The notes beneath the pieces are model-generated. The model did not search any database. It was not told the origin of the DNA and saw nothing but the letters and a program-made list of their open reading frames with translations. Shown piece by piece: positions 1-64,000 of a stretch of 64,000 bases of DNA. Both the position numbers and the translations under genes were made by a program. The stretch is taken from assembly GCF_014638005.1 (NCBI RefSeq), contig NZ_BMFG01000003.1, forward strand, positions 124,001 to 188,000. Direction: 5' to 3'. Origin of the DNA: Flavobacterium orientale (lineage in GTDB: Bacteria > Bacteroidota > Bacteroidia > Flavobacteriales > Flavobacteriaceae). Positions within the stretch are counted from its first letter, which is position 1; each line of letters opens with the position of its first letter.

Positions 1-1
1 T

Positions 2-367
2 ATGAATCAAGCTGTAAGTATGGATGCTGAACGAATTGAAACCGTAAAAAATCGCTTGCGAACCGCTTTAGAAGAATTGGAAGCTAATGTGGATGAAAAC
101 CGTTTTGAGCAAGAATTGATTTTTTATCTTGAAAAATATGACATTACTGAAGAACGTGTTCGTTTAGAAAATCATCTGAATTATTTTATCGAAACCATCG
201 CCGGAACAGAAGCGAATGGAAGAAAATTAGGTTTTATTACACAAGAAATCGGTCGTGAAATTAATACAATGGGTTCCAAATCCAATCATTCAGAAATGCA
301 AAAATTAGTGGTGATGATGAAAGATGAACTAGAGAAAATTAAAGAACAAGTTTTGAACGTTTTATAA
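2..367 (+). CDS. yicC: YicC/YloC family endoribonuclease, C-terminal part (partial)
   Basis: This is the last 121 residues of a YicC-like protein. The reading frame is open to the window edge, so the true start lies upstream and the first Met seen is internal. The C-terminal DUF1732 signature is clear (FITQEIGREINTMGSK), followed by the family's typical amphipathic helix that ends the protein. YicC/YloC proteins are about 290 residues and are known as RNA-degrading proteins affecting stationary-phase survival, so roughly 60% is missing here. It lies upstream of gmk, a pairing common in many bacteria, and is probably co-transcribed with the lipoprotein gene and gmk that follow closely on the same strand. 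Family assignment is firm; biochemical activity is taken from the family. Confidence 0.9.
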   Translation: MNQAVSMDAERIETVKNRLRTALEELEANVDENRFEQELIFYLEKYDITEERVRLENHLNYFIETIAGTEANGRKLGFITQEIGREINTMGSKSNHSEMQKLVVMMKDELEKIKEQVLNVL

Positions 368-380
368 AATAATTACCTCG

Positions 381-1079
381 ATGCCGTTATTTAAATTTGC
401 TAAAGATTTTAAAAGTTACGCCTTTATTTTATTCTTACTAGCCTTATTTTCTTGTGGAAGTGCAATAAAAACCTTGGTGGGTTTTAAAAATCCAAAAGTA
501 GAAACAAAAGAATCACTTTTAAGTTATTTATCAGAAGTAAAAGAAAACGAAACTACTTATTTTTTGAAAGCGGATAAAATTGGAGATAGTGCCACCGTTT
601 ACAGAAATTTCTTGTTCGGATTTAATTCGGATCTATTTATGTTTAGTAAAAGTGGTCAAAAATATTGTTATCTGGGAACTGAAGAATGCTCTGGAGTTCA
701 AATGACAAGTGCTTTTAAAAATTTTGATGAAAATTACGCTCCTTGCAACAATGATTCAACTACAACGCTTTCTTTTTTAGTAAATAAATTAGTTGATAAA
801 AACGGAAAAGCGTTAAAGAGTACAGATTTACCACCTGCAGAATATTACATTTTTCAAAGTTGGAATAAATATTCATCGTCATCAAAAAGATTGAAAGAAG
901 ACATTAATTGGTTATATGATTTGAAGAAAAATTCTACTATTCCAATCGAAATTATATTGGTCAACACCGATTTGTTAGAAGAATGGGGTTTGGAAAAAAA
1001 TGGAGAATTACCTGTTAAATTTAAAAAAGAAGGAAAAACCATAGATATGACTTTTGGTAATTTACCATTAAAGAAATAA
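381..1079 (+). CDS. putative lipoprotein of unknown function between yicC and gmk
   Basis: A 232-residue protein that I do not recognise. Residues 14-25 are hydrophobic and end in a lipobox (LFSCGS, Cys 25), so export and lipidation by the Sec/Lgt route is likely. The remainder is soluble, Lys/Asp-rich, with Cys pairs near YCYLGTEEC and APCNN that could form disulfides outside the cytoplasm. It starts 13 nt after yicC and stops 4 nt before gmk, so the three genes look like one operon. The insertion of an envelope lipoprotein between two cytoplasmic nucleic-acid and nucleotide enzymes gives no functional clue. Confidence 0.8.
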   Translation: MPLFKFAKDFKSYAFILFLLALFSCGSAIKTLVGFKNPKVETKESLLSYLSEVKENETTYFLKADKIGDSATVYRNFLFGFNSDLFMFSKSGQKYCYLGTEECSGVQMTSAFKNFDENYAPCNNDSTTTLSFLVNKLVDKNGKALKSTDLPPAEYYIFQSWNKYSSSSKRLKEDINWLYDLKKNSTIPIEIILVNTDLLEEWGLEKNGELPVKFKKEGKTIDMTFGNLPLKK

Positions 1080-1083
1080 TACA

Positions 1084-1656
1084 ATGAATAAAGGAAAACT
1101 ACTTGTCTTCTCTGCACCATCAGGATCGGGAAAAACTACAATTGTTAGGCATTTGTTGGCTCAACCCGACTTGAATCTGGAATTCTCTGTTTCTTGTACA
1201 ACCAGAGAACCACGAGGCGAAGAAGTACACGGAAAAGATTATTATTTTATTTCGCTTAAAGAATTTAAAAACCACATTAAAGCCGAAGAGTTTGTTGAAT
1301 GGGAAGAAGTGTACCGTGATAATTTTTACGGAACATTAAAAAGTGAAGTTGAACGCATTTGGGCAAAGGGAAAAAACGTGATTTTCGATATTGATGTTGC
1401 AGGTGGATTGCGAATAAAATCGAAATTTAAAACCGAAACATTAGCCGTTTTTGTGAAACCACCCAGCATTGACGAGTTGAAAATCCGTTTAAAAAAGCGT
1501 TCAACCGAAAGCGAAGATAAAATTAATATGCGAATTGCTAAAGCATCGGTAGAATTGGCAACAGCACCGCAATTTGACAAAGTGATTAAAAATTATGATT
1601 TGGAAGTGGCGAAAGCTGAAGCGTATGAATTGGTGAAAAAATTTGTTCAAGATTAA
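1084..1656 (+). CDS. gmk: guanylate kinase
   Basis: Catalyses ATP-dependent phosphorylation of GMP to GDP in the cytoplasm, an essential step of guanine nucleotide synthesis. At 190 residues it has the usual length. The Walker A loop PSGSGKTT is at residues 12-19, and the GMP-binding region follows (CTTREPRGEEVHGKDYYF, about residues 39-56), with Arg/Tyr residues typical of the family. The lid contains KKRSTESEDKINMR. The gene follows the lipoprotein gene after only 4 nt and precedes nadD by 84 nt, a common flavobacterial order (yicC-gmk-nadD). Confidence 0.97.
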   Translation: MNKGKLLVFSAPSGSGKTTIVRHLLAQPDLNLEFSVSCTTREPRGEEVHGKDYYFISLKEFKNHIKAEEFVEWEEVYRDNFYGTLKSEVERIWAKGKNVIFDIDVAGGLRIKSKFKTETLAVFVKPPSIDELKIRLKKRSTESEDKINMRIAKASVELATAPQFDKVIKNYDLEVAKAEAYELVKKFVQD

Positions 1657-1702
1657 TAATTACAAGAATATTCTAAGAAGACGAACGAAAGAACTTCGTG
1701 CA

Positions 1703-1735
1703 ACTTTGTGAAATTACTTTGTGAAACTTTGTGAA
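1703..1735 (+). repeat. three copies of ACTTTGTGAA before nadD
   Basis: The gap between gmk and nadD holds three exact copies of ACTTTGTGAA (starting at 1703, 1716 and 1726). They resemble the TTTG-containing Bacteroidetes promoter element, but no full TAnnTTTG is present. They may be a degenerate promoter or simple slippage-derived repeats. Confidence 0.6.
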
Positions 1736-1740
1736 GCAAA

Positions 1741-2322
1741 ATGAAAATCGGTCTCTATTTCGGCACCTTCAATCCTATTCATGTGGGGCATTTAATCATT
1801 GCCAACCACATGGCTGAATATTCTGATTTAGATCAAATTTGGATGGTGGTTACGCCTCACAATCCGCACAAACAAAAAAACACATTATTAGATGATTATC
1901 ATCGGTTGGAAATGGTTCATTTGGCGACCAAAGATTATCCGAAAATCAAACCAACCGATATCGAATTCAAATTACCTCAACCGAATTATACCGTCAATAC
2001 ATTAGCTCATCTTCAGGAAAAATTTCCAACTTACGAGTTTGCTTTGATTATGGGTGAAGACAATCTGAATTCGCTTCATAAATGGAAAAATTACGAAGTT
2101 ATTTTGCAAAACCATGACATTTTTGTTTATCCAAGATTAAATTCAGGCGTGATTGACGAACAATTTATCAATCATCCAAAAATTCATCGCGTGGGAGCTC
2201 CAGTGATTGAGTTGTCTTCTACCTTTATTCGCGAAAGCATCAAACACGGCAAAAATGTAAGAGCCGTTTTACCCGAAAATGTGTGGGCTTTTTTAGATCA
2301 TAATTTCTTTTACAGGAAGTAA
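1741..2322 (+). CDS. nadD: nicotinate-nucleotide adenylyltransferase
   Basis: Transfers AMP from ATP to nicotinate mononucleotide to make deamido-NAD, in NAD biosynthesis. At 193 residues the length is normal. The nucleotidyltransferase signature GTFNPIHVGH is at residues 8-17, with the HxGH element that holds the ATP phosphates, and the C-terminal SSTFIR motif (about 159-164) matches the second conserved ISSTxIR block. The start ATG immediately precedes the conserved N-terminal strand (KIGLYFG), so the start is well fixed. It lies downstream of gmk and is probably read from the same operon or from a weak local promoter in the repeat-rich gap. Confidence 0.97.
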   Translation: MKIGLYFGTFNPIHVGHLIIANHMAEYSDLDQIWMVVTPHNPHKQKNTLLDDYHRLEMVHLATKDYPKIKPTDIEFKLPQPNYTVNTLAHLQEKFPTYEFALIMGEDNLNSLHKWKNYEVILQNHDIFVYPRLNSGVIDEQFINHPKIHRVGAPVIELSSTFIRESIKHGKNVRAVLPENVWAFLDHNFFYRK

Positions 2323-2349
2323 TTATTTCTCTTAACACTCCTTTACCAC

Positions 2350-2377
2350 TTGTTCCACCTATCCTTTTGTAACTTTG
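2350..2377 (+). promoter_or_regulatory. predicted promoter of the YqhD-like gene
   Basis: TTG at 2350-2352 and TAACTTTG at 2370-2377 are separated by 17 nt, matching the Flavobacterium consensus TTG-N17-23-TAnnTTTG. The start codon lies 32 nt further on. Confidence 0.6.
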
Positions 2378-2409
2378 TTTAAGTTTTAAACCTTTTAAAC
2401 AATCTTACA

Positions 2410-3576
2410 ATGACAAACTTCGATTTATACAACCCAACCAATTATATTTTTGGTAAAGGTCAAATAGCCAAATTATCCGAGTTAATTCCGAAAAACAGTA
2501 AAATTTTATTGGCTTATGGCGGTGGAAGTATTTTTAAAAACGGTATTTACAACCAAGTAAAATCAGCACTTTCCGGTTTTGAAATCGTTGAATTTGGTGG
2601 TATCGAACCCAATCCTCGTTATGAAACATTGATGAAAGCGGTAGAAATCATTCGCAACGAAAAAATCACTTTTATCTTAGCCGTTGGTGGCGGAAGTGTG
2701 ATTGATGGTGTAAAATTTATTTCCGGAGCCGTGAATTTTGAAGGCGATGCGGTTGAAATTTTGAAAAAACGGGTTTTGTTCAAAGATGTTTCCAAAGTCA
2801 TTCCTTTTGGAACTGTTTTAACCTTACCTGCAACCGGAAGTGAAATGAATTCCGGTGCGGTAGTGACCATCGAAGCTACTCAGGAAAAATTAACGTTGGG
2901 TGGAAGTGCGTTGTTTCCTAAATTTTCGATTTGTGATCCAACTGTGGTGGCTTCTTTACCCAAAAGACAATTGGAAAATGGTGTTGTAGATGCTTTTACA
3001 CACGTGATGGAACAATACCTCACGTATCCGCACGATGCCCTTTTGCAAGACCGTTTTGCCGAAAGTATTTTGCAAACTTTGATTGAAATTGGTCCGGATG
3101 TGGTCAAAAATCCATCCGATTACAAACTGGCTTCCAACTTTATGTGGTGTGCCACAATGGCGTTAAACGGATTGATTCAAAAAGGTGTTCCGAGTGATTG
3201 GGCAACCCATATGATTGGTCACGAATTAACCGCTTTATATGAAATCGATCATGCCAGAACATTGGCAATCATTGGTCCGAATCTATACCGCGTTTTATTT
3301 GAAACCAAGAAAGAAAAATTGGCCCAATATGGCGAACGCGTTTGGAATGTTGAAGGCAATTCAATTGAAGAAAAAGCAGAAAAAGCAATACGAAAAACCG
3401 TTGATTTTCTTCACGTAATGGGAATGGAGACGAAGCTTTCCAATTACACCTCTGATTATGAGAAATCAGCAGATTTTATTGTAAATCGTTTTGAAGAAAG
3501 AGGTTGGAAAGCAATGGGTGAAAAGCAGAACATCACGTTGGAAAAAGTGAGAGAAATTGTGGAGATGAGTTATTAG
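2410..3576 (+). CDS. yqhD: YqhD-type iron-containing alcohol dehydrogenase / aldehyde reductase
   Basis: NADPH-dependent reduction of short-chain aldehydes, including lipid-peroxidation products, is the known role of YqhD. The 388 residues align along their whole length with E. coli YqhD as I remember it, and the four metal ligands fall at the same positions: Asp194, His198, His267 and His281. The cofactor loop GGGS is at residues 93-96, and the family block LTLPATGSE is near 138-145. It has its own predicted promoter and a strong terminator, so it is a single-gene unit. A role in aldehyde detoxification is inferred from the family; the natural substrate cannot be read from the sequence. Confidence 0.93.
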   Translation: MTNFDLYNPTNYIFGKGQIAKLSELIPKNSKILLAYGGGSIFKNGIYNQVKSALSGFEIVEFGGIEPNPRYETLMKAVEIIRNEKITFILAVGGGSVIDGVKFISGAVNFEGDAVEILKKRVLFKDVSKVIPFGTVLTLPATGSEMNSGAVVTIEATQEKLTLGGSALFPKFSICDPTVVASLPKRQLENGVVDAFTHVMEQYLTYPHDALLQDRFAESILQTLIEIGPDVVKNPSDYKLASNFMWCATMALNGLIQKGVPSDWATHMIGHELTALYEIDHARTLAIIGPNLYRVLFETKKEKLAQYGERVWNVEGNSIEEKAEKAIRKTVDFLHVMGMETKLSNYTSDYEKSADFIVNRFEERGWKAMGEKQNITLEKVREIVEMSY

Positions 3577-3585
3577 GGATTTGAG

Positions 3586-3606
3586 ATGCTGAAACAAGTT
3601 CAGCAT
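3586..3606. repeat. short REP-like hairpin
   Basis: ATGCTGAA and TTCAGCAT form a perfect 8-bp stem with a 5-nt loop, 10 nt after the yqhD stop. Sequences of the type ...CTGAA...TTCAG...ATGAC recur between genes in flavobacterial genomes (from memory), so this may be a dispersed repeat rather than a terminator, as it lacks a T-run. Confidence 0.5.
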
Positions 3607-3625
3607 GACAGAGATAGTAAAATTC

Positions 3626-3664
3626 AAAAGGCGTTCCCGAAACAAATTCAGGAACGCCTTTTTC
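3626..3664. terminator. intrinsic terminator after yqhD
   Basis: A perfect 12-bp stem (AAAAGGCGTTCC at 3626-3637, GGAACGCCTTTT at 3651-3662) with a 13-nt loop is followed by T residues. It terminates yqhD and may also serve the convergent peptidase gene, though that gene ends about 110 nt away. Confidence 0.85.
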
Positions 3665-3775
3665 AAAACACCAAAACAAAATTTAACTAACTCTAACCTA
3701 ATACAAAACTTAAGTATTGGATTTGAACGTAGTAATTTTTAATTTATTGCTTTGATTTTCAAAATTTTATGCTTT

Positions 3776-5836
3776 TTACCAAATCCTCACTCGATCTTCA
3801 GGTTTTAAATATAATTTTTGATCTTCTTTGATGTCAAAAGCTTCATAAAAAGAATCCACATTTTGAAGCGGAACATAGGCTCTGTACATTCCCGGTGAAT
3901 GCGTATCAGTTTTCACTAAGTTTTTAATCGCTTCATCACGGGCTTTACTTCTCCAGATTGTGGCCCATGAAATAAAGAAACGTTGTTCCGGAGTAAATCC
4001 ATCAATTAAACCGGGGTTTCCTGATTCTTTTAAGTGAATCTTCAATCCGTCGTAAGCGGCATTTACACCTCCTAAATCGCCGATGTTTTCGCCAAGCGTA
4101 AATTTCCCATCCACAAAAATTCCGGGAATTGGTTCCAACTGACTGTATTGTTCTGCTAAAGCTCCACCTAATTCGGTAAACATTTTTAAATCTTCGTCAC
4201 TCCACCAGTTTACTAAATTTCCATCTGCATTATATCTTGAACCACTGTCGTCAAAACCATGTGAAATTTCGTGACCAATCACCGCTCCAATTCCACCATA
4301 ATTTACCGCTTCATCCGCTTTAAAATCATAAAATGGTGGTTGAAGAATTGCAGCCGGAAATACAATTTCGTTAAACGATGCATTGTAGTATGCATTCACA
4401 GTTTGAGGTGACATAAACCATTCTGTTTTATCAACCGGTTTGTTTAATTTGGCATAATTTTCGGCAGTTCGCCATTTTGAAATAGCTTTTCCATTGTCAA
4501 AATAAGTTCCTCCTTTATTCGGAGCCACTATTGTTACTTTTGAATAATCTTTCCATTTGTCAGGATAGCCAATTTTTACATTTGATTTTCTTAATTTTTC
4601 AATAGCATTAACTTTTGTCGATGGTGCCATCCAAGGCAAATTGTTTATTCTATTTTCAAAAGCCAAAAACACATTTTTAATCATTTTTTGTGCTTTTTCT
4701 TTCGCTTCAGGTGGAAACATTTTTTCTACATAAATTTTACCCAAAGCTTCACCAAAAGGACCGTTTACAGATTGAAGAGCTCTTTCGTTTCGAGGTCTTG
4801 GTTTTAAAGCTCCAGTTAATGTTTTTCCATAAAATTCCCAATTGGCATATTCAATTTCGGTTGATAGCGTTCCGGCACTTCTGTTTAATAAGGTCCATCG
4901 CATGTAGGCTTTCCAATCTTCTACTTTGTTTTCTTTAAAGATGGTTTCCAGAGCCGTCATATATCTAGGTTGTGAAACAATAAGCGTGTCAATTTTTGGC
5001 AATCCAATTTTAGTAATATATTCATTCCAATTGACACTTGGCGTTAATGCCTGCAAATCGGCAACCGTCATTGGGTTGTAGGTTTTTCTGCGATCGCGAC
5101 GTTCTACTCGGTCTAATCGTGGTGTTGCTAATGCTTTTTCTAGTGCTAAAACTCTTTCTGCAGAAGCTTTGGCTTGAGCCGGACTTTCGCCAAGATATTG
5201 AAGCATTCTTGCTACATGAGCCACATATTTTTCTCTCTTTTCTTTGCTATCGGCTTCATCAGATAAATAATAATCTCTATCGGGTAAACCCAAACTTCCT
5301 AATCCAACATTTACTAAATTTCGGTTACTGTTTTTGGCATCGGTTCCTACACTAACGCCAAAGAAGCCAATACCTCCTTGATTGTCCATTTCAATCATAA
5401 GTTTTTGCAAATCGGCTACAGATTTTACAGCATTAATTTTGTCAAGAAAAGGTTTTAAAGGTTTTATTCCTTGTTTGTCTCTTGAAACCGTATCCATAAT
5501 AGAACGATACAAATTCAAAGCTTTACCTTGGTCAGTATCATCAGTATATTTCGGATTCTTTAAAGCTTCGTTAAGTATCGAAACCATGTCTTTGTCTGTT
5601 TTCTCGCGAAGTTCATCAAAACTTCCCCAACGGGTTCTGTCGGCTGGTATTTCGGTTTTATCAAACCAAGTTCCGTTTACATATCTAAAAAAGTCATCGC
5701 CAGGCTTAACTTTTGTGTCCATAAATTCGAGATTAATTCCCGGATTTGACTTTTTCGACTCTTGAGAAAATGCAGCTGAAAAAAAGCCAACGGCAACTAT
5801 CGCAAGCATCATTTTTTGGTTTATTTTGTTTTTCAT
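3776..5836 (-). CDS. M13 family metallopeptidase (PepO/neprilysin type)
   Basis: A zinc endopeptidase of the neprilysin family, predicted to act in the periplasm on peptides. An N-terminal signal peptide (residues 1-25, ending AAFSQ) is present. The zinc site is HEISH near residue 523, and GENIGDLGG near 581 supplies the third ligand and the catalytic-support Asp (ExxxD). The NAYYN element that binds the substrate backbone is visible around residue 475. The C-terminus RVRIW preserves the family's final aromatic residue. The length of 686 residues is full. It is divergently arranged with the SCO1 gene and has its own predicted promoter. The substrate is unknown. Confidence 0.95.
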   Translation of the reverse strand: MKNKINQKMMLAIVAVGFFSAAFSQESKKSNPGINLEFMDTKVKPGDDFFRYVNGTWFDKTEIPADRTRWGSFDELREKTDKDMVSILNEALKNPKYTDDTDQGKALNLYRSIMDTVSRDKQGIKPLKPFLDKINAVKSVADLQKLMIEMDNQGGIGFFGVSVGTDAKNSNRNLVNVGLGSLGLPDRDYYLSDEADSKEKREKYVAHVARMLQYLGESPAQAKASAERVLALEKALATPRLDRVERRDRRKTYNPMTVADLQALTPSVNWNEYITKIGLPKIDTLIVSQPRYMTALETIFKENKVEDWKAYMRWTLLNRSAGTLSTEIEYANWEFYGKTLTGALKPRPRNERALQSVNGPFGEALGKIYVEKMFPPEAKEKAQKMIKNVFLAFENRINNLPWMAPSTKVNAIEKLRKSNVKIGYPDKWKDYSKVTIVAPNKGGTYFDNGKAISKWRTAENYAKLNKPVDKTEWFMSPQTVNAYYNASFNEIVFPAAILQPPFYDFKADEAVNYGGIGAVIGHEISHGFDDSGSRYNADGNLVNWWSDEDLKMFTELGGALAEQYSQLEPIPGIFVDGKFTLGENIGDLGGVNAAYDGLKIHLKESGNPGLIDGFTPEQRFFISWATIWRSKARDEAIKNLVKTDTHSPGMYRAYVPLQNVDSFYEAFDIKEDQKLYLKPEDRVRIW

Positions 5837-5872
5837 ATTGAAGTAATACTGGGTTAATTATCAGTGGAAACA

Positions 5873-5900
5873 CAAATATATTAAGATAAAAGACTGACAA
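5873..5900 (-). promoter_or_regulatory. predicted promoter of the M13 peptidase gene
   Basis: On the minus strand, TATATTTG (5873-5880) fits the TAnnTTTG -7 element, with TTG (5898-5900) 17 nt upstream. The spacing fits the Flavobacterium consensus. The start codon is 36 nt downstream. Confidence 0.6.
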
Positions 5901-5976
5901 TAGTTAAAATGTGTTAAATTGAATTGATTTGCACTAGACGCTAATTTTAAATGAATACAATTCGTTTTTGGTTTTG

Positions 5977-5984
5977 TATTTTTG
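5977..5984 (+). promoter_or_regulatory. predicted -7 element of the SCO1 gene
   Basis: TATTTTTG at 5977-5984 matches TAnnTTTG and lies 14 nt before the ATG. I do not see a convincing upstream TTTG at the expected distance. Confidence 0.5.
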
Positions 5985-5998
5985 TGAAAAATTAAATC

Positions 5999-6670
5999 AT
6001 GTTAGATTTTATTAAACGAAACAAACTGTTAGTAGTTGTTTTTATCCTTTTTTCACTCGTTTTCTTAACCATTTCCTTTATTTTGTTAACACCACAAAAA
6101 AAGCTCACTATTTATTCTCCTTCCATGGTGAATCCGGAAATGGTTGACAGTACGGTGCAACACATTAGCAAATACCACACTATTGCCGATTTTGAATTTA
6201 CCAATCAAAACGGCAAAAAAATAACCCCTGCTGATTATGAGGGAAAAATTTATGTAGCCGATTTTTTCTTTACCACTTGTCCTACCATTTGCCCAATTAT
6301 GCAAGACAATATGGTTGAAATTCAAAACCATTTTAAAGATAACCCAAATGTGCTTTTACTTTCACATACGGTAATGCCGGATATTGACTCGGTTGCTGTT
6401 TTAAAAAAATATGCTTTAGAAAAAGGCGTAATTGATTCCAAATGGAATTTGGTCACCGGTGATAAAAAAGACATTTTTTACATTGCCAGAAAATCATATT
6501 TAGCGGTTAAAACCGAAACTGAAGGTGAGTTGTATGACATGGTTCATACTGAAAACTTCATTCTTGTTGATACGAAAAAACGAGTTAGGGGTTTTTATGA
6601 TGGCACTAACAAAGAGGAAATCAACAGATTAATTGAAGATATAAATCATCTTTTAGCTCAAGAAAATTAG
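5999..6670 (+). CDS. SCO1/SenC family copper chaperone or thiol-disulfide protein
   Basis: SCO proteins deliver copper to, or reduce thiols in, the CuA site of cytochrome c oxidase. The 223 residues have one N-terminal membrane anchor (about residues 9-31) and a periplasmic thioredoxin-like domain. The copper site is complete: Cys94 and Cys98 in TTCPTICP, and His183 in MVHTENF. It lies just upstream of feoA but is separated from it by a promoter, so co-regulation is not implied. No oxidase gene is nearby. A generic thiol-reductant role is the alternative to copper delivery. Confidence 0.93.
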   Translation: MLDFIKRNKLLVVVFILFSLVFLTISFILLTPQKKLTIYSPSMVNPEMVDSTVQHISKYHTIADFEFTNQNGKKITPADYEGKIYVADFFFTTCPTICPIMQDNMVEIQNHFKDNPNVLLLSHTVMPDIDSVAVLKKYALEKGVIDSKWNLVTGDKKDIFYIARKSYLAVKTETEGELYDMVHTENFILVDTKKRVRGFYDGTNKEEINRLIEDINHLLAQEN

Positions 6671-6714
6671 AAATTTTTTTTTGAAAGCTAACCGATTTGA
6701 TGATTGAAAAAATG

Positions 6715-6722
6715 TATTTTTG
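6715..6722 (+). promoter_or_regulatory. predicted -7 element of feoAB
   Basis: TATTTTTG at 6715-6722 matches TAnnTTTG. A TTTG at 6696-6699 is 15 nt upstream, shorter than usual. The element lies inside the reading frame upstream of feoA, which argues that FeoA translation begins later, at the TTG at 6746. Confidence 0.6.
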
Positions 6723-6743
6723 TATTTATACTAATTCTAAATA
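6723..6743. promoter_or_regulatory. candidate metal-regulator operator before feoA
   Basis: A 21-bp imperfect palindrome with arms TATTTA (6723-6728) and TAAATA (6738-6743), 9 nt apart, and right half AATTCTAAATA. It abuts the -7 element directly and therefore covers the expected transcription start. It is identical at 18 of 21 positions to the palindrome in front of sufS. The position suits a repressor. Confidence 0.6.
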
Positions 6744-6745
6744 AT

Positions 6746-6979
6746 TTGCAAACCACAGTTGACCAGCTAAAAAAAGGAGAAAAAGCAATAATTGTTGCCT
6801 TCAATCTTGATACAATTCCCTTAAAATTAATTGAAATGGGTTGTATGGAAGGTCACATGGTTGAGTTAATTCAAACCGCTCCGTTTGGTGATCCCATTTT
6901 TCTTGACATGAATGGTACTCACTTAGCCATTCGAAAAGAAATGGCGAAAGAAATCAGTGTTGAAATTATTGAAAATTAA
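6746..6979 (+). CDS. feoA: FeoA family protein, ferrous iron transport
   Basis: FeoA is a small cytoplasmic SH3-like protein required for FeoB function. I start it at the TTG at 6746 (77 residues) because the frame upstream of it contains the promoter and a candidate operator, and because FeoA domains normally begin a few residues before the LKKGEKA motif seen here. Visible family features are the LKKGE start, the central LIEMGCMEGHMVELIQ, APFGDP and the terminal HLAIRKEMAKEISVE. An earlier TTG at 6704 would add 14 hydrophobic residues with no family counterpart. It ends 8 nt before feoB, so the two are translationally linked. Confidence 0.9.
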   Translation: MQTTVDQLKKGEKAIIVAFNLDTIPLKLIEMGCMEGHMVELIQTAPFGDPIFLDMNGTHLAIRKEMAKEISVEIIEN

Positions 6980-6987
6980 AACACCTT

Positions 6988-9087
6988 ATGAAATCAAACC
7001 CCATAAAAGTTGCCCTTATTGGAAATCCTAATACCGGAAAAACATCGCTGTTTAATCAACTTACCGGATTAAAACAACAGGTGGGAAATTATCCGGGAAT
7101 TACCGTTGAGCGAAAAGTGGGGTCGTGTTCGTTAGGCGATTCTAAAAATGCAACCATCTTAGATTTGCCGGGAACTTATAGTTTAAACACCAATTCACTT
7201 GATGAAAATTTAGTTATTGAATTACTGTTAAACAAAAATGATAACGATTATCCGGATGTGGTTGTGGTCGTTACTGAAGTTGAAAACTTAAAGCGTAACC
7301 TACTACTTTTTACTCAGATTAAAGATTTAGAAATTCCAACTGTATTGGTAATCAACATGGCCGATCAAATGGAAAAAAAAGGAATTAGTCTGGATATTCC
7401 TAAAATGGAAATTGCTTTAAAAACCAAAATTGCCCTGATTAGTTCGAGAAAAGCAACCGGCATTAATGACTTAAAAAAAATAATAAGCAATTACCAAGAA
7501 CTTTCAACAGAAGCCTGTTTGAATGCTTCTGAAATTGATAGCGACTATTTTGAAAATTTAAAACGCATTTATCCCAATCAACAAAATTATAAATTGTGGT
7601 TAGTGATATCGCAGGATGTGAATTTTGGTTCTTTAAATAAAACCATTTTACAGAATAATTCTTTTTCAAAATCAGATGCCGAATTAAAACGATTACAGCA
7701 CAAAGAAACCATCAAACGATATCAATTTATAAATGATATTTTAAAAGTTACCAAAAAAACAGATCCCACTATTGCAACAGATTTTCAGAGCAAGTTAGAT
7801 CGGATTCTAACCCATAAAATCTTTGGTTATGTAATTTTCTTCGGGATTTTGTTTTTGATTTTTCAATCCATTTTTGATTGGTCAAGCGTTCCAATGGATT
7901 TTATTGACGAACAATTTGCCTCGTTAAGTTCGTGGGTAAGTGAGCATTTACCTCCGGGAAAATTAACCGATTTAATAGCTCAAGGAATGATTCCCGGCAT
8001 TGGAGGTGTTGTGATTTTTATTCCACAAATTGCTTTTCTATTTTTATTCATTTCACTTCTTGAAGAAAGTGGTTACATGAGTCGAGTAGTTTTTTTAATG
8101 GACAAAGGCATGCGACGTTTTGGTTTAAGCGGCAAAAGCTTGGTGCCTTTAATTTCAGGAACAGCTTGTGCGATTCCGGCAGTAATGGCCACTCGAAATA
8201 TTGAAAACTGGAAAGAACGATTAATTACTATTTTAATTACTCCTTTTACAACTTGTTCGGCAAGAATACCGGTTTATACCATTTTAATTGCTCTGATTAT
8301 TCCTGACACACGTGTTTTAGGTTTTTTAAATCTTCAAGGATTAACGTTAATGTTTTTGTATGCTCTTGGGTTTATCATGGCCATTTTATCTGCTAAAATT
8401 TTGAATAGTATTTTAAAATTTCAATCCAAAAGCTTTTTTGTAATTGAAATGCCAAACTATAAAATTCCTTACTATAAAAATGTAGGTTTAAATGTGATAG
8501 AAAAAACGAAAGCTTTTGTTTTTGGAGCCGGAAAAATCATTATTTCTTTATCTATTATTCTTTGGTTTATGGCATCGTATAGTCCAAAAGATGCATTTTA
8601 TACTGCCGAAACAACTATATCTGAAACCAATAGTAGCCTTTCGGAAGATGAAATAAATGACAAAATAGCTTCTTTCAAATTAGAAAATTCCTATATCGGA
8701 ATACTGGGAAAATCAATTGAACCTTTAATTGAACCTTTAGGTTATGATTGGAAAATTGGAATCGGAATCGTAGCCTCGTTTGCCGCTCGCGAAGTTTTTG
8801 TGGGAACTATGGCCACAATTTACAGCGTTGGAAGTCACGAAGATGAAGTAAACACCATCAAACAACGAATGAAATCTGAAATTCATCCCGTTACCGGAAA
8901 ACCGATTTATAACTTTGCCTCCGGAATTTCTTTACTGCTCTTTTACGCTTTTGCAATGCAATGTATGAGTACGCTTGCAGTAGTTAAAAAAGAAACCAAC
9001 TCATGGAAATGGCCCATGATTCAACTTTTTGTAATGAGTGGCTTTGCTTATATTGTAGCTTTAATAGCTTATCAGCTTTTAAAATAA
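6988..9087 (+). CDS. feoB: ferrous iron transporter B
   Basis: FeoB is the inner-membrane ferrous iron transporter with a cytosolic GTPase domain. The 699 residues show G1 GNPNTGKTS (12-20), the switch NYPGITVE, G3 DLPGTYSL and G4 NMAD. A helical bundle follows, then the membrane part with two Gate-like regions: GMIPGIGGVVIFIPQIA, and SGTACAIPAVMATR with its conserved Cys. The C-terminal region contains FAAREVFVGTMATIY and FAMQCMSTLAVVKKET, both typical of FeoB. It is co-transcribed with feoA under the candidate metal-responsive operator. Length and motifs are complete. Confidence 0.97.
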   Translation: MKSNPIKVALIGNPNTGKTSLFNQLTGLKQQVGNYPGITVERKVGSCSLGDSKNATILDLPGTYSLNTNSLDENLVIELLLNKNDNDYPDVVVVVTEVENLKRNLLLFTQIKDLEIPTVLVINMADQMEKKGISLDIPKMEIALKTKIALISSRKATGINDLKKIISNYQELSTEACLNASEIDSDYFENLKRIYPNQQNYKLWLVISQDVNFGSLNKTILQNNSFSKSDAELKRLQHKETIKRYQFINDILKVTKKTDPTIATDFQSKLDRILTHKIFGYVIFFGILFLIFQSIFDWSSVPMDFIDEQFASLSSWVSEHLPPGKLTDLIAQGMIPGIGGVVIFIPQIAFLFLFISLLEESGYMSRVVFLMDKGMRRFGLSGKSLVPLISGTACAIPAVMATRNIENWKERLITILITPFTTCSARIPVYTILIALIIPDTRVLGFLNLQGLTLMFLYALGFIMAILSAKILNSILKFQSKSFFVIEMPNYKIPYYKNVGLNVIEKTKAFVFGAGKIIISLSIILWFMASYSPKDAFYTAETTISETNSSLSEDEINDKIASFKLENSYIGILGKSIEPLIEPLGYDWKIGIGIVASFAAREVFVGTMATIYSVGSHEDEVNTIKQRMKSEIHPVTGKPIYNFASGISLLLFYAFAMQCMSTLAVVKKETNSWKWPMIQLFVMSGFAYIVALIAYQLLK

Positions 9088-9211
9088 TCGGATATTATTC
9101 TCATCTTATTGTTTTATAATATGTTAATTATGTAATAGGTTCCTTAAGTTATGTAACAAAAGTTTTTGAAGGACTACTACCTTTACTTCACTAACTTTTA
9201 AATTTTCAACT

Positions 9212-9397
9212 ATGCCTATTTTAAATATTTTACTTGTATTAATTGTTGTTGGCTTTTTGCTTTGGGTTGTAAATACTTACATTCCAATGGATAGAAAAAT
9301 CAAAGGTATATTCAATATTATTGTTGTTATAGGAGTTGTCATTTGGTTACTGAAAGTTTTCGGATTATTAGACTCAGTTAAAAATATTACAATTTAA
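9212..9397 (+). CDS. Thivi_2564-type small membrane protein
   Basis: A 61-residue protein with two hydrophobic segments (about residues 3-21 and 32-53) separated by a short charged turn YIPMDRKIKG. This layout and the VNTYIPMD motif match the small membrane family annotated in databases as Thivi_2564; its function is not known. It starts 124 nt after feoB and ends 10 nt before the next small membrane protein, so the two form a pair. Whether they belong to the feo transcript is unclear, as no terminator is visible after feoB. Confidence 0.75.
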   Translation: MPILNILLVLIVVGFLLWVVNTYIPMDRKIKGIFNIIVVIGVVIWLLKVFGLLDSVKNITI

Positions 9398-9407
9398 ATA
9401 ACACATT

Positions 9408-9602
9408 ATGAACTTAAAAAGAATTTTTGGTGCCATACTTACCGTTTTAGGGATAGGTGGATTAATTTACACAGCCTATTTAGCTGTTAATCTTGGTGAA
9501 AGCAATCAAACAATCAAAACACTTTTGGTTTATGGAATCCTTGGTTTAGTCTTTTTCATTGCAGGTATTGGTTTAGTTAAAACCACAAAAGATGAATCTT
9601 AA
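9408..9602 (+). CDS. small two-helix membrane protein of unknown function
   Basis: A 64-residue protein with two predicted transmembrane segments (about residues 6-27 and 38-58) and a short charged C-terminus KTTKDES. I do not recognise a named family. It follows the Thivi_2564-like gene after 10 nt and is followed by a strong terminator, so the pair is probably one small operon. Its size and two-helix form suggest an envelope-stress or accessory membrane peptide, but nothing in the sequence proves it. Confidence 0.7.
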   Translation: MNLKRIFGAILTVLGIGGLIYTAYLAVNLGESNQTIKTLLVYGILGLVFFIAGIGLVKTTKDES

Positions 9603-9638
9603 AGAATAATATAAAACTACCATCAAATCACTATTTAG

Positions 9639-9676
9639 ACTTCCAAAAAGTACCCCTTTTTGGAAGTTTTTTATTT
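9639..9676 (+). terminator. intrinsic terminator after the small membrane genes
   Basis: A perfect 12-bp stem (ACTTCCAAAAAG at 9639-9650, CTTTTTGGAAGT at 9656-9667) with a 5-nt loop, followed by a T-rich tract. Confidence 0.9.
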
Positions 9677-9745
9677 TTATACTAATTGGTTCAAAATTTA
9701 ATTTCATCACTTTCAGCAAGTTAAAAATTTAACATAAAATAACCT

Positions 9746-9766
9746 TATTTATAATTTGTCTAAATA
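9746..9766. promoter_or_regulatory. candidate metal-regulator operator 1 before the FecA-like receptor
   Basis: TTATTTA (9745-9751) and TAAATAA (9761-9767) form a perfect inverted repeat with a 9-nt spacer. The 21-mer at 9746-9766 matches the sufS palindrome at 16 of 21 positions and overlaps the -33 element of the receptor promoter. Confidence 0.55.
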
Positions 9767-9785
9767 AAAACTATTTTTACTTTTG
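9755..9785 (+). promoter_or_regulatory. predicted promoter of the FecA-like receptor
   Basis: TTTG (9755-9758), exactly 19 nt, then TACTTTTG (9778-9785): a textbook Bacteroidetes promoter. The ATG is 28 nt downstream. Confidence 0.85.
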
Positions 9786-9786
9786 C

Positions 9787-9807
9787 ACCGTAGATTAATT
9801 CTAAATA
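9787..9807. promoter_or_regulatory. candidate metal-regulator operator 2 before the FecA-like receptor
   Basis: Right half AATTCTAAATA is identical to the feoA and sufS boxes, and TAGA (9791-9794) pairs with TCTA (9800-9803). It begins 1 nt after the -7 element, the same position as in feoA and sufS. Confidence 0.5.
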
Positions 9808-9813
9808 ACAAAA

Positions 9814-12057
9814 ATGAAAAATATAGTTTCCCTCTGTCTAGTGGCATTGACAGGTTTTGCTCACTCTCAAAACACAAATGAATCCTTTGATGATCTTGCT
9901 TTAAATGACTCCGTTAGAAAATTAAACGGCGTAACCGTACATGGAGATGCCTTAATTGGCAGTAAGTTCAAAGCAAAAAACAGAGCAGGTTCCACCTATT
10001 TTATTTCACCCGAAGAACTAAAAACTTTCAATTATACCGATATCAATAGAATTCTTAGAACCGTTCCGGGAATCAACGTGGTTGAAGAAGAAGGTTTCGG
10101 ACTTCGTCCAAGTATCGGACTGAGAGGAACAAGTCCGTCACGAGCATCAAAAATCACATTAATGGAAGATGGGATATTAATCGCACCGGCTCCCTATTCT
10201 GCTCCGGCGGCCTATTATTTTCCTACGGTTAACCGAATTCAAAGTTTTGAAATTTTAAAAGGCGGAAGTCAAATTCAATACGGTCCTTACACAACCGGTG
10301 GAGCAATTAACATGGTTTCAAACCAAATTCCATCTCAATTTTCAGGAAAAATAGTAGCATCTATGGGAAGTTTCGATACGAAAAACACCTATGTGAATCT
10401 TGGAGACAACTTTAAAAACTTTGGTTATTTAGTAGAATACAATAATCGGAACTCTGATGGTTTTAAAACCATCGATTTTAGCAATAGAACAACCGGTTAT
10501 AATGGAAACGACTATGTAGCAAAGTTTAGAATCAATACAAATCCTGAAGCTAAAATTTTTCAATCGCTGACTTTTAAAGCTCAATTATCAGATGAATATT
10601 CAGATGAAACCTATTTGGGATTAACGCAAAATGACTTTAATAACAGCCCATACCGTCGTTATCTATCCTCAGAAGTTGATAAAATAGATACGAAACACGA
10701 TCAATTAATGCTGACTCACTTAGCAATACCAACTGATTACTTAACGATTACAACAAAAGCTTATCGCAATAATTTTAGAAGAAATTGGTATAAATTACAT
10801 GATGTAAATGTTGGCGGTTCAAATGTTTCTTTAGCTTCGATTCTAGAAAATCCCGAAGCAAATCAGGCTGGTTATGACATTCTAACAGGAGCAACAAACA
10901 CTGCCGATAATGCATTGAGAATGCGAAATAACAATCGTGGTTATTTGGCAGAAGGAATTCAGACTGTATTTAATTTTAAATTAAACAGCGAGATTTTAAC
11001 ACACGATATTGATTTTGGAGTTCGTTATCATTTAGACAGCGAAGATCGTTTTCAGTGGGATGACCGTTATAAAATTCAAAACAATTCTTTATTCAGAACT
11101 GTAGCCGGAACTCCGGGAACACAAGACAATCGGGTTGAAAATGCAGAAGCCGTTTCAGTTCATGTCTTATATAATTTAACGTATAAAAAATTAACGTTTT
11201 CACCGGGTATGCGATATGAAAACATCATTCGTAGAAGTTTAAATTACGGCACTAGTGATTTAGATAGAACCGGAATCAATTTGAACAGAAAACAAAACCG
11301 AGTTGAAAAATACATCCCTGGTTTTGGTGCACTTTATAAAATTAACGAAGATTATTCAGCCTTTACAAGTGTTCACAAAGGTTTTTCACCTCCAGGATCA
11401 AATGAAGGTGACAAAGGCGAAAGTAGTATGAACTATGAAGCGGGTTTCCGTTTTAACAAAAAAGCATTATCGGGTGAAATCATTGCTTTTTATAATGATT
11501 TTGCACGTCTGGAAGGAGCTGACACCAACGCATCAGGCGGAACAGGAACCGGCGACTTATTTAATGCAGGACAAGCAAGAGTTCAAGGGTTAGAATTATT
11601 AGTTACGTATGATGTGTTGAACAATGAAAATTCAAAATTTAAATTACCAATTACATTCAGTTATACGTATACAGATACTGAATTAAAAAATGAATTCAAC
11701 AGTGGTACAGAAGCTTGGGGGCAAATTCAACCCGGTGATGAGATTCCATACATTGCAAAAAATCAATTTTCAATTACTGCAAATTTGGAGCACAAAAAAT
11801 TCAATTTTGCTATCAGCGGAAAATACAATGATCAATTCAGAACATTAGCCGGACAAGGTGCAATTCCGGAAAACGAATTGGTAAAAAGCAACTTTATTGT
11901 GGATGCTTCTGCCAAATATCATTTAACTGAAAAAGTAAGTTTGATGAGTAATATTGTCAATTTATTAGATAAAGAATACGCTGTTTCAAGAGTCCCTGCT
12001 GGTTTACGTCCGGGAATGCCTTTTGGAATCCATTTCGGAATTTCAGCACAATTTTAA
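9814..12057 (+). CDS. TonB-dependent receptor, FecA/iron-siderophore type
   Basis: An outer-membrane active transporter, 747 residues. Residues 1-19 are a signal peptide (ends AHSQ). The plug domain spans about 50-165 and contains IGLRGTSPSRASKITLMEDG and a QYGPYTTGGAINMVS segment typical of FecA-like receptors. A 22-strand barrel follows, and the chain ends in the usual aromatic residue (ISAQF). It has no N-terminal signalling domain, so there is no sign of sigma/anti-sigma control. It lies downstream of feoAB, has its own strong promoter, and carries two copies of the motif found at feoA and sufS. An iron-chelate substrate is therefore a good inference, but the ligand is unknown. Confidence 0.92.
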   Translation: MKNIVSLCLVALTGFAHSQNTNESFDDLALNDSVRKLNGVTVHGDALIGSKFKAKNRAGSTYFISPEELKTFNYTDINRILRTVPGINVVEEEGFGLRPSIGLRGTSPSRASKITLMEDGILIAPAPYSAPAAYYFPTVNRIQSFEILKGGSQIQYGPYTTGGAINMVSNQIPSQFSGKIVASMGSFDTKNTYVNLGDNFKNFGYLVEYNNRNSDGFKTIDFSNRTTGYNGNDYVAKFRINTNPEAKIFQSLTFKAQLSDEYSDETYLGLTQNDFNNSPYRRYLSSEVDKIDTKHDQLMLTHLAIPTDYLTITTKAYRNNFRRNWYKLHDVNVGGSNVSLASILENPEANQAGYDILTGATNTADNALRMRNNNRGYLAEGIQTVFNFKLNSEILTHDIDFGVRYHLDSEDRFQWDDRYKIQNNSLFRTVAGTPGTQDNRVENAEAVSVHVLYNLTYKKLTFSPGMRYENIIRRSLNYGTSDLDRTGINLNRKQNRVEKYIPGFGALYKINEDYSAFTSVHKGFSPPGSNEGDKGESSMNYEAGFRFNKKALSGEIIAFYNDFARLEGADTNASGGTGTGDLFNAGQARVQGLELLVTYDVLNNENSKFKLPITFSYTYTDTELKNEFNSGTEAWGQIQPGDEIPYIAKNQFSITANLEHKKFNFAISGKYNDQFRTLAGQGAIPENELVKSNFIVDASAKYHLTEKVSLMSNIVNLLDKEYAVSRVPAGLRPGMPFGIHFGISAQF

Positions 12058-12079
12058 AAAATGTTTTTATTTGTTTGTT

Positions 12080-12110
12080 AAAGGTTCTCTGTTTTTGATA
12101 GAGAACCTTT
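12080..12110. terminator. hairpin after the FecA-like receptor
   Basis: A perfect 11-bp stem (AAAGGTTCTCT at 12080-12090, AGAGAACCTTT at 12100-12110) with a 9-nt loop lies 22 nt after the receptor stop. The downstream T-run is short (TATCTTT), so it may be a weak terminator. It also runs directly into the -7 element of the next small gene. Confidence 0.65.
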
Positions 12111-12118
12111 TATCTTTG
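12111..12118 (+). promoter_or_regulatory. possible -7 element of the FeoB-associated gene
   Basis: TATCTTTG matches TAnnTTTG and ends 4 nt before the ATG at 12123, so the mRNA would be almost leaderless. There is no TTTG at 17-23 nt upstream. It could be fortuitous. Confidence 0.35.
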
Positions 12119-12122
12119 TAGT

Positions 12123-12251
12123 ATGATTGATTTTCAGGAAATAATCGCGTTTATCATTTTAGCAATTGCTATAGTAGTTCTTTATTTTCATTTTTTTGGT
12201 AAAAAGAAATCGAAAAAAAATTGCAGTAGCGATGATTGTGGTTGTCATTAA
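12123..12251 (+). CDS. FeoB-associated Cys-rich membrane protein (42 aa)
   Basis: A very short gene, 42 residues. Residues 5-25 form one transmembrane helix (IIAFIILAIAIVVLYFHFF), followed by a Lys-rich stretch GKKKSKK and a Cys-rich tail NCSSDDCGCH. This is the layout of the FeoB-associated Cys-rich family, which in other bacteria is encoded beside feoB and is thought to help ferrous transport. Here it is about 3 kb downstream of feoB, behind the FecA-like receptor, and overlaps the convergent ZIP gene by 4 nt. The role is inferred from family and context only. Confidence 0.8.
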   Translation: MIDFQEIIAFIILAIAIVVLYFHFFGKKKSKKNCSSDDCGCH

Positions 12252-13069
12252 CTTCCTAAAGCCACATCCAAACTCATCATAACAACAAATCCACCAATGA
12301 AACCGAGAGTTGCAATATCCGTATGTTTGTCTTGTTGCGTTTCCGGAATCACTTCTTCTACCACCACAAAAATCATTGCTCCGGCAGCAAATGCTAAAGC
12401 ATAAGGCAAAATAGGAGTGAAAAATGTTACGGCTACAGCTCCTAAAACGCCGGCAATCGGTTCAACCAAAGCAGAGGATTGTCCGTATAAGAAACTTTTC
12501 TTTCTACTCATTCCCATTCGTCGCAACGGCATAGAAACGGCAATTCCTTCGGGAAAATTTTGAATCCCAATTCCAATGGCTAAAATAGTAGCTCCTGCAA
12601 TAGAGGCTTCAGGAATTCCGGCAGCAACGCCACCAAACAAAACACCAACCGCCAATCCTTCCGGAATGTTGTGTAATGTTATGGCCAAAACCAAAAGTGT
12701 CGTTTTTTGCCAAGGCGATTTTACACCTTCTGTTTCTTTGAAATTGATATGTAAATGCGGTAAAACTTTATCCAAACCAAACAAGAAAAAGGCTCCTAAA
12801 AGAAAACCAACTGCTGCCGGCATTACTTTTACAAAACCTTCTCCTTCCGACATTTCGATGGCAGGTGCAAGCAAACTCCAATAACTGGCAGCAACCATAA
12901 CTCCGCCCGTAAAACCAAGCATTCCGTCTAAAGCGGCACGATTCATCGTCTTAAAAAAGAACACAACTGAAGCTCCTAACGCCGTTAAAAACCAAGTAAA
13001 TAACGTGGCATATAAAGCCGCCAAAATGGGGTCAATACTCGATAAATAGTCTACAATGCTATCAAACAT
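12248..13069 (-). CDS. ZIP family divalent metal transporter
   Basis: Members of the ZIP family move zinc, iron or manganese into the cytoplasm. The 273 residues have about eight hydrophobic helices. The metal-site helices are intact: TLHNIPEGLAVG (His133, Asn134, Glu137) and IQNFPEGIAVSM (Asn171, Glu174). A His-containing loop (LPHLHINFKETEG) lies between helices 3 and 4. It starts 1 nt after the stop of the DtxR-like regulator on the same strand, so regulator and transporter are one transcript. The regulator suggests manganese or iron as substrate. The sequence alone does not settle the metal, and a zinc or broad-range role remains possible. Confidence 0.92.
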   Translation of the reverse strand: MFDSIVDYLSSIDPILAALYATLFTWFLTALGASVVFFFKTMNRAALDGMLGFTGGVMVAASYWSLLAPAIEMSEGEGFVKVMPAAVGFLLGAFFLFGLDKVLPHLHINFKETEGVKSPWQKTTLLVLAITLHNIPEGLAVGVLFGGVAAGIPEASIAGATILAIGIGIQNFPEGIAVSMPLRRMGMSRKKSFLYGQSSALVEPIAGVLGAVAVTFFTPILPYALAFAAGAMIFVVVEEVIPETQQDKHTDIATLGFIGGFVVMMSLDVALGS

Positions 13070-13070
13070 A

Positions 13071-13724
13071 TTATATCACTTTTACAAATAAATTACCGGC
13101 AATTTTATTCGAAATTAAAATCTCTTTTCCATTCATTAAAATAGTTAGCGACATATCAAAGGCTTCTTTATTGATAATTTCAATTTCCGAACCTAACGAA
13201 ATTTGATGTTTATCTAAATACTGCAAAAAACTCGGCGAACTATCTTTAACACCTAAACACATCACTTTTTTGTTCAAACCCACTTCAGAAAGTAATTGTT
13301 TTTCCACTTTTATCATCTGTCCATATCGATCAGGAATCGGATCACCGTGAGGATCTTCTTTAGGGAAGCCTAAAAATTCATCCAATCGATTAATCAATTT
13401 CTCCGATTTAATGTGCTCCAATTCTTCCGCCAAATCGTGTACTTCATCCCACGTAAAATCTAATTTTTCTACCAAAAAAACTTCCCATAAACGATGTTTT
13501 CTTACAATCATTTTGGCAGCGTGCAATCCTTTTTGAGTGAGCGTCACACCTTGGTATTTCTGGTAATCAACCAATTCTTTTTCGGCTAATTTCTTTACCA
13601 TATCCGTAACCGAAGATGCCTTACTCTCAATCATACCCGCAATCGCATTGGTATTAATTCCTTTGGGCGAAACCAACGATAAATGATAAATTACTTTGAT
13701 ATAATTTTCTTCCGAATAGGTCAT
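13071..13724 (-). CDS. DtxR/MntR family metal-dependent transcriptional regulator
   Basis: A 217-residue metalloregulator. The N-terminal winged helix (residues 1-65, with SSVTDMVKKLAEKELVDY as the recognition region) is followed by the dimerisation/metal domain, which includes KKHRLWEVFL-type and EELEHIKSEKLINRLDEFLG segments. A C-terminal FeoA-like SH3 domain (about 150-217) is present, as in DtxR/IdeR and unlike the short MntR. It forms an operon with the ZIP gene and is divergent from a TonB receptor. An inverted repeat TTTAG-N6-CTAAA in the shared intergenic region is a likely binding site. It is the only metal-sensing regulator in the window and so a candidate for the motif at feoA and suf; this is not proven. 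Confidence 0.92.
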   Translation of the reverse strand: MTYSEENYIKVIYHLSLVSPKGINTNAIAGMIESKASSVTDMVKKLAEKELVDYQKYQGVTLTQKGLHAAKMIVRKHRLWEVFLVEKLDFTWDEVHDLAEELEHIKSEKLINRLDEFLGFPKEDPHGDPIPDRYGQMIKVEKQLLSEVGLNKKVMCLGVKDSSPSFLQYLDKHQISLGSEIEIINKEAFDMSLTILMNGKEILISNKIAGNLFVKVI

Positions 13725-13743
13725 AAATTCAATTAATTGAAAA

Positions 13744-13751
13744 CAAATATA
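13744..13751 (-). promoter_or_regulatory. predicted -7 element of the dtxR-ZIP operon
   Basis: On the minus strand TATATTTG matches TAnnTTTG, 19 nt before the start codon. No TTTG is visible at the expected upstream distance. Confidence 0.5.
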
Positions 13752-13760
13752 CTAAGATAA

Positions 13761-13791
13761 TTTGATATGAGTAAAATAATTTTTAGTTTTG
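13761..13791 (+). promoter_or_regulatory. predicted promoter of the second TonB receptor
   Basis: TTTG (13761-13764), 19 nt, TAGTTTTG (13784-13791): consensus spacing and sequence. The ATG is 19 nt downstream. Confidence 0.85.
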
Positions 13792-13797
13792 TCTAAA
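13782..13797. promoter_or_regulatory. inverted repeat TTTAG-N6-CTAAA, candidate DtxR-family operator
   Basis: TTTAG (13782-13786) and CTAAA (13793-13797) form a perfect 5-bp inverted repeat that sits exactly on the -7 element of the TonB receptor gene. The size and outline resemble DtxR/MntR operators. Binding would block the receptor promoter. Confidence 0.55.
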
Positions 13798-13810
13798 TTT
13801 ATTTTTTGGT

Positions 13811-16111
13811 ATGAAAAAAATTCTTCTCTTAGTTGTTTTATCTTTTACATTAATTTCACAAGCTCAAGAAAAAGGAACGGTTGTGGGTCATATTTTATCT
13901 GAAGGTCAAGCGGTTCCATTTGCTAGCATTCTTTTGAAAAATGCAACAACAGGAACTTCGTCTGATGAAAACGGAAATTATTCCATTGAAGTTCCGTCGG
14001 GTAAGCAAACCATCATCGTCCAAGCCATTGGTTTTAAAAATCAAGAAAAAAATATAAATGTTCCTTCCGGAGGAAAAATTCATTTGGATTTTAATTTAGA
14101 AGAAAGTGTTTTCGGACTCAATCAAGTCGTTGTTTCAGCCACTCGTGGATTGCAAAAAAGAACCGAAGCTCCTGTGATTGTAACCGTTACAAATTCGGAA
14201 GTTTTACAAAAAGCACAAGCCATCAGTTTATCAGAAGGATTAAGTTTTCAACCCGGATTGCGGATGGAAACGAACTGCCAGAACTGCGGATTTTCGCAAG
14301 TTCGGATGAATGGTTTGGATGGAGCTTATTCTCAAATTTTGATGGATAGCCGTCCCATATTTTCGGCTTTAAATGGTGTGTATGGTTTAGATCAAATTCC
14401 AGCCAATATGATTGAACGAATTGAAGTTGTTCGTGGTGGCGGTTCATCTTTATATGGGTCGAATGCAATTGCGGGCACCATCAACATTATTACAAAAGAT
14501 CCGATAGAAAATTCGTTTGAAATTAATTCGCATTTAGGTTTAATTGACGGAAATGTGCCCGACAAAGCATTAACGTTAAACGGAACAGTTTTATCAGAAG
14601 ATTTGAATTTAGGAATTCAGATTTTTGCGATGCTCCGTGACCGTGAACCTTTTGATGCCAATGATGATAATTTTACGGAAATTACGACAATGCAAAACCG
14701 AACTTTCGGATTCAAATCGTTTTATCGTCCGTTTGGACGAAGTAAAATTACAGCCGAATTTCATACTGTAAACGAATTTAGAAGAGGCGGCGAAAACCGT
14801 TTTGATTTACAACCGTTTGAAGCTCTTACGACAGAACAAATTACTTCCAAAATGGTGGGTGGCGGACTCACATTTGAAAATTATTCGGAAGATGAAAAGA
14901 ACAAATATGCTGTTTATTTCAACACGCAACAATCTAAAAATGATAACTTTTATGGTGGTCGAGCTGATGATGAATTTGGAAATATCGACTACGAAGAAAG
15001 CATTCGCGGTTACGGAGATACTGAAGTTGTAACTTGGATCGGTGGAGCTCAATACAACCGAAAACAAGAATCATTTTTAGGTGGATCGGCAACCTTAACA
15101 ACCGGAGCCGAATACAAAAAAGAAATGATGGTTGATGAAAAACCAGGTTATAATGCATTCGTCAATCAAACATTAGATATTTTGGGGATTTATGCTCAAC
15201 AAGAATGGAAAGTCAATGAAAAACTAAAAGTTTTAGGAGGATTGCGAGCCGATTTTCATAATGCTGCCGATGAAGATGTGATTTTTAATCCACGACTAAA
15301 TATTCTCTATAATTTTAAAGAAAATTTGCAATGGCGAAACAGTTATGCCAAAGGTTTTAGAGCCCCACAAGTCTTTTCGGAAGACATTCACGCCCGAATT
15401 GCAGCCGGAGAAGTGGCTTTGGTTGAATTAGCGGATGGATTAGAATCGGAAACATCACATTCGTTTTTAACTTCGTTAGATTGGAATAAAGTTACTCCAA
15501 ATTCTGAAGCCGGATTGACATTTGAAGCTTTTTACACCCGATTAAACGACCCTTTTGTGTTAGAACAACTATCCGAAACAATCTGGGAAAAACGTAACGG
15601 AAAAGGAGCTGATGTTTACGGAATTAATTTGGAAGCAAAATATGCTCCGGGACAAAAATGGCAATTTCAAGCAGGAGCAACGATTCAAAAAGCGTTGTAT
15701 GACGAAGCGGTTCAATGGAGTGAAAACGTGACGAATACAAATCGAAATTTCTTCCGTTCACCAAATGTTTATGGAAATTTAATGGCAACATTTTCGCCTA
15801 AAAAAGCATTTCAAAACAATATCTCTGTGGTTTACACCGGAAAAATGTATGCTCAGCATTATGCTGGATTTATTGCCGAAGATCGTTTGGAAACAACAGG
15901 TGATTTTTATGAAGTCAATTTAAAATCATCTTATACATTTGTGGTAAAAGAAAAATTGCACCTTCAATTAAGTGGTGGAATTATGAATTTATTCAATCAA
16001 TACCAAAAAGATTTTGACTTAGGTGTGAATAGAGATGCTACTTATATTTACGGCCCATCTCGACCAAGAACCATTTTTATTGGGTTGAAAATTGGAACGG
16101 ATTTGTTATAA
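13811..16111 (+). CDS. TonB-dependent receptor with carboxypeptidase-like N-terminal domain, probable metal uptake
   Basis: An outer-membrane receptor of 766 residues with a signal peptide (1-19, ending QAQ). A carboxypeptidase-regulatory-like beta-sandwich (about 22-98) is followed by the linker VVVSATR and the plug (about 115-230), which has RIEVVRGGGSSLYGSNAIAG, and then the barrel. The plug carries a CxxC pair, Cys156 and Cys159 (NCQNCGFSQVRMNGL), unusual for a TonB plug and potentially a metal site or disulfide. The gene is divergent from the dtxR-ZIP operon and its promoter is overlapped by a DtxR-type inverted repeat. Together these suggest an outer-membrane importer of the metal, or a metal complex, that ZIP then moves inward. 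The ligand is inferred, not shown. Confidence 0.9.
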   Translation: MKKILLLVVLSFTLISQAQEKGTVVGHILSEGQAVPFASILLKNATTGTSSDENGNYSIEVPSGKQTIIVQAIGFKNQEKNINVPSGGKIHLDFNLEESVFGLNQVVVSATRGLQKRTEAPVIVTVTNSEVLQKAQAISLSEGLSFQPGLRMETNCQNCGFSQVRMNGLDGAYSQILMDSRPIFSALNGVYGLDQIPANMIERIEVVRGGGSSLYGSNAIAGTINIITKDPIENSFEINSHLGLIDGNVPDKALTLNGTVLSEDLNLGIQIFAMLRDREPFDANDDNFTEITTMQNRTFGFKSFYRPFGRSKITAEFHTVNEFRRGGENRFDLQPFEALTTEQITSKMVGGGLTFENYSEDEKNKYAVYFNTQQSKNDNFYGGRADDEFGNIDYEESIRGYGDTEVVTWIGGAQYNRKQESFLGGSATLTTGAEYKKEMMVDEKPGYNAFVNQTLDILGIYAQQEWKVNEKLKVLGGLRADFHNAADEDVIFNPRLNILYNFKENLQWRNSYAKGFRAPQVFSEDIHARIAAGEVALVELADGLESETSHSFLTSLDWNKVTPNSEAGLTFEAFYTRLNDPFVLEQLSETIWEKRNGKGADVYGINLEAKYAPGQKWQFQAGATIQKALYDEAVQWSENVTNTNRNFFRSPNVYGNLMATFSPKKAFQNNISVVYTGKMYAQHYAGFIAEDRLETTGDFYEVNLKSSYTFVVKEKLHLQLSGGIMNLFNQYQKDFDLGVNRDATYIYGPSRPRTIFIGLKIGTDLL

Positions 16112-16113
16112 TT

Positions 16114-16203
16114 CATAACTTTTGAGGATTTAAATCCAAAAAAAACATAACTTTTGAGGATTTGATTCCAAAAAAAACGTAACTTTTTTGGATTTGAATA
16201 CAA
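16114..16203 (+). repeat. tandem 32-bp repeat, about 2.8 copies, upstream of the DUF4143 ATPase
   Basis: Two nearly identical 32-bp units (16114-16145 and 16146-16177) and a degenerate third (16178 onward) each contain TAACTTTTGAGGATTT-like sequence. Copy 1 has the perfect palindrome GGATTTAAATCC, copy 2 GGATTTGATTCC, copy 3 GGATTTGAATAC. Copy 3 also provides the -33 TTTG of the ATPase promoter, so the array is likely a regulator-binding site. Confidence 0.8.
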
Positions 16204-16217
16204 ATTTAGTATGTTTG
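16187..16217 (+). promoter_or_regulatory. predicted promoter of the DUF4143 ATPase
   Basis: TTTG (16187-16190), 19 nt, TATGTTTG (16210-16217). Because the ATG at 16211 lies within the -7 element, translation must begin further downstream, at 16235. Confidence 0.8.
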
Positions 16218-16234
16218 TAATCAAAAAAGAAGCC

Positions 16235-17359
16235 ATGAGTATTGAAAGAGAGCTTTTTGAAACAGTGCAAAAAGGTTTATTTAAACACAAAGTTATTCTG
16301 TTGTTTGGTGCTAGACAAACCGGAAAAACAACCTTGTTAAAAAAGCTAATAGGAACTGAAGAAAGCGTACTTTGGCTAAATGGAGATGAAAGTGATGTGC
16401 GAATGATGCTTCAAAACCAATCTTCAATTAGTTTAAAAGCACTTATAGGAAATCACAAAACGGTAATAATTGACGAAGCTCAACGCATAGATGATATTGG
16501 ACTAACCATCAAATTAGTGCATGATAATTATCCTGAAATCAAAATTATTGCCACAGGATCTTCTGCTTTTGAATTAAGAAACAAAACCAACGAACCTCTA
16601 ACAGGGAGAAAACTGGAATACAAGTTATTTCCATTTTCTACTAAAGAACTCATAAATCAATATGGTGTTTTAAATGAAAACAGACTGCTTCAACATCGGT
16701 TAATTTATGGCTATTATCCGGACATTGTAAACAACCAGGGAGACGAAATAGATTTATTGAAAAACTTAGCAGACAGTTATCTTTTTAAAGATATTTTGAT
16801 GTTAGACGGAATTAAAAAACCCGAAAAATTAGTAAAATTACTTCAAGCATTAGCTTTGCAAGTTGGTTCTCAAGTATCGTATAATGAAATTGCAGGTTTA
16901 GTAGGTTTAGACAGCAAAACAATTGAACGCTATATAGATTTATTAGAACAATCTTTCGTTATTTTCAAATTAAACAGTTTTAGTAGAAATTTGAGAAATG
17001 AATTAAAATTTTCCAGGAAAATTTATTTTTACGATAACGGAATTAGGAATGCGATGATTACTAATTTTTCTCCAATTGCAATAAGACAAGATGTTGGAGC
17101 TTTATGGGAAAATTATCTTATCGCTGAAAGAATGAAAAGAAACGTTTACGACAAAAATTATTGTAACACTTATTTCTGGAGAACTAAAGCACAACAGGAA
17201 ATTGATTATTTAGAAGAAAAAAACGGAAACCTTTTTGCTTATGAGTTCAAATGGAACAGCAAAAAGAATCATAAAACCACCAAAACTTTTACTTCAAACT
17301 ATCCTGATGCTGAAACACACGTTATCACACCCGAAAACTATCTTGATTTTGTTCTTTGA
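16235..17359 (+). CDS. AAA family ATPase with DUF4143 domain
   Basis: A 374-residue protein of the widespread ATP-binding/DUF4143 family, whose cellular role is not established. Walker A is GARQTGKT (residues 25-32), Walker B TVIIDEAQR (about 75-83), and a sensor-like ATGSSAFEL follows. The C-terminal half has the DUF4143 region, including LVGLDSKTIERYIDLLE, a winged-helix-like segment, and WENYLIAERMKR. The tail FFWRTKAQQEIDYLEEKNGNL recalls the nuclease-like fold (E..D..E) reported for this family. I start at 16235 because an earlier ATG is inside the -7 element. It stands alone behind a tandem palindromic repeat. Confidence 0.88.
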   Translation: MSIERELFETVQKGLFKHKVILLFGARQTGKTTLLKKLIGTEESVLWLNGDESDVRMMLQNQSSISLKALIGNHKTVIIDEAQRIDDIGLTIKLVHDNYPEIKIIATGSSAFELRNKTNEPLTGRKLEYKLFPFSTKELINQYGVLNENRLLQHRLIYGYYPDIVNNQGDEIDLLKNLADSYLFKDILMLDGIKKPEKLVKLLQALALQVGSQVSYNEIAGLVGLDSKTIERYIDLLEQSFVIFKLNSFSRNLRNELKFSRKIYFYDNGIRNAMITNFSPIAIRQDVGALWENYLIAERMKRNVYDKNYCNTYFWRTKAQQEIDYLEEKNGNLFAYEFKWNSKKNHKTTKTFTSNYPDAETHVITPENYLDFVL

Positions 17360-17421
17360 TTTTCTATTTAATCATAACAAATCTTTATGATTGAAATCAT
17401 CAAATGAAAATGAAATCTTAG

Positions 17422-17429
17422 TAACTTTG
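17422..17429 (+). promoter_or_regulatory. predicted -7 element of the bacilliredoxin gene
   Basis: TAACTTTG matches TAnnTTTG and lies 60 nt before the ATG; no matching TTTG upstream at the standard distance. Confidence 0.55.
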
Positions 17430-17434
17430 CAAAG

Positions 17435-17449
17435 TCTCAGAATCTGAGA
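17435..17449. promoter_or_regulatory. perfect 15-bp palindrome just after the bacilliredoxin -7 element
   Basis: TCTCAGA, A, TCTGAGA: 7-bp arms around a single base, 5 nt after the -7 element and so at the expected transcription start. It could be an operator or the 5' end of the mRNA leader. Confidence 0.5.
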
Positions 17450-17489
17450 ATCGAACAATCAAAAAGTCTAACAATCTAATAAAAAAAAT

Positions 17490-17900
17490 ATGTATCCAGA
17501 AGAAATGGTAAAACCCATGAGAGCCGAATTATCGGAAGTAGGTTTTCAAGAATTATATAGTGCAGAAGCGGTAGAAAATGCAATTTCACAAAAAGGAACA
17601 ACGTTGGTAGTTGTGAATTCTGTTTGTGGATGTGCTGCCAGAAATGCAAGACCGGGAGCAAAAATGAGCTTAGACGGAGCTAAAAAACCAGACCAGTTAG
17701 TGACTGTTTTTGCCGGTGTTGACAAAGATGCCGTTGATGCAGCCAGACAACATATGTTTCCTTTTCCTCCATCGTCGCCAAGTATGGCTTTGTTTAAAGA
17801 TGGTGAATTAGTTCATATGTTAGAACGTCATCACATTGAAGGTCGTCCTGCGGAAATGATTGCAGAGAATTTAAAAGATGCTTATAACGAGTTTTGTTAA
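17490..17900 (+). CDS. BrxA/BrxB family bacilliredoxin
   Basis: A 136-residue thioredoxin-like protein. The CGC motif at Cys46-Gly47-Cys48 ([15 protein letters not shown]) is the bacilliredoxin active site, which removes bacillithiol from mixed disulfides in Firmicutes; Bacteroidetes also make bacillithiol. The rest matches the family ([26 protein letters not shown]). Length is normal. It is a single-gene unit between a local promoter and a strong terminator. De-bacillithiolation is inferred from the family. Confidence 0.93.
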
Positions 17901-17908
17901 GAAATTAG

Positions 17909-17935
17909 AAAACCACCTTCAGGGTGGTTTTTTTA
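17909..17935 (+). terminator. intrinsic terminator after the bacilliredoxin gene
   Basis: AAACCACC and GGTGGTTT form an 8-9 bp stem with a 5-nt loop, followed by a T-run. Confidence 0.9.
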
Positions 17936-17951
17936 TGAATATATCTTTTAA

Positions 17952-18476
17952 CTAGAACTCGGATATAAAAATCAATTCGCGATTCCTTATTTCATATTTA
18001 AAAATCGGAGGATCATACATAGTTCCAATTTTTTCTTTCTCGAATTTATCTTTATTTACGAAAAAGATGATTTTTGGATCAGTCTTTTCTTTTATTTCAA
18101 AAAAAGAATCCAAATCTCCGTATAAAAGTATAATTTCATCTTTTTTAAATAAGTACCCTTTTAACCCCTTTCTATCAAATTCCTTATCTAAAAATCTACG
18201 TTGTTCAATAGTTAACATTGACTTTGTAATCTCGAGAGCTTTTATCTTTTTTAATGTATCTAGATTATTTAACTTAACAACTATAAATTCATTTTCGTTA
18301 ATAACTAATTTTTTATTTTCAATTAATTTTTCTATTTCCTTTACAATTAAACTATCTTTAATCTTGTGCGTTGACTTGAGATTTTTTATTTCATTAAAAG
18401 TGTATTCTTTTTGATTAATACAACTTGAAAATACAAAAACAATTAGTGTCAATAATCCTAAAATTTCTTTTTTCAT
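17952..18476 (-). CDS. putative lipoprotein of unknown function
   Basis: A 174-residue protein that I do not recognise. The first 18 residues are hydrophobic and end in FSSC, a good lipobox (Cys 19). The rest is very rich in Lys, Glu, Ile and Phe with no Trp or other Cys. It contains alternating hydrophobic segments such as IIFFVNKDKF that suggest a beta-rich periplasmic domain. It has its own predicted promoter on the minus strand and is isolated, converging on the bacilliredoxin gene. The local base composition is more AT-rich than in neighbouring genes, which could reflect recent acquisition or weak constraint. Confidence 0.7.
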   Translation of the reverse strand: MKKEILGLLTLIVFVFSSCINQKEYTFNEIKNLKSTHKIKDSLIVKEIEKLIENKKLVINENEFIVVKLNNLDTLKKIKALEITKSMLTIEQRRFLDKEFDRKGLKGYLFKKDEIILLYGDLDSFFEIKEKTDPKIIFFVNKDKFEKEKIGTMYDPPIFKYEIRNRELIFISEF

Positions 18477-18502
18477 TCTTCAATTTTATTACTTTTGAAT
18501 TA

Positions 18503-18531
18503 CAAACTTACGATTCTTATTGAAGCACAAA
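18503..18531 (-). promoter_or_regulatory. predicted promoter of the lipoprotein gene
   Basis: On the minus strand TTTG (18528-18531), 17 nt, TAAGTTTG (18503-18510), 26 nt before the start codon. Confidence 0.65.
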
Positions 18532-18566
18532 TTCAATAATATATAAAAATTTGAAAGGGCTTTTTA

Positions 18567-18596
18567 TTTGAGATTTCTAAATTAATAATACCTTTG
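18567..18596 (+). promoter_or_regulatory. predicted promoter of trhO
   Basis: TTTG (18567-18570), 18 nt, TACCTTTG (18589-18596). A TTG that opens the longest possible frame (18594) lies inside the -7 element, so the ATG at 18654 is the likely start. Confidence 0.75.
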
Positions 18597-18653
18597 CATC
18601 GAATTCTTCCATTTAGAATTCATCTTATTGTACTAACCCAAAACGTTTATAGC

Positions 18654-20012
18654 ATGCAACTGTATAACACGATGAGGGCAGAAGAAAGAGCCGAGCTTAT
18701 TGATCAAGCCGGCAAACAACGACTTACGTTGTCTTTTTATGCCTATGCCAAAATTGAAGACCCAAAAAAATTTAGAGATGATTTATTCTTAGCCTGGAAT
18801 CCGTTGGATGTCTTGGGGAGAATTTATGTGGCTCACGAAGGAATTAACGCCCAACTTTCGTTGCCGGCGGATTATTTTTATCAATTCAAAGATACGCTAG
18901 AAGTATATGATTTCATGCGAGGTATCCGATTGAATATTGCTCGCGAACAAGACGATCATTCCTTTTTAAAATTGACCATAAAAGTGCGTCATAAAATTGT
19001 AGCTGATGGACTAGATGATTCCACTTTTGATGTAACGAACAAAGGAATTCACTTAAAAGCGAAGGAATTCAACCAACTTTTAGAAGACCCAAACACCATT
19101 GTAGTTGATTTTAGAAATCATTACGAAAGTGAAATTGGTCATTTTAAAGGAGCCATTACACCGGATGTTGATACGTTTAGAGAATCGCTTCCCATCATTG
19201 AAGAGCAATTGAAAGATTTTAAAGAAGATAAAAACCTTTTGATGTATTGCACAGGTGGAATTCGATGTGAAAAAGCCAGTGCGTTTTTTAAGCATAAAGG
19301 CTTTAAAAATGTCTATCAATTAGAAGGCGGAATTATTGAATATGCTCGTCAAATTGAACAAGAAGGTTTACAAAGTAAATTCATCGGTAAAAATTTTGTT
19401 TTCGATCATCGCTTGGGCGAAAGAATCACGAATGATATTGTTTCGCAATGTCATCAATGCGGAAAACCGTGTGATAATCATACCAATTGTGTGAATGATG
19501 GTTGTCATTTATTGTTCATTCAATGTGATGAATGTAAAGAAAAAATGGAAAATTGTTGTTCGGTAGAATGTCAGGAAATCACTCATTTGCCATTGGCAGA
19601 GCAAGTGAAATTACGACGCGGCATTCAAAAAGGAAATATGATTTTCAAAAAAGGAAAATCGGATGCCTTAAAATTCAAACATTCCGGTGAATTGAGCAAT
19701 AAATCATTGGCTACAGCTGAAAAACCAAAACCGATTCGCGAACGCATCAAACAGAAAAAAGTATTGGTTGGAAAAGCAGAGCATTATTACACCAAAGCAC
19801 AAGTAGGTTTATTTTTAATTGAAAACCAAGAACTAAAATTGGGTGATAAAATCCTAATTTCAGGTCCAACCACCGGAAATCAAGAGATGATTTTAGACAA
19901 AATTTTTGTCAACGGAAAAGAAAGTTCAGTGGCTAAAGTTGGTGATAAATTATCTTTTGCAGTTCCGTTTCGAATTCGATTGTCGGATAAATTGTTTAAA
20001 ATTATCAGCTAA
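18654..20012 (+). CDS. trhO: tRNA uridine 5-hydroxylase TrhO (rhodanese family) with a C-terminal extension
   Basis: TrhO (YceA) makes 5-hydroxyuridine at tRNA position 34. I start at the ATG at 18654 (452 residues). The N-terminal ferredoxin-like domain (about 20-135) is followed by a rhodanese domain with the active-site loop YCTGGIRCEKAS (Cys199, Cys205). A Cys-rich region (about 266-306, CHQCGKPC, CDECKEKMENCC) is probably a zinc site. E. coli TrhO is about 350 residues; here an extra 369-450 region (LVGKAEHYYTKAQVG, LKLGDKILISGP) resembles the small beta-barrel at the C-terminus of U32 proteins such as TrhP, the other enzyme forming the same nucleoside. The resemblance is from memory and needs a profile search. 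Confidence 0.9.
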   Translation: MQLYNTMRAEERAELIDQAGKQRLTLSFYAYAKIEDPKKFRDDLFLAWNPLDVLGRIYVAHEGINAQLSLPADYFYQFKDTLEVYDFMRGIRLNIAREQDDHSFLKLTIKVRHKIVADGLDDSTFDVTNKGIHLKAKEFNQLLEDPNTIVVDFRNHYESEIGHFKGAITPDVDTFRESLPIIEEQLKDFKEDKNLLMYCTGGIRCEKASAFFKHKGFKNVYQLEGGIIEYARQIEQEGLQSKFIGKNFVFDHRLGERITNDIVSQCHQCGKPCDNHTNCVNDGCHLLFIQCDECKEKMENCCSVECQEITHLPLAEQVKLRRGIQKGNMIFKKGKSDALKFKHSGELSNKSLATAEKPKPIRERIKQKKVLVGKAEHYYTKAQVGLFLIENQELKLGDKILISGPTTGNQEMILDKIFVNGKESSVAKVGDKLSFAVPFRIRLSDKLFKIIS

Positions 20013-20040
20013 CAATTTTTATAAATTACAACTTCAAAAT

Positions 20041-20070
20041 GCCTATTTTACATCAATAAAATAGGCTTTA
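20041..20070. terminator. intrinsic terminator after trhO
   Basis: GCCTATTTTA (20041-20050) and TAAAATAGGC (20057-20066) form a perfect 10-bp stem with a 6-nt loop, followed by a T-rich run. Confidence 0.85.
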
Positions 20071-20192
20071 CTTTTTTCGTTTTTTGAAATAAAAGCAGTT
20101 TAAACTTCTATCAAAAAAATACTATCTTTACACACTTAACGTTTAATGACTGTAGTCTTGTTTCAAAACGAGATGAACAATATATATAAATT

Positions 20193-21356
20193 ATGGCTTG
20201 TACAAACTGTTCTACCGGGAGTAAAGATGGAGGAGCTCCCAAAGGATGTCAAAATAAAGGGACTTGCGGCACCGATAGCTGCAACAAATTAACTGTTTTT
20301 GATTGGCTTTCTAACATGAGTTTACCAAGTGGTCAAGAACCGTTTGATTGTGTTGAAGTGCGATTTAAAAACGGTCGGAAAGAGTTTCATCGGAACACCG
20401 AAAAACTCTCGTTAATCATTGGAGATGTTGTTGCAACAGAAGCATCGCCGGGTCATGACATTGGAATTGTGACTCTTACCGGAGAATTGGTTAAAATCCA
20501 AATGAAGAAAAAAGGAGTTAGTCACACCAGTCCGGAAATCACAAAAGTGTATAGAAAAGCTTCTCAAAAAGATATTGATATTTGGTCTGATGCTCGTGCA
20601 AAAGAAGAACCAATGAAAGTTACCGCTAGAGAAATTGCGATTAGACTTCAACTTCAAATGAAGATTTCAGATATTGAATTTCAAGGCGATGGCTCAAAAG
20701 CTACCTTTTATTATACGGCTGAAGACCGAGTAGATTTCCGTCAATTGATTAAGGAATATGCTCAAACATTCAAAACCAGAATTGAAATGAAGCAAGTTGG
20801 TTTTCGTCAAGAAGCGGCTCGATTGGGTGGAATTGGTTCTTGCGGAAGAGAGCTTTGTTGCTCGACTTGGTTAACTGATTTTAGAAGTGTAAACACCTCA
20901 GCTGCTCGTTACCAACAACTTTCTTTAAATCCTCAAAAATTAGCCGGACAATGTGGCAAACTCAAATGTTGCTTAAACTATGAGTTGGATACGTATATGG
21001 ATGCGTTAAAAGATTTTCCTGATTTTGATACAAAAATTGAAACCGAACGAGGTGTTGCTTATTGTCAAAAACAAGATATTTTCAAAGGATTAATGTGGTT
21101 TGCCTACGCTGATAATATTGCCAACTGGCATGTAATTCATATTGATCAAGTAAAAGAAATTGTGGCTGAAAACAAACAACGAAGAAGAATTTCTTCTTTA
21201 GAAGATTTTGCATTAGAAATTATAGCAGAACCTAAACAAGATTTCAACAATGCTATGGGTCAGGAAAGTTTAACTCGTTTTGATCAACCAAAGAAAAAGA
21301 AAAGCAGAAACAACAACAAAAGAAGAAAGCCAAATTCAAATGAACCTAAAAAGTAG
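20193..21356 (+). CDS. PSP1 domain / RicT-like regulatory iron-sulfur subunit
   Basis: A 387-residue protein with the PSP1 domain (about 85-175, EVRFKNGRKEFHRN through the EITKVYRKAS region). Two Cys motifs follow, CGRELCCSTW and CGKLKCCLNYE, matching those in RicT (YaaT), where they bind an Fe-S cluster in a complex that directs mRNA maturation by RNase Y in Bacillus. The N-terminus has an additional Cys-rich stretch (MACTNCSTG, GCQNKGTCGTDSC) not found in Bacillus RicT, and the C-terminus is a basic Lys/Asn-rich tail that may bind RNA. The gene overlaps the start of gldH by 17 nt. RNase-related function is inferred from the family only. Confidence 0.88.
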   Translation: MACTNCSTGSKDGGAPKGCQNKGTCGTDSCNKLTVFDWLSNMSLPSGQEPFDCVEVRFKNGRKEFHRNTEKLSLIIGDVVATEASPGHDIGIVTLTGELVKIQMKKKGVSHTSPEITKVYRKASQKDIDIWSDARAKEEPMKVTAREIAIRLQLQMKISDIEFQGDGSKATFYYTAEDRVDFRQLIKEYAQTFKTRIEMKQVGFRQEAARLGGIGSCGRELCCSTWLTDFRSVNTSAARYQQLSLNPQKLAGQCGKLKCCLNYELDTYMDALKDFPDFDTKIETERGVAYCQKQDIFKGLMWFAYADNIANWHVIHIDQVKEIVAENKQRRRISSLEDFALEIIAEPKQDFNNAMGQESLTRFDQPKKKKSRNNNKRRKPNSNEPKK

Positions 21357-21825
21357 TTTTGTTTTAATTTTACTGGTTATTCTGGTGGTATCTTGTGACA
21401 AAAAACGAGTTTTTGATCGCTATGATTCCGTTGGAAAAACTTGGCATAAAGACAGCATCGTTACATTTTCTTTTGAACAAAAAGACACGGTAGCATTACA
21501 TAATCTTTTTTTAAATTTAAGAAATAATAAAAACTATCCGTATAGTAATTTATTTTTAATTGTTGAATTGGAAGACCCAAATCAAAAAACTATAGTGGAT
21601 ACTTTAGAATATATAATGGCAAATCCTGACGGAACGTTGTTAGGCTCCGGTTTTTCTGATACAAAAGAAAACAAACTGTATTACAAAGAAAAGTACCAGT
21701 TCAAAAAACCAGGAAACTATACTGTTAGAATACAACACGCTGTTAGAAACTCCGGAAAAATAAGTGGCGTAGAAACCTTGGAAGGAATATTGGATGTTGG
21801 CTTTAGAATTGAATTAACTGAATAA
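21340..21825 (+). CDS. gldH: gliding motility lipoprotein GldH
   Basis: GldH is needed for gliding and chitin use in Flavobacterium johnsoniae, and with other Gld proteins it belongs to the type 9 secretion and gliding apparatus. I start at the ATG at 21340 (161 residues), which gives a proper lipoprotein signal (LILLVILVVSCDKKR). A start 60 nt earlier would put a charged stretch in front of it. The body has the family pattern VFDRYDSVGKTWHKD and NLRNNKNYPYSNLFLIVELEDP, and ends in the LDVGFRIE block. It overlaps the RicT-like gene by 17 nt and is followed after 2 nt by the PBP1A gene, so the three are one operon. Confidence 0.92.
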   Translation: MNLKSSFVLILLVILVVSCDKKRVFDRYDSVGKTWHKDSIVTFSFEQKDTVALHNLFLNLRNNKNYPYSNLFLIVELEDPNQKTIVDTLEYIMANPDGTLLGSGFSDTKENKLYYKEKYQFKKPGNYTVRIQHAVRNSGKISGVETLEGILDVGFRIELTE

Positions 21826-21827
21826 TT

Positions 21828-24107
21828 ATGGCTCAAAAAAAGAATTTAGGAACGTCTGATTTTTCAAAATACACCAAAAAGTTTTGGAAAATTTTTGCTT
21901 TCGGACTAGGTGGAATTTTTCTCTTTTTCTTCTTAGCATCTTTGGGTGTTTTTGGTTCGATGCCATCATTTGATGAATTAGAAAATCCGGATTCCAATCT
22001 AGCTACCGAAGTAATTTCATCAGATGGAGTTACCATAGGTAAATTTTATCGCGAAAACCGTACGCCAATTTCCTATGAAGATTTACCTCAACATTTGGTT
22101 GATGCGTTAATTGCCACTGAAGATGAACGTTTTTACAGCCATTCCGGAATCGATGCGAGAGGCACCATGAGAGCCGTTTTTAAACTGGGTTCAAGTGGTG
22201 GAGCGAGTACAATTAGCCAACAATTAGCCAAACTTTTATTTCACGGTGAAGGATCAAAGTTCATACTTTTTAGAATTATTCAAAAAATGAAAGAATGGAT
22301 TATTGCCACAAAACTAGAGCGTCAATATACAAAAAATGAAATCATTACGATGTATTTAAATCGTGCCGATTTTGTTAATACAGCCGTTGGAATTCGTTCA
22401 GCAGCTAAGGTATATTTTGGAAAAGAACCTCGTGATTTAACAATTGAAGAAGGTGCACTTTTGGTTGGAATGCTAAAAAATCCTTCGCTCTATAATCCTA
22501 CAAGAGAAAAAAGGAAAGAACTGGTTTTTAATAGAAGAAATACTGTTTTGGGTCAGATGGTGAAAAATGGTTATTTAGAAAAAGAAGCCAAAGAACAATT
22601 AGAAAAACTACCAATTAAATTAGATTTTAATCCTGAAAGTCATAAAGAAGGAATTGCTACTTATTTTAGAGAATACCTTAGAGACTACATGAGAAAATGG
22701 ATAAAAGAAAATAAAAAACCCGATGGCACCGATTATAATATCTATAGTGATGGTTTAAAAATTTATACTACTATCGATTCACGTATGCAAAAACATGCGG
22801 AAGAAGCGGTCGATGAGCACATTAAAAACCTGCAAGTTGAGTTTTTTAAATCCCAAAAAAACAATAAAAACGCTCCTTTTTATAAAATAAATCAAGAAGA
22901 GACCGATAAACTAATGTTGCGAGCGATGAAAAATTCGGAACGTTGGCGATTGATGAAACTTCAAGATATCAGCGAAGAAGAAATATTGAAATCGTTTGAT
23001 ATAAAAACTGAAATGACTGTTTTTACTTGGAAAGGGGAACGTGATACCATAATGACTCCACGAGATTCTATTCGTTATTACAAGCACTTTTTAAGAAGTG
23101 GAATGATTTCAATGGAACCTCAAACCGGACATGTTAAGGCGTGGGTTGGCGGAATCAATTACAAACATTTTCAATACGACCATGCGGGTCAAGGAGCTCG
23201 TCAAGTAGGTTCAACCTTCAAACCGTTTGTTTATGCAACAGCTATTGAACAATTAAACATGTCACCTTGTGATTCAATAATTGATTCGCCTTTTACAATT
23301 CCAAGAGGAAGACATGGCGTTAGTGCAGATTGGACACCAAGAAACTCTGACCACAAGTATCGTGGTATGATTAATTTGAAAAGAGCTTTGGCTAATTCGA
23401 TAAATACAATTTCCGCCAAGCTAATTGATAGAACCGGCCCAAGAGCAGTAATAGACTTAACTCAAAGACTTGGTGTAACAACCGATATTCCACCACAAGT
23501 TTCCATTTGTTTGGGTGCTGTAGAAATTACAGTTCACGACATGGTGGCCGCTTTCAGTACATTTGCAAACAACGGAATTTATATAAAACCACAAATCATT
23601 TCTAGAATTGAAGACAAAAACGGAAACGTTATTTTTCAAACGGTTCCGGAATCCAGAGATGTTTTAAATCAAGATATTGCTTATGCTGTGGTAAAACTTT
23701 TAGAAGGTGTAACGGAAGACGGAACCGGAACCCGTTTAAGAGGAGGAAGAGCCGGGTTTAGATCTTATGATTACAAGTTTGATAATCCTATCGCAGGAAA
23801 AACAGGAACAACTCAAAACAACTCTGACGGATGGTTCATGGGATTTGTGCCTAATTTATGCACTGGAGTTTGGGTAGGTTGCGAGGATCGATCCGCACGT
23901 TTTAACACCACTGCAATGGGTCAAGGTGCAACAATGGCTTTGCCTATTTGGGGAATTTATATGGATAAATGCTATAAAGACCCGAAGCTTTCTGTTTCTA
24001 AAGAACCTTTTGAGCGTCCAAAAGATTTAACCGTTAAGGTAGATTGTTGGAAAGCATCAAAAGACACCTTAGATTTTGACCAGGACGTCAATGAATTTAA
24101 TTTTTAA
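21828..24107 (+). CDS. penicillin-binding protein 1A, bifunctional transglycosylase/transpeptidase
   Basis: Polymerises and cross-links peptidoglycan. The 759 residues have one N-terminal membrane anchor (about 21-43). The GT51 glycosyltransferase domain contains ATEDERFYSHSGIDARG with its catalytic Glu, and ASTISQQLAKLLF. The transpeptidase domain has the SxxK box in GSTFKPF, SxN in LANSINT, and KTGTT. It begins 2 nt after gldH and ends in a strong terminator, so cell-wall synthesis is co-expressed with a gliding lipoprotein. All catalytic motifs are intact. Confidence 0.96.
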   Translation: MAQKKNLGTSDFSKYTKKFWKIFAFGLGGIFLFFFLASLGVFGSMPSFDELENPDSNLATEVISSDGVTIGKFYRENRTPISYEDLPQHLVDALIATEDERFYSHSGIDARGTMRAVFKLGSSGGASTISQQLAKLLFHGEGSKFILFRIIQKMKEWIIATKLERQYTKNEIITMYLNRADFVNTAVGIRSAAKVYFGKEPRDLTIEEGALLVGMLKNPSLYNPTREKRKELVFNRRNTVLGQMVKNGYLEKEAKEQLEKLPIKLDFNPESHKEGIATYFREYLRDYMRKWIKENKKPDGTDYNIYSDGLKIYTTIDSRMQKHAEEAVDEHIKNLQVEFFKSQKNNKNAPFYKINQEETDKLMLRAMKNSERWRLMKLQDISEEEILKSFDIKTEMTVFTWKGERDTIMTPRDSIRYYKHFLRSGMISMEPQTGHVKAWVGGINYKHFQYDHAGQGARQVGSTFKPFVYATAIEQLNMSPCDSIIDSPFTIPRGRHGVSADWTPRNSDHKYRGMINLKRALANSINTISAKLIDRTGPRAVIDLTQRLGVTTDIPPQVSICLGAVEITVHDMVAAFSTFANNGIYIKPQIISRIEDKNGNVIFQTVPESRDVLNQDIAYAVVKLLEGVTEDGTGTRLRGGRAGFRSYDYKFDNPIAGKTGTTQNNSDGWFMGFVPNLCTGVWVGCEDRSARFNTTAMGQGATMALPIWGIYMDKCYKDPKLSVSKEPFERPKDLTVKVDCWKASKDTLDFDQDVNEFNF

Positions 24108-24127
24108 AATAGATATCAAAACAGTAG

Positions 24128-24157
24128 AAAACGGACTTTGCAAAAAGCCCGTTTTTT
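24128..24157 (+). terminator. intrinsic terminator after the PBP1A gene
   Basis: AAAACGG and CTTT pair with AAAG and CCGTTTT around a 4-nt loop, with one mismatch, followed by T residues. Confidence 0.85.
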
Positions 24158-24187
24158 TATACCTTTAGAATCCAAAAAAACAAACAT

Positions 24188-24886
24188 ATGATTACACGAA
24201 AAGTAAATTCTGTAGAAGAAGCCCTTCAAGGAATTACCAATAATATGACCATTATGCTTGGTGGTTTCGGGCTATGTGGCATTCCCGAAAACAGTATTGC
24301 ACACTTAGTTAAATTGGGTGTTTCCAACCTAACTTGCATTTCAAACAATGCAGGTGTTGATGATTTTGGTTTGGGACTCTTACTACAAAAAAAACAAATC
24401 AAGAAAATGATTTCTTCTTATGTAGGAGAAAATGCTGAATTTGAACGTCAGATGCTTTCCGGAGAATTGGATGTGGAACTAACGCCTCAAGGAACTTTAG
24501 CCGAAAAATGCAGAGCTGCTCAACACGGAATTCCGGCATTTTTTACTCCTGCAGGATTTGGAACTGAAGTAGCCGAAGGCAAAGAAACCAGAGAGTTTAA
24601 TGGAAAAATGTATGTCATGGAAAAAGCTTTCAACGCAGATTTTGCCATTGTAAAAGCCTGGAAAGGCGATGAAGCCGGAAATTTAATTTTCAAAGGAACA
24701 GCACGAAATTTCAATGCATGTATGGCGGGTGCTGCAAAAATAACAATTGCCGAGGTGGAAGAATTAGTTCCAGCCGGAACATTAGACCCAAATCAAATTC
24801 ATATTCCCGGAATTATGGTGAACCGAATTTTTCAAGGAAATAAATTTGAAAAAAGAATTGAACAAAGAACTGTTAGACAAAGATAA
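24188..24886 (+). CDS. scoA: 3-oxoacid CoA-transferase subunit A
   Basis: Alpha subunit of a family I CoA-transferase, which moves CoA between succinyl-CoA (or acetyl-CoA) and a 3-oxoacid in ketone-body or fatty-acid degradation. The 232 residues show the glycine-rich CoA site [15 protein letters not shown] near the N-terminus and [20 protein letters not shown]. The beta subunit gene follows on the same strand after 91 nt. Subunit pairing is clear; whether succinyl-CoA or acetyl-CoA is the donor cannot be decided here. Confidence 0.95.
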
Positions 24887-24940
24887 TGTGGCAATGGGAC
24901 AATTTGCCAATTAGACAATTAATTGACACTTTCCCAAATT

Positions 24941-24971
24941 GACACATCGACACATTAACTCATTGACACAT
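24941..24971 (+). repeat. GACACAT repeats between the CoA-transferase genes
   Basis: Three copies of GACACAT (24941, 24949, 24965) lie in a simple-sequence spacer of 91 nt between scoA and scoB. No hairpin or promoter consensus is visible. Confidence 0.5.
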
Positions 24972-24977
24972 TAAAAC

Positions 24978-25637
24978 ATGGCTTTAGATAAAAACCAAAT
25001 TGCAAAACGCATTGCAAAAGAAGTAAAAGACGGTTACTACGTAAATTTAGGAATTGGCATTCCGACATTAGTAGCTAATTTTGTTCGAAACGATATTTCT
25101 GTTGAATTTCAAAGTGAAAACGGCGTACTAGGCATGGGTCCGTTTCCGTTTGAAGGCGAAGAAGATGCCGATATTATAAATGCCGGAAAACAAACCATTA
25201 CAACGCTTCCTGGAGCCTCTTTTTTTGATTCTGCTTTCAGTTTCGGAATGATTCGCAGTCAAAAAGTAGATTTAACTATTTTAGGAGCCATGGAAGTTTC
25301 TGAAAACGGTGATATTGCCAACTGGAAAATTCCCGGAAAAATGGTAAAAGGAATGGGAGGAGCTATGGATTTAGTTGCTTCTGCCGAAAATATCATTGTA
25401 GCCATGATGCATGTAAACAAAGCCGGAGAATCTAAAGTTTTGAAAAAATGCACGCTCCCGCTAACCGGAGTAGGTTGCGTTAAAAAAGTGGTAACGGAAT
25501 TAGCTGTTTTAGAAGTAACACCAAAAGGATTTAAACTTTTAGAACGAGCTCCAGGCGTTAGTGTTGAAGAAATTAAAAAGGCAACCGAAGGAACACTTAT
25601 TATTGAAGGAGACATTCCTGAAATGATTTTAGATTAA
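24978..25637 (+). CDS. scoB: 3-oxoacid CoA-transferase subunit B
   Basis: Beta subunit, carrying the catalytic glutamate of the family I CoA-transferase: Glu47 in FQSENGVLGMG forms the glutamyl-CoA intermediate. The LGIGIPTLVANF block and GGAMDLV segment are also family features. The length of 219 residues is normal. It works as a complex with the preceding alpha subunit, from which it is separated by a repeat-rich spacer, and is followed by a strong terminator. Confidence 0.95.
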   Translation: MALDKNQIAKRIAKEVKDGYYVNLGIGIPTLVANFVRNDISVEFQSENGVLGMGPFPFEGEEDADIINAGKQTITTLPGASFFDSAFSFGMIRSQKVDLTILGAMEVSENGDIANWKIPGKMVKGMGGAMDLVASAENIIVAMMHVNKAGESKVLKKCTLPLTGVGCVKKVVTELAVLEVTPKGFKLLERAPGVSVEEIKKATEGTLIIEGDIPEMILD

Positions 25638-25639
25638 TA

Positions 25640-25668
25640 AAAAAACCACGCGATTTGCGTGGTTTTTT
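25640..25668. terminator. bidirectional terminator between scoB and the DUF3078 gene
   Basis: A perfect 12-bp stem (AAAAAACCACGC at 25640-25651, GCGTGGTTTTTT at 25657-25668) with a 5-nt loop. A-run and T-run on either side fit use on both strands. Confidence 0.92.
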
Positions 25669-25688
25669 GTTCATATAGTTGTTATGTA

Positions 25689-26597
25689 TTAAAATCCGTA
25701 ATTGATACCAACTCCAAGAACTTGTCTTGTTTGAAGGCCTCTGAATGCGTTGTCATCATAAATGGTTTGAAATGACAAGTTGGTTGACAAAAATTTGTTA
25801 ATGGTCATCACGATGTTTAATTGATAATCAACATCAACATTTTGTGGATCTTCCAAATAGTTTGAATACAAACTCAAAATGTTTTCTGCTGAAACATTGT
25901 CAAATAATTTGAATTTATAATATCCTGCGGCATAAAATCCTAATTCATATCGCATGCTTTTACCTTCATCAACTCCAAAATAAGCAGCTTCAGGCAACGT
26001 AAAATCTTTATTTACAAAAGTGATTTTTGATGAAAGTGGAGCTAAGTTAAATTTAAAATCATCACTTTTTTTCCACATCATACCCGGACCAAAAGTTAAA
26101 TAGGCCGGAGAAAACAAATTAGTATATTCATCTCTAATTTCTTTACCGTTTTCATCTGTTCCGTAAATAAAACCTTTTGTAAATTGTGTTCTAAAATTTA
26201 AGAAAGCAGAATAATACCAATATCCACCGGCTTTTTTTCCTGCTAGTGAATTAAACTCAAAACGATCGTCTGTCTTTTTTTCAAACTCAGAATTTTTAGT
26301 TTTAACCAATCCATAAGATGCAATAATCTTATTGTCCCAAGACCAATCATCACTTTTGTAGTTGAAATCATAGTTCAATCCCAAATTTCCAGAAATGTTG
26401 TTTTCACCTCCGGCTACCCAATTTTCAAATGTTGATTGATTAAACAAAAAAGAAATATTTCCCTTTTTAACCCATCCTTTTGTCCTAGTCGTATCGTTAA
26501 CCGCTTTTACAACTTCTTCAACACTTTTTACCACTTCTTGTTGAGCTGCAACTTGTAGCCCAAAAATCAAACAAAGTGCAATTACTATTTTTTTCAT
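25689..26597 (-). CDS. DUF3078 family outer-membrane-like protein
   Basis: A 302-residue exported protein with a signal peptide (1-19, ending VAAQ). The body is rich in alternating hydrophobic and aromatic strands (FENWVAGGENNISGNLGL, YWYYSAFLNFRTQFTKGF) and ends with an aromatic residue (VGINYGF), the pattern of a small outer-membrane beta-barrel. It matches DUF3078, a Bacteroidetes family without assigned function. It lies at the far end of the suf region but has its own promoter. Confidence 0.88.
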   Translation of the reverse strand: MKKIVIALCLIFGLQVAAQQEVVKSVEEVVKAVNDTTRTKGWVKKGNISFLFNQSTFENWVAGGENNISGNLGLNYDFNYKSDDWSWDNKIIASYGLVKTKNSEFEKKTDDRFEFNSLAGKKAGGYWYYSAFLNFRTQFTKGFIYGTDENGKEIRDEYTNLFSPAYLTFGPGMMWKKSDDFKFNLAPLSSKITFVNKDFTLPEAAYFGVDEGKSMRYELGFYAAGYYKFKLFDNVSAENILSLYSNYLEDPQNVDVDYQLNIVMTINKFLSTNLSFQTIYDDNAFRGLQTRQVLGVGINYGF

Positions 26598-26623
26598 CCT
26601 TTTAGTTTTAATATTTTGCAGGA

Positions 26624-26653
26624 CAAAGTTAGCAATTGTTCTAAAATTAACAA
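26624..26653 (-). promoter_or_regulatory. predicted promoter of the DUF3078 gene
   Basis: On the minus strand TTG (26651-26653), 19 nt, TAACTTTG (26624-26631). The start codon is 26 nt downstream. Confidence 0.65.
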
Positions 26654-26686
26654 TTTTAATGTGAGAAAGTCTTTAGGTTTTGGTGA

Positions 26687-27193
26687 TTATTTTGAAGTTT
26701 TATACAAAGGAACAGCCGAACAAGCTTCACCAAACATAACACTCTTGGCTACTTTTTGAAGTTTTTGAATTGCAAAAACGTATGCTGTTTCCGGCACCGG
26801 TTTTTTGGAACATCCCTTTAGAATTACTGGTTTGTTTTGATAAATAGAATAATCCATTTGATTGAGGATTTCACTATATAACAAAGTGTCGATTTCCTCT
26901 TTCTTACCTAAAATAATTTTTTGAGCAAACGGCTGAAGATGAACTGTTACTAAGATAGTCGCCCAAGCAGGTAAAATAGCATCCGTAGAACAATGAATAG
27001 CTACAAAATGATTTTGATATTGAGACCAATCGTGATTTTTTAACGCTTCTCGGAAGTTTTTTTCTTTTAATAAAAATCCTTCTTCGAGCCATTGAGCAAT
27101 ATCGATTTGTGTTCGAACTCCGGTGGGATAATAATCTTCCAAGTCGAAAATTTCGAGGGTTGAGTTGGCTACTTTGTTGATGATTTCGTTCAT
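26687..27193 (-). CDS. DUF2480 family protein
   Basis: A 168-residue cytoplasmic protein of DUF2480, a Bacteroidetes family of unknown function. It has a conserved N-terminal EIINKVANSTLEIFDLEDYYP, the central CSTDAILPAWATILVT, and three Cys residues in spaced motifs (HCSTD, KGCSKK, GEACSAVPLYK). It is the last gene of the sufS-sufE-sufT block on the minus strand, 70 nt after sufT across a repeat-rich hairpin. A link with Fe-S assembly is suggested by this position and the Cys residues, but is not established. Confidence 0.88.
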   Translation of the reverse strand: MNEIINKVANSTLEIFDLEDYYPTGVRTQIDIAQWLEEGFLLKEKNFREALKNHDWSQYQNHFVAIHCSTDAILPAWATILVTVHLQPFAQKIILGKKEEIDTLLYSEILNQMDYSIYQNKPVILKGCSKKPVPETAYVFAIQKLQKVAKSVMFGEACSAVPLYKTSK

Positions 27194-27197
27194 TTCT

Positions 27198-27259
27198 GTT
27201 GGCGGTTGTCCGTTGGCGGTTAGCGGTTGTCTGATAACAGATAACAGACAACCGCCAAC
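27198..27259. repeat. 13-bp inverted repeat with TTGGCGGTT direct repeats
   Basis: GTTGGCGGTTGTC (27198-27210) and GACAACCGCCAAC (27247-27259) are perfectly complementary. Between them TTGGCGGTT recurs and ATAACAG is duplicated. The element fills the sufT-DUF2480 gap and could form a long hairpin in mRNA. It looks like a dispersed intergenic element. Confidence 0.75.
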
Positions 27260-27263
27260 TGCT

Positions 27264-27587
27264 TTATAACATACCTAATTCTAATTTTGCTTCTTCGCTC
27301 ATTAAATCCTTCGACCAAGGTGGGTCGAACGTAATTTCAACTTCACAAGACTTAACGGCATCCAGCGATTTTATTTTTTCTTCAACTTCTCTGGGTAATG
27401 TTTCAGCAACGGGACAATTAGGGGAGGTTAAAGTCATTAAAACTTTAACGTCATTATCTTCGTTGATCATTACGTCGTAGATTAATCCTAGTTCATAAAT
27501 ATCGACTGGGATTTCAGGATCGTAAATTGCTTTTAGCACTTTTACTACATCTTCTCCTAGGTTTATTTCGTCTTTAAATTCTTCCAT
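27264..27587 (-). CDS. sufT: SUF system Fe-S assembly protein SufT (DUF59/MIP18-like)
   Basis: A small scaffold-associated protein helping maturation of Fe-S proteins. I start at the ATG at 27587 (107 residues); an earlier in-frame ATG would add MAKKLRSKK, which homologues lack. The family core is clear: IYDPEIPVDIYELGLIYDV, LTSPNCPVAETLP with its conserved Cys, and FDPPWSKDLMSEEAKLELG at the C-terminus. It sits between sufE and DUF2480 in the suf minus-strand block. Confidence 0.93.
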   Translation of the reverse strand: MEEFKDEINLGEDVVKVLKAIYDPEIPVDIYELGLIYDVMINEDNDVKVLMTLTSPNCPVAETLPREVEEKIKSLDAVKSCEVEITFDPPWSKDLMSEEAKLELGML

Positions 27588-27647
27588 TTTTTTACTTCTA
27601 AGTTTTTTTGCCACTAAGACATAAAGTTAAACAAGTCTTTATTCTTT

Positions 27648-28067
27648 TTAATTCTTCGCTTCAAAAGCTAAAGCATACATTTTTATCTGTTTTATCATTG
27701 AAACCAATCCGTTTGCTCTGGTAGGAGATAAATGTTCTTTCAAACCAATTTCATCAATAAAATCAGTAGTTGCATTCAAAATAGCTGCCGGTTTTTGGTT
27801 AGAGAAAACTCGGATTAATACCGCAATAATTCCTTTGGTTAAAATGGCATCACTATCGGCAGTGAAAATAATTTTTCCGTCCTTTTCCTCACCATGTACC
27901 CAAACTTTTGATTGGCATCCCTTAATAATATTTTCTTCTGTTTTGAATTTTTCATCAATAATAGGAAGTGATTTTCCTAACTCAATAATATATTCATATC
28001 GTTGCATCCAATCATCAAACATGGAAAATTCATCAACTATTTCATGTTGTATTTCTTCAATGGTCAT
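27648..28067 (-). CDS. sufE: cysteine desulfurase sulfur acceptor SufE
   Basis: SufE accepts the persulfide from SufS and passes it to SufB. The 139 residues keep the acceptor cysteine at position 51 (IKGCQSKVW), as in E. coli SufE. Start and stop are tightly linked to neighbours: its ATG overlaps the stop of the upstream lipoprotein gene by 1 nt (TAATG), so translation is probably coupled. Confidence 0.95.
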   Translation of the reverse strand: MTIEEIQHEIVDEFSMFDDWMQRYEYIIELGKSLPIIDEKFKTEENIIKGCQSKVWVHGEEKDGKIIFTADSDAILTKGIIAVLIRVFSNQKPAAILNATTDFIDEIGLKEHLSPTRANGLVSMIKQIKMYALAFEAKN

Positions 28068-28498
28068 TATCTTTCAATTTTAGCTATTGAAATAATTTTG
28101 TTTACTAAGTCTTTTATTTCTTTTGGTGGATTTCCGTGATCAAAACTTTCTGATTCATACAATTTACCTTCATAAATTACTCTCAAATTTGCTATTGCTG
28201 CTGCATCAACAAATCGATTTTCTGATGGGACTTTAAATTTTGATAAATCTTCCGGTTTTATTTTTAAGAACAAATCTGAAAGTTCATTCCAATCAGAACT
28301 TGATATTTTTCTCAATTCCGGTTTACCATCGCGTTCTTTAACTACAACTAGTTCTTTGTCTTTTGCTAATATATTTAAATAAAACCCGCGAGACATCGCT
28401 TGGTATTCAATACTTGTGTTTTTCATTTCTTCTTTTTGTTGCTGGCTACATCCTTTTGCAATAAAAAGAGATAGAAATATAAATGTAATTGTCTTCAT
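28067..28498 (-). CDS. putative lipoprotein of unknown function within the suf block
   Basis: A 143-residue protein with a lipoprotein signal (FIFLSLFIAKGC, Cys 17) followed by a Gln/Lys-rich linker and a soluble domain. That domain contains LRKISSSDWNELSDLFLKI and ANLRVIYEGKLYESESFDHG. I do not recognise a named family. It is inserted between sufS (10 nt upstream) and sufE (1-nt overlap), so it must be co-translated with cytoplasmic Fe-S assembly genes even though it is predicted to be outside the cytoplasm. That makes it worth noting; function unknown. Confidence 0.75.
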   Translation of the reverse strand: MKTITFIFLSLFIAKGCSQQQKEEMKNTSIEYQAMSRGFYLNILAKDKELVVVKERDGKPELRKISSSDWNELSDLFLKIKPEDLSKFKVPSENRFVDAAAIANLRVIYEGKLYESESFDHGNPPKEIKDLVNKIISIAKIER

Positions 28499-28508
28499 GT
28501 TTTTGCTT

Positions 28509-29723
28509 TTATAATAGCATCATTTTTGCTTTTTTTACTGCTTGAACCAAGGCATCAATTTCTTCTTTTGTGTTATAAAACGCAAACGAAGCTCTCAACG
28601 TTCCGGGGATTTTGTAAAAATCCATAATCGGCTGAGCACAATGATGTCCGGTGCGAACCGCTATTCCTAGCTTGTCAATTATCGTACCAACGTCATACGG
28701 ATGAATGCCATCAATATTAAACGAAATTACGGAAGTTTTTTGATTGGATGTGCCATAAATTTTTAATCCTTCAATTTCTAACAATCTGTTGGTTCCGTAT
28801 TCTAACAATTCGTTTTCATAAGCTGCAATGTTATCAAAACCAATTTCGTTGAGATAATCAATGGCGGTTCCGAGCACAATACCTCCTGCAATATTGGGTG
28901 TTCCGGCTTCAAATTTATGAGGTAATTCCGCATAGGTTGTTTTTTCAAAAGAAACGGTGGCAATCATTTCGCCTCCGCCTTGATAGGGTGGCAATTTGTT
29001 TAACCAGTCTTCTTTTCCATATAAAATTCCTGTTCCTGTTGGTCCGCAGATTTTGTGTCCTGAAAACACATAAAAATCACAATCCAAATCTTGAACGTCC
29101 GGTTTTAAATGCGGCGTTGCTTGTGCTCCGTCAATTAAAACGGCCGCACCAACTTTGTGAGCTTTTTCAATCATCCATTTAATTGGATTGATAGTACCTA
29201 ACGCATTTGAAATATGATTTACGGTTACAATTTTGGTTTTATCTGATAGTAATCGTTCGTATTCAGATTGAATTAATTCGCCGTTCTCATTCATTGGAAT
29301 TACTACCAATTTCGCCCCCGTTTTTTCGCATAACATTTGCCACGGAACGATGTTGCTGTGGTGTTCTAAGGCAGAAACCATTACCTCATCGTCTAGTTTA
29401 AGAAAACTTGCAAAACCATTTGCAACCAAATTAATTCCGTGTGTAGTTCCGGAAATAAAAAGTACTTCGTGACTAAATTTTGCGTTGATGTGCTGTTGAA
29501 TTTTCAAACGCGAAGCTTCATATGCATCGGTTGCCAACTGACTCAAAGTGTGGACACCACGATGAATGTTGGCATTAATTTCTTTATAATAATTCGCTTC
29601 CGCTTCAATTACTTGAGTCGGCTTTTGCGAAGTAGCGGCATTATCGAAATAAACGAGTGGTTTTCCATTTACTTTTTGGTAAAATATAGGAAAATCGTTT
29701 CTGATTTTTTGGATATCTAACAT
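28509..29723 (-). CDS. sufS: SufS-type cysteine desulfurase
   Basis: A PLP-dependent enzyme that takes sulfur from cysteine for Fe-S cluster assembly, acting with SufE. The 404 residues have the PLP lysine in FSGHKICGPTGTG (about residue 224) and the active-site Cys in RTGHHCAQP (about 361), the short-loop form typical of group II (SufS) enzymes. A motif-bearing promoter lies immediately upstream. It leads the block sufS-lipoprotein-sufE-sufT-DUF2480, separated from hesB-sufBCD by two genes on the other strand. Confidence 0.96.
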   Translation of the reverse strand: MLDIQKIRNDFPIFYQKVNGKPLVYFDNAATSQKPTQVIEAEANYYKEINANIHRGVHTLSQLATDAYEASRLKIQQHINAKFSHEVLFISGTTHGINLVANGFASFLKLDDEVMVSALEHHSNIVPWQMLCEKTGAKLVVIPMNENGELIQSEYERLLSDKTKIVTVNHISNALGTINPIKWMIEKAHKVGAAVLIDGAQATPHLKPDVQDLDCDFYVFSGHKICGPTGTGILYGKEDWLNKLPPYQGGGEMIATVSFEKTTYAELPHKFEAGTPNIAGGIVLGTAIDYLNEIGFDNIAAYENELLEYGTNRLLEIEGLKIYGTSNQKTSVISFNIDGIHPYDVGTIIDKLGIAVRTGHHCAQPIMDFYKIPGTLRASFAFYNTKEEIDALVQAVKKAKMMLL

Positions 29724-29728
29724 TTCTT

Positions 29729-29749
29729 TATTTAGAAAAATTCTAAATA
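29729..29749. promoter_or_regulatory. palindromic operator candidate before sufS
   Basis: The best example of the shared motif: arms TATTTAGAA (29729-29737) and TTCTAAATA (29741-29749) are perfectly complementary around AAA. It directly follows the -7 element and so covers the transcription start of sufS. Confidence 0.7.
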
Positions 29750-29757
29750 CAAAAGTA
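29750..29757 (-). promoter_or_regulatory. predicted -7 element of sufS
   Basis: On the minus strand TACTTTTG matches TAnnTTTG, 26 nt before the start codon; it abuts the palindrome at 29729-29749. No clear TTTG at the usual distance upstream. Confidence 0.6.
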
Positions 29758-29880
29758 GTAAAAATGATTGCTTATTTGCCACCAATTCACGAATTTTTAT
29801 GAATTGTGATAGTCTTAATTATCAAAACCATTTCTCTTTTCTTTTGTATATTTTTATAAATTGCAAGAAATAATTTTAAA

Positions 29881-31224
29881 ATGAAAAAGTTTCTCAAGTA
29901 TTTCGGTTTACTCCTTTTGGTAGTACTACTCTTTGTTGGTTTTACCACCTATCCAAAGTTGGACATTCTCTCAGGTTTTGCGGCTAAAAGCGTGGCTTCC
30001 GGAATTTTTATTGATAACCGCCCTTTAGAAGCGATTCAACAAGGTGATAATGATATTGATTTGGTTCGATTGGCTAAAATTGAAACGAATAAAGACTCGA
30101 AATTTGCTACAGCTTCTGTTTATGGGCTAAAAAAACGTAAAGCTATTTACCGCGAAGGTTTAGGTGCCACCTTGGTAACTGATGATTTTGATGAAACAAA
30201 ACCGTATTTGATTCCGAATCGAACAAAAATCGAAACGAATTTACCTTTTCCGTATGGAAATCTTGAACAAAAAGATACACTTTTTCCTGAAGTGAATTAT
30301 GAAAAATTAAATCAAGAGGTTGCGAATGCATTTGATAAAAAAGGTGAAAAAATAAAGCGAACACGAGCACTTTTAGTGATTTATAAAGATAAAATCATCG
30401 CTGAAAAATACGAAGATGGTTTTTCTAAAAACACTAAATTTTTAGGTTGGTCGATGACAAAAAGTATCACGGCTACTTATTTTGGAATTTTGCAACAACA
30501 AGGCAAAATCGACATTCATAAACCGGCTCCGGTGAAAGAATGGGCGAATGATGAACGATCAAAAATCACGTTACATAATTTAATTCAAATGAATTCCGGT
30601 TTAGAATGGGAAGAAGATTATGGAAAGATATCGGATGTCACGAAAATGTTGTTTTTAGAAGATGATATGCCAAAGGTGCAATTGGAAAAACCGGCCGCTT
30701 TTGCACCGAATACACATTGGAATTATTCTTCAGGAACCACAAATTTGCTGTCAGGAATTTTACGAAGACAATTTCAAAATCATCAAGATTATTTAGATTT
30801 TTGGTATTCGTCTTTAATTGATAAAATCGGAATGCATTCGATGTTGATTGAACCTGATATGGCCGGAAATTTCGTGGGCTCATCGTATGGATGGGCAACG
30901 GCTCGGGATTGGGCGAAATTTGGCTTACTTTATTTAAACGAAGGCAATTGGAATAGCGAGCAGATTTTTGATAAAAGTTGGGCGAAGTATGTGGCGACTC
31001 CTACCCCAACTTCCAACGGAGAATATGGCGGTCATTTTTGGTTAAACGCCGGTGGGAAATATCCTGATGTGCCAAAAGATATGTATTTCTGTGGCGGATT
31101 TCAAGGTCAGAAAGTGATTATTATTCCGAGTAAAGAAATGGTGATTATTCGTTTTGGATTGACGGAAGATGAGGATTTTGATTTTAACAGGATGATGAAG
31201 GGGGTTATTGAAAGTGTAAAATAG
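29881..31224 (+). CDS. serine hydrolase of the class C beta-lactamase family
   Basis: A 447-residue exported or membrane-anchored protein with an N-terminal hydrophobic segment (residues 6-22). The catalytic SxxK is Ser191-Met-Thr-Lys194 (GWSMTKSIT) and the Tyr motif is Tyr282 (WNYSSGTTN). The C-terminal GHFWLNAGG and FCGGFQGQ segments occupy the place of the third motif. The domain (PF00144-like) covers about 150-440; residues 30-140 are a lineage-specific extension. Members include carboxypeptidases, esterases and amide hydrolases, so antibiotic resistance should not be assumed. It lies on the plus strand between the two suf blocks and is followed after 4 nt by a small membrane protein gene. 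Confidence 0.88.
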   Translation: MKKFLKYFGLLLLVVLLFVGFTTYPKLDILSGFAAKSVASGIFIDNRPLEAIQQGDNDIDLVRLAKIETNKDSKFATASVYGLKKRKAIYREGLGATLVTDDFDETKPYLIPNRTKIETNLPFPYGNLEQKDTLFPEVNYEKLNQEVANAFDKKGEKIKRTRALLVIYKDKIIAEKYEDGFSKNTKFLGWSMTKSITATYFGILQQQGKIDIHKPAPVKEWANDERSKITLHNLIQMNSGLEWEEDYGKISDVTKMLFLEDDMPKVQLEKPAAFAPNTHWNYSSGTTNLLSGILRRQFQNHQDYLDFWYSSLIDKIGMHSMLIEPDMAGNFVGSSYGWATARDWAKFGLLYLNEGNWNSEQIFDKSWAKYVATPTPTSNGEYGGHFWLNAGGKYPDVPKDMYFCGGFQGQKVIIIPSKEMVIIRFGLTEDEDFDFNRMMKGVIESVK

Positions 31225-31228
31225 TAAA

Positions 31229-31750
31229 ATGAAGAATCGAAATCTAATTTTAGCATCATTTTTACTGATAATAACTATAATTTCTTTGGTTTTAGGACTG
31301 CTCTATCAATGGAATTTTGAAATGAGATTTTACATTGGGTTGATTCTATTGGGTCTCACTTTTTTTGCCTACTTAAAAATGAAAGGAATTGCGAATTATG
31401 TGTTTGGCTTTGTATTATTGCTTGGTTTATTTGATTTAATTCATTTCGTTCCTTTCTCAATTGGTATTAATTTTTCCATTTTTAAAATTCATTTAATTCC
31501 TTTTATCTTTTTATTGATTTTTTATCTTTTGAACAGACAAAATATAAATGAGAAAATTAGAAATTTCAACGAACCTTCAGCTTCTGAGGAATTGAGCCAT
31601 AAAAACAGCCAAATTGAGTTTTTTAAAATTAAATTTCAAAACCTTTCTGAAACCGAAATTGATCAAAAATTAAAGGAAGATTTGGTTCCTGAAGCTATGG
31701 AAGCTTTAAAAATCTTAAAGAACAATTTAACCGCAAAGAACACAAAGTAA
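31229..31750 (+). CDS. membrane protein of unknown function
   Basis: A 173-residue protein with about four transmembrane segments in the first 105 residues (around 7-27, 33-49, 53-73 and 82-103), then a charged soluble tail (NEKIRNF...LTAKNTK) with the helix LSETEIDQKLKEDLVPEAMEAL. I do not recognise a family. It starts 4 nt after the serine hydrolase gene and is likely co-expressed with it. The last codons lie within a 13-bp inverted repeat shared with the downstream spacer. Confidence 0.75.
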   Translation: MKNRNLILASFLLIITIISLVLGLLYQWNFEMRFYIGLILLGLTFFAYLKMKGIANYVFGFVLLLGLFDLIHFVPFSIGINFSIFKIHLIPFIFLLIFYLLNRQNINEKIRNFNEPSASEELSHKNSQIEFFKIKFQNLSETEIDQKLKEDLVPEAMEALKILKNNLTAKNTK

Positions 31751-31826
31751 AAATCGAAAAGGACGGAAAGTTTGAATAAATAACTTTGCGTCCTTTGCGT
31801 AAATCTTAGAGAGCTTTGCGGTTAAA
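31726..31826. repeat. 101-bp element bounded by a 13-bp inverted repeat
   Basis: TTTAACCGCAAAG (31726-31738) and CTTTGCGGTTAAA (31814-31826) are perfect inverted repeats. The interior carries CTTTGCG twice more. It spans the last codons of the membrane protein gene and the gap up to 1 nt before the sufD stop. It looks like a short mobile or REP-like intergenic element, and may act as a terminator between the convergent genes. Confidence 0.7.
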
Positions 31827-31827
31827 C

Positions 31828-33144
31828 CTACAAATCAAACCCCAAATTAACACCCAATTTCATCGCAATAATCTTCGTGATGCGTTGTTTGAGTTCCGGG
31901 ATTTTAATGCTTTCGATGACTCCGTTGGAGAATGCATATAGCAATAATGCTTTGGCTTCTTTTTTCGGGATGCCGCGTTGTTGCATATAGAACATCGCAC
32001 TTTCGTCTAATTGACCAATGGTGCAGCCGTGTGAACATTTTACATCGTCGGCAAAAATTTCCAATTGTGGTTTGGCGTTGATGGTGGCTTTGTCGCTTAA
32101 TAAAATGTTGTTATTTTGTTGAAAAGCATCGGTTTTTTGGGCTTCTTTTTCCACGAAAATCTTTCCGTTGAAAACGCCGGTTGAACTTCCGCCTAAAATA
32201 GTTTTATAGTTTTGATGGCTTTCGCAATTGGGTGTTGCGTGATTCACTAAGGTATAATGATCCACGTGTTGCTTGTCGCCAATGATTGTAATTCCTTTTA
32301 AAGTTGAATCGATTCGTTCGCCAAAGTGGTAGAAATTCAGGTTGTTTCGGGTGATGTTTCCACCAAACGAAAACGTGTGAACCGCAACTCTACTCTCTTG
32401 TTTTTGAGAAATATAAGTGTTGTCAATCAAATTGGCAGTTTGTTCGTCGTTTTGAATTTTATAATAATCGACAATCGCTCTTTTTTGAGCAAAAATTTCG
32501 GTTACTGAATTGGTCAACACCGGATTACTGTTTAAACTTTGATGACGTTCGATAATTTGCACGTGAGCATTTTCGCCTACAATAATCAAATTTCGAGGTT
32601 GAACCATCAACGCACTTTCGACTCCTGTAGAAAAATGAATGATTTCAATTGGTTTATCAGCAACTTTACTTTTCGGGATGTTGATGAACGCTCCTTCCTG
32701 AGCAAAAGCTGTATTTAAAGTCGTTAAACTTTCGTCTTTACTGGCGATTTGGTTGAAATACGTGTCCAAAACCATTTTATATTTTGGCTTTGTCAACACA
32801 GATGAAAGTAAGCAAACATCAATTCCTTCATGCGTTGTTGACGACATAAACGAACTGAATTTTCCATCGATAAACACTAATTTGTACGTGTCAATTTCGT
32901 GTAGAAAAAATTTCTTTACGTCTTTAAATTCAATCGAGTTTTCTCTTTTTGGGAAAACAGAAAAGTCGTTTTTTAATACAGTATTTAACGATGTATATTT
33001 CCAAGCTTCTTCTTTTTTGGTTGGGAAACCTTTGTTTTCAAAGTTTTTGATGGCAGAAGTTCGAATGTCGTGCAACTGTGCAGTTACATCAACTTTTTCT
33101 TCGAAAGCCATGAAGGATGAAATTAATTTTTCTTTTAAATCCAT
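31828..33144 (-). CDS. sufD: Fe-S cluster assembly protein SufD
   Basis: Part of the SufBCD scaffold that assembles Fe-S clusters. The 438 residues form a right-handed beta-helix flanked by helices. Recognisable blocks are KEEAWKYTSL near the N-terminus, LLSDKATINAKPQLEIFADDVKCSHG with the conserved Cys/His, and AMFYMQQRGIPKKEAKALLL near the C-terminus. The GC content and codon use match the neighbours. It is the last gene of the hesB-sufB-sufC-sufD transcript. Confidence 0.95.
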   Translation of the reverse strand: MDLKEKLISSFMAFEEKVDVTAQLHDIRTSAIKNFENKGFPTKKEEAWKYTSLNTVLKNDFSVFPKRENSIEFKDVKKFFLHEIDTYKLVFIDGKFSSFMSSTTHEGIDVCLLSSVLTKPKYKMVLDTYFNQIASKDESLTTLNTAFAQEGAFINIPKSKVADKPIEIIHFSTGVESALMVQPRNLIIVGENAHVQIIERHQSLNSNPVLTNSVTEIFAQKRAIVDYYKIQNDEQTANLIDNTYISQKQESRVAVHTFSFGGNITRNNLNFYHFGERIDSTLKGITIIGDKQHVDHYTLVNHATPNCESHQNYKTILGGSSTGVFNGKIFVEKEAQKTDAFQQNNNILLSDKATINAKPQLEIFADDVKCSHGCTIGQLDESAMFYMQQRGIPKKEAKALLLYAFSNGVIESIKIPELKQRITKIIAMKLGVNLGFDL

Positions 33145-33185
33145 TTTAAATGTTGAGATTTTAAAAATCTACAAATATTTTATCA

Positions 33186-33252
33186 TAAACCATTAAGGTA
33201 TTAAGTTTCATTAAGTGTTACAACTTAATTTCCTTAATCTCTTAATGGTTTA
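33186..33252. repeat. intergenic hairpin between sufC and sufD (ACCATTAAGG family)
   Basis: TAAACCATTAAGGTATTAAG (33186-33205) is complementary at 18 of 20 positions to 33233-33252. The first 31 bases recur with one mismatch at 34027-34057 between sufB and sufC. Similar spacers in both suf gaps suggest a dispersed element. Confidence 0.75.
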
Positions 33253-33262
33253 AATTTAATTT

Positions 33263-34015
33263 TTAAACTTCTTGTTCTTGTTTTATCCAGTCGTATCCTC
33301 TTTCTTCTAGCTCAAGAGCCAGTTCCTTGCCACCGGATTTAACGATTTTTCCGTCCATCAAAACGTGTACAAAATCAGGGATGATATAATCTAATAAACG
33401 TTGGTAATGCGTGATTACTAAAACGGCATTTTCTTGGCTTTTCAATTTATTCACACCATTTGCTACAATTCGCAACGCATCGATGTCTAATCCTGAATCG
33501 GTTTCGTCTAAAATGGCTAATTTGGGTTCTAACATTGCCATTTGAAAAATTTCGTTACGTTTTTTTTCTCCACCTGAAAAACCTTCGTTTAATGAACGAG
33601 ATAAAAATTTACGATCAATTTCTAATAATTCTGATTTTTCACGAATCAATTTCAGCATTTCATTGGCCGGCATTTCTTCTTTTCCATTCGCTTTTCTGCT
33701 TTCGTTGATGGCTGTTTTCATAAAGTTCGTTACCGAAACTCCAGGGATTTCCACCGGATATTGAAATGATAAGAAAACACCTTTGTGAGCTCTTTCCTCA
33801 GGTGCTAAATCGGCTAAATCTTCGCCTAATAATTCAACAGAACCTTCTGTTACTTCATAATTTTCATTTCCGGCAATTACAGCGGAAAGTGTACTTTTTC
33901 CTGATCCGTTTGGACCCATAATGGCGTGCACTTCTCCGGCTTTAATTTCAAGGTTGATACCTTTTAATATTTCTTTGTCTTCAATGGAAGCGTGTAAATT
34001 TTTTATGCTTAACAT
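33263..34015 (-). CDS. sufC: Fe-S cluster assembly ATPase SufC
   Basis: The ABC-type ATPase of SufBCD. At 250 residues it has the standard length. Walker A is GPNGSGKS (34-41), the Q-loop region is [12 protein letters not shown], the signature is [10 protein letters not shown], and Walker B is [14 protein letters not shown] with the SufC-specific Asp; the switch His is in VITHYQR. Flanked by repeat-bearing spacers on both sides. Confidence 0.97.
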
Positions 34016-34026
34016 TTTTATATTTT

Positions 34027-34057
34027 TAAACCATTAAGGTATTAAGATTCATTAAGT
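34027..34057. repeat. second copy of the ACCATTAAGG spacer element
   Basis: 31 bases identical to 33186-33216 except one position; lies in the sufB-sufC gap. Confidence 0.75.
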
Positions 34058-34062
34058 TTTGT

Positions 34063-35511
34063 TTATCCAACAGAGCCTTCTAGTGAAATCTCCAACAATT
34101 TCTGAGCTTCTACTGCAAACTCCATCGGCAATTTATTCAATACTTCTTTGCTGAAACCATTCACAATTAAAGCAATCGCTTTTTCAGTTGGAATGCCACG
34201 TTGGTTGCAATAAAAAACTTGGTCCTCTCCAATTTTGGAAGTCGTTGCTTCGTGTTCGATTTTGGCAGATGTATTTTTACTTTCGATGTAAGGAAAAGTG
34301 TGTGCTCCACAATTATTTCCCATCAAAAGCGAATCACATTGCGAAAAGTTTCGGGCGTTATCAGCATTGGCACTAATTCGGACCAAACCTCGGTAACTGT
34401 TTAGTGATTTTCCTGCAGAAATTCCTTTGGAAATGATAGTCGATTTAGTGTTTTTCCCTAAATGAATCATCTTTGTTCCGGTATCGGCTTGCTGATGATT
34501 ATTGGTTACGGCTATTGAATAAAACTCGCCAATCGAGTTATTTCCTTTTAAAATTACTGATGGATATTTCCAAGTTATGGCTGAACCTGTTTCAACTTGT
34601 GTCCAAGAAATTTTTGCGTTTTTCTCGCACAAACCTCTTTTAGTCACAAAATTAAAAACACCGCCTTTTCCTTCTTTATTCCCAGGATACCAGTTTTGAA
34701 CGGTTGAATATTTTATTTCAGCATCATCCATCGCAATCAATTCAACTACAGCGGCGTGCAATTGATTTTCATCACGACTTGGAGCGGTACAACCTTCTAA
34801 ATACGAAACATAACTGCCTTCATCGGCAATTAATAATGTTCGTTCAAACTGACCAGTTCCGGCTTGATTGATTCGGAAATACGTTGATAATTCCATCGGA
34901 CAATGAACGCCTTTTGGAATATAACAAAAACTTCCATCTGAAAAAACGGCGGAATTCAAAGCTGCATAAAAATTATCTCGTTGCGGAACAACCGTCCCTA
35001 AATATTTCTGAACTAACTCCGGATGCTCTTTAATTGCATCAGAAATCGAACAGAAAATAATTCCTTTTTCGTTTAATGTCTTTTTGAAAGTCGTAGCTAC
35101 AGAAACCGAATCCACCACAATATCCATCGCCACATTATTCATTTTTTTCTGTTCATCAATCGAAATTCCCAGCTTTTTATACATCGCTAATAATTCCGGA
35201 TCAACATCGTCTAATGTTTTATTTGGATCTGCTTTTTTTGGAGCGGAATAATACGAAATCGCTTGAAAATCGGGTTTTTCATAATGTACATTTGCCCAAT
35301 CCGGTTCGATCATTTCTTGCCAAGCACGAAAAGCTTCCAAACGCCAATCGGTCATCCATTGCGGTTCTTCTTTTTTCCTAGAAATCGCACGGACAATGTC
35401 TTCATTCAACCCGATAGGAAACGTTTCCGAGTCTAATTCGGTGTAAAATCCGTATTCGTATTCTTTGCTTTCGAGTTCAACTTTTAAATCGTCCTCTGTA
35501 TATTTTGCCAT
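34063..35511 (-). CDS. sufB: Fe-S cluster assembly protein SufB
   Basis: The core scaffold subunit of SufBCD. The 482 residues show the expected blocks: [39 protein letters not shown], the conserved Cys in [12 protein letters not shown]-adjacent GLCEKNAK, and [17 protein letters not shown]. The C-terminal block is [22 protein letters not shown]. It follows hesB on the minus strand after about 60 nt and leads into sufC. Confidence 0.97.
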
Positions 35512-35570
35512 TTTTTTAATTTTTTTTAAACCCTTAAGAAATTAAGTTTTCTATCTTAATAGTTTAGTTT

Positions 35571-35900
35571 TTAAAGCGAAAAACTTTCTCCGCAACCACA
35601 CGTTCTGTTCGCATTTGGATTGTTAAACACAAATCCTTTTCCATTTAAACCACCGGAAAATTCTAAAATGGTTCCGGCTAAATAAAGGAAACTTTTCTTT
35701 TCAACTGCTACTCGTATATTGTTGTCTTCGAATACTTTATCGTTTTCTCCGATTTCTTTGTCAAATTTTAAATCATAAGACAAACCGGAACAACCACCAC
35801 TTTTTACGCCAACTCGAACGTAATCTCGGGCAGCATCAAAACCATCATCTTCCATCAAATTGATGATTTTCTTTTTGGCTGTATCTGAAACTTTAATCAT
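35571..35900 (-). CDS. HesB/IscA family A-type Fe-S carrier
   Basis: An A-type carrier that delivers Fe-S clusters to target proteins. The 109 residues have the three conserved cysteines: Cys37 (SGGCSGLSY), Cys101 and Cys103 (CGCGESFSL). It is the first gene of hesB-sufBCD, directly downstream of a TAnnTTTG element and a copy of the shared operator motif. Whether it is closer to SufA, IscA or ErpA cannot be decided by eye. Confidence 0.94.
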   Translation of the reverse strand: MIKVSDTAKKKIINLMEDDGFDAARDYVRVGVKSGGCSGLSYDLKFDKEIGENDKVFEDNNIRVAVEKKSFLYLAGTILEFSGGLNGKGFVFNNPNANRTCGCGESFSL

Positions 35901-35904
35901 TTGC

Positions 35905-35925
35905 TATTTTGATTTTGTCTAAATT
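35905..35925. promoter_or_regulatory. candidate metal-regulator operator before hesB-sufBCD
   Basis: A 21-mer starting TATTTTGA and ending TTTGTCTAAATT; matches the 9746-9766 site at 17 of 21 positions, including the exact 11-mer TTTGTCTAAAT. It lies 5 nt downstream of the minus-strand -7 element. Confidence 0.55.
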
Positions 35926-35930
35926 AACTG

Positions 35931-35938
35931 CAAAGATA
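35931..35938 (-). promoter_or_regulatory. predicted -7 element of hesB-sufBCD
   Basis: On the minus strand TATCTTTG matches TAnnTTTG, 30 nt before the start codon. No clear TTTG at the normal upstream spacing. Confidence 0.6.
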
Positions 35939-36071
35939 CATCAAAATAGGAATTTTAAAAGGATTCCTAACATTTTTATAACGAATGGATTGATAGAAAA
36001 TAGTTATAATTCCGACTTAAAAAGGTAAGTTTTTAGTAATTTGCGAAACATTTTACTATCAAATTACAATT

Positions 36072-36932
36072 ATGAAACTATACCCCATTGAAGCTGGAAA
36101 CTTTAAACTCGACGGCGGAGCTATGTTTGGCGTTGTCCCTAAAACCATTTGGAACCGAACAAATCCGGCAGATGAAAACAACCTCATCGACATTGCTGCT
36201 CGCTGTTTGTTGATTGAAAACGGAAATCGATTGACGTTGATAGACACCGGAATGGGCAACAAACAATCGGATAAATTTTTTGGTTATTATTCGCTTTGGG
36301 GCGAACATTCATTAGATAAATCGTTGGCAAAATATGGTTTTCATCGTGATGATGTAACGGATGTTTTTATGACTCACCTTCATTTTGATCATTGTGGCGG
36401 AAGCGTAAATTGGAATAAGGATAAAACCGGTTATGAAGTCGCTTTCAAAAATGCAAAATTCTGGACGAATGAAAATCATTGGGAATGGGCAACTAAGCCC
36501 AATTCTCGTGAAAAAGCTTCTTTTCTACACGAAAATATCATTCCAATGCAAGAAAGTGGTCAATTGAATTTTATCAATAGACCAACTAGTGATTTTGGTT
36601 TTTCGGAAGAAATGGATTTCGGCATATTTTATGCGGATGGTCATACTGAAAAACAAATGCTTCCACACATCAAATACGAAGATAAAACCATTGTTTTTTG
36701 TGCGGATTTATTGGCTACGGCAGGACATATCCCGATTCCGTATGTGATGGGTTATGATACCAGACCGCTTTTAACTTTGGATGAAAAGGCAAAATTTCTA
36801 ACAGCCGCAGCTGAAAATAATTACTATTTATTTTTAGAACACGATGCTCACAACGAAATCATCACTGTTGAAAAAACAGAAAAAGGCGTTCGTTTGAAAG
36901 AAGTTTTCCGTTGTGAAGATGTCTTAAGATAG
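36072..36932 (+). CDS. metallo-beta-lactamase fold hydrolase
   Basis: A 286-residue cytoplasmic hydrolase. The metal motif HLHFDH (His102, His104, Asp106, His107) is intact. Other ligands are His in EHDAHN near the end, FYADGHTEKQ and FCADLLA. The closest known relatives by feel are quorum-quenching lactonases and MBL-type hydrolases, but the substrate cannot be told. It is divergent from hesB and precedes an S8 peptidase by about 60 nt on the same strand. Confidence 0.9.
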   Translation: MKLYPIEAGNFKLDGGAMFGVVPKTIWNRTNPADENNLIDIAARCLLIENGNRLTLIDTGMGNKQSDKFFGYYSLWGEHSLDKSLAKYGFHRDDVTDVFMTHLHFDHCGGSVNWNKDKTGYEVAFKNAKFWTNENHWEWATKPNSREKASFLHENIIPMQESGQLNFINRPTSDFGFSEEMDFGIFYADGHTEKQMLPHIKYEDKTIVFCADLLATAGHIPIPYVMGYDTRPLLTLDEKAKFLTAAAENNYYLFLEHDAHNEIITVEKTEKGVRLKEVFRCEDVLR

Positions 36933-36990
36933 TGTTAATGCTAAACAAAAACTTTAAAAAACGATTATTTTTACCTCAAAATATATTTCT

Positions 36991-38589
36991 ATGAATTCTA
37001 TAAAATTAATTATTTCACTAGGTGTAGCTTCTTTGTTTTTAGCTGGATGTAGTGCTTCAAAATCATCTTTTGCAAATCTAAAACCATTAACTTCTGAAAC
37101 TGTTCCGTTAAAAAATGGTAAAATTTCTGATGCTGAACTGTTGCGTTGGAGTCATTTGGATTTAATCAAAGACACGATTCCCGGTATGAGTGTTGACCGT
37201 GCTTATGAAGAATTATTGAAAAATAAAAAAGGTCAAAAAGTAATTGTTGCCGTTATTGACAGTGGAACCGATATTGAACACGAAGATTTAAAAGGTCGTG
37301 TTTGGACAAACGCAAAAGAAATTCCCGGTAACGGAATTGATGATGACAATAATGGCTATGTTGACGACATTCATGGTTGGAATTTTTTGGGTGATGTTGT
37401 TAATGAGAATTTAGAAATGACTCGAATTCTTAAAAAAGGTGATGACGGTTCTGATACTTTTAAGAAAGCTGAGAAGAAATTTGAAGAAAAAAAGCAAGAG
37501 GCGATGGCTAACAAACAGCAACTTGATTTTATTTTAGCTGCTGACAAAGCCATTTCGGAGCACTTAAAAAAAGAAGATTATACATTGGAAGATGTAAAAT
37601 CTATTTTAACTTCAAACCCAACACTTGGGAATTACAAAATGGTTATGGTTCAAGTCTTAACCAGAACCCCAGCTGAAGAATTTAAAAAAGGAATTGAAGA
37701 ATTCAAAGACTATGTTTATGACCAATTAAATTACCATTTAAATTTAGAATATGACGGAAGAAAACTACTAGGTGACAATGCAGAAGATTTCTCCAGTAAA
37801 TTTTACGGAAACAACCAAGTTTGGGGCCCGGATAAAAAACATGCTTTACACGGAACCCACGTTGCCGGAATTATTGCACAAGTGAGAGGGAACAATCTAG
37901 GAGGTGATGGTGTGGCTACTAACGTGGAAATTATGGCGATTCGTGCCGTTCCAAATGGAGATGAATATGATAAAGATATCGCACTTGCTATTCGCTATGC
38001 GGCAGATAACGGTGCAAAAATTATCAACGGAAGTTTTGGAAAAGGTTTCTCTCCTCAAAAAGAATGGGTTTATGAAGCCATTCAATATGCCGCAAGCAAA
38101 GATGTATTATTTGTTCATGCTGCAGGTAATGATGGTGAGGATTTGAACGTGGTGGAAAGCTATCCAAATGACAGAGTTGGAGAAAAAGAAATTGCAAATA
38201 GCTTTATAAAAGTTGGAGCCTTAGATCATGATTATGGAACAAAAATGGTTGCTGATTTTTCAAATTATGGAAAAAAAGATGTAGATGTTTTTGCCCCTGG
38301 TGTTAAAATTTATGCTACTATTCCGGATAATGAATTCAAATATGAACAAGGAACTTCGATGGCATCTCCAAATGTTGCGGGAGTTGCCGCATTAATTCGT
38401 TCGTATTATCCAAATTTAACTGCAGCACAAGTAAAACAAATTTTGAAAGATAGCGGTGTTGCCATTGACCGAACTGTCATTGTTGGTGGCGAAGCTTCTA
38501 ACAAAGCTTTGTTTACTGAATTATCTGTTTCCGGAAAAATTGTAAATGCTTACAATGCTTTGTTAATGGCAGATAAAATGTCTAAATAA
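36991..38589 (+). CDS. S8 family serine peptidase, lipoprotein
   Basis: A subtilisin-like protease of 532 residues with a lipobox (LFLAGCS, Cys 20), so probably anchored at the outer surface or in the periplasm. The catalytic triad is Asp90 (AVIDSGTDIEHEDL), His about 287 (HGTHVAGI) and Ser about 456 (GTSMASPNVAG). The Asp-to-His distance is about 197 residues, much longer than in subtilisin. It holds a Lys/Glu-rich insertion (residues 140-275) with predicted helices. No type 9 secretion C-terminal domain is visible. It is followed after 17 nt by an M1 peptidase, so the two may act in the same proteolytic pathway. Confidence 0.93.
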   Translation: MNSIKLIISLGVASLFLAGCSASKSSFANLKPLTSETVPLKNGKISDAELLRWSHLDLIKDTIPGMSVDRAYEELLKNKKGQKVIVAVIDSGTDIEHEDLKGRVWTNAKEIPGNGIDDDNNGYVDDIHGWNFLGDVVNENLEMTRILKKGDDGSDTFKKAEKKFEEKKQEAMANKQQLDFILAADKAISEHLKKEDYTLEDVKSILTSNPTLGNYKMVMVQVLTRTPAEEFKKGIEEFKDYVYDQLNYHLNLEYDGRKLLGDNAEDFSSKFYGNNQVWGPDKKHALHGTHVAGIIAQVRGNNLGGDGVATNVEIMAIRAVPNGDEYDKDIALAIRYAADNGAKIINGSFGKGFSPQKEWVYEAIQYAASKDVLFVHAAGNDGEDLNVVESYPNDRVGEKEIANSFIKVGALDHDYGTKMVADFSNYGKKDVDVFAPGVKIYATIPDNEFKYEQGTSMASPNVAGVAALIRSYYPNLTAAQVKQILKDSGVAIDRTVIVGGEASNKALFTELSVSGKIVNAYNALLMADKMSK

Positions 38590-38606
38590 TTATAAATTCA
38601 ACTCTC

Positions 38607-40511
38607 ATGAAATACTCCATTTCCTTTGTTTTTTCATTCATGCTATTGCAGCTTGTTGCTCAAAATCCAAATCCAGGCTATTGGCAACAACAAGCTGATT
38701 ATACTATGGAGTTGGCTATGGATGTAAAAACCTTTCAATACAAAGGAACACAGACATTAGAATATACTAACAATTCGCCGGACACGCTTCGCAAAGTGTT
38801 TTATCATTTGTATTTTAATGCGTTTCAGCCCGGAAGTGAAATGGATATTCGTTTGCAAACCATAACCGATCCTGATAAACGAATGGTGAAAAGCTTTAAA
38901 GTAGGCGAAAAAGAAGTTAAAGAAAGTAGAATTTCCACCTTAAAACCGGATCAAATTGGGTATTTAAAAATCACTAATTTCAAACAAGACGGTCAAGTTG
39001 CTACAACAAAAGTAGTCGGAACCATTTTGGAAGTTACTTTAGTAAAACCGATTCTTCCTAAATCAAAATCGACATTTACGTTAGATTTTGACGGACAAGT
39101 TCCGGAGCAGATTCGTCGTTCTGGAAGAAATAGTTCTGAAGGTGTCGCACTTTCGATGACGCAATGGTATCCGAAAATTTGTGAATTTGATTTTGAAGGT
39201 TGGCATGCTGATCCTTACATTGGTAGAGAGTTTCACGGTGTTTGGGGAGATTATGATGTGAAAATTTCGATTGATAAAAATTATACGATTGGAGCCTCGG
39301 GCTATTTGCAAAACAAAAACGAAATTGGTCACGGCTACCAAGACGAAGGTGTAGAAGTAAAACATCCTAAAAAAACCAAAAACCTCACGTGGCATTTTTT
39401 AGCTCCGATGGTACACGATTTTGCTTGGGGTGCTGACAATGATTTTATCCATGATAAAATTATAGGTGACAATGGCGTTGAACTTCATTTTATTTATAAA
39501 AATGATAAAGAAATCATTGAAAATTGGAAAGCACTACAACCTAAAACGGCTGAATTATTGACTTTTTTCAATAATGCAATCGGAACTTATCCCTACAAAC
39601 AATATTCTGTTATTCAAGGTGGTGATGGTGGTATGGAATATGCCATGTGTACTTTGATAACAGGTAAACGTTCGTTGCCTAGTTTGGTTGGTGTCACCGC
39701 ACATGAATTGGCTCACACTTGGTTTCAGCATGTTTTAGCAACTAATGAAAGCAAACACGAATGGATGGATGAAGGATTTACAAGCTTCATTTCTGATTTA
39801 GCAATGCAGGAAGTAATGCCAAATAAAAACAGAAATCAAGACAATCCGTTTCAAAATACTTACAACAGTTATTATGCAATGGTAGCCGGAGGCAAAGAAC
39901 AACCTCAAACCACACATGCTGACCGTTATGATTTGAACTCGGTTTATGGTATTTCATCGTATAATAAAGGTACCCTTTTCTTAACGCAACTAGGCTATAT
40001 AATCGGTGTTGAAAATTTGATGAAAACCATAAAACGTTTTTATTATGATTACCAATTTACACATCCCACTCCGAATGATTTTAAACGAACCGCTGAACGT
40101 GTTTCAGGAGCTGTTTTGGATTGGTATTTGGTAGATTGGACACAAACCACCAACACTATTGATTATGGCATAAAAGAGGTCGCAGAAGATGGCAATTTTG
40201 TCACGGGTTCTACTAAAGTTGTTTTAGAAAGAATCGGGAGAACTCCAATGCCGTTAGATATTTTTGTGATTTACAAAGATGATACTATAGAAACTTTTTA
40301 TATTCCAAATCCGTTGATGCGATGGGAAAAAGAAAACCAATACCCTCAATTTAAAAGAACCGTTTTAGAGGGTTGGGGATGGGCAAATCCAACTTTTGAA
40401 TTTTCCATTTCTAAACCAAAAAAAGAAATCAAAGCAATTGTTATTGACCCAAGCGGCTTGATGGCCGATGTGAATTCAGAAAATAATTATTATCAATCAA
40501 AAGAGGAATAA
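38607..40511 (+). CDS. M1 family zinc metallopeptidase
   Basis: A gluzincin aminopeptidase of 634 residues. A signal peptide (1-18, ending LVAQ) exports it. The zinc site is HELAH (His366, His370) with Glu389 in EWMDEGFTSF, and the substrate-binding loop is GGMEYAMCTL. The N-terminal region is the beta-sandwich typical of M1 enzymes. It lies 17 nt after the S8 peptidase gene and ends in a bidirectional terminator. Peptide substrate unknown. Confidence 0.95.
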   Translation: MKYSISFVFSFMLLQLVAQNPNPGYWQQQADYTMELAMDVKTFQYKGTQTLEYTNNSPDTLRKVFYHLYFNAFQPGSEMDIRLQTITDPDKRMVKSFKVGEKEVKESRISTLKPDQIGYLKITNFKQDGQVATTKVVGTILEVTLVKPILPKSKSTFTLDFDGQVPEQIRRSGRNSSEGVALSMTQWYPKICEFDFEGWHADPYIGREFHGVWGDYDVKISIDKNYTIGASGYLQNKNEIGHGYQDEGVEVKHPKKTKNLTWHFLAPMVHDFAWGADNDFIHDKIIGDNGVELHFIYKNDKEIIENWKALQPKTAELLTFFNNAIGTYPYKQYSVIQGGDGGMEYAMCTLITGKRSLPSLVGVTAHELAHTWFQHVLATNESKHEWMDEGFTSFISDLAMQEVMPNKNRNQDNPFQNTYNSYYAMVAGGKEQPQTTHADRYDLNSVYGISSYNKGTLFLTQLGYIIGVENLMKTIKRFYYDYQFTHPTPNDFKRTAERVSGAVLDWYLVDWTQTTNTIDYGIKEVAEDGNFVTGSTKVVLERIGRTPMPLDIFVIYKDDTIETFYIPNPLMRWEKENQYPQFKRTVLEGWGWANPTFEFSISKPKKEIKAIVIDPSGLMADVNSENNYYQSKEE

Positions 40512-40516
40512 AAAAC

Positions 40517-40546
40517 AAAAGGCTTGAAAAATTTCAAGCCTTTTTT
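40517..40546. terminator. bidirectional terminator between the M1 peptidase and isoaspartyl peptidase genes
   Basis: AAAAGGCTTGAAA (40517-40529) and TTTCAAGCCTTTT (40532-40544) are perfect inverted repeats with A- and T-runs outside, fitting both converging genes. Confidence 0.9.
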
Positions 40547-40547
40547 G

Positions 40548-41594
40548 TTATTTATAAATTGCAATTGTTTTTGTGCCCTTTTTATCTATTGAAGCTCGAT
40601 ACATTCCGGATGTATTAAATTCCATGATAATGTTCCCATCTTTATCGATAGCAATGATTCCGCCGTCGCCACCCATTTCGGGTACCTTTTTCTGTATTGT
40701 TTCTTTGGCAGCTTCTGCTAAACTAACTTTTTTATACTTCATTTGTGCCGAGATATCATAAGCCACAACATTTCGAATAAAAAATTCTCCCCAACCTGTT
40801 GCTGAAACGCCACAAGTTGCATTGTCGGCATACGTTCCTGCACCAATAATCGGAGCATCACCAACTCGTCCATAAAGTTTGTTGGTCATCCCACCGGTTG
40901 ATGTTCCAGCTGCAATATTTCCTTTTTTATCTAAAGCAACACAACCCACGGTTCCAAATTTCTTATCTTTTATCATGGGGTCATAATGCATTGCGTTCGC
41001 ATGATCTAATTCTGTTCTCTCCTGTTCTTTTGCTCTTTGTAAACCTTGCCATCTTTTTGCAGTATGAAAATAAGAGGGATCAACTAATTCTACTCCATTT
41101 TGTTCTGCAAATTTTTCTGCTCCAGGACCCACCATCATAACATGTTCTGAAACTTCCATGACTGCTCTTGCTAAAGTAATTGGGTTTTTTACCTTGGTAA
41201 CACTTGCAACAGCACCGGCCGCTTTTGATTTTCCATCCATGATTGAAGCATCAAGTTCGTTCTTGCCTTCGTTAGTAAAAACAGCACCTTTTCCGGCATT
41301 AAACAAAGGGGAATCTTCTAAAATCATAATAGTTTGTGTTACTGCATCTAAACTATTACCGCCGTTTTTAAGAATTTCATAACCTTTTGAAACCGCTAAA
41401 TCCAAAACTCGATTGTATTCCGCTTCTAAAGAATCTGTCATGTTTTCTTTTAAAATGGTACCGGCTCCTCCGTGAATTACAATGCAGAATTTGCTCTCGT
41501 TATTCTGGTCAAATGTCTCAAGTTGATTTTGTTTTTTTTCACAACTTGCCAACATAAAAAATGCTAAAGAGAGAAAAAGATTTACTACTTTCAT
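40548..41594 (-). CDS. isoaspartyl peptidase/L-asparaginase, lipoprotein form
   Basis: An N-terminal nucleophile hydrolase that cleaves beta-aspartyl peptides and asparagine. I start at the ATG at 41594 (348 residues), which gives a good lipobox (FFMLASCEKK); an ATG 27 nt upstream would add MAIFIKKHF. The self-cleavage site is before the Thr in KKFGTVGCVALD. STGGMTNKLYGRVGDAPIIG forms the glycine-rich active-site loop. Export of this usually cytoplasmic or periplasmic enzyme as a lipoprotein fits Bacteroidetes. It converges on the M1 peptidase gene, again pointing to peptide breakdown. Confidence 0.92.
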   Translation of the reverse strand: MKVVNLFLSLAFFMLASCEKKQNQLETFDQNNESKFCIVIHGGAGTILKENMTDSLEAEYNRVLDLAVSKGYEILKNGGNSLDAVTQTIMILEDSPLFNAGKGAVFTNEGKNELDASIMDGKSKAAGAVASVTKVKNPITLARAVMEVSEHVMMVGPGAEKFAEQNGVELVDPSYFHTAKRWQGLQRAKEQERTELDHANAMHYDPMIKDKKFGTVGCVALDKKGNIAAGTSTGGMTNKLYGRVGDAPIIGAGTYADNATCGVSATGWGEFFIRNVVAYDISAQMKYKKVSLAEAAKETIQKKVPEMGGDGGIIAIDKDGNIIMEFNTSGMYRASIDKKGTKTIAIYK

Positions 41595-41672
41595 AAAATG
41601 TTTTTTTATAAAAATAGCCAAAAATCTCTATAGCTGATTATTTTTACCGTTTTAAACCACAAAAAATCTACT

Positions 41673-43124
41673 ATGCTTTTTAATTCTATTGATTTTGCGG
41701 TTTTTTTACCAATAGTATTTTTACTCTATTGGTTGGTTTTTTCGAAAAGTTTAAAAAAGCAAAATCTATTTCTAATTCTTGCCAGCTATGTTTTTTATGG
41801 TTGGTGGGATTGGCGTTTTTTACTACTAATTCTAATCAGTACACTTGTTGATTTTTATGTTGGTAAAAAATTAGGACAAGAAACAGCTCCTAAAAAACGC
41901 AAACTTCTTCTTTGGGTAAGCGTATTGACGAATCTTGGTATGTTGGGGTTTTTCAAATACTTCAACTTTTTTATAGAAAATTTTACATCTGCTTTTACAT
42001 TTTTTGGAGCTTCCTTTCAACCTAACACATTAAACATTATTCTTCCTGTTGGAATCAGTTTTTATACGTTTCAAACTTTAAGTTATACCATTGATGTTTA
42101 TAGAAAAAAATTAACGCCTACAAATGATGGTGTTGCATTTTCTGCATTTGTGTGTTTCTTTCCGCAATTGGTTGCCGGACCTATTGAAAGAGCTTCTAAT
42201 TTATTGCCTCAATTTTATAAAAATCGCACCTTTAATTATAACAATGCTGTTGATGGAATGCGTCAAATTTTATGGGGTTTAATTAAAAAAATGGTTATTG
42301 CTGATAATTGTGCAGTTTATGCCAATTTATTCTTCAACAATTCGGGCGATTACTCTGGGAGTACATTACTTTTAGGTGCATTATTTTTTACATTTCAAAT
42401 TTATGGCGACTTTTCGGGTTATTCTGATATAGCAATTGGAACTTCAAGATTATTTGGTTTTGATCTTCATAAAAATTTTGCTTTCCCTTATTTTTCAAGA
42501 GATTTTGCAGAGTTTTGGCGAAGATGGCATATCTCATTATCCACTTGGTTTAGAGATTATGTTTACATCCCTCTTGGTGGAAGTCACGGTGGAAAATGGA
42601 TGAAAATAAGAAACACATTTATAATTTTTCTAGTCAGCGGATTTTGGCATGGAGCCAACTGGACCTTTATCATTTGGGGACTACTCAATGCTGTCTATTT
42701 TTTACCTTTACTACTCACAAACAAAAACAGAATAAATTTAGATATCGTTGCTCAAGGTTCCAATTTACCAACTATAAAAGATTTTTTAAAAATTGCTTTG
42801 ACCTTTACACTAACTGTTTTTGCATGGATATTTTTTCGAGCAGAAAGCGGTGTTGTTGCATTGCAAATAGTTTCTGAAATTTTTTCCGAATCACTATTTA
42901 TCATTCCGTCTTTTGAAGGTAAAAGATTGGCCGTTGTCACCGCAATTTTAATAGTTTTATTTATGATTGCAGAATGGTTTGGTCGAGAAAAAGCTTATGC
43001 TTCTGCAGATTGGGGTTTGCATTTAAAACGCCCATTGCGATGGGTCATTTATGCCATACAACTATTTATTATATTCCAATTTATGGAAACCGACAAGAGT
43101 CCGTTCATCTATTTTCAATTTTAA
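41673..43124 (+). CDS. MBOAT family O-acyltransferase (AlgI/DltB type)
   Basis: A multi-pass membrane acyltransferase of 483 residues. It has about ten hydrophobic segments, the motif FRDYVYIPLGGSHGGKW and the catalytic His in SGFWHGANWTF, as in AlgI, PatA and DltB. The next gene begins 4 nt later and encodes an SGNH-like protein, the usual partner in surface-polymer acetylation. The acceptor (peptidoglycan, polysaccharide or other) is unknown; no alginate or teichoic acid genes are nearby. Confidence 0.93.
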   Translation: MLFNSIDFAVFLPIVFLLYWLVFSKSLKKQNLFLILASYVFYGWWDWRFLLLILISTLVDFYVGKKLGQETAPKKRKLLLWVSVLTNLGMLGFFKYFNFFIENFTSAFTFFGASFQPNTLNIILPVGISFYTFQTLSYTIDVYRKKLTPTNDGVAFSAFVCFFPQLVAGPIERASNLLPQFYKNRTFNYNNAVDGMRQILWGLIKKMVIADNCAVYANLFFNNSGDYSGSTLLLGALFFTFQIYGDFSGYSDIAIGTSRLFGFDLHKNFAFPYFSRDFAEFWRRWHISLSTWFRDYVYIPLGGSHGGKWMKIRNTFIIFLVSGFWHGANWTFIIWGLLNAVYFLPLLLTNKNRINLDIVAQGSNLPTIKDFLKIALTFTLTVFAWIFFRAESGVVALQIVSEIFSESLFIIPSFEGKRLAVVTAILIVLFMIAEWFGREKAYASADWGLHLKRPLRWVIYAIQLFIIFQFMETDKSPFIYFQF

Positions 43125-43128
43125 AAAT

Positions 43129-44055
43129 ATGACAAACGATTTAAACTATTTTTTACAGTCTTTGTTGAAATTTATCCCATTTTCCATTCTTTTCTGTGTG
43201 GTTGGAATTTGCCTTTGGGGCGATTTTGTTCCAAACTTAATAACCAAAAACCTAGCAAAAAAGGAAATGATTCCCGGATTTATGGAAAATAGAATTGCAG
43301 ATTTGACCAAAACTAAAGAAGTTGATATCTTGTTTTTAGGATCATCACATGCTTACAGAGGTTTTGATACTCGACTATTTAAGGATGCTGGCTATTCCTC
43401 TTTTAATTTAGGCTCAAGCAATCAAACACCTTTACAAACCGAAATCTTGTTGCAACGTTATTTGAAACAACTTCAGCCAAAACTGGTTATCTATGAAGTG
43501 TATCCGAATACTTTTTCGGTTGACGGAGTGGAATCCACTTTAGATTTGTTAGTAAATGACAAGTTGGATTCTAATTTACTGAAGTTGGCACTTAAACAAA
43601 ATGACATCACCATTTACAACACTTTAATTTATTCCTATTATCAAAATCTATTTCAAAAAGAACAATCAACTGTTATTCCCTTTCAAAAAGAGGAAGACAA
43701 CTACATAGCGAATGGATATGTTGAAAGCGAAGTTACTTCGTCAAAAAAATATTCGTACAAACCTCAAGAGTATCTCTTTAAATCGAATCAATTTGACCAA
43801 TTTGAAAAAAACTTAGAAATTTTAAAAAAGGGAAATTGTAAAGTCATTTTAATTCAAGCTCCTATCACAAAAGCTCTTTATAATTCCTACTCAAATAATG
43901 AATTTTTTGATTTGAAAATGAAGTCTTATGCAACCTATTTTAATTTTAATGAATTAATGGAATTAAATGATAGTTTGCATTTTTATGATGATCACCATTT
44001 AAATCAAAAAGGAGTGGCACTATTCAATCAAGAGATTATTAAAAAAATTCGATGA
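43129..44055 (+). CDS. SGNH-like (AlgX/DltD-type) membrane-anchored protein, partner of MBOAT
   Basis: A 308-residue protein. I start at the ATG at 43129, 4 nt after the MBOAT stop, giving an N-terminal membrane anchor (about 14-31); a longer frame would overlap the MBOAT gene. The block LFLGSSHAYRGFD supplies the nucleophile Ser and the C-terminal FYDDHHLNQKGVALF supplies the Asp-His pair, both typical of SGNH acyltransferases/esterases such as AlgX, PatB and DltD. It is likely the periplasmic enzyme that transfers acyl groups delivered by the MBOAT protein. Confidence 0.85.
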   Translation: MTNDLNYFLQSLLKFIPFSILFCVVGICLWGDFVPNLITKNLAKKEMIPGFMENRIADLTKTKEVDILFLGSSHAYRGFDTRLFKDAGYSSFNLGSSNQTPLQTEILLQRYLKQLQPKLVIYEVYPNTFSVDGVESTLDLLVNDKLDSNLLKLALKQNDITIYNTLIYSYYQNLFQKEQSTVIPFQKEEDNYIANGYVESEVTSSKKYSYKPQEYLFKSNQFDQFEKNLEILKKGNCKVILIQAPITKALYNSYSNNEFFDLKMKSYATYFNFNELMELNDSLHFYDDHHLNQKGVALFNQEIIKKIR

Positions 44056-44088
44056 TTTGATCATGCTTCGAATACCTTACAGGTTTAC

Positions 44089-44096
44089 TATCTTTG
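44089..44096 (+). promoter_or_regulatory. predicted -7 element of rnpA
   Basis: TATCTTTG matches TAnnTTTG, 21 nt before the ATG. A TTCG at 44067-44070 is 18 nt upstream and may act as a weak -33. Confidence 0.55.
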
Positions 44097-44117
44097 CATC
44101 AAACTAAGCAAAACTAA

Positions 44118-44492
44118 ATGTCATTCACCTATCCTACTAACGAAAAACTCAAAAGTCAAAAACACATTGATTTGCTTTTTTCTGAAGGAAAATCGGTTTC
44201 CAAATATCCTTTGCGTTTGGTATTTGCTCCGGTTGTGTTAGAAAATGACGAAAAAATTAAAATTGGTGTTTCCGTTTCAAAGAAACATTTTAAAAATGCC
44301 GTAAATCGAAACCACTACAAACGATTGCTCAGAGAATGTTATCGTTTAAACAAAAAAATGTTGGTTGACTATCTCGAGAAACCTTATGCAATTATGTTTT
44401 TTTACCAATCAAAAGAAACAATGAGTTTTAAAGAAATGAATGAAAAAACAGTTAAGCTATTTGAAAAGTTTATTGCTGAAATTAAAAAATAG
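44118..44492 (+). CDS. rnpA: ribonuclease P protein component
   Basis: The protein subunit of RNase P, which trims the 5' ends of tRNAs. At 124 residues it has the normal size. The family signature KNAVNRNHYKRLLREC (about 59-74) is intact. In many bacteria rnpA sits with rpmH near the replication origin; here rpmH is not adjacent. The gene is followed by a DUF4349 lipoprotein gene and the S41 protease, an order common in Flavobacteria by memory. Confidence 0.95.
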   Translation: MSFTYPTNEKLKSQKHIDLLFSEGKSVSKYPLRLVFAPVVLENDEKIKIGVSVSKKHFKNAVNRNHYKRLLRECYRLNKKMLVDYLEKPYAIMFFYQSKETMSFKEMNEKTVKLFEKFIAEIKK

Positions 44493-44554
44493 AAATGGCC
44501 TGACAATTGCTGTACGATTATTGTTAACTTTCCGTTTTACTTAAAATCACTTTT

Positions 44555-45370
44555 ATGAAAACAATAATAGCCTATTTATCGTTTTTAGTTTTACCGTTAG
44601 CATGTGGTGGAAATCCGGATTATGAAAATTCTGCAGCAGGAGAAACAATGCCTATTATGGAAGAAATGGATTCAAAAATTGCCATAAATGACAGCACGTT
44701 TGAAGCTACCGATTTGGAAAATAAAATAATTAGAGAAGCTTCGCTCCGTTATGAAACACAAGATTTAAAAACAACCTATGAGCAGATTCTTTCGGGTTTA
44801 AAAAAACACAATGCCTATCTTCAAAATGATTCTGAAGGAAAAGATTATAATTCCATTTATAAACATTTGACCATTCGAATTCCGAATAAAAATTTTGATG
44901 CTTTTTTAAATGAAATCGGAAAAGATGTTGCCTATTTTGACCGAAAAGAAATTTCTTCAAAAGATGTAACGGCAGAATTCATTGACTTATCAGCTAGGAT
45001 TAAGGCAAAAAAAATCTTGGAAGAACGCTATTTGGAACTATTAAAAAAAGCAGTAAAAGTTTCCGAAATTTTAGAAATTGAAAAAGAACTATCTGCCATT
45101 CGTGAAGAAATTGAAGCCAAAGAGGGGCAATTAAATTACCTTCAAAATAAAGTTTCGTTGAGCACCATCCAAATAGAATTTTATAAAAAAGTAGCAAACG
45201 CAGATTATGCCACTGTTTCTTATGGAACAAAAATGTGGAATGCTATAAAATCGGGATGGAATGGAATATCGAGTTTCCTCATTGGATTGCTTCATATTTG
45301 GCCATTTATTCTTATTTTAGTTGCAATTTTCATCTATGTTAGAAAAAAATTAAAAAGAAAAAATCAATAA
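44555..45370 (+). CDS. DUF4349 domain lipoprotein
   Basis: A 271-residue envelope protein: lipobox VLPLACGG (Cys 17), a DUF4349 domain (about 50-215) containing IIREASLRYETQDLKTTYEQ and a coiled-coil stretch (KVSEILEIEKELSAIREEIEAKEGQ split over about 166-200). A single transmembrane helix near the C-terminus (IWPFILILVAIFIY) precedes a basic tail. This combination of lipid anchor and C-terminal helix is typical of the family; the function is unknown. It sits between rnpA and the S41 protease gene (4 nt before it). Confidence 0.88.
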   Translation: MKTIIAYLSFLVLPLACGGNPDYENSAAGETMPIMEEMDSKIAINDSTFEATDLENKIIREASLRYETQDLKTTYEQILSGLKKHNAYLQNDSEGKDYNSIYKHLTIRIPNKNFDAFLNEIGKDVAYFDRKEISSKDVTAEFIDLSARIKAKKILEERYLELLKKAVKVSEILEIEKELSAIREEIEAKEGQLNYLQNKVSLSTIQIEFYKKVANADYATVSYGTKMWNAIKSGWNGISSFLIGLLHIWPFILILVAIFIYVRKKLKRKNQ

Positions 45371-45374
45371 TATC

Positions 45375-47009
45375 ATGTTTACAAAAATCAAAAAGCGTTA
45401 TATAGTTCCAATTATTTTGTCGGGTTTCTTGTTTGTTGGAATGAGTTTCAGCAAAGATTTTTTTGAAATTGCAAAACAAATTGAAATATTCACCAATTTA
45501 TATAAAACGGTGAATATGAATTATGTTGACGAAACCAATCCGGGTGAATTGATGGATAAAGCCATTAAAAGTATGTTGGCTGATTTAGATCCTTATACCA
45601 ACTATTTTAATGAAGCCGATGTAGTAAAATTCAAAATTAACAACACCGGAGAATATACCGGAATTGGTGCCATGATCACCCGAAAAGAGGGAAAAATTAT
45701 AATTAAAGAACCTTATAAAGGTTACCCTGCCGACAAAGCAGGATTAAAAGCAGGCGATGAAATTATTCAAATTGGCGATGTGATTTTAGCTGATTTCAAA
45801 GAAGATGCTTCGCAACTATTAAAAGGAGCAAAAAACGCAAAAGTTGCCCTGAAATTTATCCGTCAAGGAAAAACTTTAACTGCCGATTTGGTACTTGATG
45901 AAGTGGACGTTAAAGCCGTTCCGTTCTACGGAAAAACCAACGACAACACTGGCTATATTGTGCTTTCTCAGTTCAACAGAAAAGCTTCGCAAGAAACTCA
46001 AGCGGCTCTGATGGATTTAAAAAATAAAGGTGTTGACAGAATCATTCTTGACTTAAGGGGAAATCCTGGAGGGTTGCTTGGTGAAGCGGTAAATATTTGT
46101 AATTTATTTGTTCCAAAGGGGGAAGTAATTGTTACCACAAAATCGAAAATTGACAAACACAATGTTACTTACAAAACGACCAGAAATCCTATTGATACTG
46201 AAATTCCGTTAGTGGTTTTGGTTGATGGAAAAAGTGCTTCTGCGTCTGAAATTGTTTCGGGTGCTTTACAAGATTTAGATCGTGCTGTGGTTGTAGGAAG
46301 TAGAAGTTTTGGAAAAGGTTTAGTTCAAAGACCAATGGATTTAACCTATGGCACACAAGTAAAAGTTACTATTTCCAGGTATTACACTCCAACAGGAAGA
46401 TGCATTCAAGCTTTGGATTATTCAAAAAAAGATGCAAACGGAAAAGCCATTAAAAATGACGAAAAAAACTTTACCGCTTTTAAAACAAGAGGCGGAAGAA
46501 CCGTTTATGACGGAGGTGGTATATTGCCTGATGTAGTTTTAGAAGAAACACAACTAAGTGCAATTGCTGAAGCTTTACAAAAAAATGATGCTGTTTTTGA
46601 CTTTGCTACGATTTATTATTATAAAAACCCATCTCTAGGTGCAAAAGTTCCGCAACTCACTGATGCTGATTTTTCAGAATTCAAAACCTTCTTAAAAAAG
46701 AAAAACTTTTCATTTGATACAGAAACCGAAAAAGCTTTGAAAAAAACATTGGAAGCTGCACAAAAAGAAAAAATTGATGAGAATATCAAAACAGAATATC
46801 AAAATCTTTTAGCCGCTTTACAGAAAAGTGAAGAATTGCAACTGAATAAAAACAAAGCAGAAATAATGCAATTATTAACGGATGAATTAATTAAAAGATA
46901 CCAATACAAAGAAGGTTTATATGCTTACTATATTTTAAATAATTCTGAAGTAAAAAAAGCAACCACTTTATTGAACAATCCTAATGAATACAACAAAATA
47001 CTTAAATAA
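45375..47009 (+). CDS. S41 family carboxy-terminal processing protease
   Basis: A Ctp-type periplasmic protease of 544 residues. A signal or anchor sequence (about 8-27) is followed by a PDZ domain (KEPYKGYPADKAGLKAGDEI) and the catalytic core with Ser in KSASASEIVSGALQ and the general base Lys in SRSFGKGLVQ. The C-terminal 120 residues are helical. It overlaps the OmpA-like gene by 1 nt (TAATG), implying coupled translation; the two envelope proteins may cooperate. Confidence 0.95.
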   Translation: MFTKIKKRYIVPIILSGFLFVGMSFSKDFFEIAKQIEIFTNLYKTVNMNYVDETNPGELMDKAIKSMLADLDPYTNYFNEADVVKFKINNTGEYTGIGAMITRKEGKIIIKEPYKGYPADKAGLKAGDEIIQIGDVILADFKEDASQLLKGAKNAKVALKFIRQGKTLTADLVLDEVDVKAVPFYGKTNDNTGYIVLSQFNRKASQETQAALMDLKNKGVDRIILDLRGNPGGLLGEAVNICNLFVPKGEVIVTTKSKIDKHNVTYKTTRNPIDTEIPLVVLVDGKSASASEIVSGALQDLDRAVVVGSRSFGKGLVQRPMDLTYGTQVKVTISRYYTPTGRCIQALDYSKKDANGKAIKNDEKNFTAFKTRGGRTVYDGGGILPDVVLEETQLSAIAEALQKNDAVFDFATIYYYKNPSLGAKVPQLTDADFSEFKTFLKKKNFSFDTETEKALKKTLEAAQKEKIDENIKTEYQNLLAALQKSEELQLNKNKAEIMQLLTDELIKRYQYKEGLYAYYILNNSEVKKATTLLNNPNEYNKILK

Positions 47010-47833
47010 TGCAAACTTTTTTTAGAGTTGTTTTACTGCTGCTTTCTGTTTCGATTTATGCTCAAGAAGAAATGGTCCAGTCTGTTTATTTTGACACCAA
47101 CAAGTTTTCAATTGATGAAACTCAAGCCACTCAAATTATTGATTTTGTAAAGAAAACAGACAGCACTCGAATAGAAAGCTTACAAATTTTTGGCTATTGT
47201 GATGATGTTGGAAAAGATGATTACAATCGAAAGCTATCCAACGATCGAGCCAATGAAGTAAAAGACTTGTTTGTGAATAATGGCATAAAAAATAAAGTAA
47301 TTATAACCATTGAAGGAAAAGGAAGAATTCTGATTGAAGATGATATTATTGATAATTTACCCGAAGTTCGATCCAAAAACCGTCGTGTAGATGTTGTTAT
47401 TAATTTAAAACCGGAGCCAAAAGCAAAGGTGGATGATATTCCGGGAGTTTATACGACGATTCAAAAAAAACACATTGTTGGTGACCGAATTTATTTAGAA
47501 AATATTCTATTTGAACGCGGAAGCAGTAAATTGACTTTACAATCGAAAAACGAATTGGAAAAAATTTCACGATTGCTGATGAGGTATAAAAACATCCATT
47601 TTGAAATTCAAGGTCATGTTTGTTGTACGCCACCCAATCACAAAGAAGCTATTGATAAAGACACTAAAAAAAGAAGGCTTTCAATTAACCGAGCCGAAAC
47701 GGTTTATAAATATTTAATCTTTAAAAAAGTAGCCAAAGAGCGAATGACCTTCAAAGGTTATGGCAACACAAAACCATTAGGAAAAACACCTGATTTAGAT
47801 AGAAGAGTTGAGTTGTTGATAACTAAAATTTAG
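47009..47833 (+). CDS. OmpA family protein with two OmpA-like domains
   Basis: A 274-residue exported protein (signal peptide 1-18). It has two OmpA-like peptidoglycan-binding domains in tandem: residues about 25-130 (SLQIFGYCDDVGKDD, RKLSNDRANEVKDL, KNRRVDVVINL) and about 160-272 (IHFEIQGHVCCTPPN, RLSINRAETVYKYL, DLDRRVELLI). Duplicated OmpA domains without a barrel or TPR part are unusual. It is coupled to the S41 protease gene by a 1-nt overlap and converges on the GNAT gene with a 4-nt overlap. Confidence 0.9.
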   Translation: MQTFFRVVLLLLSVSIYAQEEMVQSVYFDTNKFSIDETQATQIIDFVKKTDSTRIESLQIFGYCDDVGKDDYNRKLSNDRANEVKDLFVNNGIKNKVIITIEGKGRILIEDDIIDNLPEVRSKNRRVDVVINLKPEPKAKVDDIPGVYTTIQKKHIVGDRIYLENILFERGSSKLTLQSKNELEKISRLLMRYKNIHFEIQGHVCCTPPNHKEAIDKDTKKRRLSINRAETVYKYLIFKKVAKERMTFKGYGNTKPLGKTPDLDRRVELLITKI

Positions 47834-48276
47834 TTCCGCTTCATTTGAATGTGCGGAATATCGTCTTCTAGGTAGGTTTCGCTCGTTTGTTTAAAACCTA
47901 AATTTTCATAGAATTTTTTGAGATATAATTGAGCCGAAATGGTGATTTTTGTTTCATTAAGTTCGACTTCAACTACTTCAATGGCTTTATTCATTAATTC
48001 ATAACCCCATTTTCTATCTCTGTGAGATTCTTTGATTACAACTCTGCCAATGGATGCTTCATCAAAATAATCGCCGGGTTTAAAAATGCGAACATAACCT
48101 ACTAATTCCTCATCAAAAATTCCTAAAAGGTGAATGGCTTTGTCATCTTTACCGTCTATATCTTGATAAACGCAATTTTGCTCTACTACAAAGACTTCGC
48201 TTCGCAGTTGAAGCAGATTATATATTTCAAGAGTTGAAAGTTCGTTAAATCGCTTTATTTCAAATTTTAAATCCAT
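47830..48276 (-). CDS. ElaA-type GNAT N-acetyltransferase
   Basis: A 148-residue acetyltransferase. The start QLRSEVFVVEQNCVYQDIDG is the hallmark of ElaA-like GNAT enzymes, and the acetyl-CoA loop is the SHRDRKWGYELMNKAIE segment. The acceptor is unknown. It is the last gene of a minus-strand run (LysM transglycosylase, DUF4837, GNAT). Confidence 0.9.
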   Translation of the reverse strand: MDLKFEIKRFNELSTLEIYNLLQLRSEVFVVEQNCVYQDIDGKDDKAIHLLGIFDEELVGYVRIFKPGDYFDEASIGRVVIKESHRDRKWGYELMNKAIEVVEVELNETKITISAQLYLKKFYENLGFKQTSETYLEDDIPHIQMKRN

Positions 48277-48299
48277 TTGATTTTAAATTAACATCAAAA

Positions 48300-49277
48300 T
48301 TAATTTAAAAAAGTAATTGATTTAATTATTGCTTCCAATTCATGCATTAAATCTCTTTTTGAAGTTGACGGATTGTAGCAAAAACCTTCAACAACTAAGT
48401 AGCGTTGGTTGGCTTCATCTTTAATTGCATAATTGATAAATGGACCCGCCATAAAATCGTTTTTCAATTCCCAAGTTCCTTTGGTTTCAAAAGCTTCTTT
48501 CCCTTTTAAAGTTATTTTTGAGAAATAAGGAGCATACGAATCTTCAGTTACCATGTGTGTATTTGCTAAAGTTCCTTGAATGTGTTTTTGTCCGATTGAA
48601 TCTCGTAGTGTAATTATTGATGATACAAAATTAGGATCTTCCTCAATAGTTGCAATTGGTACTTCGTAAATCAAAATACTATTGTTCCCTGAAGTTAATT
48701 CTTTTCTAATCCAGAAAAACTTATCTTCTTCGATGATGTATTTGTAAGCGGTTGGTATTTTTAGAGAAATGTTGAATTTCTTTTTAATTTTAGAATCGTC
48801 CAACAACGAAATAGCTATTCTTCTTTGGTTTTCAAGTATTTCTCCAGCCTTAAATGTTGAAATTATTTCTTTTGAATGTTCTTCAAGTTTATTGATAATC
48901 TCAGATATTGTATTTCCTGAAACATAAACTATCGTTTGAGGTTGAGCATAAACATTCTTCTTAATTTCAAAATTAGCTTGTTCGGTTTTTGTTACAATCA
49001 GAATCGTTCTGCTGTTGGTCATAAAACCTTCAAAAAGTTTTGGGGCATATTGAGAAATGTTGAATAACGGCTCTTGTTGTGGTAAACCGTCAACCGGAGC
49101 TGCAAATTTACTTCTAATGCTATCACCTACTTCACCGCCCCACATTTGGTTTTCGATGATAACGGATAGCGAATTAATTTTTCCTGAGGAATCTTTTAAT
49201 GAAGTTTTTTGTTGCTGTTCTTCTTTACAAGAAAATAATACTAAAGCTGCTACAATAGTAAAAATTATATTTTTCAT
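48300..49277 (-). CDS. DUF4837 family lipoprotein
   Basis: A 325-residue lipoprotein (lipobox ALVLFSCKE, Cys 17) with the DUF4837 body, a Bacteroidetes family of unknown function. Visible features are the conserved Trp-rich MWGGEVGDSIR block, LFNISQYAPKLFEGF, and the terminal RYLVVEGFCYNPSTSKRDLM with one Cys. It follows the LysM transglycosylase gene after 30 nt and precedes the GNAT gene by 23 nt, suggesting one operon. Confidence 0.88.
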   Translation of the reverse strand: MKNIIFTIVAALVLFSCKEEQQQKTSLKDSSGKINSLSVIIENQMWGGEVGDSIRSKFAAPVDGLPQQEPLFNISQYAPKLFEGFMTNSRTILIVTKTEQANFEIKKNVYAQPQTIVYVSGNTISEIINKLEEHSKEIISTFKAGEILENQRRIAISLLDDSKIKKKFNISLKIPTAYKYIIEEDKFFWIRKELTSGNNSILIYEVPIATIEEDPNFVSSIITLRDSIGQKHIQGTLANTHMVTEDSYAPYFSKITLKGKEAFETKGTWELKNDFMAGPFINYAIKDEANQRYLVVEGFCYNPSTSKRDLMHELEAIIKSITFLN

Positions 49278-49307
49278 TATGCTTGAGATTAAAGGAACTC
49301 AAATAAA

Positions 49308-51275
49308 TTATCCATTTATTTTTAATTTCATTCCCGGTTTTATAACCGATCCACCGCTAATACCGTTCCACTTTTTTAAATCTGCTACAGTTACTCCAGG
49401 AATTTTTTGAGAAATACTAAATAATGAATCCCCTTTTTTAACAATATAAACGTTTTCGTTTTTGTAACTATTTGTTTTTGAAGCTTTTTTAGGGGCTGCT
49501 TTTATTTCTGTAACGCTATTTTCTACTTCTTCAGATTGAATAATTTTTAACTCTAATCCTGCAATCACATTTGCATCCTCTAAATCATTCCATTTAATCA
49601 AATCATCTGTAGAAATGTTATGTGCTTTTGCAATGGAATGAAGACTTTCTCCAGCTTTAACAATATGTAAATTTAAATTGTCTTCATCAGTAATTACTTC
49701 ATTAGCTACAATTAATTTTGAGCCCAATGCAATGTTCGAATCTTTTAAATTATTCCATTTTTTTAATTCCTCAATACTACTATTATATTTTTTAGAAAGT
49801 TGACTAAGTGTTTCGCCTTTTTCAACTTGGTGTATCTTTTTTACTGTTGAATCCTTAGAAACAACAACTGTGTTTTTTTCAACCTCTATAGATTTCACTG
49901 TTGTTGGCTCGTTAACTTTTTTAACCGGACTGGAAGCAATTCTTTCGTTAGATATGATTTTCAATTTTTTACCCAAACCAATATTGTTAGATTTAAGGTT
50001 ATTCCATTGCTTAACATTTGTTAGCGTTACTCCGTATTTTTTTGAAATTCCACCCAATGTTTCGCCTCTTTTTACAGTATGGTATTTTGTTCTTGAAACA
50101 ACTTCAAAGTTTCCATTGGCTGCAGCTAAAGCTTCTTGACTTGAGAATGGCTTTTCACGTTTTGAAAAATCATGCTCTGTGTAAGCATAAATTTTTTCTT
50201 CATTTGAAGTAAAAACAGCTACTTTATCAATTGGTAAACGCAAATAATGATCTTTTCCTGAGATAAATGGAACATAATCTCTTTTGTAAGAAGGGTTTAA
50301 AAACTGTAATTGCTCAACAGAAATATCTAATAAATCAGAAATCTGTTTAAACGACATTTTGTTTTTAATCTTGATTGTATCCGTTGAAAACGTATTTAAT
50401 ATCGGCTTGTTTGGTACAATTCCATGTTCTTTATGGTATTCATAAACATACATTGTTGCTAAAAAAGCCGGAACATATCCCTGAGTTTCTTTTGGTAAAA
50501 ATGGTCTAATATTCCAATAATTTTGTTTCCCGCCTGAACGTCTAATTGCTTTTGTTACATTTCCGGGACCTGCATTATAAGATGCTAAAACTAAATCCCA
50601 ATCGCCAAAAATAGCATACATGTTTACCATGTATTGACAAGCTGCTTCGGTTGCTTTTAAAACATCACTTCTTTCATCAACAAACGTATTGATTTCTAAA
50701 TTGTATTGTTTTCCGGTTCCATACATAAATTGCCATAATCCGGTAGCTCCCATTTTTGAAACTGCTCTTGGATTTAAAGCGGACTCCACAATTGCCAAAT
50801 ATTTTATTTCAAGTGGCACATTATATTTTGCCAACGAAGCTTCAAAAATTGGAAAATAATATTGCGAAAGTCCCATCAAACGTTCGTATGATTTTTTTCT
50901 GTTTTTCAGATAATGCTTGATTATGTTTTCTAATCCAGGATTGTATTCTATGTTAAAAGCTGATTTTGCATCTAATTCTTTTAAACGTTCTTTCAATAAA
51001 TCTGTAGAAAGTTCATAATCTACTTTTACTTCTAAATCGATGTTTTCAATATCGTTAGTAATTTCTTTATAAAGTTCAAGCGAAGCAATTTCAGAAACAA
51101 ATCGTTCGTCAACACAAGCAGCAATTTCGTGATGAACAAATGATTTTTTGATAGAATCTAAAAAAGAAATTTTGGGTAGTTCTACAAGCTGATTTGCTGT
51201 TGCCAAAGAGTCTTGAGCAAAAAGCTGTCCTGACAAAAGGAGTAAAAAAACTAATGTGGTATTTTGTAACTTCAT
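49308..51275 (-). CDS. membrane-bound lytic transglycosylase, MltD-like, with four LysM domains
   Basis: Cleaves peptidoglycan between MurNAc and GlcNAc. The 655 residues comprise a signal peptide (1-20), an SLT domain with the catalytic Glu in LAIVESALNPRAVS and the helix MGATGLWQFMYGTG, and a repeat of four LysM domains in the C-terminal half, each recognisable by HTVKRGETL-, HQVEKGETL-, HIVKAGESL- and YIVKKGDSL-type starts. It has its own promoter and is followed by DUF4837. Confidence 0.95.
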   Translation of the reverse strand: MKLQNTTLVFLLLLSGQLFAQDSLATANQLVELPKISFLDSIKKSFVHHEIAACVDERFVSEIASLELYKEITNDIENIDLEVKVDYELSTDLLKERLKELDAKSAFNIEYNPGLENIIKHYLKNRKKSYERLMGLSQYYFPIFEASLAKYNVPLEIKYLAIVESALNPRAVSKMGATGLWQFMYGTGKQYNLEINTFVDERSDVLKATEAACQYMVNMYAIFGDWDLVLASYNAGPGNVTKAIRRSGGKQNYWNIRPFLPKETQGYVPAFLATMYVYEYHKEHGIVPNKPILNTFSTDTIKIKNKMSFKQISDLLDISVEQLQFLNPSYKRDYVPFISGKDHYLRLPIDKVAVFTSNEEKIYAYTEHDFSKREKPFSSQEALAAANGNFEVVSRTKYHTVKRGETLGGISKKYGVTLTNVKQWNNLKSNNIGLGKKLKIISNERIASSPVKKVNEPTTVKSIEVEKNTVVVSKDSTVKKIHQVEKGETLSQLSKKYNSSIEELKKWNNLKDSNIALGSKLIVANEVITDEDNLNLHIVKAGESLHSIAKAHNISTDDLIKWNDLEDANVIAGLELKIIQSEEVENSVTEIKAAPKKASKTNSYKNENVYIVKKGDSLFSISQKIPGVTVADLKKWNGISGGSVIKPGMKLKING

Positions 51276-51321
51276 TTTGATTTGTTAACAGATTATATTT
51301 CAGGTAGTTGAGGGGGTTGTG

Positions 51322-51329
51322 CAAACATA
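51322..51329 (-). promoter_or_regulatory. predicted -7 element of the LysM transglycosylase
   Basis: On the minus strand TATGTTTG matches TAnnTTTG, 46 nt before the start codon; no clear TTTG upstream. Confidence 0.55.
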
Positions 51330-51375
51330 CGAAAATATAAACGTTTTTTTTTGTTTAAATATTGTTAAAGTTCAA

Positions 51376-52563
51376 TTATTCTAAAATTGCGGCAATTCCG
51401 GGCAAAGTTTGTCCTTCTAACATTTCTAACATAGCTCCACCGCCGGTTGAAACATAACTCATTTTTTCTTCTAATCCGAATTGTTTTACAGCTGAAACCG
51501 AATCGCCACCTCCAACAAGAGAAAAAGCTCCGTTTTTGGTTGATTCTGCAATATAATTTCCTAATGTAATTGTGCCGTTTGCAAACGATTCCATTTCAAA
51601 AACACCCAAAGGTCCGTTCCAAAGTATCGTTTTTGAATTCATGATAACTTCTTTGAAATTTTCTAACGATTTTGGTCCGGCATCCAAACCTTGCCAACCA
51701 TCAGGAATTTGGCGAACATCCACAATTTGTGTGTTGGCATCGTTTGAAAAAGCATCTGCCGCAACAACATCAACCGGAATGTGAATATGAACATTTTTTT
51801 CGTTAGCTAATTTCAAAATATCAAGTGCTAATTGTAATTTATCATCTTCACAAATGGAGTTTCCAACACTTCCGCCAAGGGCTTTGATAAAAGTGAAAGT
51901 CATTCCACCACCAATTATCATGTGGTCAACTTTATCTAATATATTTTCAATTACTGTAATTTTTGACGAAACTTTTGAACCACCCAAAACAGCCGTTACG
52001 GGTTTCACGCTATTGTTTAAAACTCTATTTAAACTTTCAATTTCTTTGGCTAATAACAACCCAAAACATTTTGAATTAGGAAAATACTTAGCGACAATTG
52101 TAGTTGAAGCATGAGCTCGATGTGCGGTTCCAAAAGCATCATTAACATAAATATCACCTAAAGCGGCTAATTTTTTTGAAAAAGCTTCATCGCCAGCTTC
52201 TTCTTCTGAGTAAAAACGAAGGTTTTCTAACAATAAAACTTCTCCCGGTTTTAAACTTGCAGCTCTTTTTTCAACTTTATCTCCAATACAATCGGAAATA
52301 AATTCAACATTAACACCCAAAATTTCAGATGCTTTATCTACGATATGACGTAAAGAATATTTACCTTCAACACCTTTTGGTCTTCCAAGATGTGACATTA
52401 AAATAACACTTCCGCCATCGGCCAAAATTTTATCAATAGTTGGTTTAGCCGCTTCAATTCTGTTTGTATCTGTTACATTGTAGTTTTCATCAAGAGGAAC
52501 ATTAAAATCTACACGAATTAAGGCTCTTTTATTGGCAAAATTAAAGTCGTTTATGGTTTTCAT
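51376..52563 (-). CDS. pgk: phosphoglycerate kinase
   Basis: Glycolytic enzyme: 1,3-bisphosphoglycerate + ADP to 3-phosphoglycerate + ATP. The 395 residues show the start [15 protein letters not shown], the substrate-binding SHLGRPKG and [11 protein letters not shown], the hinge [10 protein letters not shown], and the ADP-binding [11 protein letters not shown] with [11 protein letters not shown] near the C-terminus. It has a predicted promoter of its own. Confidence 0.98.
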
Positions 52564-52586
52564 TGTTTTTAAAATAGGTTATTTTA

Positions 52587-52594
52587 CAAAAATA
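52587..52594 (-). promoter_or_regulatory. predicted -7 element of pgk
   Basis: On the minus strand TATTTTTG matches TAnnTTTG, 23 nt before the start codon; upstream TTTG not seen at the usual spacing. Confidence 0.55.
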
Positions 52595-52648
52595 CTAAAT
52601 CTAATTAAGATTTTAAAAATGGTGCTTGTCTAAATGTTAACAAAAATA

Positions 52649-54220
52649 TTACTCGTTTTTTATGGTCATAATCCACATGTCGCCAAAATAAGTATTGTTT
52701 AAATCCGAATTATAATGCTCTTTTGCTTCATTCCAATTAGAAAAACTACTCACATAAACGTAGCGGTAGTTGTTTTTTGGATTAATGAAATAATTAGCTT
52801 CAATTCCCATCTTTTTTAATTTTTGAATAAAATTTACAGCATTTGAATGAACTCTAAAAACATTTGCAATCAAGTAAAAACCGTCTTTCGCATTTGGAAT
52901 AGTCACTTTATCAGATTGCTTTGGTTCAACTCTTTTAGATTTAGCCTCTGTTGAAGAACTCTTTTTTATTTGATTTGTTGTTACTTCTGTTAGTTTTAAC
53001 TCTTTACTTTTTTCTACAGTACTTTCTCTTATTGGTTCAGCTAGTTCCACTTTGCTTTCAACAATAGTTTCTTGTTCTACTGGTTTTGAAGGATCGATTC
53101 CTTCAACACTTAAGGCACAAAAAAACATAAAATACCTGTCGCCTGTAGATTTTAATCGTACTGAAACTTCATTGGTATTATTAGCAATTACTGAATTATC
53201 ATTGTTTTTAATAGGAATTAAAAAGGCATCATAACCAAGAGTATTACTGCTATTAGGATTTCTTTTATTAAAATTGGCTTGATTAATTGTTATGGAGCTA
53301 TTGAAAAAATTGTTTTTGTCTCGCAATGGTTCTTCGATTGGAACTTCATTTTGACTTGACTTAGTTTTTATAAAAAGTTCGTCGCCTTTTAAGTTTTGAT
53401 CTCCTTCTAAAGCGGATCCTAAAATTTTTGCTTTAACTTCCCCTTCTGGTAACGTTTCAAAACCAACAAAATCGATAACTGTAGATTTGTTTGTAACTCC
53501 GGCAAAACCATCATAGGAAGTAATTTGTTTACCGGAAAGATTTTTGTCTTCATAAACAATTACTAACGTCCAACCGCCTGAAACGCCACCACTTAATGTT
53601 CCTAAAGTTGCTTTAATATTGGCAATTGTATAAGTTCCGTTTGGATTTTTTAATTGTGCTACTTTATCTGTTACATCAGCATAAACAGCATAGGGTGCGT
53701 TTTCTGAAAATCCTTCTTTTTCATGTCCGTCATAAAGAATTTCACCAGAAATTTCTTGGTAGTTTTTTTCGCCTGGTAATTTGATTTTTATAACATCAAT
53801 ATTGAATCTCTTTTTATTGGAAGCTACAAATTTTTTGTTTTTCTTTTGTTTGCCTTTTTCGTATTTATAGGTAGCTGACCAATATAACCCGGCATATTTT
53901 ATCTTTTTGGAAGTTACATTTTCCAAATTCAAATCAGCACTACTTGATGAAAATGTTGTTGGATCGTCGTCAATATCAATATAATCCATGAACCATTCGT
54001 CATTTAACTTTGCAGATCTGTCGGTTATATTGTATGGAATGTTAGCACTAGAATTGCCTTCTTTTCTATTTACAATTTGATTAGCAATCAAGGTGATATC
54101 TCCGTTTACATAGTTTTGATATCGAATTTCAAACGGTTTGGCTAATTGAGCAAACCCATGCAAGCTTATAAAAACTAGACTAATTTGAAAGAATGAGTTT
54201 AAAAGTGGTATTTTCCTCAT
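52649..54220 (-). CDS. exported protein with C-terminal SPOR domain (tandem paralogue 2)
   Basis: A 523-residue exported protein (signal peptide about 1-25, ending GFAQ). Residues about 30-375 are a conserved region with DIDDDPTTFSSSSADLNL, YAGLYWSATYKYEKG, GTLSGGVSGGWTLVIVYED and ALEGDQNLKGDEL. I recall similar sequence at the N-terminus of large flavobacterial surface proteins. A Lys/Glu/Ser-rich linker (about 390-440) joins it to a SPOR domain (about 443-520, FYLIANVFRVHSNAVNF). SPOR domains bind denuded peptidoglycan at division sites in other bacteria. It is 16 nt downstream of a close paralogue on the same strand. Function unknown. Confidence 0.8.
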   Translation of the reverse strand: MRKIPLLNSFFQISLVFISLHGFAQLAKPFEIRYQNYVNGDITLIANQIVNRKEGNSSANIPYNITDRSAKLNDEWFMDYIDIDDDPTTFSSSSADLNLENVTSKKIKYAGLYWSATYKYEKGKQKKNKKFVASNKKRFNIDVIKIKLPGEKNYQEISGEILYDGHEKEGFSENAPYAVYADVTDKVAQLKNPNGTYTIANIKATLGTLSGGVSGGWTLVIVYEDKNLSGKQITSYDGFAGVTNKSTVIDFVGFETLPEGEVKAKILGSALEGDQNLKGDELFIKTKSSQNEVPIEEPLRDKNNFFNSSITINQANFNKRNPNSSNTLGYDAFLIPIKNNDNSVIANNTNEVSVRLKSTGDRYFMFFCALSVEGIDPSKPVEQETIVESKVELAEPIRESTVEKSKELKLTEVTTNQIKKSSSTEAKSKRVEPKQSDKVTIPNAKDGFYLIANVFRVHSNAVNFIQKLKKMGIEANYFINPKNNYRYVYVSSFSNWNEAKEHYNSDLNNTYFGDMWIMTIKNE

Positions 54221-54236
54221 TTGTTATTAAAAAGTT

Positions 54237-55841
54237 TTACTGATTAACATTAACGGCTAAAAGCCAAATTTCATCTTTATATTTTTTTTGCATTTTACTG
54301 TCAAGTTGTTTTTGGGCTTCCTCTTGATCGTCATAATAACCCAAATATACATAAATATATTTGTTCTCAGGATTGGTGAAAAATTTTGCTCCAATTCCTT
54401 TTTGTTCCAATTCTTTTAAAAACATTCTAGCGTTTGAAGGAACGGCAAAAACATTGGCTATGAGATAATATCCTTTTTTTAATCCCGGGTGATTTAAGTG
54501 TCGCAATTTTTCTGTTTCAATTTCATTTTGAGAAATAATTTCGGTCAAATCATCAACTTCTGTTAAATTAGAATCTTCATTTATAGTAATGTTGTTTTCT
54601 GTTCTTTTAGAATCAACCTCTGAAATTTCAAATTTTTGATCTGTATTTAAAACAAATGATTTGTCAATCTGATCCGGTGTTCCAACAGAAAGTGCTGTTA
54701 AAAAGAAAAAAAGTCGATCTCTTGAAGATTTTACTCTCAAATAAACTTCGTTTGTGCTGTTGTTTACAAAGTAATTGTCTTTGTTAGAGATTGAGGTCAA
54801 AAAAGTATCATAGCCCAAAGTGTTTCTTGAATTTGGAATTCTGTAGACATATTCTTCTTCATTGATTGTAATGCTACTATTAAAAATATTGCTGTTGAAC
54901 CGTGTTTTTGTTCTGAGGTTTGATAATCGTGGTTTTGTATTGGAACTTAAAAACAACATGTCCCCATGTGTTTTTTGATCGCCTTCTAAAGCGGCGGCTA
55001 AAAATTTTAATTTAATTTTTCCTTCAGAAATTGAGTCAAATTTAAAAGTGGTAATATCTTCAGATTCTTCATTAATTCCCGAAAAACCATCGTGAATAGT
55101 GATAAAATTCTCGTGGATTGATTGGTCTTCATAAACAAAAACCATGGTCCAACCGGCAGAAGAACCTCCACTCAAAGTGCCTTGAGTTGCTCTAATGTTT
55201 GCAACAGTATAAAACCCAAACGGATTAGAAGACGATTGAACAAAATGAGTAACATCGGCAAAAACCACATAAGGAGCTTGGTCTCTGTAGGGTTTGTTTT
55301 TGAGTCCGTCATAAATAACTTGACCTTTAACCGGAATGTAATTTGAAGTTTCGGGTAATTTTAATAAAACTTCGTCAAAAGAAAACCGGTCATTGTCATA
55401 AGCATAAAATTTTTCTTTGATTTTATAACCGCTTTCATATTTGTAAGTTGCCGACCAATATAAACCGGCAAATATTATTTTTTTTGATTCTTCTTGTTTT
55501 AAAAACAATGCCGCACTACTTGAAGAGAATGTATTAGGATCGTTGTCAATATCAATATATTCCATATCAAAATCATCATTTGAAGTATTTTCAAACGTGA
55601 TATCGTTATAGGGTTCGTTTGTTGAATTTCTTTTGTCAATTCTATTCAAAATATTGTTTGCAATAAAAGTCATGTCACCTTTTATTTTAACTTCAAATCG
55701 GGGTTTAAATGGCACTTGAACTTGAGCTAAAAGCGAAGTTGAAAGTAGTAATAAAAAAAAGTAATTGAAATTATGAACCAATTTAATAGTGTAGCTTTTA
55801 GGCTTCAAAAAAGAAGGAGGAGTTTGTTTTATTGAACTCAT
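54237..55841 (-). CDS. exported protein with C-terminal SPOR domain (tandem paralogue 1)
   Basis: A 534-residue paralogue of the downstream gene, with the same architecture: YIDIDNDPNTFSSSSAALFL, FAGLYWSATYKYESG, GTLSGGSSAGWTMVFVYED, ALEGDQKTHGDML, an acidic linker, then a SPOR domain (GYYLIANVFAVPSNARMFL) ending in WLLAVNVNQ. The first 24 residues before the hydrophobic signal segment (FNYFFLLLLSTSLLAQ) are longer than usual, so the start may be imprecise, but no alternative ATG is available. Promoter and tandem arrangement indicate one operon. The conserved GLYWSATY core and PG-binding tail suggest an envelope scaffold role. Confidence 0.8.
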   Translation of the reverse strand: MSSIKQTPPSFLKPKSYTIKLVHNFNYFFLLLLSTSLLAQVQVPFKPRFEVKIKGDMTFIANNILNRIDKRNSTNEPYNDITFENTSNDDFDMEYIDIDNDPNTFSSSSAALFLKQEESKKIIFAGLYWSATYKYESGYKIKEKFYAYDNDRFSFDEVLLKLPETSNYIPVKGQVIYDGLKNKPYRDQAPYVVFADVTHFVQSSSNPFGFYTVANIRATQGTLSGGSSAGWTMVFVYEDQSIHENFITIHDGFSGINEESEDITTFKFDSISEGKIKLKFLAAALEGDQKTHGDMLFLSSNTKPRLSNLRTKTRFNSNIFNSSITINEEEYVYRIPNSRNTLGYDTFLTSISNKDNYFVNNSTNEVYLRVKSSRDRLFFFLTALSVGTPDQIDKSFVLNTDQKFEISEVDSKRTENNITINEDSNLTEVDDLTEIISQNEIETEKLRHLNHPGLKKGYYLIANVFAVPSNARMFLKELEQKGIGAKFFTNPENKYIYVYLGYYDDQEEAQKQLDSKMQKKYKDEIWLLAVNVNQ

Positions 55842-55878
55842 TTTAATGAAACTGTTATGAAATTGTAAACAGTCATGT

Positions 55879-55886
55879 CAAAATTA
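55879..55886 (-). promoter_or_regulatory. predicted -7 element of the SPOR-domain operon
   Basis: On the minus strand TAATTTTG matches TAnnTTTG, 37 nt before the start codon; no upstream TTTG at the expected distance. Confidence 0.5.
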
Positions 55887-55988
55887 ACACTTTTGTAAAT
55901 AAAAACGACACTTTATGTGTTTTTTCTTATGTAGATAATCATAATTTGTACTACATCGGGATTTTCAGAATATCGTAATTTTTTAATT

Positions 55989-55996
55989 TATATTTG
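55989..55996 (+). promoter_or_regulatory. predicted -7 element of holB
   Basis: TATATTTG matches TAnnTTTG and ends 4 nt before the ATG. Transcription would begin at or next to the start codon, which suggests a leaderless mRNA. Confidence 0.5.
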
Positions 55997-56000
55997 CGAT

Positions 56001-57149
56001 ATGAAGTTTTCAGAAATTGTAGGTCAAGAAGCCGTCAAACATCATTTGATTCGGAATATCGAATTAAACCGAATTCCGCATGCTCAACTTTTTATTGGTC
56101 CTGAAGGTTGCGGAACATTACCCACAGCTATTGCTTATGCTCAATATTTATTATGCAAAAATTGTAATAATGAAAATTCTGGTGGAAACGACGCATGCAA
56201 TGCTAAATTTGAACATTTCGCACATCCTGATTTGCACTTCATTTATCCGACAGTAACGACAGAAGGTGTAAAATCAAAACCAAAAAGTATTGATTTTATT
56301 CAAGATTGGCGAGAATTTTTAAACACATCTATTTATGGTGGTTTGTTTGATTGGTACAAACAATTAGGTACAGAAAACAAACAAGGCGAAATTAGAGTTG
56401 ATGATTCACAGGAAATTTTAAGAACACTATCTTTAAAATCCTATGAAGGTGGCTATAAAGTAATGATTATTTGGATGGCAGAAGAAATGAATATTGCCGC
56501 TTCCAATAAAATTCTGAAAATTTTAGAAGAACCTTCTGAAACCACTTTGTTTATTCTTATTGCCGAAAAAGAAGAAGCTATAATTCAAACTATTAGATCT
56601 CGTTGTCAAATACTCCATTTTCATAAATTATCAGAACAATCTATTGCAGAAGCTTTAGTATCAAAACATGCTGTTGAAGAAAATTTAGCTTTAAAAATTG
56701 CTCATCAAGCTCAAGGGAATTTTAATAAAGCCCTCAAACTGATTCATGAAGAAAGTGACGATGTTGAATTTGAAAAATGGTTTGTTTTGTGGGTAAGAGC
56801 CGCATTCAGGGCTAAAGGCAACGCAGCGGCTATTCATGATTTGATTGATTGGAGCGAAGCTGTTGCAAAATTAGGTCGTGAAACTCAAAAAAAATTCCTG
56901 TCGTTTTGTATAGAAATGTTCAGACAAGCGTTATTAATAAATTATCAAACACCTAGTTTGGTGTATCTTGAACCAAAAATTGATAAATTTAAACTCGAAA
57001 ATTTTGCTCCATTTGTGAATGGAAATAATATAAACGAAATTTATAACGAACTTTCCAATGCGATTTATCTCATTGAAAGAAATGGAAATCCGAAAATAAT
57101 TTTGACGGATTTATCTATAAAACTAACCCGATATTTACATAAAAAATAA
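56001..57149 (+). CDS. holB: DNA polymerase III subunit delta'
   Basis: A clamp-loader subunit of 382 residues. The beginning VGQEAVKHHLIRNIELNRIP and the RFC-box-like HAQLFIGPEGCGTLPTA are typical; the P-loop lacks the Lys needed to bind ATP, as in delta' elsewhere. Cys residues at LLCKNC and DACNAKF could form the zinc site. The sensor ILEEPSETTLFILIAE and SRCQILHF blocks follow. It has a very close -7 element and is followed after 5 nt by a DoxX gene. Confidence 0.92.
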   Translation: MKFSEIVGQEAVKHHLIRNIELNRIPHAQLFIGPEGCGTLPTAIAYAQYLLCKNCNNENSGGNDACNAKFEHFAHPDLHFIYPTVTTEGVKSKPKSIDFIQDWREFLNTSIYGGLFDWYKQLGTENKQGEIRVDDSQEILRTLSLKSYEGGYKVMIIWMAEEMNIAASNKILKILEEPSETTLFILIAEKEEAIIQTIRSRCQILHFHKLSEQSIAEALVSKHAVEENLALKIAHQAQGNFNKALKLIHEESDDVEFEKWFVLWVRAAFRAKGNAAAIHDLIDWSEAVAKLGRETQKKFLSFCIEMFRQALLINYQTPSLVYLEPKIDKFKLENFAPFVNGNNINEIYNELSNAIYLIERNGNPKIILTDLSIKLTRYLHKK

Positions 57150-57154
57150 GACGT

Positions 57155-57538
57155 ATGAACAATCCGGCATCTTTTTTAATTTTACTTTTTCTGGCTATAA
57201 CTTTTTTACAGTCAGGTTATGACAAACTTTTTTATTGGAAAGACAATTTAGAATGGTTGAAAGGTCATTTTTCAAAAACAGTTTTGAAAAATTTTGTACC
57301 CCTAGCTTTAGCTAAAATTTTAGTTTTAGAATTGGCTTCCGGTGTTTTGGCTATAGTTGGAATGGTACAACTTTTAATGAACGGCGATAGAATTTATGGA
57401 TTTTATGCCGCTTTTCTTAGCTGTGTCACTTTGCTTTTCTTGTTGTTTGGTCAACGCTTAGCTAAAGATTATGACGGAGCCAGAACTATTGTTATTTATT
57501 TTGTTCCGGCAGTTTTAGCGGTTTATTGGCTGAATTAA
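57155..57538 (+). CDS. DoxX family membrane protein
   Basis: A 127-residue protein with four hydrophobic helices (about 4-22, 47-68, 75-101 and 109-126) and a conserved Lys/Arg turn FGQRLAKDYDGAR before the last helix, as in DoxX-like proteins. Such proteins are linked to thiol and redox tasks in some bacteria, but here no partner genes are adjacent. It is 5 nt after holB, so probably co-transcribed. Confidence 0.85.
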   Translation: MNNPASFLILLFLAITFLQSGYDKLFYWKDNLEWLKGHFSKTVLKNFVPLALAKILVLELASGVLAIVGMVQLLMNGDRIYGFYAAFLSCVTLLFLLFGQRLAKDYDGARTIVIYFVPAVLAVYWLN

Positions 57539-57553
57539 AAAAACATTCTCTAA

Positions 57554-57595
57554 AAACAAAACAAGGAAGCTAAATTTAACTTCCTTGTTTTGTTT
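57554..57595. terminator. bidirectional terminator after the DoxX gene
   Basis: A perfect 16-bp stem (57554-57569 and 57580-57595, core ACAAGGAAG / CTTCCTTGT) with a 10-nt loop, between converging genes. Confidence 0.9.
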
Positions 57596-57599
57596 ATTT

Positions 57600-59885
57600 C
57601 TACGACACATCTGCCAAAGTCGCCTTATACAATCGCAATTCGTCCCAAGTAAATTGGTCACCAAATTTTTCTTTTAAAGCATTTAAGGAATCTTCTTGAT
57701 AACCTTGGAAAGCGGCTGCTAATTGCTGAATTCTATCTTCAGGAAGCACATCACTAATAGAAATTGTTCCGGCTATAATTAATTTTGCTAAATGTCCATA
57801 AATTGTTTGGGTGGTTAACACCCTAATTTTCGCAATTTCGTTTACCGAATTGTTTTGAATCCACAACTCATAGGTTTCCTGAACTGTAGATTTTTTGGGC
57901 TCATTTGATTTTTTCTTTTTAGGTAAATAATAATGTTTATCTACAACTTCATCTTCTTTAATGATTTCATTTTTAGAAGATTTAAACAACTCCTCAGCTT
58001 CTTTAATTTTATTTTTTCGATAGTTACGAATGAGTTCTGAACTTAAATTTTCTTTGTTTATTTCCTTTTCTTCGTTTATAATTTTAATCAGTTTTACAGC
58101 TTTAAATAATTTTAAAATCACCTGATAGTGTTTGTCTTCCAGTTCTTGTAATTCCTGATAAAACTCTTTCACTCTTTTGATGCGTTGAACCGTTTCAATT
58201 TTCAATAAAAGTTCTAAAAAAGTAATGTCTAATTTTGGAAAAAAATAATTATAAGCCGCTTCAATGCGATCGGAAATCATTTTTAAGTCAACTTGTTCTG
58301 CCGCAAACAAAAAATCAAGTTGGGCTCTGAATTTATTTGCCGGTTCTAGAAGTTTACTAATTTCCTCTTCTTTTTCAATGGCCCATAACAGGTGTTTTGA
58401 GCGTTCTGATTTTTCGGAATCAGTAGGATAACTAAATCTGTGATTTCGCCATTCTTGTGCTAGATCATGCCATTCAAAGGCATTTTTAAGATAGTCTTTT
58501 ACAAAATTGTGGGTTTCTTTCACCAGAGAATTTGAAAGTGTTTGAGGATCTACTTTAGATTCTGAATAGGTCATCACATCGCTATTGTTTGAAATGCCAT
58601 TTAATTGTATTGGACTAAGCAAAATCAGCCCTTCTAAAGAACGCAATCGCGAAAGAGCCACGTAGGCTTGTCCGGAAACAAAAACTTGCGACACATCGAG
58701 CACAGCTTTGTCAAAAGTTAAGCCTTGGCTCTTATGAACTGTTATTGCCCAAGCCAATTTTAATGGATAATGCACAAAACTTCCTAAAACTTCTTCTTGA
58801 ATTTCTTTTGTCATTTCATCGACTGAATAGCGAATGTTTTTCCATTCGTATTTATCAACAACAATTGATTTATTTTCGTCCGGAAAATGAACAAGTATTT
58901 CTCCTTCGGAAAGTGATTTTATAAACCCCATTTTTCCGTTGAAATAATTTTTCTCAGGTGACGAATCATTTTTTATAAACATCACTTGAGCTCCAATTTT
59001 TAGTTGTAATGTTTCTTCCACAGGATAAATTCTTTCCGGAAAATCACCAACCACTTCGGGTTTAAAAGTTTGGCTTTTCCCCTCCAAATCAGCAAGAGAA
59101 GCTGCGTTTAAAGTATCGGCTTTTGCATTGTGAGTGGTTAATGTTATAAAACCTTTGTTGGCTTTTATATCAAAATCGGGTTTCACATATTCGTTGAGCA
59201 TCAACACATCTTGATTGGTTATTTGATTATTCCGAAGGTTATTTAAAACCGAAATAAATCGCTCATCAGATTGTCTGTAAATTTTAGTTAATTCTATACA
59301 AAGGGGTGGTTGTTCGTTGATTACTTTTGCATTAAAAAAGAAAATTCCATTGTAGTAATTACGTAGAACATGCCATTCTTCGTTTTTAACTACTGGCGGC
59401 AACTGCAATAAATCACCGATAAATAAAACTTGAACACCTCCAAATGGCGTGTCTCTTCTTCTGATTTTACGAAGTGTAAAATCAATAGCATCCAATAAAT
59501 CGGCTCGAAGCATACTCACTTCATCAATAATGAGCAATTCCATGTTTTGAATTACCGCCTTTTTTTGTCCACTCATTCTAAAATGCTTGACAAGCGTATT
59601 TTTTGTTTCAAATTTCAGATGATCTGAAGTGTTTGAAATGGAAGTATATTCCGGAATAAAACCTCCAAAAGGCAACTGAAATTGGGAATGAATGGTTACT
59701 CCACCGGCATTAAGTGCGGCAATTCCTGTTGGAGCAACAACCACAGTGTTTTTGTGGGATGTTTGAATTATGTGATGTAATAATGTGGTTTTTCCGGTTC
59801 CTGCTTTTCCGGTTAAGAAAATACTTTTGTTGGTTTGATTAATAAACCTCAGGACTTGTTCTGCAGTGTTTTCAATTGAATTCAT
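57600..59885 (-). CDS. PIF1-like helicase with C-terminal helix-turn-helix domain
   Basis: A 761-residue superfamily 1 DNA helicase of the PIF1/RecD type. Motif I is GKAGTGKTTL (26-35), motif II IIDEVSMLRADL, motif III GDLLQLPPV, and later KSQGLTFDKAVLDVS and YVALSRLRSL (motifs V/VI). The C-terminal 90 residues (SVNEIAKIRVLTTQTIYGHLAKLI) form a helix-turn-helix of the type found in RecQ and YpbB. A role in replication or repair, including G-quadruplex or R-loop unwinding, is known for the family; the precise task here is unknown. Confidence 0.92.
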   Translation of the reverse strand: MNSIENTAEQVLRFINQTNKSIFLTGKAGTGKTTLLHHIIQTSHKNTVVVAPTGIAALNAGGVTIHSQFQLPFGGFIPEYTSISNTSDHLKFETKNTLVKHFRMSGQKKAVIQNMELLIIDEVSMLRADLLDAIDFTLRKIRRRDTPFGGVQVLFIGDLLQLPPVVKNEEWHVLRNYYNGIFFFNAKVINEQPPLCIELTKIYRQSDERFISVLNNLRNNQITNQDVLMLNEYVKPDFDIKANKGFITLTTHNAKADTLNAASLADLEGKSQTFKPEVVGDFPERIYPVEETLQLKIGAQVMFIKNDSSPEKNYFNGKMGFIKSLSEGEILVHFPDENKSIVVDKYEWKNIRYSVDEMTKEIQEEVLGSFVHYPLKLAWAITVHKSQGLTFDKAVLDVSQVFVSGQAYVALSRLRSLEGLILLSPIQLNGISNNSDVMTYSESKVDPQTLSNSLVKETHNFVKDYLKNAFEWHDLAQEWRNHRFSYPTDSEKSERSKHLLWAIEKEEEISKLLEPANKFRAQLDFLFAAEQVDLKMISDRIEAAYNYFFPKLDITFLELLLKIETVQRIKRVKEFYQELQELEDKHYQVILKLFKAVKLIKIINEEKEINKENLSSELIRNYRKNKIKEAEELFKSSKNEIIKEDEVVDKHYYLPKKKKSNEPKKSTVQETYELWIQNNSVNEIAKIRVLTTQTIYGHLAKLIIAGTISISDVLPEDRIQQLAAAFQGYQEDSLNALKEKFGDQFTWDELRLYKATLADVS

Positions 59886-59942
59886 ATGGCGTATATTTAA
59901 GAAAGTCTAAAGTAATAAAAAAAATGAAGTGATACAAATAAA

Positions 59943-59967
59943 AAAAACCTCTTGCTATAAGAGGTTT
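59943..59967. terminator. intrinsic terminator after the OmpH gene
   Basis: AAAACCTCTT (59943-59952) and AAGAGGTTTT (59958-59967) form a 10-bp stem with a 5-nt loop; on the minus strand it is followed by a T-run, matching termination of the OmpH gene. Confidence 0.88.
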
Positions 59968-59988
59968 TAGTTTAGTAAAAAATTGAAT

Positions 59989-60564
59989 TTATTTCTTTTC
60001 TTCAACTTTTTTTGAAGTTGCTGTATATTTATCGTTTAACATTTTGATAAATTCTTGAGTTAAATCGTTTTCTTCTTTTCCATAAAGAACTGTAGCAGAT
60101 TCGCCTGTTCCATAGATATAATCATAACCTTTTTCTTTACCGTAATCTTTAATCACAACACGAATTCTTTTAACTAATGAATCCATTTCTTTGCTTCCTT
60201 CAAGTTGAGCTTCTCTAACAATCAATTGCTCTTGTTGAGCTAAATACTGTTCTTTTTTGCGAAGTTCTGCTCCTTTTGTTTGAGCCCATTGCATTCCGTA
60301 TTGTTGAGCATTCTTTTCAAAATTTGCAGCTTCTGATTGAAATTGAGCCACTTCGGCATCAAACTTTTTGCCTTTTTCTTCTAATAATGCATCATATTTA
60401 GATTTAATATCTTTAGCTTCAAGATTTTCATCCATTAATTTTGCTGTGTCAACATAAGCTGTTTTTATTCCAGACGCGTTTGGTGTTTCTTTATTGTCTG
60501 AAGTATTTGAATTACAAGAGGTTAATGCAATAATAGCTGAAAGTAATACAATTGTTTTTTTCAT
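59989..60564 (-). CDS. OmpH/Skp family lipoprotein
   Basis: A 191-residue periplasmic chaperone-like protein. Residues 1-16 are a lipoprotein signal (IALTSCNS, Cys 17). A long charged coiled coil (about 50-130, rich in Lys, Glu and Gln) forms the tentacles of Skp, and the short hydrophobic strands IKTAYVDTAKLM and VVIKDYGKEKGYDYI form the trimerisation core. Classical Skp is soluble; a lipidated version is common in Bacteroidetes. Confidence 0.9.
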   Translation of the reverse strand: MKKTIVLLSAIIALTSCNSNTSDNKETPNASGIKTAYVDTAKLMDENLEAKDIKSKYDALLEEKGKKFDAEVAQFQSEAANFEKNAQQYGMQWAQTKGAELRKKEQYLAQQEQLIVREAQLEGSKEMDSLVKRIRVVIKDYGKEKGYDYIYGTGESATVLYGKEENDLTQEFIKMLNDKYTATSKKVEEKK

Positions 60565-60590
60565 TTTTTTGATTTTCTATAATTTAGGTG

Positions 60591-60621
60591 TAAAAGTACT
60601 AATTCTGTTTAAACTAACAAA
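60591..60621 (-). promoter_or_regulatory. predicted promoter of the OmpH gene
   Basis: On the minus strand TTTG (60618-60621), 19 nt, TACTTTTA (60591-60598); the -7 differs from consensus only at the last base. Start codon 27 nt downstream. Confidence 0.65.
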
Positions 60622-60644
60622 TTGGGAATACAAAAAGGTAGTTA

Positions 60645-61424
60645 TTATTTGTTTTTAATTAAATAGATATGAGAAGAAAATTCTTTATTTTTTCTACCGT
60701 ATAAATTTGATCGCAAACCTATATAAAATGCTTTAAATATGTTTACTTTTTTATTCTTATATTTTTCTGAAAGCAAACTAACATAAAAACTATCAAACAA
60801 CATCGGTTTTATGTCAACGACTTTAAGTTGTTGTTTTGAAAACAATTCATGAACTGCGTTTTTAGAAAAATGCCATAGGTGTCTTGGCACATCATAAGCA
60901 GCCCAATATTTACCATAATATTTTGCATCGAATGATTTAAAGTTTGGAACAGCAATCAGTATTGTTCCTGTTGGCTTAATAATTCGTTTTAATTCTGCAA
61001 TTTTTTCTTCAAGATTCGGCACATGCTCTAATACATGCCACATGGTTATGATGTCAAAAAAATTATCGTCAAACCCAGCGGTGTCTTCTGCAATACACAA
61101 CCCTTTTCCTTTTGATATTCCTTTTGCTTTTTCGTTAGGCTCAATTCCATAAGTTTTCCAGTGATTTGCTTTTGCTGCAGCTAAAAAATCTCCGGTTCCG
61201 GCTCCAATGTCTAAAACAAGACCTTTTTCAGGAGAACAAAACTCTACTAATTTTAATTTTTTCTTAATGGTAAAATTTCTAACGAAACTATAAACTTTTT
61301 CAAAAATGGTTTTCTTTGAATTGGAATGCGAAATATAATCATCACTTTCATAATATTTTGCAAGGGCATCTAAAGAAGGTTGTGGATAGGTTTTTAATAA
61401 TTGCAAATCCTCATCAATCAACAA
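60645..61424 (-). CDS. SAM-dependent class I methyltransferase, apparently 5'-truncated by a frameshift
   Basis: The SAM-binding site is VLDIGAGTGDF, followed by GIEPNEKA, and WHVLEHVPNLEEKI is typical of methyltransferases acting on quinone or cell-surface sugar targets. The open frame starts with TTG TTG at 61424, giving 259 residues. Upstream the same frame stays open to a stop at about 61475 and encodes GEDFELLIDEDL-like sequence that looks like the natural N-terminus. An ATG at 61465 is in another frame, with a run of six A on the plus strand (61455-61460) between the two. Adding one base there would restore a full gene. This may be a sequencing error, a real frameshift mutation or a slippage switch. 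Confidence 0.75.
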   Translation of the reverse strand: MLIDEDLQLLKTYPQPSLDALAKYYESDDYISHSNSKKTIFEKVYSFVRNFTIKKKLKLVEFCSPEKGLVLDIGAGTGDFLAAAKANHWKTYGIEPNEKAKGISKGKGLCIAEDTAGFDDNFFDIITMWHVLEHVPNLEEKIAELKRIIKPTGTILIAVPNFKSFDAKYYGKYWAAYDVPRHLWHFSKNAVHELFSKQQLKVVDIKPMLFDSFYVSLLSEKYKNKKVNIFKAFYIGLRSNLYGRKNKEFSSHIYLIKNK

Positions 61425-61533
61425 TTCAAAATCTTCTCCTGATATTGCTCCTTTAAAAAATCCATAGTTTTTTTATAATGAGAAAAACAAAAAAATCTTT
61501 CTCAGGTATTGTATTTGTTGGTATTGTCTAAAT

Positions 61534-61549
61534 AGTTTCACGTGGAACA
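61534..61549. other. parS-like site 1 (downstream of mnmG)
   Basis: AGTTTCACGTGGAACA matches the parS (ParB/Spo0J) consensus TGTTTCACGTGAAACA at 14 of 16 positions, including the central CACGTG. It lies between mnmG and the methyltransferase gene. Confidence 0.6.
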
Positions 61550-61563
61550 AATAGTTTAAAATA

Positions 61564-63435
61564 TTATCTTCCCATATAAATCAAAAGAACAGAAACATCA
61601 GAAGGCGAAACACCACTTATACGAGATGCCTGCGAAACAGTAACAGGACGAATCTTTTTTAATTTTTCTTTTGCTTCAATTGACATTGATTTTATCTTAT
61701 CATAATCAAAATGTTCAGGAATTTGAAGATCTTCAAGGCGTTTTAATTTATCAGCATTATTACGTTCCTTTTCTATGTAGCCTGAATATTTGACTTGTAT
61801 TTCTGCTTGTTCTACAATTTCTTGGTCTAAATCATTCTCAGCTATATAATTTTTCACTCTATCAAACAAAACAATATCTTCTAAATCAATTTGAGGTCTA
61901 GAAAAAACTTTAAACATTTTATCAGATTGAGTCATTAAAGCACTTCCTTTTGACTCTAATACCGGGTTTGCTTCTTCTGGAGAAATACTTGTTTCTTTGA
62001 AATAATTGACTAATTTATCTGACTCGTAAAACTTATATTCCATTCGTTTTAAACGCTCTTCGGAAGCCAAACCAATAGCATAACCTTTTGGGGTAAGTCT
62101 TTGGTCTGCGTTATCTTGACGCAATAAAGTTCTAAATTCAGCTCTCGAAGTAAACATTCTGTAGGGTTCTTCGGTTCCTTTCGTGATTAAATCATCAATT
62201 AACACGCCAATATAAGCTTCATCACGTTTCAGTATAAACGGATCACGCTCTTGTACTTTTAGAGCGGCATTAATTCCAGCCATTAATCCTTGAGAAGCCG
62301 CTTCTTCATAACCTGTAGTTCCGTTAATTTGCCCAGCAAAAAACAAACCATCAACTAACTTAGTTTCTAGCGTGTGTTTTAATTGTGTTGGCGGAAAATA
62401 ATCATATTCAATAGCATAACCCGGTCTAAAAAACTTTACATTTTCAAATCCCACTACAGAACGTAACGCTTTAAATTGTACTTCTTCAGGTAACGATGTA
62501 GAAAATCCATTTACATAAACCTCAACAGTATCCCACCCTTCAGGCTCAACAAATAGTTGATGTCTTTCCTTGTCTGCAAAACGATTAATCTTATCTTCAA
62601 TTGATGGACAATATCTTGGTCCTGTACTTTGAATTCTTCCATTAAACATGGGTGAACGGTCAAAACCTTCACGCAACAATTCGTGAACTGTCTCTGAAGT
62701 ATATGTCATCCAACACGATTTTTGATGTTGTAATGGTTTTGAACTTTCCAAATATGAGAATTTATGAGGTATTTCATCACCTTTTTCTTCTCTCATTTTC
62801 GAATAATCCAAAGACCTTCCATCAACTCTAGGAGGTGTTCCGGTTTTCATTCTTCCGGAATTAAAACCAATCGCAACCAAATCTTCTGTAATGCCATAAG
62901 CGGCACTTTCCCCAGCTCTTCCTCCTCCAAATTGTTTTTCTCCAATATGAATCAAACCGTTCAAAAAAGTACCGTTAGTCAAAACAACAGATTTTGCTTT
63001 TATATGAATTCCTAGGGATGTTTTAATCCCAACTACTTTATTATTTTCTATTAGCAAACCACCAACCATTTCTTGATAAAAATCAAGATTAGGTGTTCGT
63101 TCTAACATCAAACGCCATTCTTCTGCAAAACGCATTCTGTCACTTTGAACTCTAGGCGACCACATCGCCGGACCTTTAGACTTGTTGAGCATTTTGAATT
63201 GAATCGCCGTTTTATCAGAAACTAATCCTGAAAAACCACCCAAGGCATCAATTTCTCTAACAATTTGCCCTTTGGCAATTCCTCCCATGGCTGGATTACA
63301 AGACATTTGCCCAATTGTTTGCAAATTCATGGTAACCAAAAGTGTTTTAGCCCCCATATTTGCGGCAGCAGCAGCAGCTTCTGAACCGGCATGTCCGGCT
63401 CCAACAACAATTACATCATATACCTCTTGAAACAT
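61564..63435 (-). CDS. mnmG: tRNA uridine-5-carboxymethylaminomethyl modification enzyme MnmG
   Basis: With MnmE it forms cmnm5U at the wobble position of some tRNAs, using FAD. The 623 residues show the dinucleotide fold VVGAGHAGSEAAAAAA (11-26), CNPAMGGIAKGQIVREIDALGG, GTPPRVDGRS and the terminal DYDKIKSMSIEAKEKLKKIRP followed by VSPSDVSVLLIY. The gene is flanked by two parS-like sites. ybeY follows the usual flavobacterial layout upstream on the same strand. Confidence 0.97.
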   Translation of the reverse strand: MFQEVYDVIVVGAGHAGSEAAAAAANMGAKTLLVTMNLQTIGQMSCNPAMGGIAKGQIVREIDALGGFSGLVSDKTAIQFKMLNKSKGPAMWSPRVQSDRMRFAEEWRLMLERTPNLDFYQEMVGGLLIENNKVVGIKTSLGIHIKAKSVVLTNGTFLNGLIHIGEKQFGGGRAGESAAYGITEDLVAIGFNSGRMKTGTPPRVDGRSLDYSKMREEKGDEIPHKFSYLESSKPLQHQKSCWMTYTSETVHELLREGFDRSPMFNGRIQSTGPRYCPSIEDKINRFADKERHQLFVEPEGWDTVEVYVNGFSTSLPEEVQFKALRSVVGFENVKFFRPGYAIEYDYFPPTQLKHTLETKLVDGLFFAGQINGTTGYEEAASQGLMAGINAALKVQERDPFILKRDEAYIGVLIDDLITKGTEEPYRMFTSRAEFRTLLRQDNADQRLTPKGYAIGLASEERLKRMEYKFYESDKLVNYFKETSISPEEANPVLESKGSALMTQSDKMFKVFSRPQIDLEDIVLFDRVKNYIAENDLDQEIVEQAEIQVKYSGYIEKERNNADKLKRLEDLQIPEHFDYDKIKSMSIEAKEKLKKIRPVTVSQASRISGVSPSDVSVLLIYMGR

Positions 63436-63452
63436 TCTTTTATCTTTACGTT

Positions 63453-63890
63453 TTATTGTTGTTTAGTCTTGTTCTGTTCCACGTGGAACATTTCGATTTT
63501 TTCGTCTTCTTTTGATCTCATCGTTGTTTTCTCTTGTTTGGTTTTATCTTTAAAACCACAGAAATGCAAAACACCATGGGCCATTACTCGTTTGAGTTCC
63601 TCTTCAAAACTAACGTTATACTTCTTAGCATTATCAGCAATTCTTTCCACAGAAACAAAAATATCACCATGTAATACATTTCCTATTGAGTAGTCAAAGC
63701 TGATAATGTCAGTAAAAGTATCGTGATTTAAATAATCAAGATTGATTTTGTGTAGATAAACATCGTCACAAAAAATATAATTGATATCTCCTACCTTCTT
63801 TTGTTCTGAAAGTATCACATGTTTTAACCAACTTTTGAAAGTTCGCTCAGGGTTTAATTTGAATTTTGTCTCGTAATGAAAACTAATCAT
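63453..63890 (-). CDS. ybeY: rRNA maturation endoribonuclease YbeY
   Basis: A metal-dependent RNase of 145 residues acting in 16S rRNA 3'-end maturation and ribosome quality control. The metal-binding HGVLHFCGFKD (H-x3-H-x5-D variant) is present. The C-terminal tail ends EMFHVEQNKTKQQ, and the MFHVEQ part is encoded by a 16-bp parS-like palindrome, so this tail probably exists because the DNA site is conserved. The start overlaps the end of the upstream gene by 8 nt. Confidence 0.93.
   Translation of the reverse strand: MISFHYETKFKLNPERTFKSWLKHVILSEQKKVGDINYIFCDDVYLHKINLDYLNHDTFTDIISFDYSIGNVLHGDIFVSVERIADNAKKYNVSFEEELKRVMAHGVLHFCGFKDKTKQEKTTMRSKEDEKIEMFHVEQNKTKQQ
63475..63490. other. parS-like site 2 (inside the 3' end of ybeY)
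   Basis: TGTTCCACGTGGAACA is a perfect 16-bp palindrome fitting the parS pattern TGTTnCACGTGnAACA. Confidence 0.7.
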
Positions 63891-64000
63891 TTTTCTTAAA
63901 ATAGTCTTGTACTTTTTGATTGAAACCGGGCCTCAAAGGTAACGTTTGTCTGTTTAAAATCTCAATACTATTCAAATATTCTTGCAATGCAGGCGATATT
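63883..64000 (-). CDS. C-terminal end of an unidentified protein (partial)
   Basis: The frame is open from the window edge to a TAG at 63883-63885 and encodes about 38 residues, ending TLPLRPGFNQKVQDYFKKND. The stop overlaps the ybeY start by 8 nt, which is good evidence for a real, translationally coupled gene. I recall a DUF4175-type gene at this place in related genomes, but 38 residues are too few to be sure. Confidence 0.6.
   Translation of the reverse strand, partial: ISPALQEYLNSIEILNRQTLPLRPGFNQKVQDYFKKND

Follow-up and report, generated by a model that had tools for sequence, protein, structure and literature searches.

Two adjacent genes of Flavobacterium orientale encode predicted exported proteins in which the N-terminal domain of a SprB-type gliding adhesin (here called the head) is joined to a C-terminal SPOR-type domain, a combination suggesting a so far undescribed helper in gliding or in the cell envelope. 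By sequence comparison, the head-SPOR combination is an old, undescribed family of Flavobacteriaceae. We tentatively read the pair as members of an undescribed family whose proteins act in the periplasm as accessories to the SprB gliding-adhesin pathway, and place this reading somewhat short of an even chance; the features that suggest it are the SprB head, a SPOR domain like that of the SprD of the same genome, the absence of a sorting domain and of a barrel, the head tree and the gene neighbourhood. A small exported protein with a SprB head would offer a handle of ~530 residues on that head, one that can be expressed, solved and deleted. No description of head-SPOR proteins, of a role for the SprB N-terminal head or of a SPOR domain in SprD was found in the open-access literature searched, in agreement with the preliminary description of the pair, which knew of no described function.

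A tandem pair of head-SPOR genes

The window (the whole stretch of 64,000 nt that was analysed) contains the two genes on the minus strand, 16 nt apart. The first encodes P0001 (54237..55841, 534 aa; ORF, homology and Pfam SPOR match) and the second its paralogue P0002 (52649..54220, 523 aa), 43% identical over 521 aligned columns (E = 2e-131). The tandem pair is confirmed as real, and its adjacency, the domain order common to both proteins and the presence in both of GLYWSATY, GTLSGG and ALEGDQ, all proposed in the preliminary description, are borne out; export of both proteins is likewise supported, the signal peptides being judged by eye. In P0001 the signal peptide region (residues 1-39, 55725..55841; a later TTG start is possible) is followed by a head (residues 41-391, 54669..55721), a poorly conserved acidic linker (54492..54677) and a SPOR-type domain (54246..54491). 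P0002 repeats this order with a signal peptide region (residues 1-24, 54149..54220), a head (53084..54148, placed by alignment), a neutral linker with a K/S-rich C-terminal half (52901..53098) and a SPOR-type domain (52655..52903), all on the minus strand. The head measures ~350 residues, and Q40 of P0001 is invariant in 44/44 rows of the head alignment.

The pair is flanked by a holB-like gene (56001..57149, plus strand; named by eye) and a pgk-like gene (51376..52563, minus strand; named by eye), after which comes a gene for a LysM protein (49308-51275). The tandem arrangement is found again (75% and 74% identity), between the same holB- and pgk-like flanks, in L006, a second Flavobacterium MAG. 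Another tandem pair of the family (L125:5965-9963, genome G076) is located elsewhere, in the vicinity of acpP- and fabF-like genes, indicating that tandem copies arose more than once.

The head is shared with SprB-type adhesins

The main gliding adhesin of F. johnsoniae is SprB, and sprCDBF is said to be the subject of a paper by Rhodes from 2011. Residues 17-388 of P0001 match the first ~390 residues of a 4465-aa protein of the same genome (C3:205733-219130) at 43% identity (E = 1.9e-84), in line with the resemblance to large flavobacterial surface proteins that had been suspected earlier. This protein has 19 SprB-repeat stretches and a CHU_C domain (Pfam) as well as a type B sorting domain (NCBIfam). 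Upstream of its gene are those of a 1244-aa CHU_C protein and a 631-aa PorP/SprF barrel with a C-terminal SPOR domain, and downstream is that of a PorP/SprF protein ending in a CPC twin-cysteine motif, the type of end described for SprF in excerpts of PMC12635249. The gene order of the cluster is that given for sprC-sprD-sprB-sprF in excerpts of PMC9723704. This match identifies the head as the domain with which SprB-type gliding adhesins begin at their N-terminus. P0001 and P0002 share it with SprB, but they are ~530 aa long against 4465, and neither protein has SprB repeats, CHU_C, a type B sorting domain or either of the type IX sorting domains TIGR04131 and TIGR04183 at E≤10 in Pfam and NCBIfam.

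No known family was found for the head in Pfam, NCBIfam, PHROGs or PDB sequences, and no relative was found in viral contigs. DUF3344 (PF11824) of fibrillar adhesins, whose strand pattern resembles that of the head by eye, was rejected as its family: it has no Pfam match in P0001 or P0002, matches 1/44 family members (E = 0.052) and gave no match in 30 Bacteroidota genomes at 1e-6. The same genome also encodes a 601-aa protein (L009:3526-5331) with a divergent head, a CARDB domain and a type B sorting domain, which matches DUF3344 weakly (24.5 bits, cut-off 27.2). Two head cysteines, near residues 169 and 272, were counted by hand in 42 members: both are present in 23, the first alone in 15 and neither in 4, so that 38/42 keep at least one; the P0001 and P0002 heads have neither.

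AlphaFold2 models made from an input of four sequences were poor for whole P0001 (pLDDT 49.5) and for the P0002 head (pLDDT 53, pTM 0.64). The modelled head is almost entirely beta, and a fold search with it returned double jelly rolls and a protease P-domain (3hjr, Z 6.7). According to excerpts of PMC9210967, the top DALI match for the DUF3344 cluster of fibrillar adhesins is likewise 3HJR. Such matches, weak as they are, would suit a pair built from recycled modules: a general beta-sandwich head binding glycan or protein, fused long ago to SPOR, whose ligand would have no connection to SprB; the proteins might, for instance, link the outer membrane to the wall within the periplasm. We consider this rather unlikely. 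The best Z, 8.2, is at background level on a model of pLDDT 53, no family is named for the head from the fold matches, and the genomic slot that the family shares with the spr operon (below) would have to be a coincidence.

The SPOR domain resembles that of SprD from the same genome

The preliminary description assigned SPOR to both proteins. P0001 scores above the gathering threshold of PF05036 (32.9 bits, threshold 21); P0002 falls below it at 15.8 bits, and its SPOR-type domain is placed by alignment with that of P0001, to which it is 39% identical. Pfam SPOR matches 27/44 family members at E≤1, and a few members (L068, L079, L080, L081, L082, L084) have two SPOR-type domains in tandem. The P0002 SPOR domain has a dN of 0.09 and a dS of 0.97. 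A profile of the SPOR alignment (A4) searched against the PDB returned chance matches to repeat proteins alone.

We scored 12 SprD-type proteins with a profile HMM built solely from family SPOR domains. Five of them, in sprC-sprD-sprB clusters (L007, L069, L074, L076, L096), scored 75-141 bits, two of these scores coming from two SPOR copies, with 86 bits for the best single copy. Two others (L126, L130) scored 55 bits, and the remaining five (L095, L097, L127, L128, L132), which are F. johnsoniae-like, 23-28 bits. Among the controls, 12 HU-type SPOR proteins scored 20-29 bits and a 129-aa SPOR protein 3.5. The SPOR domains of F. johnsoniae-like SprDs thus score no better than the unrelated HU-type ones, and the scores indicate kinship with the SprD type of the same genome but not with the F. 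johnsoniae type, in which the domain has diverged. One published F. johnsoniae sprD primer (in excerpts of PMC9870892) matches the final 33 bp of the L097 gene with 1 substitution, which supports the identification of that gene as sprD; 2/4 published sprD primers were matched at ≤4 substitutions, in 2/8 loci searched.

Several SprD-type PorP/SprF barrels (L007:3830-5725, L069, L074, L096, L126) end in one or two SPOR-type domains. Of six SprD-type proteins scanned, all have the PorP_SprF barrel and three have Pfam SPOR above the cut-off, whereas the barrel is absent from P0001 and P0002 in Pfam. SPOR ends on several SprD-type proteins would let an outer-membrane part of the gliding machinery reach the wall or another periplasmic partner. 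A CxC motif (residues 431 and 433) lies between the barrel and SPOR of the SprD-type protein of the same genome (L007:3830-5725); this motif occurs in 1/10 SprD-type proteins, that of this genome only, and we therefore do not propose a disulfide link of the SprF kind.

Like RlpA, CwlC, FtsN and DamX, the family has a flexible linker followed by a C-terminal SPOR domain; we know of no adhesin-type head in these four proteins. In other bacteria SPOR domains recognise denuded septal glycan (excerpts of PMC6895207), and the pair could accordingly act in the cell wall or in division without any part in gliding, with SPOR directing the proteins to the septum and the head tying the outer membrane or periplasmic glycan to the wall during constriction. 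We regard this as possible but doubtful. Excerpts of the same source describe Q270 of the RlpA SPOR domain as critical and give it, with an arginine patch, as a contact to denuded glycan. Among 28 chosen family and SprD-type SPOR domains, aligned in a register set by eye with the aid of an alignment of HU-type SPOR to 1x60 (E = 0.015), the position of Q270 is Q in 0/28, I in 16 and V in 12, and the R-x-R strand reads Y-x-Y (28 and 21 of 28). These replacements, which set the family apart from the known SPOR proteins, make canonical denuded-glycan binding doubtful, and both the head and the SPOR subtype lead to spr-type proteins.

Distribution and age of the family

With P0001 as query we found matches in 207/299 Flavobacteriaceae genomes (E 1e-5), many of them in frames of 1000-7000 aa. 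A profile of 44 members drawn from the same sample, with carriers defined as rows above 470 bits, gave 25 carriers among 199 genomes, and SPOR-bearing full-length frames were found in at least 24/199. In G023 the SPOR domain has a row of its own, within the same frame.

A tree of 84 heads places 53 heads of short SPOR-type proteins on one side of a branch and 31 adhesin heads on the other (SH-aLRT 99; quick method, no bootstrap, midpoint root; 0/500 shuffles as low). This branch fits a single origin of the head-SPOR family. The nearest adhesin heads (the SprB of the same genome, G322 and seven others) join the family at an unresolved fork (support 85). With three candidates per genome scored in a sample of 395 genomes of the phylum, full-length members were found in the genome under study and in G660 only, and large head proteins in four genomes of other families. 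Within the genus, a member was found in 7/121 genomes (one-protein query, E≤1e-60).

This patchy occurrence in the genus, together with a short copy without SPOR in G168, is what decaying, functionless duplicates of pieces of sprB and sprD might leave behind. We hold decay to be very improbable: members occur in many genera and on one side of a branch, the frames of the 24 genomes are full-length, one of them with an in-frame TAA (G048), and the heads of the window are 81-83% identical to those of L006 whereas the linkers, the fastest-changing part, are 37% identical.

The family gene shares a genomic slot with the spr operon

The sprC-sprD-sprB-sprF cluster of the same genome lies ~20 kb from the pair, measured to sprC. 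In a survey of 36 sources with 42 members, the window included and gene names assigned by eye, holB- and pgk-like genes were near the family gene in 16/36 sources and a LysM protein in 15, while about 9 of the 36 had trpS-dprA surroundings with HU-SPOR and EnvC-like genes. Such conserved sites speak in favour of a role in the cell wall or division.

The holB slot also connects the family to the spr genes. In 5/7 carriers of the genus the family gene lies between holB and pgk, 0.16-0.29 kb from holB. A 430-aa gene that precedes sprC, and that we take from its position to be a candidate remF or remG, lies 0.8-1.4 kb from holB in 40/121 genomes of the genus; the whole holB-to-pgk operon was viewed in G350 and its first part in G347, the other 38 being counted by the 430-aa gene only. 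None of the five carriers with the family gene in the holB slot also has the 430-aa gene beside holB. In the two other carriers (G345 and G367) the family gene is 1.5 kb from the 430-aa gene, which is followed by sprC-sprD-sprB in G345 and by the contig end in G367. G660 has the layout of the genome under study, with a family gene in the holB-pgk slot and sprC-sprD-sprB by glnS ~20 kb away, and a second family copy on another contig. In both of these genomes and in G288, sprC adjoins a glnS-like gene instead of holB.

A possible role in the SprB pathway

Several results speak against a simple link to gliding, among them the low scores of the F. johnsoniae-like SprDs. Genome by genome, positive co-occurrence with SprD-like proteins was rejected. 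SprD-like SPOR frames, identified from their length and neighbourhood and not by the barrel, occur in at least 13/25 carriers and at least 24/39 non-carriers (Fisher p = 0.60), and high-scoring ones are rarer in carriers (2/25 vs 12/39, p = 0.036). Other large head proteins are present in 20/25 carriers. Five carriers show none (G195, G124, G048, G076 and, with a weak partial match, G027; completeness is 82% for G048 and 94% for G124), which favours wall or division factors over a helper of SprB. GldJ is above the cut-off in 190/199 genomes and so cannot discriminate. Since no member was found in 114/121 genomes of the genus, gliding as such does not require the family, which would be at most an accessory of it.

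As accessories of the SprB pathway, the head-SPOR proteins would be exported by Sec to the periplasm, where the SPOR module may hold them at an envelope site also used by SprD. There the head could bind that of SprB, or some partner of the latter, before the adhesin has left the cell, and the proteins might dock, space or check adhesins ahead of type IX export. Taken by itself, the docking step is unlikely. We give slightly less credence still to a more specific version, in which the SprB head would be a self-recognition module in the envelope: head-SPOR proteins would keep the nascent adhesin head in the periplasm before passing it to the type IX translocon or the moving track, and the adhesin N-terminus would be more than a tip, acting as a handle for loading. 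PorP-PorE, as presented in excerpts of PMC12618676, is similar in that a type B adhesin system is tied to the wall by a separate periplasmic-side protein. It differs in that PorE is a peptidoglycan-binding outer-membrane protein, whereas the present family, known from sequence, has a SPOR domain and a SprB head. The same excerpts speculate that other type B systems are anchored to the wall through PorE, and tying an adhesin system to the wall is therefore not in itself a new idea.

Upstream region and linkers

The upstream region of the pair contains no match to the sigma-54 consensus, which counts against the link to the SprB pathway; the F. psychrophilum operon has such a site according to excerpts of PMC9723704. 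The pattern occurs 14 times in the window against 13.6 expected, and its sole match close to the pair falls within the second gene, on the opposite strand. A scan for sigma-70-type promoters gave matches at chance level.

The linkers had been described as oppositely charged, basic in one protein and acidic in the other. The acidic linker stands (P0001, net -10, pI 4.2), while that of P0002 is neutral and not basic (net 0, pI 6.5). The idea that the two form a complementary charged pair was rejected: the net charge of 55 family linkers runs without rule from -17 to +13, with 26 negative and 22 positive, and 20 of the 25 carrier genomes have a single family copy. The L006 pair keeps the difference between an acidic and a neutral linker, with net charges of -6 and +1.
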